Shown here: positions 1 to 30,107 of the stretch, one piece after another
Position numbering within the stretch: position 1 is the stretch's first letter
Layout: every line of letters begins with the position of its first letter
Virus record (IMG/VR): IMGVR_UViG_3300020057_000117
Location: 1-30,107 of that record
Source of the DNA: a virus
DNA: 30,107 nt
Reading direction: 5' to 3' (one strand)
Program-made: the position numbers and the translations under genes
The notes under the pieces: generated by a model
What the model saw: the letters and a program-made list of their open reading frames with translations, nothing else
Told to the model about the DNA's origin: nothing
Database searches by the model: none

Positions 1-22
1 TTTCATGGTTTTTTTTAATAAA

Positions 23-235
23 TTAAAATGGTAAATCATCTGGATCTATTACTTTTTTTTCTTCAGTATCGTTATTTATATAAAATTCAAACACTTCTGT
101 TTTTAAACCCTTCATATTCTTAGTTAATTCCTCAAAACACTTTAAATTCATTCTTTCTAGTGCCATTTCTAGAACAACCATGCTTTCTAATATTCTTTCT
201 AACTCGTATTTGCTGAATCGTTCTAGTTCTTTCAT
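23..235 (-). CDS. Small protein with SSB-like acidic C-terminal tip (70 aa)
   Basis: No family is recognised. The protein is charged and probably helical: residues 1-45 are rich in Glu, Lys and Leu. It ends in DPDDLPF. In bacterial single-stranded DNA-binding proteins a C-terminal tip of this kind (acidic residues then Pro-Phe) recruits replication and repair partners. No OB-fold is present, so this is not an SSB. It could bind proteins that normally dock on the SSB tail, but that is inference. Its ATG lies one base after the stop of the 49-aa gene upstream, so the two are probably translationally coupled in the leftward operon. The region around residues 33-42 is coded by DNA that resembles 384-413. 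Confidence 0.7.
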   Translation of the reverse strand: MKELERFSKYELERILESMVVLEMALERMNLKCFEELTKNMKGLKTEVFEFYINNDTEEKKVIDPDDLPF

Positions 236-236
236 A

Positions 237-386
237 TTATTTTGAATTATATAATTTAATCTTGCATCTTACGCACTTGCTCATCAATTGTGTTTCATAT
301 TTATCATAGCTAATAATTTTCACCGCTTTCTTATTTGGTTTATGAAGTCCCAAAAAACAAAGTAAAACACCTAATTTTTTTTTCAT
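237..386 (-). CDS. Small Cys/His protein, DUF1660-like (49 aa)
   Basis: A short gene with an ATG at 386 and a TAA at 237-239. It begins MKKKLGVLLCFLGLHKP and has a CVRC motif at residues 38-41. The spacing of C10, H15, C38 and C41 resembles small phage zinc-binding proteins of the DUF1660 type, which have an N-terminal C-x-F-G-x-K/H segment and a later CxRC. That assignment is from memory of the pattern, not a search. It starts 8 bp after the stop of the 100-aa gene and ends 1 bp before the ATG of the 70-aa gene. This tight packing is the main reason to accept such a short gene. Confidence 0.6.
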   Translation of the reverse strand: MKKKLGVLLCFLGLHKPNKKAVKIISYDKYETQLMSKCVRCKIKLYNSK

Positions 387-394
387 ATTCTTAG

Positions 395-697
395 TTAGTT
401 CCTCAAAACGCTTATGATTTCTATAATATCGTAATGGTTAATATTATCTTCTACCCACGTCTCGCATTCTTCTAATGTGTCGAACCTTTTTTCCACTCCG
501 CCATCTCCCGCTAAATGGTATATGTTATATATCTCAATTTCTTCCCATCCATATTCCCCGAATCTGTCTTCCTTTTCTTTTTTAATTTCCCAATTCGCCC
601 TATCATCTGCACGATTGTATTCCATTGCTTCATCCGCGTCTTTGTATGTGTCGTACTCTTCAATGACATTATCATACCAAGTTAATGCGTATCTCAT
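395..697 (-). CDS. Hypothetical acidic protein, paralogue of the 158-aa gene (100 aa)
   Basis: Function unknown. It aligns along most of its length with the N-terminal part of the protein at 1470-1946: both have EEYDTY.DADEAME-type, NWEIKKEKEDR and a late FDTLE.CE.W segment. The shared Asp/Glu/Tyr-rich pattern suggests one small domain that was duplicated. Parts match almost exactly in DNA (for example the AT-rich stretch coding KKEKED), so the duplication is fairly recent. The upstream A/T-rich segment ends in AAAAAACTATG without an SD. It is the fifth or sixth gene of the leftward operon and is followed 8 bp later by the 49-aa gene. Confidence 0.75.
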   Translation of the reverse strand: MRYALTWYDNVIEEYDTYKDADEAMEYNRADDRANWEIKKEKEDRFGEYGWEEIEIYNIYHLAGDGGVEKRFDTLEECETWVEDNINHYDIIEIISVLRN

Positions 698-723
698 AGT
701 TTTTTAAATAATAAATAAATAAA

Positions 724-942
724 TTAATCTTGCATAGGATTGAAACAACTATAGCTGGCTGCATCAATTACCCGTTCACACTTTTGTGTAAGTGTGCAAT
801 CTGCATAACACCGTTCGACAAGCTCGTAGTACTCTTCTACTTTTTTTGTAGCGTCTTCCCTATTAATACTGAACTGGCTATATTTCGATAGTATCTTGAC
901 TACACGATTTATATAATCTTCCTTTGTGTGTGTTTTTTTCAT
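724..942 (-). CDS. Hypothetical protein (72 aa)
   Basis: Not recognised. The protein starts MKKTHTKEDYINRVVKIL, is probably helical, and has four cysteines in its second half (C45, C49, C55 and C66), which could be structural or metal-binding. The upstream sequence TTATTACTTATACAAATATG matches the start context of other genes in this operon. Nothing in the sequence suggests an enzyme. Co-transcription with its neighbours from P-left is inferred from shared strand and short gaps (21-26 bp). Confidence 0.65.
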   Translation of the reverse strand: MKKTHTKEDYINRVVKILSKYSQFSINREDATKKVEEYYELVERCYADCTLTQKCERVIDAASYSCFNPMQD

Positions 943-963
943 ATTTGTATAAGTAATAATTAA

Positions 964-1368
964 TTAATCCGCGGTCTGCATGAATTTGTCGTATACTTTT
1001 AATACTTGTTTTTTATCGAAATTATAATTTTTAATTGCAGCCTGAAAGCCGATATCTTGCAAGCCGTCAAAAGAATATTGCACTTCGTAATTGTTCAATT
1101 CTCTAAGTATTATTTTATCTGTGTCGTTGTTAGCCTTGTCTCTCTCTACTTGTTGGCTTGTTATTCTTCGCATTCCATCACGCATTGCATCAAAATTCTT
1201 AACTAAACAAAACATACCCGCCCCGCAATTCCTCACTTTGTCCCCCTCATTGATTAAGTGTTTTATTTTTTTGATTCCTTTTTTTAATTGCTCATTATTG
1301 AAAGCAAAAAATACCCCATTTTCTTTAAGTAATTTGTTTATCTCTAATTCTTGTTGTTTGTTTCTCAT
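964..1368 (-). CDS. Hypothetical phage protein with FFAF motif (134 aa)
   Basis: Residues 17-40 (NGVFFAFNNEQLKKG and what follows) recall small phage proteins of unknown function that begin with a helix, then a G-x-FFAFS-x-x-QF type segment; the DUF7659 group is a possible match, from memory only. The middle has GAGMFCLVKNF, and the C-terminal half is Lys/Asp-rich with YNFDKKQVLKVYDKFM. No catalytic motif is visible. It starts 9 bp after the possible short reading frame at 1378-1476 and belongs to the leftward operon. Confidence 0.75.
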   Translation of the reverse strand: MRNKQQELEINKLLKENGVFFAFNNEQLKKGIKKIKHLINEGDKVRNCGAGMFCLVKNFDAMRDGMRRITSQQVERDKANNDTDKIILRELNNYEVQYSFDGLQDIGFQAAIKNYNFDKKQVLKVYDKFMQTAD

Positions 1369-1377
1369 AGTTTTAAT

Positions 1378-1476
1378 TTAATTGATAAAATATTCACTTT
1401 TTTTAATGAGTTGTACGCAAAAATCGTACAACTCGCTATCTTCGGTTTCTAATTCTTTTCCATTTTTGTTTAGCAG
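1378..1476 (-). other. Possible 32-aa reading frame with CTG start, or +1/-1 extension of the upstream gene
   Basis: The 100 bp between two leftward genes are open in one frame that reads like protein (…NGKELETEDSELYDFC…IKKSEYFIN, stop TAA at 1378-1380). There is no ATG. An in-frame CTG at 1476 overlaps the last codons of the 158-aa gene, and a stop lies just upstream. It could be a CTG-started gene, a product of frameshifting at the end of the upstream gene, or a decayed gene. The hairpin at 1408-1434 lies inside it. I see no decisive coding evidence. Confidence 0.25.
1408..1434. repeat. Perfect 10-bp hairpin between leftward genes
   Basis: GAGTTGTACG, a 7-nt A/T-rich loop, then CGTACAACTC: ten perfect pairs. 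Neither strand has a run of T directly after the second arm; on the plus strand the T run precedes the hairpin. It is therefore not a classical intrinsic terminator. It may be an mRNA processing or stability element between cistrons, or an operator. Confidence 0.6.
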
Positions 1477-1946
1477 TTATAACTAATTTTATAAGCATTC
1501 TCTGTAAAACTTCCATTTTTCTTATCTCGTTCTTCGTATTCTGTTATAGCCCATTCCGCTTCATATCGTTCATTAAAATAATCAATCACATTAGATTTTG
1601 AATCTTTTGTCATGTATTGGTCTAAATGTACAATTTCAGGCTCGCTTCCGTCAGCTGTCTCTTTCATTCCCACAACCTCATAATGGCTAACCTCATTTTC
1701 TATCCACTCCTCGCACTTCTCTAATGTATCAAACGTTTTTTCTAATGCGCCATCTCCTACCGTATCGTATATGTTATATACCTCCACTTCTTCCAATCCC
1801 TCCTTAGTATATCTGTCTTCCTTTTCTTTTTTAATTTCCCAGTTCCCTCTATCCTCTTCAAGGTTGCTTTCCATCGCTTCATCCGCTTCTTCGTATGTAT
1901 CGTACTCTTCGAAAACATCGCCATCTAAACTTAATCCGTATTTCAT
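1470..1946 (-). CDS. Hypothetical acidic protein (158 aa)
   Basis: Function unknown. Residues 1-95 are homologous to the 100-aa protein at 395-697 (shared EEYDTYEEADEAME, NWEIKKEKEDR and FDTLEKCEEWIE segments). Residues 96-158 form an added acidic C-terminal part with YFNERYEAEWAITEYEERDKK, which repeats the E-Y/A-x-W theme. The whole protein is rich in Glu, Asp and Tyr and has no signal peptide or membrane segment. The start follows an A/T-rich leader ending TTATACAGATATG. It is the second gene downstream of P-left. Confidence 0.75.
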   Translation of the reverse strand: MKYGLSLDGDVFEEYDTYEEADEAMESNLEEDRGNWEIKKEKEDRYTKEGLEEVEVYNIYDTVGDGALEKTFDTLEKCEEWIENEVSHYEVVGMKETADGSEPEIVHLDQYMTKDSKSNVIDYFNERYEAEWAITEYEERDKKNGSFTENAYKISYNC

Positions 1947-1976
1947 ATCTGTATAAGTAATAAATAAATAATAAAA

Positions 1977-2231
1977 TTAATCTCTAATAAAGTAAGAACC
2001 TTCAACTTCTCCCATATCTCTTAGTGTTTTGTATTTTTTTCTAAACTCTTTGTATTCTTCTTTAGTTACTTCCTCTATTAAATCTACTAATCCTATTTGC
2101 CCATTCTCTGTAGTTACATAACCTTGTGAACCTTCCGAAACAATTCCATCCAAGTCTTTTGTGGATACTAAGATACTAAAGAAAGTATCTTCTCCATCCT
2201 GTAATGCTTCGCTTGTTTTGTAGTATTTCAT
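1977..2231 (-). CDS. Hypothetical protein, first gene of the leftward operon (84 aa)
   Basis: Not recognised. It is probably a small alpha/beta protein: SILVSTKDLDGIVSEG and an ENGQIGLVDLIEEVTKEEYKEF segment, a common C-terminal pattern in small phage proteins. Its ATG is preceded by TTATTACAAAAACAAAC. The same SD-less start context is found upstream of three rightward genes near 3206, 3493 and 3698. It is the first gene after the structured leader at 2263-2353, so it should respond directly to regulation at P-left. Confidence 0.75.
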   Translation of the reverse strand: MKYYKTSEALQDGEDTFFSILVSTKDLDGIVSEGSQGYVTTENGQIGLVDLIEEVTKEEYKEFRKKYKTLRDMGEVEGSYFIRD

Positions 2232-2262
2232 GTTTGTTTTTGTAATAATTAATTATAGAACT

Positions 2263-2353
2263 CAAGTAAGGTAGGAACTACTTAACTCGTACACTCATCT
2301 AATTTAATAGTTTGTTGTGCAGTCTTTGCGTTTCATTCTTTGATCCTTACTTG
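2263..2353 (-). promoter_or_regulatory. Structured 5' leader RNA of the leftward operon (copy A)
   Basis: Read on the minus strand, the leader downstream of P-left opens with CAAGTAAGG and closes with CCTTACTTG, giving a 9-bp outer stem around about 70 nt. Inside, TGCAC (plus 2317-2321) can pair with GTGTA (2290-2294). The same leader, with sequence differences, follows P-right. Where the two copies differ in the arms, pairing is kept: the outer C-G here is A-U in copy B, and the inner G-U here is A-U there. That supports a selected RNA structure. Possible roles are attenuation, antitermination or control of the leader peptide. Confidence 0.6.
2304..2336 (-). CDS. Possible leader peptide A (10 aa)
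   Basis: The leader contains an ATG followed by nine sense codons and TAA, reading MKRKDCTTNY. AAGGA lies seven bases upstream, a canonical SD distance, although nearly all other genes in the window lack an SD. That AAGGA is part of the 5' arm of the outer leader stem, so folding would hide it. Copy B has an equivalent frame starting with TTG. The differences between the copies are not mainly synonymous, so selection for RNA structure alone could explain the conservation. Confidence 0.3.
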   Translation of the reverse strand: MKRKDCTTNY

Positions 2354-2369
2354 TTAATGTTCTAATGCT

Positions 2370-2398
2370 ATTATATCCCGATATCGGGACAATGTCAA
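2370..2398 (-). promoter_or_regulatory. P-left: perfect sigma-70 type promoter
   Basis: On the minus strand: TTGACA (plus 2393-2398), a 17-bp spacer, then TATAAT (plus 2370-2375). Both hexamers are consensus and the spacing is optimal. The start site is expected near 2363. The spacer holds the palindrome CCCGATATCGGG, so a bound repressor would block RNA polymerase. It drives the leftward small-gene operon. P-right at 2899-2927 matches it at 27 of 29 positions. Confidence 0.85.
2377..2388. promoter_or_regulatory. Operator-type palindrome in P-left
   Basis: CCCGATATCGGG is a perfect 12-bp palindrome, extended to 14 bp by flanking T and A, and fills most of the promoter spacer. The equivalent site in P-right is CCCGTTGTCGGG, which keeps the outer CCCG/CGGG arms. 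I noticed no further CCCGNNNNCGGG site in the window. The binding protein is not identified. Confidence 0.65.
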
Positions 2399-2406
2399 GT
2401 GTTTTA

Positions 2407-2435
2407 TTGCTTTTCTTTTCCGAATGTATTACTAT
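2407..2435 (+). promoter_or_regulatory. Possible weak promoter for the terminase small subunit
   Basis: TTGCTT, 17 bp, TACTAT: weak matches to both hexamers at the right spacing. Initiation would fall at or just before the ATG at 2444, giving a nearly leaderless mRNA. It lies close to the P-left operator, so the same regulator might act on it. In an AT-rich genome such a match can arise by chance. Confidence 0.25.
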
Positions 2436-2443
2436 TACTATAT

Positions 2444-2902
2444 ATGAAAGACACAGGTGATATGACGATATTAGAGCTGCGCAAAAAGAATTGGGGATTG
2501 ACTGACGCCGTATTAGCGAAGTTATTAGAAGCTTTTTCTTTTGATTACACAATACAAGAAGCGTGCGCTTATGTATGTATTAGCACTAATACATTTTGCC
2601 GCTGGAATAGACAGTCTTCAGAATTCCGCGAAAGAATGGACAATGCTAAGTCTTTTTTAGGCATGACCGCGAAGGCAAATCTATACAGAGCAATTAAAAG
2701 GGACGGATCCGTTCCCGATTCCTGGGAATATTTGAAAAGGCGACAGAAAGAAATATACTCCGACAGACAAGAATTGACGGGGAAAAATGGCGACACATTA
2801 GAACTAAACATTTTTAATATTCTAGTTGCAATACAAAAAAGTGAACCCAAAACGATAGAAGGAATGCAGGCAATCCCTGCAGATTCGGAGGAAAGTCCTT
2901 GA
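2444..2902 (+). CDS. terS: Terminase small subunit (152 aa)
   Basis: The small subunit recognises phage DNA and brings it to the large subunit for packaging. Residues 35-57 (YTIQEACAYVCISTNTFCRW) form a helix-turn-helix of the kind seen in TerS and related phage DNA-binding proteins. It is followed by a helical segment and by KEIYSDRQELTGKNG, a tail typical of this group. The start is uncertain. ATG at 2444 gives MKDTGDMTILEL, while ATG at 2462 (MTILEL) has AGGTG just upstream. An upstream ATG at 2399 would overlap P-left and is less likely. The gene sits exactly between P-left and P-right, and its stop overlaps the -35 box of P-right. An additional role as regulator of these promoters is possible but unproven. 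Confidence 0.75.
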   Translation: MKDTGDMTILELRKKNWGLTDAVLAKLLEAFSFDYTIQEACAYVCISTNTFCRWNRQSSEFRERMDNAKSFLGMTAKANLYRAIKRDGSVPDSWEYLKRRQKEIYSDRQELTGKNGDTLELNIFNILVAIQKSEPKTIEGMQAIPADSEESP

Positions 2903-2927
2903 CATTGTCCCGTTGTCGGGATATAAT
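2899..2927 (+). promoter_or_regulatory. P-right: perfect sigma-70 type promoter
   Basis: TTGACA at 2899-2904, a 17-bp spacer and TATAAT at 2922-2927. The -35 box overlaps the stop codon of the terminase small subunit gene. The expected start is near 2934, so the leader stem begins almost at the 5' end of the RNA. It should drive the small genes at 3054-4431 and, by read-through, terminase large subunit and portal. It is a near copy of P-left in the opposite direction. Confidence 0.85.
2909..2920. promoter_or_regulatory. Operator-type inverted repeat in P-right
   Basis: CCCGTTGTCGGG: arms CCCG/CGGG are kept, but the four central bases differ from the P-left palindrome and are not symmetric. 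If one protein binds both, P-left may be the tighter site. Confidence 0.55.
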
Positions 2928-2934
2928 AGAGTTA

Positions 2935-3028
2935 GAAAGTAAGGATTCAAAGATTGAAAACCAAAGACTACACAATAAATTATTAAATTAAGTGAGTGTA
3001 CGAGGCAAGTAATTCCTACTTTACTTTC
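2935..3028 (+). promoter_or_regulatory. Structured 5' leader RNA of the rightward operon (copy B)
   Basis: GAAAGTAAGG (2935-2944) pairs with CTTTACTTTC (3019-3028), ten pairs including one G-U. Inside, TACAC (2969-2973) pairs with GTGTA (2996-3000). Segments such as TATTAAATTA and GAGTGTACGAG are identical to copy A. The layout, a structured RNA right after each of two outward promoters, resembles the put antitermination elements of phage HK022, although no sequence similarity to put is claimed. Confidence 0.6.
2954..2986 (+). CDS. Possible leader peptide B (10 aa, TTG start)
   Basis: TTG followed by nine codons and TAA, with AAGGA eight bases upstream. The product would read (M)KTKDYTINY against MKRKDCTTNY in copy A. 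Same length, same position and same stop in both leaders, but a non-ATG start and four amino-acid-changing differences make it uncertain. Confidence 0.25.
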   Translation: MKTKDYTINY

Positions 3029-3053
3029 TTTTTATATTGTTATTATTTAAAAG

Positions 3054-3185
3054 ATGGACTTAATCCAGATTGAGAGAAGAAAAAAATTGAGGCAGGAAAT
3101 GGGGAAACTAAGCACGATAGATTACATCCAAGTTGTTTTATTTGTTGTATTTGTGTGGGTGATGTTGATTGTAATCTTAGTTTAA
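3054..3185 (+). CDS. Small membrane protein (43 aa)
   Basis: A basic N-terminus (MDLIQIERRKKLRQEMGK) is followed by one hydrophobic helix, residues 24-43 (starting YIQVVLFVVFVWV), running to the stop. By the positive-inside rule the basic end would face the cytoplasm. It is the first gene after leader copy B and ends 20 bp before the next ATG. A small single-span protein at the head of a phage operon could be a lysis modulator, a superinfection factor or a host-membrane effector; the sequence does not decide. Confidence 0.6.
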   Translation: MDLIQIERRKKLRQEMGKLSTIDYIQVVLFVVFVWVMLIVILV

Positions 3186-3205
3186 TTATTTATCAAAAAC
3201 AAACT

Positions 3206-3457
3206 ATGCCACTAGAAATAATTGATGCAGATAAATTTGTGCTAGAGCAAGTCTTTAGACCCTATCAAAATATGCTTGGTGTAGAAAAGAGATTTGAAAA
3301 ACAGCCATTTACTAATCAGAAAACTATTGAAATGCTGAAAGAAGATACCGAGTGGTCAAGAGCAGTTATTAACAGAATTAAATTCTGCAACTTTATCTGC
3401 AATAAATGGGTGAATCATCCAGTACTAAATTATTTAAATATAACTAAAAGAGACTAA
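3206..3457 (+). CDS. Hypothetical protein (83 aa)
   Basis: Not recognised. I place the start at ATG 3206 (MPLEIIDADKF) because it directly follows TTTATCAAAAACAAACT, the start context shared with the next two genes. The longer in-frame version from 3155 would overlap the membrane-protein gene by 31 bp. The protein is probably helical, with NRIKFCNFICNKW near the C-terminus (two cysteines). It ends KRD; the next gene ends QRD because a 48-bp direct repeat spans both ends. Confidence 0.65.
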   Translation: MPLEIIDADKFVLEQVFRPYQNMLGVEKRFEKQPFTNQKTIEMLKEDTEWSRAVINRIKFCNFICNKWVNHPVLNYLNITKRD

Positions 3458-3494
3458 TCTTAAACCATTTAATTAATTATTATCAAAAACAAAT
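3447..3494 (+). repeat. 48-bp direct repeat, copy 1
   Basis: Identical to 3650-3697. It covers the last codons of one gene (ending RD-stop), the intergenic spacer and the start context (ATTATCAAAAACAAAT) of the next gene. It marks a past duplication or recombination point that shuffles small genes as cassettes with their own translation start region. Confidence 0.85.
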
Positions 3495-3660
3495 GGGAAA
3501 AGAAACATTAAAAGACAAAATAATATTATGGTATTGGAATCAAATGAGAAAAATTATGAACTATACATTGAAATATCACGGATATGATTTTGGAATTTAC
3601 TATATGTCGGAGCTAGAGAAAATGTACACAAAACATAAAGACGAAATTCAAAGAGACTAA
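3493..3660 (+). CDS. Hypothetical protein (55 aa)
   Basis: ATG at 3493, TAA at 3658-3660. The protein begins MGKETLKDKIILWYWNQMRK and is basic and aromatic-rich (WYW, NYTLKYHGYDFGIYYMSE). It is probably a small helical protein. It lies exactly between the two copies of a 48-bp repeat that supply its start context and its last codons, so the unit looks like a movable gene cassette. No function can be inferred. Confidence 0.6.
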   Translation: MGKETLKDKIILWYWNQMRKIMNYTLKYHGYDFGIYYMSELEKMYTKHKDEIQRD

Positions 3661-3697
3661 TCTTAAACCATTTAATTAATTATTATCAAAAACAAAT
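3650..3697 (+). repeat. 48-bp direct repeat, copy 2
   Basis: Identical to 3447-3494; supplies the end of the 55-aa gene and the start context of the 76-aa gene. Recombination between the copies would delete the 55-aa gene cleanly. Confidence 0.85.
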
Positions 3698-3928
3698 ATG
3701 GAAACACAAAAATTACAGGCAACAGCATTACAAAGAATCCAGTATTTCCAGAATGGAGCAGATAAGGATGGAATTGAGATAGCAAGCCAACAGCATTTGA
3801 TGTTCGCTTACGAATATGTCGCAATGGCACTAAGACACGATCTAGGAAGCTTAGCAGATGAGTATCTGGATAAGGAAGTTGTACCGTACTTTAAAGATAT
3901 TGCTAGGAAGTTGAGCCAAGAAAGCTAA
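3698..3928 (+). CDS. Hypothetical protein (76 aa)
   Basis: Not recognised. It is largely helical (LQATALQRIQYFQNG, LMFAYEYVAMALRHDLGSLADEYL) and ends in a Lys/Glu-rich segment. Its start context is the second copy of the 48-bp repeat. It is the last gene of the tight rightward cluster; about 250 bp without a protein gene follow, holding the tRNA-like gene. Confidence 0.65.
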   Translation: METQKLQATALQRIQYFQNGADKDGIEIASQQHLMFAYEYVAMALRHDLGSLADEYLDKEVVPYFKDIARKLSQES

Positions 3929-4009
3929 TGTGATATAAGCTAGCAGTAGGACGTGGAAATGTATTAATAAGCTTATCTGTACACATTATCTTTATGTGAT
4001 GGTCATGTG

Positions 4010-4147
4010 ATTGAACATTCTAAACACGCAAGCATTTGTGGAGTCAACGGGGTACGATCCCGTGTCACCTAATTCTGAATTAGGCGTACTACCTGCTGTA
4101 CTATGACCCCTTAACAGTGAATGCTTACGTGCTCTATAGTGTTCAAT
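4010..4147. repeat. Long imperfect inverted repeat flanking the tRNA gene
   Basis: Left arm 4010-4036 and right arm 4120-4147. The outer parts (ATTGAACA against TGTTCAAT on the same strand of the transcript) give 8 pairs. The inner parts (CACGTAAGCATT against AATGCTTGCGTG) give 12 pairs with one G-U, separated by a short internal loop. The tRNA-like gene fills the loop almost exactly, so a transcript would carry a tRNA fold at the end of a long stem. Its position just before the large terminase gene also fits a packaging (pac/cos) structure. Confidence 0.75.
4039..4110 (-). tRNA. Class I tRNA-like gene, anticodon CAG (nominal Leu, CUG codon)
   Basis: Read on the minus strand it folds as a 72-nt cloverleaf. 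The 7-bp acceptor is GGGGTCA/TGACTCC with one G-U; T8 and A9 follow. The D-stem is GTAC/GTAC with loop AGCAGGTA (A14, G15, G18, G19 and A21 present). The anticodon arm is CCTAA/TTAGG with loop TTCAGAA, a 4-nt variable region follows, and the T-stem is ACGGG/CCCGT. Discriminator is A; CCA is not encoded. Odd points: bacterial tRNA-Leu is class II with a long variable arm, but this is class I. The T-loop is ATCGTAC, with A54 and T58 swapped from the usual T54/A58. Base 37 is A, while CAG tRNAs usually have G37. Confidence 0.7.
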
Positions 4148-4179
4148 TTATAATAAATTTTATTTATCATTAAATTAAT

Positions 4180-4431
4180 ATGAGCAAATACCAAGATCGT
4201 ATAACAGACGCTGCGAATAAGCAGGCATCCGAACAAATTATGACTTACGTCAAGACGTTAATAGAAAACAAAATGCGAATTGTAGCCCAAGAATGCTACT
4301 TAGCATGCTTAGCCGTAGAATCGGGAGAGGGTGAATGCGCAAGAGCTATTGCAACTCAATTTCCTGATTTAATTATTAGAATTAGTGGGAAAATAGTGAA
4401 TGGTGGTGATACGAAACCGTATAGAGATTAG
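4180..4431 (+). CDS. Hypothetical protein upstream of terminase (83 aa)
   Basis: Not recognised. It is helical in its first 50 residues (ANKQASEQIMTYVKTLIENK) with two cysteines in QECYLACLAVESGEGEC, then a short C-terminal part. It ends 20 bp before the large terminase gene, so the two are probably co-transcribed. A packaging accessory role would fit the position, but nothing in the sequence proves it. Confidence 0.65.
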   Translation: MSKYQDRITDAANKQASEQIMTYVKTLIENKMRIVAQECYLACLAVESGEGECARAIATQFPDLIIRISGKIVNGGDTKPYRD

Positions 4432-4451
4432 TGCCCTGTTATAATTAAAAA

Positions 4452-5957
4452 ATGACAGAACAAGAAACATATAACGAAATTAAGTCAAAACTAAGTAACC
4501 GTGCATGGCGACTTAATAACTTGTATTGGATCGTGGACGAAAGAGGTCAAAAGATTAAATTCCGGCTTAATTATTTCCAAAAGTGGTTGCTTGAAAATCT
4601 TTGGTATTTCAACGTAATTCTAAAAGCCCGACAGCTAGGCATGTCAACCTTTATTGTCATCTTCATCACCGATGCTTGTCTATTCTATGCGAACAAGACA
4701 GGCGGCATTATTGATATAACTCTCGACGATGCAACGTCGAAATTAGATAAAGCTCGGTTTGCGTATAACAACTTGCCTGACTATATTAGACAAGGAATTA
4801 AATTAGACAAAGACAACACGCAAGAACTAAGTTTTAGCAACGGTTCAAAATTAACTGCGGATACTACATTTAGAGGGGGTACACTACAATATTTACATAT
4901 ATCCGAGTACGCGAAGATCTGCAAATTAGAGCCAATCAAGGCAAAAGAGATCAAAACAGGGGCTTTGAATGCCGTTGCAGTTGGACAAATGGTATTTATC
5001 GAGTCCACCGCGGAAGATGGGGAAGGTAATTTTTATGAAATATGCAAACGAGCGGAAGACATGTCTAAAATGTCGATAAAGCTCAGCGCCTTAGATTTCA
5101 AGTTCTTTTTTTTCCCATGGTGGAAGAATCAAAGTTATTCGCTAGCAGCTCCTGTAGATTTTGTCTCTAGTAGTAAGAGTATTGACTATTTCAATCAATT
5201 GGTTTTGAAAAAGGTATTATTAACAAGAGATCAGAAGTATTGGTATACCAAAAAGTATGAATTATTAGGTGAAGATATTAAGAAAGAGTATCCATCTTCG
5301 AGTGAGGAAGCGTTCGAGGCGAGCACCGAAGACAAATATTACAAGAAACAGATGCTCGAACTTAAATACGCAAAACGTATAACCGAATTCGCTTATGAGC
5401 CTGCGTTAGATGTTAATGTTATTTGGGATCTTGGGATAGACGATAGTGCAGCGCTAACTTTTGTGCAGATATCAGGTAAGGAGATAAGGGTTATTGATTA
5501 TATAGAAGAATCGGGAGAGAAGATAGAGTTTTATATTTCGCTTCTCAAAGAAAAAGGGTATCGTTATGGTGTCATGGTGTTACCGCACGATGCCAACAAT
5601 AGGTCATTACAAACAGGAACGACAACTTATGAAATAGTGACTAGCTATGGCTTCAAATGTGTAGTAGTTCAAAGAACTGACATTGAAATAGGAATCAATT
5701 TAGTTCGCAACATTTTGCCGAACATGTGGTTTATAGAATCAAAGACGGGGGATATTGTTGAGCATTTAGAGCAATACGCCAAGAAGTGGAGTGAGCAATT
5801 AGGCAGGTATACAGGACCAAAGCACGATCATCATTCACACGGCGCAGACACTATCAGATATCTAGCGATGTGGTATAAAGATATAAGTAAGGAGTCATCT
5901 ACTAAGAAGAAGTTCGCCATTATACGAAACAAATATAGACCAGCAGGTGGAAGTTAA
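4452..5957 (+). CDS. terL: Terminase large subunit (501 aa)
   Basis: This is the packaging motor ATPase and headful/site nuclease that pumps DNA through the portal. The ATPase half has a variant Walker A at residues 58-66 (KARQLGMST), Walker B QYLHISE at 146-152 with the catalytic Glu, and the coupling motif ESTAEDGEG at 184-192. EYPSSSEEAF at 279-288 is the usual linker motif before the nuclease. The RNase H-like nuclease has the expected acidic residues at D326 (WDLGIDD), D380 (LPHDANN) and D466 (HSHGADTIRYL). Length and order are normal for a P22-like or Terminase_6-type TerL. There is no SD before the ATG. The portal gene follows about 1.2 kb downstream. Confidence 0.93.
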   Translation: MTEQETYNEIKSKLSNRAWRLNNLYWIVDERGQKIKFRLNYFQKWLLENLWYFNVILKARQLGMSTFIVIFITDACLFYANKTGGIIDITLDDATSKLDKARFAYNNLPDYIRQGIKLDKDNTQELSFSNGSKLTADTTFRGGTLQYLHISEYAKICKLEPIKAKEIKTGALNAVAVGQMVFIESTAEDGEGNFYEICKRAEDMSKMSIKLSALDFKFFFFPWWKNQSYSLAAPVDFVSSSKSIDYFNQLVLKKVLLTRDQKYWYTKKYELLGEDIKKEYPSSSEEAFEASTEDKYYKKQMLELKYAKRITEFAYEPALDVNVIWDLGIDDSAALTFVQISGKEIRVIDYIEESGEKIEFYISLLKEKGYRYGVMVLPHDANNRSLQTGTTTYEIVTSYGFKCVVVQRTDIEIGINLVRNILPNMWFIESKTGDIVEHLEQYAKKWSEQLGRYTGPKHDHHSHGADTIRYLAMWYKDISKESSTKKKFAIIRNKYRPAGGS

Positions 5958-6000
5958 TTTATATTTGTGCTACTCTTTGTTATATTTTTTATTATTCGAT

Positions 6001-6789
6001 ATGGAAATATATTATAAAGTGAGCAACACTTCACATATACCAGTTTTGAGGTCTTGGATTAAAGGGTTTTTAGCAGAAAACGAGATGCAAGATTATGAAG
6101 AATTCAAAAAAACACCACAATATTTGGGGCATGATGAAAAGAGTATGGAGATCAGAAGGAAGGTACCTGAATCATTAAAAGCAAAACCTTTTTTCAGTCG
6201 AATGAAGAAAAGTGTTGATGTTTCCGTAATCAATCCCGAAACTCAGGATTGGATGGTAGATAGAAGATGGTCATTGGGTCCTAGTTTAGATGCTTTGAAG
6301 GTGGCATCAATTTATGCATTAAATGAGGTTGTTGAGAAATACAACATAGTTCATAACAGAAAGGCAACTAGGGACGAGTTAATCAATTTAATTACAGGTA
6401 CTTTTGGTTCTAACACAGTAATCATGACAGACAAGCAGTTGGAAGCTACAGGATTGCGAGCATTAGAGAAGAAGGAGATTATCCAAAAGGCAGCGCCTGA
6501 GTTAGGTATTATGCAGGTCACAATATTAACTACAGGATTACTAGACATTATTGAAATTGATCCAGTAGATGAAACAAATAAAGTAGATGAGGTCAAGCAA
6601 GTGATTGCACCAGTAAGCGCAAAAAAGCTTATAGTGAACAAAAGTGAGACAGTCTCGGCAGAGCTTGAAGCATTAGAGAGCATGACTGATGAGGAGTTAA
6701 AGGATTTCGCTGAAAGATCTAAAATTGATATGGGGGATGGGAAAAGAGAAACACTGATTGTAAATTTAGCTTTAATGTTTAATGAATGA
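6001..6789 (+). CDS. Unknown protein with C-terminal SAP/HeH-like motif (262 aa)
   Basis: I start it at ATG 6001 (MEIYYKVSNTSHIP). An in-frame ATG at 5947 would overlap the terminase stop and add a hydrophobic stretch with no family resemblance. The first 170 residues are not recognised. The last about 40 residues (MTDEELKDFAERSKIDMGDG and what follows) match the helix-extension-helix pattern of SAP/HeH modules that bind nucleic acid. A linker rich in Val, Asp and Lys precedes it. It overlaps the next gene by ATGA. The place between terminase and portal suggests a packaging or head-assembly accessory. Confidence 0.7.
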   Translation: MEIYYKVSNTSHIPVLRSWIKGFLAENEMQDYEEFKKTPQYLGHDEKSMEIRRKVPESLKAKPFFSRMKKSVDVSVINPETQDWMVDRRWSLGPSLDALKVASIYALNEVVEKYNIVHNRKATRDELINLITGTFGSNTVIMTDKQLEATGLRALEKKEIIQKAAPELGIMQVTILTTGLLDIIEIDPVDETNKVDEVKQVIAPVSAKKLIVNKSETVSAELEALESMTDEELKDFAERSKIDMGDGKRETLIVNLALMFNE

Positions 6790-7019
6790 GATGTGATTAT
6801 TGTAAGAACAATTTCCAAGACAGTCTAGTTTTTACGATTATATGGAATGAAAAGAGAATGAGGGTATGCCCAAAAGATTTTGAATGGATATATAAGCTAG
6901 AAATTGACAAGGCGAATATATCAAAAAAAGACGCAGTGATTACAGGTGTTGACGATGCAAAGGATATTAAAAATTTATTAAAAAAAAGATGGCTACCGGA
7001 ACTACTAGGGCGGTTATAG
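6786..7019 (+). CDS. Small zinc-finger-like protein (77 aa)
   Basis: The N-terminus MRCDYCKNNF has a CxxC pair and a further Cys at VCPKDF about 22 residues later, a minimal zinc-ribbon/treble-clef look with one ligand not obvious (the Asp or His equivalents are missing). The rest is basic and helical. It overlaps the preceding gene through ATGA, which fixes the start and suggests translational coupling. The 3' end overlaps the next frame by 31 bp. Confidence 0.65.
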   Translation: MRCDYCKNNFQDSLVFTIIWNEKRMRVCPKDFEWIYKLEIDKANISKKDAVITGVDDAKDIKNLLKKRWLPELLGRL

Positions 7020-7207
7020 AAACTATAGAATTAGAAGGTAATGAGATGGAAATACTAATGAAAGTATTGCGTTTTTTGCGTGCTTGGGAATTTGGCGAGA
7101 TGAATATAAATATAGCATCTTCCATTAATAAATACACCAAGGAAGTTAAGTCTAAGAGTATTATCATAAAGATGACGGATAGTAAACAATATATAATTAA
7201 AACTTAA
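6989..7207 (+). CDS. Hypothetical protein (72 aa, start uncertain)
   Basis: Not recognised. From ATG 6989 it reads MATGTTRAVIETIELEGNEM; from the later ATG 7046 it reads MEILMKVLRFLRAW and avoids the overlap with the zinc-finger gene. The C-terminal half (SSINKYTKEVKSKSIIIKMTD) is a probable beta-hairpin. It ends 5 bp before the portal ATG. Confidence 0.55.
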   Translation: MATGTTRAVIETIELEGNEMEILMKVLRFLRAWEFGEMNINIASSINKYTKEVKSKSIIIKMTDSKQYIIKT

Positions 7208-7212
7208 ACTAT

Positions 7213-9711
7213 ATGCCATTAGTTGAGACAAAAGCATTGCCAGCAGACTTTTATAAACAGTGGGTTAAGAAACACAACTTGAAGGTGAGTGGAGACACGC
7301 AGGAGGAGTTCGACGCTGTAAAGTTAGTTAGAGATAGATATGATGCTTCCAAGGTTGCTAGGCAGAATAATTGTTATTGGGATTTTTATGCTGATATTGC
7401 GACGGGCATTTCAGGTTCTACGGGGGGGGATTGGACAAGAAGGTGGGATTTACAAGAAAAGACAATAATGCCTGCTTATGCCAAATCATCAGGTGACGAT
7501 TTTTATAGTAATATTAAATCTCCGATGACGTTGGGAAGAAAGAACGCCTTTGTAAGTCAATTCAGAAAGATCAATTTAGGGTGGGATGCTAAGCCCACAT
7601 CTGACAAAGACATTGACAAGGATATAATTGTCTCGGCATGTTTGGATTATTTATGGAATACTGCCGACATCAAAATGCAGACTGTGTTGTGGGCAGGAGA
7701 TGCTTATACACATGGTTCGGCATTCTTGCGTACAGTAGAGACTAGAAATACCTATAAAAGAAAGAAGATTAGAGAGCCTAAGGATGAGAAAGAAAAGGCA
7801 TTGGTTGAGAAGGGGAAGTTATTTTGGGAGGATGATGAAGATTACACAGAGAGGAAGATTACCGTTGAATTCACTCCAATCAGGGAGTATTATCCCGATC
7901 CAGAGGCTAGGTGTCAGCATGGTGATCATTATTTTGCCAGATGGGGGATAAGACGACGTGTAGTCAGTCTTGATACTTGCAAACTTCAATACGAGAAAGA
8001 TCCAAATGCTAAAAATGTATCAAAGATCAAACCTACATCATCTTATGTTAATGATGGTGATTATGAATTTTTCAGGAAACCACAAGATGTAGTTGATGTA
8101 GAGGCTGTAGAAATCTTAGAGATGGAAGATATGATAAATGATAAATATGTAGTAGTGGCGAATGATATAGTTATTCTCGAATTACCGTTATCTATTATTT
8201 CACCTGATTGCAGGTTAACTTACCATAAGATTGACTATATTAAAGTGGAGGGTCAATATTATGGAATGGGTGGGGCTGATATATTGATGAATCCGCAAGC
8301 GGCACAGGAGATCTTGGGTAACATGTTTAGAGATTACATGTATAGAACTTACAATCTAAAATATTTAATTGCCGGAGATGTACTCGGTGAGGTTGAAGAA
8401 GGAATGTTAAGATCAGATTCTATGTTTATCCCTTTAAATGTTGAGAAGGGTGAAGCTCTAGGCAGTAAAATTCAGCAAGTAGTTAACGCACCCATTGGTT
8501 TTGATGCGTTCAAATTATTTGAATTAACAGAGAGAGATGCAACAATTGCAAGTAATATAGATCCTTCGCAACTATCATTATTGAAGAGTGGGGAGACAGC
8601 TACAGCTACACTACAAAATAAGGAGCAGCTACAGGATATGATTGGTGGGGTTATTGATAATTTCACCCTAGAGGGTTTCAACACTGTGGGGCAGCAATTA
8701 TGGGCAAGGATACAGAAAAGTTGGTCAGTCTCCAAGGTTAAGAGGATTACAGGGGAGGATGGGAAGGTGACAACAGAAGAAATCTTTAAAAAGATTAGGC
8801 TTGAGGGCATTAAGATTTATGAGAATAAAGATACAGGGAGGCTTGAGAAAGAAGAAATTGATGAAAAATACAGTTTCTTTGAAGCTAAATCAAAATATAC
8901 TAAAACAGATGAGGTTATGGAAGTGTTTATCACTCCAGAATCCAAAAGATCGTTAGGTGATGCGTTCGAGATCCAAAATATGAAAGAGATATTAGCTCAA
9001 CTAAGTGGATTTATGGTTGACCCGAGTAACGAAGCTATGATGCAGCAGCATCAGATGCCGTGGATTAACGGACCTGAGATTATTAAAGATTATTTGAGAA
9101 CGATGAAGAAACCAGAGCGCTATGCTATACGTAATGATCATAGAACTGAGCAAGACGTGAAGATTGCCGAAGAACAGTGTATGGACATGTTAGAGAAATC
9201 AGTACCAGGCAGACCAGGTGAGAGTGATGAGCATAGAGAGTATCAGGCTAAGGTATTAATTTCGTTGAAGACTAGATGGAGCGAGATTGATAGAGAGGTC
9301 AATGAGGACTTGAATGATCAACAAAATAAAATTGCAGAACAAATGGGTGGTATAGATGAACAAATGGGTGGGGTTGATCCAATGACAGGAATGCCGATGC
9401 AGTCAACAATGCCGATGCAGTCAACAATGCCGATGCAGTCAACAATACCAGAGCCACAGGAGAATCAAAAACTTACAAGGGAGAAAGAAAAGCTCGAGGA
9501 GATAATCACAAGGATGGAACAGCATCAGGCTACTGATAGTTTGCCTAAGTTTATGATAAATCAGGCGGCAATGGCACCAATCCAAGGGGCTCAAGGGGGT
9601 GGAGCAGCACCACAACCAGTAGATCAAGCAAGCGTTGATGTGCCGATGCCACAACAACCATCAATGCAAGATATGGGTGGTATGGCAGCTGGAGTACCAA
9701 TGCCAGGATAA
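7213..9711 (+). CDS. Portal protein, P22-like (832 aa)
   Basis: The portal dodecamer forms the unique capsid vertex, the DNA channel and the docking point for terminase. Evidence is the size, the position after terminase and before scaffold/capsid, and portal-like text: an N-terminal helical/clip region with SPMTLGRKNAFVSQFRKI, a central GQYYGMGGADILMNPQAAQEILGN segment, and a long wing with SLLKSGETATATLQN. The C-terminal about 130 residues are low-complexity, rich in Met, Gln and Pro. They include three copies of MPMQST at about residues 727-744 and a short coiled coil (LTREKEKLEEIITRME), a likely barrel or disordered tail. ATG at 7213 follows an A/T-rich SD-less context. Confidence 0.85.
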   Translation: MPLVETKALPADFYKQWVKKHNLKVSGDTQEEFDAVKLVRDRYDASKVARQNNCYWDFYADIATGISGSTGGDWTRRWDLQEKTIMPAYAKSSGDDFYSNIKSPMTLGRKNAFVSQFRKINLGWDAKPTSDKDIDKDIIVSACLDYLWNTADIKMQTVLWAGDAYTHGSAFLRTVETRNTYKRKKIREPKDEKEKALVEKGKLFWEDDEDYTERKITVEFTPIREYYPDPEARCQHGDHYFARWGIRRRVVSLDTCKLQYEKDPNAKNVSKIKPTSSYVNDGDYEFFRKPQDVVDVEAVEILEMEDMINDKYVVVANDIVILELPLSIISPDCRLTYHKIDYIKVEGQYYGMGGADILMNPQAAQEILGNMFRDYMYRTYNLKYLIAGDVLGEVEEGMLRSDSMFIPLNVEKGEALGSKIQQVVNAPIGFDAFKLFELTERDATIASNIDPSQLSLLKSGETATATLQNKEQLQDMIGGVIDNFTLEGFNTVGQQLWARIQKSWSVSKVKRITGEDGKVTTEEIFKKIRLEGIKIYENKDTGRLEKEEIDEKYSFFEAKSKYTKTDEVMEVFITPESKRSLGDAFEIQNMKEILAQLSGFMVDPSNEAMMQQHQMPWINGPEIIKDYLRTMKKPERYAIRNDHRTEQDVKIAEEQCMDMLEKSVPGRPGESDEHREYQAKVLISLKTRWSEIDREVNEDLNDQQNKIAEQMGGIDEQMGGVDPMTGMPMQSTMPMQSTMPMQSTIPEPQENQKLTREKEKLEEIITRMEQHQATDSLPKFMINQAAMAPIQGAQGGGAAPQPVDQASVDVPMPQQPSMQDMGGMAAGVPMPG
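9391..9444 (+). repeat. Three 18-bp tandem repeats in the portal gene
   Basis: ATGCCGATGCAGTCAACA occurs three times in a row, each coding MPMQST in the low-complexity C-terminus. The copies are identical in DNA, which points to recent slippage. Confidence 0.9.
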
Positions 9712-9729
9712 TATTTTTAAGATGTAATT

Positions 9730-10026
9730 ATGAAATATACGATGCCCTATTCGTTAGAGGTTAGATTATCAAAGCTTACAGATGGGCAATTAATGAATTT
9801 AGTTGAATTGGGAAATATAAAAGGTTTTGCCATCCTAGGGGAATTCATACAGTCAGATATAGATGATATTAAGATAGATGTAATTAAGCGAATACGCAAG
9901 TACAGTTCTGAGGATTATTATCTTGATGGATATGCTAAGGGTGAGTATGATAGAGGTTTAGAGTACGCGATTATTCCCAAGTGTGCACAGGCGATATTGG
10001 ATAGACGAGAAACGAAAAGGAGTTGA
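9730..10026 (+). CDS. Hypothetical protein after portal (98 aa)
   Basis: Not recognised. It reads as a small helical protein: LEVRLSKLTDGQLMNLVELGN, then DDIKIDVIKRIRKYSSEDYYLDGYAKGEYDRGLEYA. The stop codon overlaps the -35 box of the promoter at 10023. It closes the terminase-portal transcription unit, since a terminator-type hairpin follows 50 bp later. Confidence 0.65.
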   Translation: MKYTMPYSLEVRLSKLTDGQLMNLVELGNIKGFAILGEFIQSDIDDIKIDVIKRIRKYSSEDYYLDGYAKGEYDRGLEYAIIPKCAQAILDRRETKRS

Positions 10027-10051
10027 CAACGTAGTCTAAATGCGCTAGATT
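10023..10051 (+). promoter_or_regulatory. Promoter for the scaffold-capsid unit
   Basis: TTGACA at 10023-10028, 17 bp, then TAGATT at 10046-10051. The spacer has no CCCG/CGGG operator, so regulation would differ from P-left and P-right. Expected start near 10058, only about 18 bp before the hairpin at 10076. Confidence 0.65.
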
Positions 10052-10075
10052 AGTGAAAATATAAGCATACGGAAC

Positions 10076-10126
10076 AACCGATGTTAGTTAATGTCAAGAA
10101 ATGGACGTTAATTAACATCGGTTTTT
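10076..10126 (+). terminator. Strong intrinsic-terminator-type hairpin
   Basis: Two 20-nt arms (10076-10095 and 10104-10123) pair along their whole length with two G-U pairs around an 8-nt loop. The second arm runs straight into TTTTT followed by C. On the plus strand this is a textbook rho-independent terminator. It lies downstream of the portal unit but also inside the expected 5' leader of the scaffold mRNA. Confidence 0.8.
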
Positions 10127-10170
10127 CTATACGAAAAATTGAGTGTACATTAAATTTTTATCTACTATAT

Positions 10171-11082
10171 ATGGCGGATAACACAACTGTTGCAGCCCCT
10201 GAACTTAAAGCTGTAGTTGAAGAACTACCCTTTACGACAGACACGCACGCAACACAAGTATCAACTCCCAGTGATGATACCACTGGACACGTTGGAGAAA
10301 CGCAAGAAGTATCGACTACTGCCCCCATTATTGGGACACCAGATGTTAACGAAGAAGAAGAGAAGATTAGAGATGCGCGTTATGCAGGCACCCTCGAAAA
10401 AGAACGAGTCGATAAGAGGGCTAAAGAAGAGCAGCTAACAAACTACACTAATTGGATCGCAAAAGATCCATCTCGAACAAAACAAGCTTTGATAGAGATT
10501 GACAATATGTCCGAGGCTGAGGCTGATAGTTATGTTAGTCAATTAAGAACAGCAGGTTATTGGGGTGGTTCTACTCAGAACACACAACAACAAGCCATTA
10601 CTCCTAATTTTGATTCTAATAAGATCAAAGAGGAAGTAAAAAACGAGTTGAGGTTAGAAGATCAGAGGAATACTGGTTATAAGAAATATTTTGACACAGT
10701 ACCAACGATGAACCCTCAAAACGTAAAAACTGAAGATATTGACGACGCTAAAGTACTAGCCAATGCAGTTGAATATAGGGCATTACAGATGGTCAACAAG
10801 AATCCTGAATTGGATTTTGGAGAAGCATTAGTAACTGCACATAAGAAACTAACAGGACAGAATGACGAACAAATTAAAGCAGCTAGGGAAGCAGGACGAC
10901 TAGAAGGTTTGGTGCAAACAAATGTATCAAATAGTTCATCAGTCCCAGGCTCGACTGGTCAACAAGTTAAATCTTCGATAGTTAACATTAGTGCATCTGA
11001 TAGAGCAGCAGCAGATCGGCAAGGTATTGATCCTGCTCTGTATGCGAAATATAAAGGGCAGAAGATTACAATAGTAGATTAA
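10171..11082 (+). CDS. Probable scaffolding protein (303 aa)
   Basis: Scaffold proteins guide capsid assembly and then leave the head. I start it at ATG 10171 (MADNTTVAAPELK). The longer in-frame version from 10081 would begin inside the terminator hairpin. The protein is hydrophilic and acidic, with a disordered Thr/Glu-rich N-terminus (1-80), a helical middle (EKIRDARYAGTLEKERVDKRAKEEQ), a Gln-rich stretch and a helical C-terminus. This composition and the place directly before the capsid genes are the evidence; scaffold sequences diverge too fast for motifs. Confidence 0.65.
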   Translation: MADNTTVAAPELKAVVEELPFTTDTHATQVSTPSDDTTGHVGETQEVSTTAPIIGTPDVNEEEEKIRDARYAGTLEKERVDKRAKEEQLTNYTNWIAKDPSRTKQALIEIDNMSEAEADSYVSQLRTAGYWGGSTQNTQQQAITPNFDSNKIKEEVKNELRLEDQRNTGYKKYFDTVPTMNPQNVKTEDIDDAKVLANAVEYRALQMVNKNPELDFGEALVTAHKKLTGQNDEQIKAAREAGRLEGLVQTNVSNSSSVPGSTGQQVKSSIVNISASDRAAADRQGIDPALYAKYKGQKITIVD

Positions 11083-11116
11083 GGGTTAATGATTTTTATC
11101 TATTAAATTTACGAAT

Positions 11117-11575
11117 ATGGTCGGAGCATTATCACGAGGTTCAAGATATGGATTGCCTGAAACTTTAATGCCAGTCAACTCCAATGTTACTTTAGCTTCT
11201 GGGGATTTAGTTAACATCCAAGCTGGACAATTAGAAGTTGTTGATGCAGGAGAAAGAATTTTAGGAGTTATTAAGCAATCTGCAACAAGTGCAACAGACA
11301 ATTGTCAAGTTATCGTTACTCCAGGATTACAGATAGTCATGGACAACGACAATCTTGTTACAACTTTTGGAGCAACACATGTAGGAACTTATTTCGATAC
11401 TATCGGTGCGACTGGTGCACAAGTTGTCGATACGTCAACTACAATTGGTTCAGAAGTTACTACGCAATCAGCACAACTCTTATGTTTAGGGTATAACCCA
11501 CAACTAGGAGGAGACTATGACGCGGATGTTTCAATTGGATTGTTTATGATTTTTGAAAGTGTTTGGACAAAATAA
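11117..11575 (+). CDS. Probable head decoration or capsid-stabilising protein (152 aa)
   Basis: A Gly/Thr/Val-rich, predicted all-beta protein with no charged helix: LPETLMPVNSNVTLASGDLVNIQAGQ, then GERILGVIKQSAT. Proteins of this size and type between scaffold and major capsid protein are often decoration proteins or a DUF2190-like capsid accessory. The C-terminus ADVSIGLFMIFESVWTK is the kind of strand that packs on a capsid lattice. Assignment is by position and composition only. Confidence 0.5.
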   Translation: MVGALSRGSRYGLPETLMPVNSNVTLASGDLVNIQAGQLEVVDAGERILGVIKQSATSATDNCQVIVTPGLQIVMDNDNLVTTFGATHVGTYFDTIGATGAQVVDTSTTIGSEVTTQSAQLLCLGYNPQLGGDYDADVSIGLFMIFESVWTK

Positions 11576-11603
11576 TTTATTTAATTTTTTTATAATATAG
11601 AAC

Positions 11604-12569
11604 ATGCCTTTACCACAACCCCCAATGTCATTAAGCTCATATGCCAATGAGATTGACCCAGCAGTTAGAAATTATTTTATCGAGAGTTACGATCTTTACA
11701 AGTCTAAGTTATCAACGGTTGCTAAGGTAATGACTCAAGATAGAAGTTCAGATGTACAAGCTGGAATTTCAGGACTAGGATCATTCCAACTAATTCCTGA
11801 AGGAACAAAGTATCCTTTAGATACTTTTTTGGAGACCTATAAAACATCTTTTGTTCAACAAAAGTATGGTTTGAGTGTTGCTGTTACTATGGAGATGATG
11901 AAATGGGATCTATCGGGTTCAATGTCTGCTAAGAGCATTGGTTCTGCGATGGCAAAATCTGCTATTAATAAATCAGAAGAATTGATTGCAAGTGTGTATA
12001 ATAATGGTTTTAACACAAGTTTCACCAGTCTTACCGACTTAAAACCATTATTCTCTACAGACCATACCCGAGTTGATGGTGGAACTTCAAGATCTAATGC
12101 AAGTTCTACTTCTATTCCACTTACTCACGACAATTTGAGAGCTGCAATTACACAGATGAGAACTCAAAGAGATAGTAGGGGTAAGATTGCAAGTATCAAT
12201 CCTAGGATTTTACTTGTACCACCAGCTTTGGAACACGATGCGTTGGTGATTACTAAGTCTGCTAATAGATCTGGTACTACTGATAATGATATTAATGTTA
12301 ACAGTATGAGAGAGTATACAGGTGGAGAGCTAAAAGTGGTTGTATGGGAATATCTAACATCAACTACAGCTTGGTTCTTGATTGATCCTAATACAAACAT
12401 GATTACCTACAAATGGGGTGATAAACCACAGGTTGGAGAATTAGATGATACTACTGGTAAACAGGAAGATGTTATTTATTTCAAAGGTCATTTTATGGCT
12501 GCAACAGGATGGGGTGATCCACTCGGTGCTTTCGGTTCACCAGGAACTGGTGCTGCTTATGCGTCTTAA
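11604..12569 (+). CDS. Major capsid protein, HK97 fold likely (321 aa)
   Basis: This is the main shell protein. The N-terminus is helical and polar. The central segment has a long helix (KSIGSAMAKSAINKSEELIASVYNNGF, the spine-like element) and LKPLFSTDHTRVDGGTSRSN. Next come a conserved-type KIASINPRILLVPPALEHDA segment and the P-domain strand TTAWFLIDPN. That text is typical of phage major capsid proteins of the gpT or HK97-like type, of about 300 residues. It follows scaffold and decoration genes and is followed by a 114-bp gap with several possible hairpins. Confidence 0.85.
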   Translation: MPLPQPPMSLSSYANEIDPAVRNYFIESYDLYKSKLSTVAKVMTQDRSSDVQAGISGLGSFQLIPEGTKYPLDTFLETYKTSFVQQKYGLSVAVTMEMMKWDLSGSMSAKSIGSAMAKSAINKSEELIASVYNNGFNTSFTSLTDLKPLFSTDHTRVDGGTSRSNASSTSIPLTHDNLRAAITQMRTQRDSRGKIASINPRILLVPPALEHDALVITKSANRSGTTDNDINVNSMREYTGGELKVVVWEYLTSTTAWFLIDPNTNMITYKWGDKPQVGELDDTTGKQEDVIYFKGHFMAATGWGDPLGAFGSPGTGAAYAS

Positions 12570-12683
12570 TTGAGGTTAAACCTTTGGGGATTACTTTAGG
12601 TCAAATCCCTTCCTAAACAATCTATTAGACCTTCAAGGATAAATGAAGGGTAGAATATTAAGATTACTTTTTAAAATAAATTT
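12570..12683 (+). promoter_or_regulatory. Intergenic region with competing small hairpins after the capsid gene
   Basis: Possible stems are AGGTT/AACCT, GGGATT/AATCCC, TTTAGG/CCTAAA and CCTTC/GAAGG. The second and third overlap and exclude each other. None is followed directly by a T run; TTTTT comes about 20 bp after the last. It could limit read-through or mark an mRNA processing site that raises capsid mRNA over downstream mRNA. Confidence 0.4.
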
Positions 12684-13460
12684 ATGGGTATTGCACATTA
12701 TTCAGGACCAACTGATTCAAAAAATGGATTTAGAGTGAATGGTGTTCCAGTTAGTAATTACGTTCATGTTTATGAAGATTTTAAAGTGAGCCCCATTACA
12801 TCTAAAATAGCTGGTGGAGCTGCTACAGGTACAGCAGGAGATTTAAATATAATGGGGTTTGAGAGGAATATATTTAATTATACGCCAAAGGGAACACAAA
12901 CGATTTTAGCACCAGTTTTAACTGCTACAGGTTTAAACATTGCGATGGACCAAACTGATAATGATGGAGTTGAGATAGGTAATTCTGCAATTGATAGAGC
13001 TAGAAGTATTTTCACTATTGGAACATCAGACGCATTTTTCTTGAGTGTAAGATTTAATATTGGTGATGTATCAGGAACAGATGATTGTGCAATAGGTTTC
13101 AGGAAAACACAAGCAGCGCAGGCTAATTTCGATGATTACACTGATTTGGCTTCACTGAATGTTATATCTGGTGCAATTAACATTGAGACTGTACTTAATA
13201 ATGCAGCAACTGTCACAACAGACACAACTAATACTTGGGCAGATGCAGCAACTAAAACAATTACTGTAAAAGTGACTAAGGCTGGTGTTGTAACCTACGA
13301 GATTGATGGAGTAGCACCGAAAGTTGTAGCAGCATTCACATTTGATTCTACCGATGTAGTAGTGCCATTCTTTTTCTTTTTAAACGCCACAGATCTTGTG
13401 GATACTTTAGAAATAATTAGTTGGGAGTGTGGTTCACAAGAATTTAGAAATGTAGTTTAG
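12684..13460 (+). CDS. Beta-rich structural protein, lectin/LamG-like (258 aa)
   Basis: The sequence looks like a concanavalin A/LamG-type jelly roll. The strand pattern is FFLSVRFNIGDVSGTDDCAIGFRK, then TNTWADAATKTITVKVTKAGVVTYEIDGVAP, then PFFFFLNATDLVDTLEIISWECG, the closing strand. Such proteins next to the major capsid gene are often head fibres or surface decoration that bind carbohydrates. The N-terminal 40 residues (GFRVNGVPVSNYVHVYEDF) would attach it to the virion. Role inferred. Confidence 0.6.
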   Translation: MGIAHYSGPTDSKNGFRVNGVPVSNYVHVYEDFKVSPITSKIAGGAATGTAGDLNIMGFERNIFNYTPKGTQTILAPVLTATGLNIAMDQTDNDGVEIGNSAIDRARSIFTIGTSDAFFLSVRFNIGDVSGTDDCAIGFRKTQAAQANFDDYTDLASLNVISGAINIETVLNNAATVTTDTTNTWADAATKTITVKVTKAGVVTYEIDGVAPKVVAAFTFDSTDVVVPFFFFLNATDLVDTLEIISWECGSQEFRNVV

Positions 13461-13477
13461 TTTTTAATATAGATATT

Positions 13478-13783
13478 ATGTTCAGAGTAACAAATAATGA
13501 TGCAAATGCGAGGATTAATTGGTCGGGAAGAATAGTTATCGAACCTAATGGTTTTGTCGAAACAGATGAAGATACTGCCCGAGCTGTGCAAGTTGTTTAT
13601 CCTTGGTTAGAAATCAGGGAAGTCCAAAAAGAAGTTCGCAAGAAAAAGGCAAAACCAACTAAAACAAATAACAAAGAAGTGGTAGAGGTAGAAGAAACTA
13701 CTTTGGCAATAGAAGCTGAATCAGAAGATTTAAATCCTAAAATGGGAAAGAAAAAGACTGATATTTCTAATACTAGGAAATAA
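13478..13783 (+). CDS. Hypothetical structural-module protein with lysine-rich tail (101 aa)
   Basis: Residues 1-50 form a small beta domain (FRVTNNDANARINWSGRIVIEPNG, then DTARAVQVVYPWLEI), a pattern seen in small phage head proteins. Residues 51-101 are disordered, first basic (KEVRKKKAKPTK) then acidic, then basic again. It ends 2 bp before the next gene. No specific function is claimed. Confidence 0.6.
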   Translation: MFRVTNNDANARINWSGRIVIEPNGFVETDEDTARAVQVVYPWLEIREVQKEVRKKKAKPTKTNNKEVVEVEETTLAIEAESEDLNPKMGKKKTDISNTRK

Positions 13784-13785
13784 AT

Positions 13786-14115
13786 ATGAAGATACGTAAT
13801 CCAGTAGCAGGAGTCAATATTAATAACACTGATTTGAAACTTGAGGGTGGTGCTGAAATTGAGGTCTCTACTGTTGTTGCGTATAGGTTATTAAATAAGT
13901 ATGAGTTTTTAGAGATTGTGAATATTGATAGAGGAACAAGTCCGGATTACCTTTGGAGAGTTTTACAGAATAGACCAGGACCGATTAGATTATTTATTCG
14001 CAGGATAGGACAGAGAATATCATTTTATGGCAAGCAACTACTTAATACAGAAAGATTTATATGTGATAGGATCGGAAACTCAATCAAGTACATTAACAGC
14101 ACTTTACGGAGGTAA
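13786..14115 (+). CDS. Hypothetical protein (109 aa) with unusual 3' overlap
   Basis: Residues 1-50 (VAGVNINNTDLKLEGGAEIEVSTVVAYRLLNKYEFLEIV) resemble the N-terminal domain of the preceding protein in layout. The last 30 codons lie in a different frame over the start of the next gene, an 89-bp overlap. The segment after residue about 80 (YGKQLLNTERFICDRIGN) is biased by that overlap and may not be conserved. Confidence 0.5.
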   Translation: MKIRNPVAGVNINNTDLKLEGGAEIEVSTVVAYRLLNKYEFLEIVNIDRGTSPDYLWRVLQNRPGPIRLFIRRIGQRISFYGKQLLNTERFICDRIGNSIKYINSTLRR

Positions 14116-14458
14116 CACCAAAACTATTACCACAGGAGGGATGGCAGAGATTACTTTATTTATAAAATATACTGTTAATGGGAGTTCAGGCTCAAACCGA
14201 ACTCTATATTTACAGATTGAGGGTGGACCAGATGCTTCTGATTTGTACTTATTGCAAAATTTTGAATATGATTCAACAAATAAAGTTGTGGTGGGTTATG
14301 ACGATGTGAGGGAGTGGCGAAATAGTGCACCAGGTGTGACATACAAAGAAACTTTTAATCGACCGATATCTTTTAGAAGTTTAAGGATTAGTTTAAGAGA
14401 GAGTGGATCATCTAATTTTGGGACAATAAGTGTGCGTTATACATTATCAGGTGTTTAA
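14027..14458 (+). CDS. Beta-rich virion protein (143 aa)
   Basis: The sequence suggests a beta-sandwich: AEITLFIKYTVNGSSGSNRTLYLQIEGGPD, SDLYLLQNFEYDSTNKVVVGY, FRSLRISLRES and GTISVRYTLSG. This alternating pattern is common in small phage virion proteins that act as head completion or decoration subunits. The start at 14027 overlaps the preceding frame by 89 bp. A later start would remove conserved-looking N-terminal text, so I keep it. Confidence 0.65.
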   Translation: MASNYLIQKDLYVIGSETQSSTLTALYGGNTKTITTGGMAEITLFIKYTVNGSSGSNRTLYLQIEGGPDASDLYLLQNFEYDSTNKVVVGYDDVREWRNSAPGVTYKETFNRPISFRSLRISLRESGSSNFGTISVRYTLSGV

Positions 14459-14474
14459 TTTTTAGAAATATTAA

Positions 14475-14852
14475 ATGAAGACTTACACAGGACAGAAAAT
14501 AATAGATGCAGTAACAGTAACTACTACATCAAGTGCAGTTTCGATTAGAGGAGCAACCAAGGTAATGTTGGTTGGTCAAAGATCGGCGGATGCAGGTGGA
14601 ACGACAGCATTCAGCGCTACCGTCTCGGTTGATGGAGTGAATTATGTTGCCTATAATAAATGGATTGATAATGTTACTAATAGTAATGTACAAACTCTAA
14701 CTAGAGTAACATCTAAGGCAATTGCAGCAGCAAATGGATTTATATTTTTAACGATGAGTCCAGAAGATACATTTGCATGGATTAAAGTCACAGTAACAGA
14801 AACGGCAGACGGCACGCATTCAGCGTGGTTATATTTAGAAAATGAGGCTTAA
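14475..14852 (+). CDS. Beta-rich virion protein (125 aa)
   Basis: Another predicted beta-sandwich: VTVTTTSSAVSIRGATKVMLVGQRS, TAFSATVSVDGVNYVAYNKW, FAWIKVTVTETADGTHSAWLYLENEA. The layout (Thr/Ser/Val-rich strands, sequence ending with a W-L-Y-L-E strand) is close to that of the 143-aa protein before it, so the two may be distant paralogues. The next ATG follows 2 bp after the stop. Confidence 0.65.
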   Translation: MKTYTGQKIIDAVTVTTTSSAVSIRGATKVMLVGQRSADAGGTTAFSATVSVDGVNYVAYNKWIDNVTNSNVQTLTRVTSKAIAAANGFIFLTMSPEDTFAWIKVTVTETADGTHSAWLYLENEA

Positions 14853-14854
14853 AA

Positions 14855-15046
14855 ATGTCAACATTTACAGATATAGGTGATATAGACACAAGTTTTACAG
14901 AAAATTACGACGTCGTAATTATTACTTACGATGATGCGAACTATACATATGACGATATAAGAGTAACTTATGATGGCGCAGTAGAAACTAATTGGAATAG
15001 CGAGAATGATGTAACAACAATTTTTACTGATTATAATGATATATAA
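14855..15046 (+). CDS. Small very acidic protein (63 aa)
   Basis: Rich in Asp, Thr and Tyr (DIGDIDTSFTENYDVVIITYDDANYTYDDIRVTYDG), with almost no basic residues. It repeats a TYDDxxxTYDD theme, which recalls short structural peptides in phage heads. The stop overlaps the next start as TAATG, which supports real translation. An 18-bp palindrome lies inside it at 14903-14920. Confidence 0.55.
   Translation: MSTFTDIGDIDTSFTENYDVVIITYDDANYTYDDIRVTYDGAVETNWNSENDVTTIFTDYNDI
14903..14920. repeat. Perfect 18-bp palindrome inside a coding region
   Basis: AATTACGACGTCGTAATT reads the same on both strands. It codes ENYDVVI in the 63-aa gene. It has no loop and is more like a dimeric protein-binding site than an RNA hairpin. 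Confidence 0.8.
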
Positions 15047-16290
15047 TGGCTTATCCAACAACATTAGATAGTTTAACAGATCCACAATCAACAGACAGAT
15101 TGAATAATCCAAGTCATTCAGTGATACATCAATCAGTAAATACTGCAATCGAAGCACTAGAAGCGAAAGTTGGTATAAATTCAAGTTTAGTGATCATAAG
15201 TTTGGATTATCTAGTTAAGAGTCTATCTAGCTCCAATCCTGGACATGTACATACTCTAAGTAAAGGAGCCACGGATGTGACAGCTACAGTTGCAGAGGTG
15301 AATAAATTAAGTGGTGTCACCGCCTCGACGACGGAATTAAACTATGTCGATATTGTAACCCCTGGGACCGCAGAAGCATCTAAGGCTTTAATAACTAACC
15401 CTAGTAGGGATATATCACTTGGGACTGGTGATATAACAGCTACAATTGGCACCTTTACTAGTCTTTCTGCCCCACTCCCACAAGGTTATTTAATTAATGG
15501 GAAACTTTCAGTCACGGTTGCCTCAAGTCACATCACAGTTGCTCTAAAGACATTAGCTGGGGGGGATCCAAGCACAACGGATCCAGTGTATTGTCGAATA
15601 GGAGATACAATACGTACTAGGACATCCGCACTATCTGTAACAAAGAACGCAGGAACTAATTGGTTCAACGCTGGAGGTACAGAACTAACTGGGAAGGAGA
15701 TTGATTATTTCACTTATCTTGGATATAACGCAACGGATGGTGTTGTAATTGGTTTCGCTAGAATACTAGGTAATAAATATAGTGACTTTTCTGCCACAAC
15801 CACTAGCGAAAAATACGCGGCCATTTCTACGATAACTAATGCTGCAAGTACAGACTATTACGAAGTTGTAGGAAGATTCGCAGCAACACTAACAGGAACT
15901 AATTGGAGTGTTCCAACCTTTAGCCCAACTAACTTAATTAATAGACCAGTATACGAAACTAGACTGCTGGACTGGACATCAGCACCACAACCACAAGGGG
16001 GTACTTATACGACAGTCACTGTACAAAAATCAAAATATCAAGTAACAGCAAATAATAGAATTATAGTAACGTATTTATCAACCGGCACTTTCGGGGCGAC
16101 CATTAATGAATTTAGACCAACCCTACCTTTCACAAGTGATTTGGGGGGGCAGCCTGGTATATCATACACAGCCGGTGTTGCTGCGGTATCGAGGACTAAT
16201 AGTGGTATTTTTCAAGTAGTCAAATTTGACGCTGGTAATTTTGCTACAGGTTCACAAGGTTTTGCATTTAATTCAATATTTGATATTTAA
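15046..16290 (+). CDS. Virion structural protein, fibre-type (414 aa)
   Basis: The N-terminus MAYPTTLDSLTDPQSTDRLNNPSHSVIHQSVNTAIEALEAKVG is a pattern found in many phage structural/fibre proteins: a short polar start, a helix of the NTAIEALE type, then repeats. Residues 80-100 contain TAEVNKLSGV and TTELNYVD, which recall the repeated TxELN(K/Y) elements of fibre shafts. The C-terminal 300 residues are Thr/Ser/Gly-rich beta sequence. It sits between head and adaptor genes, so it could be a head fibre or a collar fibre. Confidence 0.65.
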   Translation: MAYPTTLDSLTDPQSTDRLNNPSHSVIHQSVNTAIEALEAKVGINSSLVIISLDYLVKSLSSSNPGHVHTLSKGATDVTATVAEVNKLSGVTASTTELNYVDIVTPGTAEASKALITNPSRDISLGTGDITATIGTFTSLSAPLPQGYLINGKLSVTVASSHITVALKTLAGGDPSTTDPVYCRIGDTIRTRTSALSVTKNAGTNWFNAGGTELTGKEIDYFTYLGYNATDGVVIGFARILGNKYSDFSATTTSEKYAAISTITNAASTDYYEVVGRFAATLTGTNWSVPTFSPTNLINRPVYETRLLDWTSAPQPQGGTYTTVTVQKSKYQVTANNRIIVTYLSTGTFGATINEFRPTLPFTSDLGGQPGISYTAGVAAVSRTNSGIFQVVKFDAGNFATGSQGFAFNSIFDI

Positions 16291-16291
16291 A

Positions 16292-17227
16292 ATGAGTTTA
16301 AGCTTTTTAGAATTTAAAAGAAGAGTTGGAAAGAATATAGGATACTATACTGACGCAAACGGTTGGTCGGGGACAAGTACTGATGTTACTGAGGCTGATG
16401 TTGGGGAGTTGGTTAATGATATTTATAGGAATGAATTGTTCCCTTTATTCGCAACTCAATACCCCCAAGACTTCACTCAAACAGGAACGGCAAATAGTTG
16501 GATAGCAAATGGGACTGCAAATGCTGGATTAACTGGAGACACAATTACAACGACAGGTAGTGTATTCACAAATTCAATGGTTGGGTTGTGGCTATATAAT
16601 AGTACAGATGCTTCTACTGCTCAGATAACGATATATAACAGCGCAACCTCAGTTGATGTTAACGATACTGACATTTCCGATTGGAGTGGTGATAGTGTCT
16701 ATGTTCTAGGACAAAAATTCAGTTTTGGAGGAGATTTGGGTGATTTATATACAGTTAAATCAGTAGGCTTCAAATATAACACTACAAATGATTTTTATAC
16801 AACCAGTGAGATCAGAAGCGAGACTGATCTATTTCGGTATGGGAATGAGGTTGGTAGCGAGGCGTTTCCAAGGGTATATCTAACAACACTTACAGTTGGT
16901 GGTGTATTGGTAGGAGGGATAGGGATTTTACCTGCATACCAGACAAAGATTACAGATGCGATTAGAATTACTTATGTTAAAAAGCCCACGGTATTATCAG
17001 CTGATTCTGATACAGTTAGGTTGCCTGTAGATACTCCGTTAATTTATGGTGCAACTGCACGAGCTTTCGAGTATAAAAAAGAATATGATAAAGCAGCTTA
17101 TTGGTCATCCAAATTTGAGTTAAGCAAGCCTAGAGCAGTAAGTCAATATAGACCTTTGAGCGTTAGTAGGGGGAATAAAATGAGATTACCTAGGAGATTT
17201 GCGGCAATAACTAATAGATATATTTAA
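16292..17227 (+). CDS. Head-tail adaptor, podovirus-type (311 aa)
   Basis: The gene joins the portal to the tail nozzle. I start it at ATG 16292 (MSLSFLEFKRRVGKNIGYY), right after the previous stop; an ATG at 16226 would overlap the upstream gene by 65 bp. The N-terminal helix with TEADVGELVNDIYRNELFPLFATQY and the C-terminal segment DTVRLPVDTPLIYGATARAFEYKKEYDKAAYW are the recognisable part: many podovirus adaptor or gp4/gp11-like proteins end in this way. The middle is an inserted Thr/Asp-rich beta domain. Confidence 0.65.
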   Translation: MSLSFLEFKRRVGKNIGYYTDANGWSGTSTDVTEADVGELVNDIYRNELFPLFATQYPQDFTQTGTANSWIANGTANAGLTGDTITTTGSVFTNSMVGLWLYNSTDASTAQITIYNSATSVDVNDTDISDWSGDSVYVLGQKFSFGGDLGDLYTVKSVGFKYNTTNDFYTTSEIRSETDLFRYGNEVGSEAFPRVYLTTLTVGGVLVGGIGILPAYQTKITDAIRITYVKKPTVLSADSDTVRLPVDTPLIYGATARAFEYKKEYDKAAYWSSKFELSKPRAVSQYRPLSVSRGNKMRLPRRFAAITNRYI

Positions 17228-17238
17228 TTAAATAAATT

Positions 17239-17910
17239 ATGGCACAATATTTGTATCAAGAAGTTATGAATGTTCCAGGACTGAATGGAACAGCAGGAGA
17301 TAGGCAAAGACAATTATATGAAAGGCTAGGATCTCCTATGGGAAGTTATCGGGGATCATACGACCAGAATATTTGGTTGTTAAATCAAATTAGATCGGGT
17401 AATTTAAGTCAGTCACAACAACCTTCAAATACAACTCCACAAGCACAGAATTCGCAGGTAGTACCAACTCCTAGTACCATAACACCTTTTTCACAAGTAT
17501 TACCTTATGATAAATTGTTCAACCCCAATCTAGTTACGGGTTTAGTTGAGGGTTTTGTGGCTCCCGACATTAATAGAAATAGAGAATCAGGATTCCAGGA
17601 TTTAAATAGCAACCTTGCAGCAACTGGAAGATTTAGAACGGGAATGGCAAACGTTGATCGAGAGAATTTTGGTAATCAATTTAGTAGGCAATTACAAGAA
17701 CAAACCGCTGCTGGTGTTGGACAATTTAATAACTATCTAACAGATTATTACAATAACCAATCAGAACAATATTATAAGAATCCATCAACGTATACGCAGG
17801 ATACTTTGCCAACATTCGATAGTTTTGCAAGTAACAATCCTGGGTTATCAGGACAGTATGGAAACCAAACTAATATACCTAACAGTTATCAAAATTATTT
17901 TAAATTCTAA
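17239..17910 (+). CDS. Probable internal virion/ejection protein (223 aa)
   Basis: The N-terminal 50 residues (GLNGTAGDRQRQLYERLGSP and QNIWLLNQI) form a conserved-looking module that I recall from phage internal proteins, without a named family. Then comes a Gln/Pro/Thr-rich linker, a helical segment (INRNRESGFQDLNSNLAATG) and a Tyr/Asn/Gln-rich tail ending NYFKF. Amphipathic, Gln-rich proteins placed between adaptor and nozzle genes are often ejected with the DNA. The next protein also ends in FKF. Confidence 0.5.
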   Translation: MAQYLYQEVMNVPGLNGTAGDRQRQLYERLGSPMGSYRGSYDQNIWLLNQIRSGNLSQSQQPSNTTPQAQNSQVVPTPSTITPFSQVLPYDKLFNPNLVTGLVEGFVAPDINRNRESGFQDLNSNLAATGRFRTGMANVDRENFGNQFSRQLQEQTAAGVGQFNNYLTDYYNNQSEQYYKNPSTYTQDTLPTFDSFASNNPGLSGQYGNQTNIPNSYQNYFKF

Positions 17911-17915
17911 ACAAA

Positions 17916-18572
17916 ATGGCTACATCACAAGATTTATACAATGAATTACAAACTTTTGGTAATCAGATGCCTGACTTTAAGACTCAAATTACTCAACAAT
18001 ATGATAATCCAATCTTAAAGCCAATAATACAGGAAGGTGCTAATCTACAAGCGCAATACTTACCTTCGTTATTTGAACCATTTACTCGGATGGGAACAGG
18101 TGCAGGTGATATGAGTGCAGCCGCTAAATTAGCAGCTGTGGGTGGCAGTATAGGAAGATTACAAAGCAGGATTGGTGCAAACGCTAATACACAGAATTTT
18201 TACGGAACACAGATCAATGAATTAGCGAATAAAGCAGGTCAGAATTGGCAAATGAAAAGAACTGGTATGCAAGATTTATATAATTTAGCATTTCAACGAG
18301 AGCAGGCAGATATACAGAATAATATGTCACGACAATCACTAAGAGCATCACAGGCAGCAGCTAATCCATCATTTCCTGAGATGAATTTTCCTCGTCCAAG
18401 TCAAGGAACAACACAAGCCAATGACCCAAGAATGATAAGATTAATTAAAATAGGACAGCATTACACGAGGGCAAGAATGACTGACCCTAATCTTTGGAGT
18501 AGGCTTCATAATGAATTGAAGATGTTTGGCGTTGATGGTACTCAGATAGATTTTAGAAACTTTAAATTTTAA
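17916..18572 (+). CDS. Probable internal virion/ejection protein (218 aa)
   Basis: Mostly alpha-helical and Gln/Asn/Ala-rich: FKTQITQQYDNPILKPIIQE, AAAKLAAVGGSIGRLQSRIG, NLAFQREQADIQNNMSRQSL. The absence of a membrane segment and the high Gln content resemble small ejection proteins of podoviruses such as P22 gp7. It ends FRNFKF, like the upstream protein. Function inferred from composition and position. Confidence 0.5.
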   Translation: MATSQDLYNELQTFGNQMPDFKTQITQQYDNPILKPIIQEGANLQAQYLPSLFEPFTRMGTGAGDMSAAAKLAAVGGSIGRLQSRIGANANTQNFYGTQINELANKAGQNWQMKRTGMQDLYNLAFQREQADIQNNMSRQSLRASQAAANPSFPEMNFPRPSQGTTQANDPRMIRLIKIGQHYTRARMTDPNLWSRLHNELKMFGVDGTQIDFRNFKF

Positions 18573-18581
18573 ATAATACAG

Positions 18582-21380
18582 ATGATATCGGATTTAAACG
18601 GACTTAATCAAATGTTATCTCCAAAGCCTAGTGCTCCTACGTCTTCTGGGGGTAGTGATCAAGACAATTATAATTATTACAAGAACATGTTTCAGTCCTT
18701 TGCTGGTAGCCCAACTGTCCAAAAACAGATCTTGAGCGAGTTTTATTCGTATAATAGTCCCGAGGAAAAGCAGAAAAGAAGTTTTAAGAATATGTTGAAT
18801 GAAGCTATGTCTCAGCAAAATGCACCTCAGCCTCAATACGATGATTACGGGATGCAAGATCAAGGTGGTGGATTACCACCAGGAACACCAATAGATAATG
18901 GTTATGGAGTTGTTGCTCCACCAGGAACTATGGGTAGATATGATGCTGCAACTGGACAAAACAGAGTAATCGCACCAGGAACACCAATAGATAATGGTTA
19001 TGGAGTTGTTGCTCCACCAGGAACTATGGGTAGATATGATGCTGCAACTGGACAAAACAGAGTAATCACATCAGGAACACCAACTCCTGATGAAACCGAA
19101 GGATCATTTGGATTCGGTACAGATAAAGGGAATCTATTCGGAGAGGGTGGATTAGTAGCATCACAGAGCCAACCAATTAGACAAGGGCTCATTAATCCTG
19201 CTGCTGCTCTGATACAGTCTGGGGGTAAAATTATCGCAGACGTAATAGAAAAAGCATCTTTTAATGCTGCGGCTAGGGCAGGTAAGATTAAGGGAGCTGA
19301 AATACAGCCCGATGGGACTATCTATATAAGAGGAGAGACTGGGAATATTAAAGAGATTATAAATGGGAATGCACTCGAAGCTGCATTTGCCAACTCCGAG
19401 AATGACATACTCAAGCAACAGAAGTTATTAGTGAGCGACGAGGAGAACCAAGATTATACGTCTAATCCAGGTTTAGGCGGCTTAAAATCATCCGTTGGAA
19501 TACTATCATATGCATCCCCAACAGCAATACCTGGGGGTGTTGGTGTTTTAGGGAAGGCTCTTAGTGCTGGTGCAAGAGTTGCAATACCAGCAGGTATGTT
19601 TGGGTTTGGGACTTCAAGACCTGGAGAGGAAGTTGATAAAACTCTTGAAGCTGCTGGAACAGGATTTGCGTTCGGAGCAGGAACAAATTTATTTGGTCAA
19701 GCGGTAAAAGCGATTAAAAATATTCCTAATAACAAAATCTTGAGTTCTATTGATAGTCAGAATCAAGGATTGGCTCAAAAGTATCTTACGAAAGGAACAG
19801 ATCCTGGGTTGGTTGCGGATAGGTTCAATAATTTAACAAATGCAAGACTCAACTATATTACAGAGAACTTAACGGGGTTAGATCAACAAAGAGCATTAAG
19901 TGCTCTCTCGAAAGTTACTGAGAAGACTGATCCTTTTTACAGCACAATAACTAGGCAATTGAAAGCAGTCGAAACTACATTACCTAAAGGTGGGTTCAAA
20001 GGGAATCTTGATAAGCTCGGAAAAACAATTGAAGAAAGGGGTATAAAAATTATCCCAGATAAAAATCCAACAGGCATACAAGATGCAGCTTCTTTGAAAC
20101 AGAAGGTGGTTGAAATCGTAAGATCCGAGAAAGTAGGAGGTGTTGGTGGCGAAGGTATGGGTAACGCATACAAAAAACTATCTGAACGTTTTGAAGAAGA
20201 AATAAAAGGTAAAGTAGGAAAAGTGGATGGATTATTTGATAATTGGATAGGAAAATTAGAAGAGAATGGAGTGGATATTAATGATAAGTCTATAGGATCT
20301 GTATTTGACAGAATCGTAAATTTAACAAAAGATCCGTCGATGGGGAATATTACAGGAACAATTAAATCGTTAGATAATACTCTAGGTAATGCCTATAAAG
20401 CAGTAAACACTGGATCAAGACAATTATCAACAAGTGAACAAGCTAGAATGTCCTTCAGGGAATCATTGAGTGCTATAGTCAAAAATGATTCAAGCGTTTT
20501 GGGTGATTTATATAAGAAAATGAGTTTGTTACATCAAGCCGCTCCTGATGTTATAAGTCAATATAATAAAGGTGGGTCGTTCACTTCACCTTTATTATTG
20601 GGTAGTTTAAAGATTCCTACGGGGAACCTAGTTAATAAGATTGAACAGAATGTGGGTAGAAGTCTACAAGGTTTCGCTGGAAGATTACCAGGGCTTCCTG
20701 GGCTCCCTGGGCTTCCTAAGATTCCTAGTGGTTTGCAAAACTTTACTAAAAATATAAACATCGTACCACAATTAATTAGTACTCTGACTAATAATGGGGA
20801 TCAATCTCCTATCAGTTCATTTGAGGGGATGCCTATGGATACAAACTCACAAATGGGGATGCCTATGAATACAAACTCACAAATGGGGATGCCTATGAAT
20901 GAAGGTGGCAACACTCAAGCATTGAATCAAGTTCTGCAATATGGATTGTTGAATGGATTTATAGATCCTGCCACTTACAATGCACTGTACAAACAAGACA
21001 CTACTAGTGATATCTTGAGTGTTACTGAAAAGAAAGCGCGAAATTCAGCTAATATTGCGCTTCGAAATCTTAATAATATGGAGGAGATTATTAAAAATAA
21101 TTCTGAAGTATTCAATCCGCTTAATATAAAAGGCAGGATTCAAGATCAGCTCGGTGGAATTGTTGCTGACCCTAATAGGGCATATGTCAAGAATAATTTA
21201 AATATTCAATTAGCGCAAACTATTAGAGCCTTGAGTGGTACTGCTGCAAGCGATAATGAAAGGAAGTTCTTGGCTGAACAGCAACCTAATACTAACGATA
21301 CTGTAGAAGTCTCATTGGAGAAATTGAGAGCGCTGCAAGAGTATGCCCAGAGAGAATCAGACTTTTATAATAACTTATAA
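18582..21380 (+). CDS. Large internal virion/ejection protein (932 aa)
   Basis: The largest gene of the window. Residues 1-95 are polar and helical. Residues 100-163 are two near-perfect 32-residue repeats with PGTPIDNGYGVVAPPGTMGR. The centre has Gly/Ala-rich hydrophobic helices (VGVLGKALSAGARVAIPAGM and GTGFAFGAGTNLFGQAVKAI), good candidates for membrane interaction during DNA delivery. Long helical segments follow, then a collagen-like PGLPGLPGLP at about 702-712 and Met-rich repeats at about 748-773. The C-terminal 150 residues are helical. Size and place before the nozzle match ejection proteins such as P22 gp16/gp20 or a tape-like core protein; no lytic transglycosylase motif is visible. 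Confidence 0.55.
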   Translation: MISDLNGLNQMLSPKPSAPTSSGGSDQDNYNYYKNMFQSFAGSPTVQKQILSEFYSYNSPEEKQKRSFKNMLNEAMSQQNAPQPQYDDYGMQDQGGGLPPGTPIDNGYGVVAPPGTMGRYDAATGQNRVIAPGTPIDNGYGVVAPPGTMGRYDAATGQNRVITSGTPTPDETEGSFGFGTDKGNLFGEGGLVASQSQPIRQGLINPAAALIQSGGKIIADVIEKASFNAAARAGKIKGAEIQPDGTIYIRGETGNIKEIINGNALEAAFANSENDILKQQKLLVSDEENQDYTSNPGLGGLKSSVGILSYASPTAIPGGVGVLGKALSAGARVAIPAGMFGFGTSRPGEEVDKTLEAAGTGFAFGAGTNLFGQAVKAIKNIPNNKILSSIDSQNQGLAQKYLTKGTDPGLVADRFNNLTNARLNYITENLTGLDQQRALSALSKVTEKTDPFYSTITRQLKAVETTLPKGGFKGNLDKLGKTIEERGIKIIPDKNPTGIQDAASLKQKVVEIVRSEKVGGVGGEGMGNAYKKLSERFEEEIKGKVGKVDGLFDNWIGKLEENGVDINDKSIGSVFDRIVNLTKDPSMGNITGTIKSLDNTLGNAYKAVNTGSRQLSTSEQARMSFRESLSAIVKNDSSVLGDLYKKMSLLHQAAPDVISQYNKGGSFTSPLLLGSLKIPTGNLVNKIEQNVGRSLQGFAGRLPGLPGLPGLPKIPSGLQNFTKNINIVPQLISTLTNNGDQSPISSFEGMPMDTNSQMGMPMNTNSQMGMPMNEGGNTQALNQVLQYGLLNGFIDPATYNALYKQDTTSDILSVTEKKARNSANIALRNLNNMEEIIKNNSEVFNPLNIKGRIQDQLGGIVADPNRAYVKNNLNIQLAQTIRALSGTAASDNERKFLAEQQPNTNDTVEVSLEKLRALQEYAQRESDFYNNL
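18879..19070 (+). repeat. Two 96-bp tandem repeats in the 932-aa gene
   Basis: Copies 18879-18974 and 18975-19070 differ at one base. Each codes 32 residues starting PGTPIDNGYG; a third copy starts (SGTPTP) and then diverges. Confidence 0.9.
20825..20900 (+). repeat. 30-bp tandem repeats (two and a half copies)
   Basis: The unit starts GGGGATGCCTATG and codes a Met/Asn/Gln-rich decapeptide (GMPMNTNSQM type). The units differ by one base. The composition resembles the Met/Gln repeats of the portal C-terminus. Confidence 0.85.
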
Positions 21381-21391
21381 AGATTAATAGT

Positions 21392-23059
21392 ATGGCTATT
21401 CAATGGATCAACAACCTATCTGCTTCGATTAACCAATCCTCACCTGGGTTATCAGCTCCCAATGAGTTAGAGATATCCGTTAATAATTCCCAGGCTCAAT
21501 TAGCTAATTGGAGCCATAGGAATGGAGCTGATTTATTCTTGGATAGTATATCAGCGTCAGGGTCAGTGAAAGGTTTACATATGTACCAGAAGGATACTGG
21601 GGTGAATTACCTACATATGGTTCACAATGGTAATTTATACATTAATGGAGTAACCACGTGGGCTTCACAGGATTTAAACGATTGGGATACTGCCAGTACT
21701 ATTAATATGACAAATCATATTAATAGGCACTATATGGCGAGTTCTACGAGTGGAGAGAGATTGAAATATGCAACGGAGACGGGTGCTGTGACAACTGTTA
21801 CTCCGTGGACTGCAATAGCCTCGTCGAGTTCTACAGCATCCACCCTAATTACGACTACCGATGTTTTTACTGTTAATATGATTGGATTTACTATTTACAA
21901 TGTTACGGATAGTACTAACACCACAATTATAGGATATACAAGTCCTACAACTGTAACTACAGGCACAGCAATTAATGATACTTGGGACAGTGACACTTTA
22001 GCTATCTATCTTGATCCAAAATATTTAGCGGCAAGTGGTGCGTATATGATGATGGATGGTGGTACGACATTTCCTAGGAGGGCTTATATTACTGAGCCAG
22101 AGAGTGACACCATTAAACTTGGTTCTAAATACTTTGTGAGTAATCTACCAATTACAGGTATTGAGTCTTTTGGTAATGGTAGGAATTTTATTATCTTTTC
22201 GAGAGACGGGTATATAGTAGCTGATCCTCAAAGCTTTTATAATACTCCAGTTGATGGTTATGGTTGTATATCGCATAGAAGTATTAAGATTGTCAAAAAT
22301 AATTTAATTTACTTAGGAGTTGATACATTCAATGCGCTTCCTTTGAATGCTTCTTATCCTACTGATATTGCAAAGAAGATCAAGAATGATAAAACTGCGG
22401 ATGCGTTGTTTAATAAGATTGATTGGTCGGTTGCATCAACTTTTGCCTCTGGTAGGAAAGGAGATTTGTATTGGTGTGCTGTTCAGAATTTATCTGCTAC
22501 TGTAAAAGGTCAGACAATAAATAATGCAATATTTATAATTGACACCTCTCAGAATAGTTGGAGGGTTGACACTTATGCGACTGGTGAATTGGCTTCTATT
22601 ATGGCTGAATTTACTAATAGTAGTGGTGTAACAGATTTATACGCTGGAAGTCTAAGTAATGGTACGGTTTACAAATTAGATACACCTGGATTATATAGCG
22701 ATGACAATAGGTCAGGTACTCCTGTAGCGGTTACTGGAATGATTAGGGGGTCATTTCTAAAAATGCAGAATAGGAGAACTGCTGAGCCGTTATTGAAGAA
22801 AATACATAAAATATACCTAGAATACACCTCTGCCAGTCCAATAACTGTTAAATACTCAATTAATGGAAGTTCAACTTACACCACATTAGCTGAGACTTTT
22901 CCTGCCTACTCCACGAATTTATGGACTACAAACTTTTTTAATTTTGGAATTGAATGTTTCTCAATTAGTTTACAGTTCGAGTGTGCAGGAGATTACGTTA
23001 TCTATGCTTATGGATTAGATATTGATTTTAACAAAGGTGAAGGCATTAAAGGACTATGA
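21392..23059 (+). CDS. Tail nozzle / DNA-stabilising protein (555 aa)
   Basis: In podoviruses this protein (P22 gp10 or T7 gp12 type) forms the nozzle below the adaptor. The sequence shows repeated beta-propeller-like blades: GRNFIIFSRDGYIVADPQSF, GYGCISHRSIKIVKNNLIYL, IFIIDTSQNSWRVDTYATGE and VTDLYAGSLSNGTVYKLD. The pair NNLIYLGVDTFNALPL after SHRSIKIVKN is typical of this group. Residues 100-200 add a Thr-rich insertion. The stop overlaps the next ATG (ATGA), so the first fibre gene is coupled. Confidence 0.7.
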   Translation: MAIQWINNLSASINQSSPGLSAPNELEISVNNSQAQLANWSHRNGADLFLDSISASGSVKGLHMYQKDTGVNYLHMVHNGNLYINGVTTWASQDLNDWDTASTINMTNHINRHYMASSTSGERLKYATETGAVTTVTPWTAIASSSSTASTLITTTDVFTVNMIGFTIYNVTDSTNTTIIGYTSPTTVTTGTAINDTWDSDTLAIYLDPKYLAASGAYMMMDGGTTFPRRAYITEPESDTIKLGSKYFVSNLPITGIESFGNGRNFIIFSRDGYIVADPQSFYNTPVDGYGCISHRSIKIVKNNLIYLGVDTFNALPLNASYPTDIAKKIKNDKTADALFNKIDWSVASTFASGRKGDLYWCAVQNLSATVKGQTINNAIFIIDTSQNSWRVDTYATGELASIMAEFTNSSGVTDLYAGSLSNGTVYKLDTPGLYSDDNRSGTPVAVTGMIRGSFLKMQNRRTAEPLLKKIHKIYLEYTSASPITVKYSINGSSTYTTLAETFPAYSTNLWTTNFFNFGIECFSISLQFECAGDYVIYAYGLDIDFNKGEGIKGL

Positions 23060-23544
23060 ACAATGATAATTCAAACATTAATAGTTTATATGATGCAGGA
23101 TTTAATAGCTTACTGGAGAAGACTTCCAATATCGAGATAAATGATGGAGATAAGCTGTTAGCCAGTGATAAGATTGATTTAACAATATTAGATAAGAAGA
23201 CTAGTCAAATTGTCAAGACTGATAAAATTATAATATTGAGTGGTACTTATGACATTCCGACCCAGGTATCTACAGCTCAAAAAGTATTTAATCACGATCT
23301 AGGTTACGAACCTGCTTTCTTTGCTGAGTGGAGTACAGATGATAAAGTTTACCATCCGATTCCTTATAACAGGAACTACTTTTCCTTGGGGGGATTTGAT
23401 GGATTTTATGGGATAAATGCCAGGGTAACGGCGAATCAATTCATAGTTGATGTGTATGCGAATGTAACTTTAGTGATTACATATCCAATTCATATAAAAT
23501 ACCATATTTTAAAAGAAGACCTCAATGAACAATTCCTTAGTTGA
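23056..23544 (+). CDS. HNLGY-type tail protein 1 (162 aa)
   Basis: First of three tandem paralogues. The key text is VFNHDLGYEPAFFAEW, a version of the HNLGYxPA motif found in small beta-domain proteins of phage tails, and a closing strand IKYHILKED. An extra 60-residue polar N-terminus distinguishes it. ATGA coupling to the nozzle gene and a 20-bp overlap with the next gene show that it is part of one translation unit. Probably a fibre or baseplate-like peripheral subunit. Confidence 0.6.
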   Translation: MNNDNSNINSLYDAGFNSLLEKTSNIEINDGDKLLASDKIDLTILDKKTSQIVKTDKIIILSGTYDIPTQVSTAQKVFNHDLGYEPAFFAEWSTDDKVYHPIPYNRNYFSLGGFDGFYGINARVTANQFIVDVYANVTLVITYPIHIKYHILKEDLNEQFLS

Positions 23545-23902
23545 TAAAAATTCTACTAGCGTTACAAGAGAAGAGATCTATTCTGGGGATTCAACTGTTT
23601 TTCAACTGAGTGATATTCGTAATTTCAAGATATATAGGAAAGACAAGGCTTATATGAGAGGTAGCACTACACTTTTGAATATTCCCCACAACTTAGGTAG
23701 CGTACCGGCGCATTTAATTTTTGTTAAAGGTAGTGGATTACCAACAGGGAATAATAATGTACCCTATTTTGTGAATGACGGAATTAATAATTTTAGAGTA
23801 GAAATGGCTATTAGTGATAAGAATATAGAGTTTGTTAGAAATTTTACGACTTTTGATATAGAGATCTCGTTTATTCTATATAACCCTTTGATTGCAATAT
23901 GA
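23525..23902 (+). CDS. HNLGY-type tail protein 2 (125 aa)
   Basis: Second paralogue: LLNIPHNLGSVPAHLIFVKG carries the motif, followed by a Pro/Asn loop, VEMAISDKNIEFV and a last strand IEISFILYNP. The start ATG at 23525 lies inside the 3' end of the previous gene; the 3' end overlaps the next ATG (ATGA). Divergence between the three copies is large, so the duplication is old. Confidence 0.6.
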   Translation: MNNSLVDKNSTSVTREEIYSGDSTVFQLSDIRNFKIYRKDKAYMRGSTTLLNIPHNLGSVPAHLIFVKGSGLPTGNNNVPYFVNDGINNFRVEMAISDKNIEFVRNFTTFDIEISFILYNPLIAI

Positions 23903-24279
23903 ACACTCAATTAAACAGATATAACTTAGGTGTAGATGCACAATTAAGTATTATCCAAAGTCGCAATCCCTTGATTTTTAAAACGGATACAGTTACACTA
24001 ATCAAAGATGTTGGAGCAACCACTGCGAATTATTATATTGACCACAACCTAGGATATATTCCTGCCCACCACGTTTATTTTACAAACGGTAATGATTATT
24101 ATAGTAGAGTACCCTATAACACCATAATTGCTACAGAGTTTGATTTGAATTTATTGGTGGATATGACGGAGATGAGACTTACTATTATAATTAACATGGC
24201 ATCAATCTCGGGAATGGTAACCGTACCCACGAGAACAGTTACTTTTAAATATTTTATATTAAGGGAGCAAGCGAATTAA
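23899..24279 (+). CDS. HNLGY-type tail protein 3 (126 aa)
   Basis: Third paralogue: YIDHNLGYIPAHHVYFTNGN is the clearest copy of the motif, and FKYFILREQAN matches the end of copy 1. Residues 83-100 (LVDMTEMRLTIIINMASI) are strand-like and hydrophobic. Alternative roles are a receptor-binding subunit or a chaperone-like fibre connector. Confidence 0.6.
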   Translation: MNTQLNRYNLGVDAQLSIIQSRNPLIFKTDTVTLIKDVGATTANYYIDHNLGYIPAHHVYFTNGNDYYSRVPYNTIIATEFDLNLLVDMTEMRLTIIINMASISGMVTVPTRTVTFKYFILREQAN

Positions 24280-24280
24280 G

Positions 24281-24553
24281 ATGAGCTACTTCGATCCAAT
24301 ACCAACATCAAGTACTGGGACTGCTAGTAACCCAACGGTTACAAGCAGTGTTCCATACGCAATTAAACTAGACGACACTAGTACTAGTAACGTTACCTAT
24401 GTTGCGGAAGCAGCGATAGCCTCACTAGGGTCTGCTGCTGTATGGAGAATTAAAAAACTTGATGAGGTCTCAGGTTTAGTGATAACTTGGGCAGATGGCA
24501 ATGCAGATTTTGATAATATTTGGAATAACAGGACGTCTATTTCTTATTCATAA
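24281..24553 (+). CDS. Small conserved-type phage structural protein (90 aa)
   Basis: The sequence VPYAIKLDDTSTSNVTYVAE, AAVWRIKKLDEVSGLVITWA and DNIWNNRTSISYS follows a pattern common in phage and prophage genomes (YAIKxD, TYxGEA, WxIKxLD, WADGxxxFDxIWxNR, ending SYS). Its exact function is not known to me; it is usually next to tail fibre genes. It starts 1 bp after the previous stop. Confidence 0.7.
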   Translation: MSYFDPIPTSSTGTASNPTVTSSVPYAIKLDDTSTSNVTYVAEAAIASLGSAAVWRIKKLDEVSGLVITWADGNADFDNIWNNRTSISYS

Positions 24554-24557
24554 ACAT

Positions 24558-24635
24558 ATGTGGCAAGCAAAAATAATTGAAATGGATAAATTGTTGGTTA
24601 ATGATCGTAAATTAAATGTAGGGGACATAATATAA
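24558..24635 (+). CDS. Very short reading frame MWQAKIIEM (25 aa), possible remnant
   Basis: ATG at 24558, TAA at 24633-24635, placed exactly between two tail genes (4 bp before, 1 bp after). The text MWQAKIIEMDKLLVNDRKLN resembles the N-terminus of small phage proteins that begin MWKAxI and continue with a beta-hairpin, so it may be the truncated remains of such a gene or a true microprotein. Confidence 0.4.
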   Translation: MWQAKIIEMDKLLVNDRKLNVGDII

Positions 24636-24636
24636 T

Positions 24637-27099
24637 ATGGCAACATATGCACTTGTTACAACAGGAAATCTATCTGGAACAATCGCAAATCAGATAAGCG
24701 GTGGATCTGCAACCATACATGCGAGTACAAATACTAGTGTCCCGACTGGTACGGACGTCTTCGGAGCTACTTTTACTGCCCCGAACACAACAGATACAAG
24801 TAAAGGTGTATTTTTTTACCTGGCTGACAAATCTACATCCACATCTATTACAATTACATTACAAGAAGATATTCTAGGTACCGCTACATGGTTAGACACC
24901 GCAGCGGTAGCAGCAATAAATTCTAGCGACTTACCTTTAGCCGTAGTGGGATCGACCAATACAGGACGTGCATATGGGCAATTCGTAACACCATACACAT
25001 TCGCTACAACTGGGGCGAACAGGTACAGAATTAAGTTCCGAGCGGCAGGTGCGGCTATTGCAACTGCTCAAGCAGGAAGCGGTGGTACGATATGGTATCA
25101 GGCGGTGGATAGCAGGACAGCAACAGCAGGTGCGGCGGATACTTGTTTTCTTTCGGGGATTAACGGTAATACAACACCAGTTGTAGTGACGGTGGATTCT
25201 AATGTCAGTACGTTCTTGGGTTCAAATGTTGCCCTTGCCACTCCTTCAAATTCGAGGGTAGACAATTGTGGTTTATACATAGGGATCGGAGGAAAATTAA
25301 AAGCATCCACGTCTGCTTCTGCGATATTGACCTATAATGGTCCAATTATCGTGGATGGGGACGGCGAAATTGAACAAGATATGTCGAGTGCTGGCTCGTT
25401 CGAATCTACATTCAGAATTCAGGCAGTATCGACCCAAACGCAAGGGATTTTTATATGTCCGAATGGGAAAGATAAATTCAAAGGTGATCCATTCACCCAA
25501 GAAATTGGATACGTATCGGGGCTAGGGACTGCTGCAAGTCCTATTGTACTATCAGCCGCTGTAACTGGATGGAAGACAGGAAAAGAGATATACATTAGTG
25601 CCACTTCTAATTCCGCAACTAATTACAACGAAGGAGAGAAGAGATTTATATTATCCTTTCCTTCAACAACAACAATGATAGTTAGTGCTACATCTGGCGG
25701 TGCTGAATCGGCTTTATCATTTACGCACACGACAGCATGTGATATTGTCTACGCACACGCTAATGTAATAAGAGATAGCGTAGACACTAAGACGTGGAAG
25801 TACTCCAATGGTGCGATAGTGGCAGGATATACGGTTTGGGATTCATTCAAGACAGATCTGACAGGTGGTAACAGTTTATCAAATGGGATCGTGCTTAGGG
25901 CAACACCATTTGGAGGGGCTATTACAAGAATTACACTCGGAAATGGTGTTTTCTATAGAACAGGGAGAGGAGATCCAGTAATCGGGGGCAATTTAGATGC
26001 AAGTATTGCGAGCTATCCGAATCTAACCTCGCTGTACTGCACAAGTGCTATCTCGCACACATCTGGGAATGGATTCTCAATCACGCAATCCAATGTAATA
26101 ATAGATAATTTGTATGTGGGTGCCTCACAAGGTGTTGGGATAAGTCTAAGCGGTGCATCTGGTGTTGTACTTAATAATCCGACACTCAATGCGAATGCAA
26201 TCGGCATATCTGGTTCTGTTGCGATAAACACAGGGGGATCAAATAACAAAATTATAAATGCAAAAATAAATGCGACGAGAGGTTATGGATTATTCTTCAA
26301 TAATGCAGAGGATATCTTTTTCACTAACGGTGGTAATGGCAATAATGGAATTAATCAGTCAGGTAACATGCTATGCGGAACCACACATAACAAGGTATAT
26401 TTCGAAAATATGACAGTGGGCTCTGGAACTCTAATTGCTAGTTACACTCTAATGCTTAACGGGTCTGAGATTAATTTCCAAAAACACAATGCCACGGATA
26501 ATTATCATTTTTGGTTTACGCCATTCGGTAAAGCAGAATTAACTGGACTTACTGGATGCCCAGATGCAACAACATCAGCAAACGGCAACCCAACTTTAAC
26601 TATCACGCCAGAAAGTACATCACCTGGATTTATTTGGAATTTTCAGTCTTTAGTGCGACCTAGCAGCTCGGCATTCATATTATTGAAGAACCAGAAGAAT
26701 GTTACTTATGGCACAGATGTGCTAACGCTAGATTTATATTTACCGGGCTCAACTGTTGCAGATAAAACTGTTAATGCACCAAACGATACTGTAGAAAATA
26801 CTCTGGTTTTGTCACAAAGTTATACAGGTATCGTGCCACTTCTTGCCAGTATAGAAATAGTAGCAAAAAGTGTTGCCGTCGGTGCAAAAACTAGAATCTC
26901 TAATATATATAATGGAACCAACGATATTATTAATTTAAAAACTTGGTATAGAGGAAAACCTGCTACAATACAGTTTGAGCAGTTAGGAGATAGTCAGGCG
27001 GTTTGGCAGGTGCCAACGGCAACGCTTACAACATCTGGCACAACAGGGAAATACTTAACTAAAATATTAACATTGGCTAAATTCATTGGTCTTAAATAA
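24637..27099 (+). CDS. Tailspike / large receptor-binding protein (820 aa)
   Basis: Probably the host-recognition protein. The N-terminal 200 residues are Thr/Ala/Ser-rich beta sequence. From about residue 200, short repeated strands such as CGLYIGIGGKLKASTSASAI and GPIIVDGDGEIEQ are followed by a region like a right-handed beta-helix: NVIIDNLYVGASQG, GVVLNNPTLNANAIG, NNKIINAKINATRG, the stacked asparagine-rich turns typical of pectate-lyase-like spikes. The C-terminal 150 residues (LLASIEIVAKSVAVGAKTRI) form another beta domain, perhaps for trimerisation. Enzyme activity on a polysaccharide is possible; catalytic residues cannot be picked by eye. Confidence 0.7.
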   Translation: MATYALVTTGNLSGTIANQISGGSATIHASTNTSVPTGTDVFGATFTAPNTTDTSKGVFFYLADKSTSTSITITLQEDILGTATWLDTAAVAAINSSDLPLAVVGSTNTGRAYGQFVTPYTFATTGANRYRIKFRAAGAAIATAQAGSGGTIWYQAVDSRTATAGAADTCFLSGINGNTTPVVVTVDSNVSTFLGSNVALATPSNSRVDNCGLYIGIGGKLKASTSASAILTYNGPIIVDGDGEIEQDMSSAGSFESTFRIQAVSTQTQGIFICPNGKDKFKGDPFTQEIGYVSGLGTAASPIVLSAAVTGWKTGKEIYISATSNSATNYNEGEKRFILSFPSTTTMIVSATSGGAESALSFTHTTACDIVYAHANVIRDSVDTKTWKYSNGAIVAGYTVWDSFKTDLTGGNSLSNGIVLRATPFGGAITRITLGNGVFYRTGRGDPVIGGNLDASIASYPNLTSLYCTSAISHTSGNGFSITQSNVIIDNLYVGASQGVGISLSGASGVVLNNPTLNANAIGISGSVAINTGGSNNKIINAKINATRGYGLFFNNAEDIFFTNGGNGNNGINQSGNMLCGTTHNKVYFENMTVGSGTLIASYTLMLNGSEINFQKHNATDNYHFWFTPFGKAELTGLTGCPDATTSANGNPTLTITPESTSPGFIWNFQSLVRPSSSAFILLKNQKNVTYGTDVLTLDLYLPGSTVADKTVNAPNDTVENTLVLSQSYTGIVPLLASIEIVAKSVAVGAKTRISNIYNGTNDIINLKTWYRGKPATIQFEQLGDSQAVWQVPTATLTTSGTTGKYLTKILTLAKFIGLK

Positions 27100-27104
27100 C
27101 AAAA

Positions 27105-27536
27105 ATGAATAAAAACATGCAACCTGAAGTCTTAAATGAAAAGATAGAAAATATAAATGTAAATATTAAAGATTTTAAAGAAAATACTGGAAGGTCCTTT
27201 GAGGATCTAAAGGGATTAATTAAAGAGTTTCAATCGGATCTTAGTCTTCAAATCAGATCCACTAATTTACGCATAGATCTACTCCATGGCACATTGGAAC
27301 AATCTAAGGCAGACCGAAGGGAGCTACACAAAGAGGTGGACGCCCACTCAGTTAAAATTACCGCAGAGGAATTAGTTTTAAAAGAATTAACGGATAAGAT
27401 AGTCAAGTACGAGAATAATGTGAGAGGAGCAAAATCGGTGTACTCCACGCTTTTATCTATTATCGGATTTGTTGGTGTAGCTGTTGCTGCAATTCTTGGT
27501 TTATTATCCTTAATTGGGAAATTTAATATTAGTTAA
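27105..27536 (+). CDS. Coiled-coil membrane protein, XhlA/holin accessory-like (143 aa)
   Basis: Residues 5-105 are a coiled-coil type sequence (EKIENINVNIKDF, ELHKEVDAHSVKITAEELVLKEL). Residues 110-140 form one strong transmembrane helix (LLSIIGFVGVAVAAILGLL). This architecture matches haemolysin XhlA-type and related proteins that act with holin and endolysin. The start is either ATG 27105 or the in-frame ATG at 27117. The endolysin gene starts 6 bp later. Confidence 0.65.
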   Translation: MNKNMQPEVLNEKIENINVNIKDFKENTGRSFEDLKGLIKEFQSDLSLQIRSTNLRIDLLHGTLEQSKADRRELHKEVDAHSVKITAEELVLKELTDKIVKYENNVRGAKSVYSTLLSIIGFVGVAVAAILGLLSLIGKFNIS

Positions 27537-27542
27537 TTATAC

Positions 27543-28307
27543 ATGGCTAGACTAACAGATCTACAAATTACAGCTTCTTATCAGGATCATCTGAACTGGG
27601 GAAGTCCATATCCTGGTATAGATTTTGGCGATAGTGGGCGCGAAGGCTTCGCAATATCACCACTTTTTTCCGGGCGGTGTATTTTTGTGGGAAAAGACAA
27701 CGCTGGGGCTAATTATGTAGTTGTAGATTCGGGTGAAGAAGGTCATTTCTACTATGTACACAACAAGCAAAATACTGCTTCTTTGGGTCAGTGGTTGGAT
27801 TGCCATTCGGACATTGTTGGATTTATGGGCAGAACAGGAAACGCAAGTGGACCACATTGTCACGTTGGCAATAAGGTCAATGGTAATTATATAGATTTTG
27901 GTAATAAACTAGCAAGAGCTTATCCTAATCCACCAGATACCGACTCCAATTCTTATAAGTTATTCAATACGGAAGGTGGTAAGGTAGCATCATACCAAGA
28001 AGAGTCTCAAGCTTTTGCGTATTATCTTGATTACAGGGCTACTAGAATCATGTATAATAATCAAAATATTACTCAACAATTTGATAACATGGCAAATAAG
28101 CTAGAGGGGGAGATTCAGAAATTACAAACGCAATTAGATATCTTAAATGGGACAGTGAAGACCCTTCAAGGAAGTCTTGACAATGCTAGTACATCGAATA
28201 TGGGACTCAAAGTTGAGAATGGGAAATTAAAGAAAGACATAGAAGGTGTAGAAATTTTTAAGAAATCGCTATTTTTTTCTCTTTATCTGTTATTTAAAAG
28301 AAAATGA
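27543..28307 (+). CDS. Endolysin-like M23 peptidase with coiled-coil tail (254 aa)
   Basis: Residues 1-140 are a LytM/M23 peptidase domain: YPGIDFGDSGREG at 23-35, VVVDSGEEGHFYYVH ending at H73, and GRTGNASGPHCHVGN with the HxH pair H105/H107. M23 enzymes cut peptidoglycan cross-bridges using zinc held by a His, an Asp and a His. The Asp (D27) and the HxH are present, but the first His of the HxxxD motif is Tyr23. H16 could perhaps replace it. Residues 185-245 form a coiled coil, and the end (KSLFFSLYLLFKRK) is a short hydrophobic stretch with basic residues that could sit on the membrane. The stop overlaps the next ATG (ATGA). Confidence 0.7.
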   Translation: MARLTDLQITASYQDHLNWGSPYPGIDFGDSGREGFAISPLFSGRCIFVGKDNAGANYVVVDSGEEGHFYYVHNKQNTASLGQWLDCHSDIVGFMGRTGNASGPHCHVGNKVNGNYIDFGNKLARAYPNPPDTDSNSYKLFNTEGGKVASYQEESQAFAYYLDYRATRIMYNNQNITQQFDNMANKLEGEIQKLQTQLDILNGTVKTLQGSLDNASTSNMGLKVENGKLKKDIEGVEIFKKSLFFSLYLLFKRK

Positions 28308-28621
28308 ATTTAATTACAATTCCTATTGCTAGATTTTACAACTGGTTACCTGATCGAGTTAAAGTATATATATATACTGGTTCTTCTGTACTTTTTTCTA
28401 CTTTTTTAGGTTTGCTTACAAGAGATATTTTATCGCTAGAATTTTCCAATGAATATATGGTCGCTTTCGTTTTATTTGTTACTGGGCTTATTAATCAGAT
28501 TCAGAAAGAAGTTGTTGAAGCAGGTACTAAGGCTTTAGTGGAGCAAGGAAGTAAGACTACAATCGCAAAATTGGAGACAAAAGTTGAGAATACTCAAGAA
28601 CTACTTAAAAGAGCTCCTTGA
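28304..28621 (+). CDS. Holin-like membrane protein (105 aa)
   Basis: Two hydrophobic segments, about residues 22-40 (YIYTGSSVLFSTFLGLLTR) and 51-66 (YMVAFVLFVTGLINQI), then a charged helical C-terminus (KTTIAKLETKVENTQEL). Size and topology suit a class II holin, and it overlaps the endolysin stop. Its last 28 bp overlap the end of the convergent nuclease gene. Confidence 0.65.
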   Translation: MNLITIPIARFYNWLPDRVKVYIYTGSSVLFSTFLGLLTRDILSLEFSNEYMVAFVLFVTGLINQIQKEVVEAGTKALVEQGSKTTIAKLETKVENTQELLKRAP

Positions 28622-29079
28622 TTTAATGCTCTCTCTACAGCATCTATCGTTCTGACAATATAATATTCAGCTCCCTGAGCTTCCACCCATAATTGCATCT
28701 GTGCTTGATCGTCTTTTTGTTTCCCAATAGAGGACTTTACTTCAAAGAATATTATACGACCACCTTTGATCACTATTATATCAGGAAACCCCTTGTGTTG
28801 ACCTTTAGAAATTGATCTATAATGATCTTTATCCCATACGGGCGTATTGTTTGTCCTTTGAATAAATAATTTGCCTAATACCATTTGTAGCAGCAGGTAA
28901 TCAATAATTGAAGATTGTGCACTGTCTTCAGAAAACAATAGACCCTTTGTCGCTGGTTCGTATGGAGGCTTCTTTTTTACAACTTCCGTATCTAATACCA
29001 AGGCTTTTGTAAACATCAATGCGTCAAATTTAGTATTTTTACGTCTCTGATTCTTGTTAATAAGCTCTAGGATGCTCAT
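28594..29079 (-). CDS. VRR-NUC family nuclease (161 aa)
   Basis: VRR-NUC proteins are PD-(D/E)XK nucleases; phage versions can resolve branched DNA or act in replication and packaging. The core is complete: E51 and Q55 in SEDSAQSSIIDYLL, GFPDI with D100, FFEVKSS with E113 and K115, then Q125 in QAQMQLWVEAQG and the strand YYIVRT. The N-terminal 45 residues are basic (NKNQRRKNTKFD) and may bind DNA. The start (GCATGAGC) lies one base after the stop of the first Gly-rich repeat gene, and its leader resembles the leaders of those genes. It converges with the lysis cassette. Confidence 0.85.
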   Translation of the reverse strand: MSILELINKNQRRKNTKFDALMFTKALVLDTEVVKKKPPYEPATKGLLFSEDSAQSSIIDYLLLQMVLGKLFIQRTNNTPVWDKDHYRSISKGQHKGFPDIIVIKGGRIIFFEVKSSIGKQKDDQAQMQLWVEAQGAEYYIVRTIDAVERALNQGALLSSS

Positions 29080-29080
29080 G

Positions 29081-29395
29081 CTATATATTCTTAATTATTA
29101 AATTATATGGGTATCTTCCATATCCAAATCCATTTCCATCTCCATATCCATATCCATATCCATCCCCATATCCATCCCCATTCCTATCTCCATCTCCATA
29201 TCCATATCCATATCCATATCCATTCCCATCTCCATCTCCATATCTATATCCATATCCATTTCCATCTCCATCTTCATATCCATATCCATATCCATTTCCA
29301 TATCCACCTCCATTTCCATATCCATATCCATTCCCATATCCATTTCCATATCCATATCCATCTCCATCTCCATCTCTACTTAATGGGCTACTCAT
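29081..29395 (-). CDS. Gly-Tyr/Asp/Asn repeat protein 1 (104 aa)
   Basis: Starts MSSPLSRDGDGDGYGYGNG and continues almost entirely as Gly-X dipeptides with X = Tyr, Asp or Asn (rarely Arg or Glu). It ends GFGYGRYPYNLIIKNI and stops with TAG one base before the nuclease ATG. The DNA is a hexamer array (GGATAT, GGAGAT, GGAAAT), so five of six frames are open. The chosen frame is supported by conserved ends, tight coupling to the nuclease and shared start context. The composition suggests a disordered, calcium-binding or phase-separating protein. This is inference; similar Gly-rich dipeptide proteins are known from phages without clear function. Confidence 0.5.
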   Translation of the reverse strand: MSSPLSRDGDGDGYGYGNGYGNGYGYGNGGGYGNGYGYGYEDGDGNGYGYRYGDGDGNGYGYGYGYGDGDRNGDGYGDGYGYGYGDGNGFGYGRYPYNLIIKNI

Positions 29396-29399
29396 AATA

Positions 29400-29711
29400 T
29401 TAATTCTTAATTATTAAATTATATGGGTATCTTCCATATCCAAATCCATTTCCATCTCCATATCCATATCCATATCCATCCCCATATCCATCCCCATTCC
29501 TATCTCCATATCCATATCCATATCCATATCCATCTCCATCCCCATCCCCATATCCATCCCCATATCCATATCCATATCCATCTCCATCTCCATCTCCATC
29601 TCCATATCCATATCCATCCCCATTCCTATCTCCATATCTATATCCATATCCATATCCATCTCCATATCCATTTCCATATCCACCTCCATATCTACTTAAT
29701 GGGCTACTCAT
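29400..29711 (-). CDS. Gly-Tyr/Asp/Asn repeat protein 2 (103 aa)
   Basis: Same architecture as its neighbour: MSSPLSRYGGGYGNG start, Gly-X repeats in a different order and with more Asp (GDGDGDGDGYGYG), end GFGYGRYPYNLIIKN. Stop TAA is followed by TATT and then the ATG of gene 1, so translation is probably coupled. The conserved N- and C-termini are nearly identical in DNA, while the hexamer array differs in order and length, the mark of slippage and unequal exchange. Confidence 0.5.
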   Translation of the reverse strand: MSSPLSRYGGGYGNGYGDGYGYGYRYGDRNGDGYGYGDGDGDGDGYGYGYGDGYGDGDGDGYGYGYGYGDRNGDGYGDGYGYGYGDGNGFGYGRYPYNLIIKN

Positions 29712-29715
29712 AATA

Positions 29716-29997
29716 TTAATTCTTAATTATTAAATTATATGGGTATCTTCCATATCCAAATCCATTTCCATATCCATATTCACTTCCATCTCCATCTCTA
29801 TATCCATTTCCATATCCATCTCCATTTCCACCTCCATATCCATATCCATATCCATATCCATCTCCATTCCCATTCCCATTCCCATATCCATATCCATTTC
29901 CACCTCCATATCCATTTCCATCTCCATATCCATTTCCATCTCCATATCCATGCCCATCCCCATATCCATATCCATCTCTACTTAATGAACTACTCAT
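29716..29997 (-). CDS. Gly-Tyr/Asp/Asn repeat protein 3 (93 aa)
   Basis: Starts MSSSLSRDGYGYGDGHGYGDG, is about ten residues shorter than copies 1 and 2 and has GNGNGNGDG and GGGNG variants. It ends GSEYGYGNGFGYGRYPYNLIIKN. Same 4-bp spacing (TATT) to the next copy. Confidence 0.5.
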   Translation of the reverse strand: MSSSLSRDGYGYGDGHGYGDGNGYGDGNGYGGGNGYGYGNGNGNGDGYGYGYGYGGGNGDGYGNGYRDGDGSEYGYGNGFGYGRYPYNLIIKN

Positions 29998-30001
29998 AAT
30001 A

Positions 30002-30107
30002 TTAATTCTTAATTATTAAATTATATGGGTAGCTTCCACGTCCATCTCCATCTCCATATCCATATCCATATCCATATCCATTCCCATCTCCATCTCCATA
30101 TCTATAT
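30002..30107 (-). CDS. Gly-Tyr/Asp/Asn repeat protein 4, cut by the window edge
   Basis: The C-terminal 34 residues are visible: Gly-X repeats, then DGRGSYPYNLIIKN and TAA. The end differs from copies 1-3 (GRGSYPYN instead of GRYPYN). The 5' part and any further copies lie to the right of the window. Confidence 0.5.
   Translation of the reverse strand, partial: YRYGDGDGNGYGYGYGYGDGDGRGSYPYNLIIKN

Follow-up and report, generated by a model that had tools for sequence, protein, structure and literature searches.

The stretch of DNA analysed here (the window, 30,107 bp, an IMG/VR virus record) carries terminase, capsid, tail and M23 peptidase genes on its + strand. At its right end, on the - strand, lies a tandem set of hypervariable genes whose products alternate Gly with mainly Tyr, Asp or Asn (Table 1). 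These are called Gly-X genes below. Three of them are complete and the fourth is truncated, in agreement with the first-pass annotation, which had proposed such a multigene set. Its description of the spacing and of the termini was also correct: the genes are 4 bp apart, the last one is separated from the nuclease ATG (29079) by 1 bp, and the products begin with MSS-LSR and end in YPYNLIIKN. It had further stated that only the internal hexamer array varies. The array is indeed hypervariable, but the termini vary slightly too, with N-termini MSS[P/S]LSR and C-termini RYPYNLIIKN or SYPYNLIIKN. Periods of 6 bp and 316 bp score high in TRF, and a search of Rfam with positions 26000-30107 gave no match. 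The opposite-strand frames are open as well, as any frame of a 6-bp array tends to be. In-frame tandem repeats are also present in the structural genes of the window, at 9390-9446 (18-bp units), 18877-19083 (96-bp units) and 20825-20900 (30-bp units).

Table 1. Features at the right end of the window
Feature	Position	Strand	Remark
Nuclease gene, 161 aa, GxPD...ExK motif	28594..29079	-	PHROG endonuclease / Holliday junction resolvase
Gly-X gene 1, 104 aa	29081..29395	-	Adjoins nuclease; C-terminal end YPYNLIIKNI (stop)
GGRNAT hexamer arrays	29117..29975	-	Coding cores of the Gly-X genes
TATT spacer, 4 bp, genes 1/2	29396..29399	-	Same between genes 2-3 and 3-4
Gly-X gene 2, 103 aa	29400..29711	-	Mosaic of two sister-phage copies
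Gly-X gene 3, 93 aa, MSSSLSR variant	29716..29997	-	174-bp run in common with the L007:2744 copy
Gly-X gene 4, 3' part only	30002..30107	-	Cut by contig end; terminus GRGSYPYNLIIKN (stop)

The constant 3' end was used as a search pattern and found one other viral contig, IMGVR_UViG_3300020180_000037 (43,536 bp). This sister contig is 99.4% identical to the window over a 14 kb structural region and 98% identical over the stretch of nuclease and array. The array was suspected to extend to the right of the window, and the sister contig bears this out with 16 complete or nearly complete Gly-X copies in addition to partial ones, split into two arrays that flank MoxR and VWA genes. Array A has six complete genes and one running off the contig end, and array B has nine. 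The gene order toward the contig end is AlaRS, primase/helicase-like, Sak4-like annealing ATPase, SSB-like (so labelled from our reading of its C-terminus), orf91 and array A. The contig start continues with the rest of a Gly-X gene, a MoxR-type AAA ATPase, VWA/DUF2201, array B and the nuclease. In both arrays the first ATG overlaps the stop of the preceding gene. The same contig encodes a 673-aa alanyl-tRNA synthetase (L005:4907-6928; NCBIfam NF002436, 614 bits). Some fecal and Gram-positive phage records contain similar synthetases with 33-41% identity, and such relatives may be a hint to the host.

The Gly-X copies are mosaics between the two contigs. Gene 1 has a 133-bp exact run and its first 61 residues in common with the right-end copy of the sister contig (L005:14528-14711), and gene 2 combines a stretch of 69 bp found in one sister copy (L007:2434) with 251 bp found in another (L007:3810). 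Since both are metagenome contigs, this pattern could partly be assembly error. In the cultured Barba phages, however, the leader is identical and the arrays differ by whole hexamers and by X substitutions; thus, the diversity of the arrays is not only an assembly effect.

The nuclease had been proposed to be a VRR-NUC enzyme coupled to the array. Pfam returned no VRR_NUC match, only a weak Hjc match below its cut-off (18.5 bits) and weak NERD and Cas4 matches, and the PHROG matches had E values of 4e-11 and 2e-9. By its motif, the protein is a PD-(D/E)xK-type nuclease. It was no recurrent neighbour when the neighbours of Gly-X genes were compared all against all, so the coupling was not upheld; in the operon of the present phage, the nuclease is just the gene that comes next.

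Translation and evolution of the Gly-X frame

A scan for eight GGNNAY hexamers gave at least 120 rows and found Gly-X genes in at least 95 phage contigs, with 109 Gly-X ORFs among the matches listed, many of them 70-130 aa long. They encode short, fast-changing proteins with Gly at every second residue and come from phages of many environments. Gly-X genes are probably often missed in annotation. A tblastn search with a Gly-X protein found nothing in named phages, probably an effect of the low-complexity filter, which would mask the query. Matches to (GGNTAY) in cellular genomes were mostly long bacterial proteins (about 820 aa; loci L223-L334), many of them with nearly pure (GY)n at the end. 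From their sequence they look like Wzc-type tyrosine kinases and are hence unrelated. Some phage Gly-X runs belong to larger proteins. They lie inside DUF7666-type proteins in L163 (Pfam DUF7666, 105 bits) and L136 (by eye), and in L108, L134, L145, L157, L185 and L189 they are joined on their C-terminal side to an unnamed domain of some 150 aa (NGxxVYxVDGxPT...TGSCxxGR...YGG). The L189 copy of this domain had no Pfam match.

Several properties of the arrays bear on translation. The first stop falls within two codons past the array end in the Gly-X frame in 40 of 95 arrays, against 3 and 18 in the other frames. In a set of 71 arrays to which the neighbour gene led independently, the stop comes immediately behind the last X in 51. 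The overlap of the Gly-X ATG with the preceding gene is 18 nt in 36 cases and 6, 9 or 12 nt in others. The sequence of the leader peptide (..RTINFEDSQNSYG) is kept despite differing codons; in the leader INFEDSQ, Ser is encoded by both TCN and AGY. SD-like sites precede 40 of 78 Gly-X ATGs compared with 9.6% of random ATGs, a signal partly produced by the codons of the overlapping upstream gene. The wobble base of the X codon tracks the GC content of the contig (Spearman rho 0.50) while the Gly-X pattern stays unchanged. Stop positions, conserved leaders and wobble composition together argue that the Gly-X genes are almost certainly translated. A His-rich frame on the opposite strand had been named as the rival. 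It is disfavoured, as GC-rich relatives keep the Gly-X sense while their antisense turns into other repeats, and the stop positions track the Gly-X frame only.

Alternatively, the units could serve as guide RNAs in a system like VIPR, in which a phage RNA-binding protein would read them. The vrRNAs of VIPR are phage-encoded non-coding arrays of 9-16 tandem YNNGG repeats with period 5 and a hypervariable NN, and they have a constant 3' end and an adjacent RAMP protein (RRM plus G-loop) (PMC13142463). The present arrays resemble them in the phage location, the tandem units of GG-containing repeats, the hypervariable letters of the core and the constant 3' end. Their partner is also of a predicted RNA-binding type (Sm-like, see below), and the dominance of GGC as repeat codon in 62 of 71 relatives recalls the GGY/NN design. 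However, the period is 6 and not 5, and the longest uninterrupted run averages 22-27 repeats per unit. Only one position is truly variable, and C is rare there. With 88% A at position 5, a skip-code target would have to carry T at almost every third position. The start, stop and leader evidence shows a protein-coding unit, and the adjacent partner models as Sm-like rather than as an RRM-type RAMP, a prediction made within the folded subset of the phage's unknown genes. We therefore consider guide RNAs very improbable. A CsrA sponge with repeated ANGGA was ruled out, since the GC-rich relatives have GGC in place of GGA.

The core shows near-strict X-Gly alternation in the 19 copies of the window and the sister contig. 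The Gly positions use GGA (615) and GGG (46), and the X codons are TAT (318), GAT (191), AAT (100), GGT (27) and TTT (26), which amount to 320 Tyr, 191 Asp and 100 Asn with few other residues. Only 2 of the 611 Tyr/Asp/Asn X codons of the phage have C at the wobble position, compared with 25.6% in its other genes. Within the arrays, heterozygosity is 0.57 at the first position of the X codon and 0.075 at its wobble. Our reading is that repeat exchange homogenises all but what selection keeps mixed, so that the Tyr/Asp/Asn mix is probably maintained by selection. Once composition is taken into account, the X residues follow one another at random, with a Y fraction of 0.42 +/- 0.11, and the patterning of Tyr along the array showed no sign of even spacing. 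Diversity-generating (A-to-N) mutagenesis is not needed, as hexamer shuffling accounts for the data.

The DUF6948 partner gene

In the all-against-all comparison, a single family stood out among the neighbours; it lies directly upstream on the same strand at 35 loci. This family is Pfam DUF6948 (PF22253), whose function is given there as unknown. Against its curated cut-off of 27 bits, L198 (103) and the L149 record (110) pass, and L179 (21.9) falls below. With an iterated profile, a DUF6948 gene was found directly upstream of 68 of the 87 Gly-X ORFs with enough upstream DNA, and the rest include several ORFs that stand second or third in a tandem. This screen gave no match at any of 81 terminase-related control loci. 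It also missed orf91 and is thus of limited sensitivity. In the other direction, a search based on the protein family alone gave 80 DUF6948 loci, 73 of them with downstream sequence. A Gly-X gene follows directly in 72 of the 73 and a GT microsatellite in the last. The counts of both searches stem mostly from one DUF6948 subfamily and include some near-duplicate contigs. The tie between DUF6948 and Gly-X genes thus appears near-obligate.

Among cultured or named phages, the same pair is present in Rheinheimera phage Barba (gp018-gp017) and in Iodobacter phage PhiPLPE, where an unannotated Gly-X ORF lies right behind the DUF6948 gene PhiPLPE_84 at about 46.2 kb of EU876853 (L420:1150-1410). It was also found in Chlorobiaceae CV-1-33, Pectobacterium Ymer, Vibrio IKEMa6-1 and a Manatee Spring podovirus. 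Among 274 bacterial genomes, from one class, that of a known carrier, a single genome matched DUF6948, and there too a Gly-X gene follows. In L168 and L182 the whole pair is duplicated in tandem. We are confident that the module of the two genes is real. Neutral microsatellite growth, by which the arrays would be functionless products of slippage, can draw on the hexamer-unit indels between isolates, which show active slippage or recombination. Such growth is already contradicted by the pairing and by the frame, stops, leader and three-way X mix that are kept in unrelated phages, and we give it practically no credence.

A typical DUF6948 member was modelled with AlphaFold2 (pLDDT 88). In Foldseek, the model matches almost exclusively Sm/LSm structures, with TM-scores of only about 0.5-0.7. 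PDB entry 3by7 is the best natural match, and the designed protein TIP60, presumably a fusion built on 3by7, is also at the top. The small, strongly bent five-stranded sheet of the Sm fold is seen in the predicted models only. The sequence comparison of DUF6948 with PDB entries, 3by7 included, gave no match. 3by7 is reportedly a marine Sm-like pentamer of putative cyanophage origin; a viral source is likely for it too. From these models, an Sm-like fold of DUF6948 is highly probable.

In the present phage, orf91 stands in front of array A. Its model (pLDDT 84), built on an alignment of distant DUF6948 sequences, also finds 3by7 first (E 1e-4), and an Sm-like fold is predicted for orf91 with only slightly less assurance. 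At the sequence level, orf91 is weakly similar to DUF6948 and may be a divergent relative: it has no Pfam match, scores 11.2 bits with the iterated profile, and aligns by hhalign with E 0.0018 and a probability of 15%. A 65%-identical relative of orf91 on contig 2823768270_000001 (L432) reaches 22.7 bits with the DUF6948 profile.

That contig has the order RecT, SSB, Sm-like, MoxR, VWA, Gly-X, Gly-X. Its MoxR and VWA are 39% and 31% identical to those of the present phage, and its Gly-X tails are YPYPLVTR and YPYSLTTKS compared with YPYNLIIKN. In three more contigs, a VWA gene precedes Gly-X, and upstream there is a weak Sm-like match. Array B is therefore in a conserved place, and array A is in the commoner one, behind the Sm-like gene. 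The conserved partners of Gly-X genes thus appear to be the Sm-like DUF6948 gene and, in one branch, MoxR-VWA. Pairs of MoxR AAA+ and VWA proteins are known, including DUF2201-type VWA, and no description of them with Gly-X or Sm-like genes was found in the literature.

No paper was found on DUF6948 or DUF7666, and no published description of the Sm-like/Gly-X gene pair. A function, fold or Gly-X partner of DUF6948 was not found on record in the literature searched. The predicted Sm fold of DUF6948 and its pairing with Gly-X genes are new here.

A possible Sm-like/Gly-X assembly

Most neighbours of Gly-X genes (287 of 341) are on the same strand, and they include a Sak4-like annealing protein, polymerase, helicase and methyltransferases. 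A setting among early DNA recombination and replication genes is well supported. The Gly-X proteins have the composition of prion-like, sticker-and-spacer proteins, with Gly and Tyr stickers, Asn/Ser/Asp spacers and a free order, which fits the phase-separating protein that the first-pass annotation had considered. Its ideas of calcium binding and of a surface antigen found no direct support. Asp accounts for about 25% of the residues and Lys/Arg are almost absent, which argues against direct binding of nucleic acid by Gly-X itself. Composition is kept and order is not, as predicted for a sticker-and-spacer protein. Condensation of Gly-X, judged from its composition alone, is conceivable at somewhat less than even chances.

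We propose, tentatively, that the array is an amplified, fast-recombining set of copies that partners the phage Sm-like (DUF6948) protein in a condensate or scaffold; the whole proposal seems to us a little less probable than its opposite. The Sm-like protein would form a ring on single-stranded DNA or RNA, and the Gly-X protein would dock on this ring via its conserved end peptides, leader or tail. Many weak Tyr contacts, spaced by Gly, Asn and Asp, would link the rings into a condensate or fibre, which would concentrate the recombinase/SSB machinery, and MoxR-VWA would remodel the assembly. The arrays would be free to expand, shrink and shuffle because only composition matters.

Two other functions are each unlikely, in our estimate, but not negligible. 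Gly-X could be an anti-defence or host-inhibiting protein, for example with slippery glycine repeats jamming ClpXP/Lon or as a variable decoy, and the Sm-like partner would be its carrier or regulator. An early operon that has DNA methyltransferases nearby, the small size, the fast diversification between near-identical phages and the presence of the gene in only some phages are consistent with this. On the other hand, a near-obligate tie to one Sm-like family within an SSB/recombinase context points to a role in work on nucleic acids, there is no known defence target, and a random order of X is unlike an epitope in an arms race. Alternatively, the Sm-like protein could be an RNA chaperone or translational regulator with Gly-X as its detached tail, and no condensate would be involved. 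The predicted Sm fold, the gene overlap of 6-18 nt, which suggests a fixed stoichiometry, and the fusion of Gly-X tracts to globular domains elsewhere are in favour of it. Nevertheless, the setting points more consistently to DNA recombination than to RNA, and Gly-X has no RG motif. Eukaryotic Sm/LSm proteins have low-complexity tails, Gly/Arg-rich, and low-complexity partners. The phage pair shares with them a ring-type nucleic-acid-binding fold, here predicted, and Gly-rich low-complexity sequence. It differs in that the viral low-complexity part is a separate, tandem-amplified gene with strict Gly-X and no Arg-Gly.

There is also a slim chance that the order of X carries information and that each array acts as a recognition element at the protein level, displayed on the Sm-like ring. 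One dipeptide would then stand for one nucleotide or one partner residue, and the multi-copy arrays would be a rapidly recombining repertoire for phage-phage or host conflict.

As for the proposed condensate or scaffold, its building blocks would be a very common gene pair of phages, consisting of a predicted Sm-like ring protein and a low-complexity protein of the self-association type. DUF6948 gains a predicted fold and a partner. The fixed wobble beside the mixed X codon is a natural record of how a low-complexity protein evolves. Since the pair occurs in cultured phages of Rheinheimera, Iodobacter and Pectobacterium, phage condensates at recombination sites are directly testable. If the proposal is true, the pairing of Sm rings with low-complexity proteins that is seen in eukaryotic RNA granules would extend to the viruses of bacteria.
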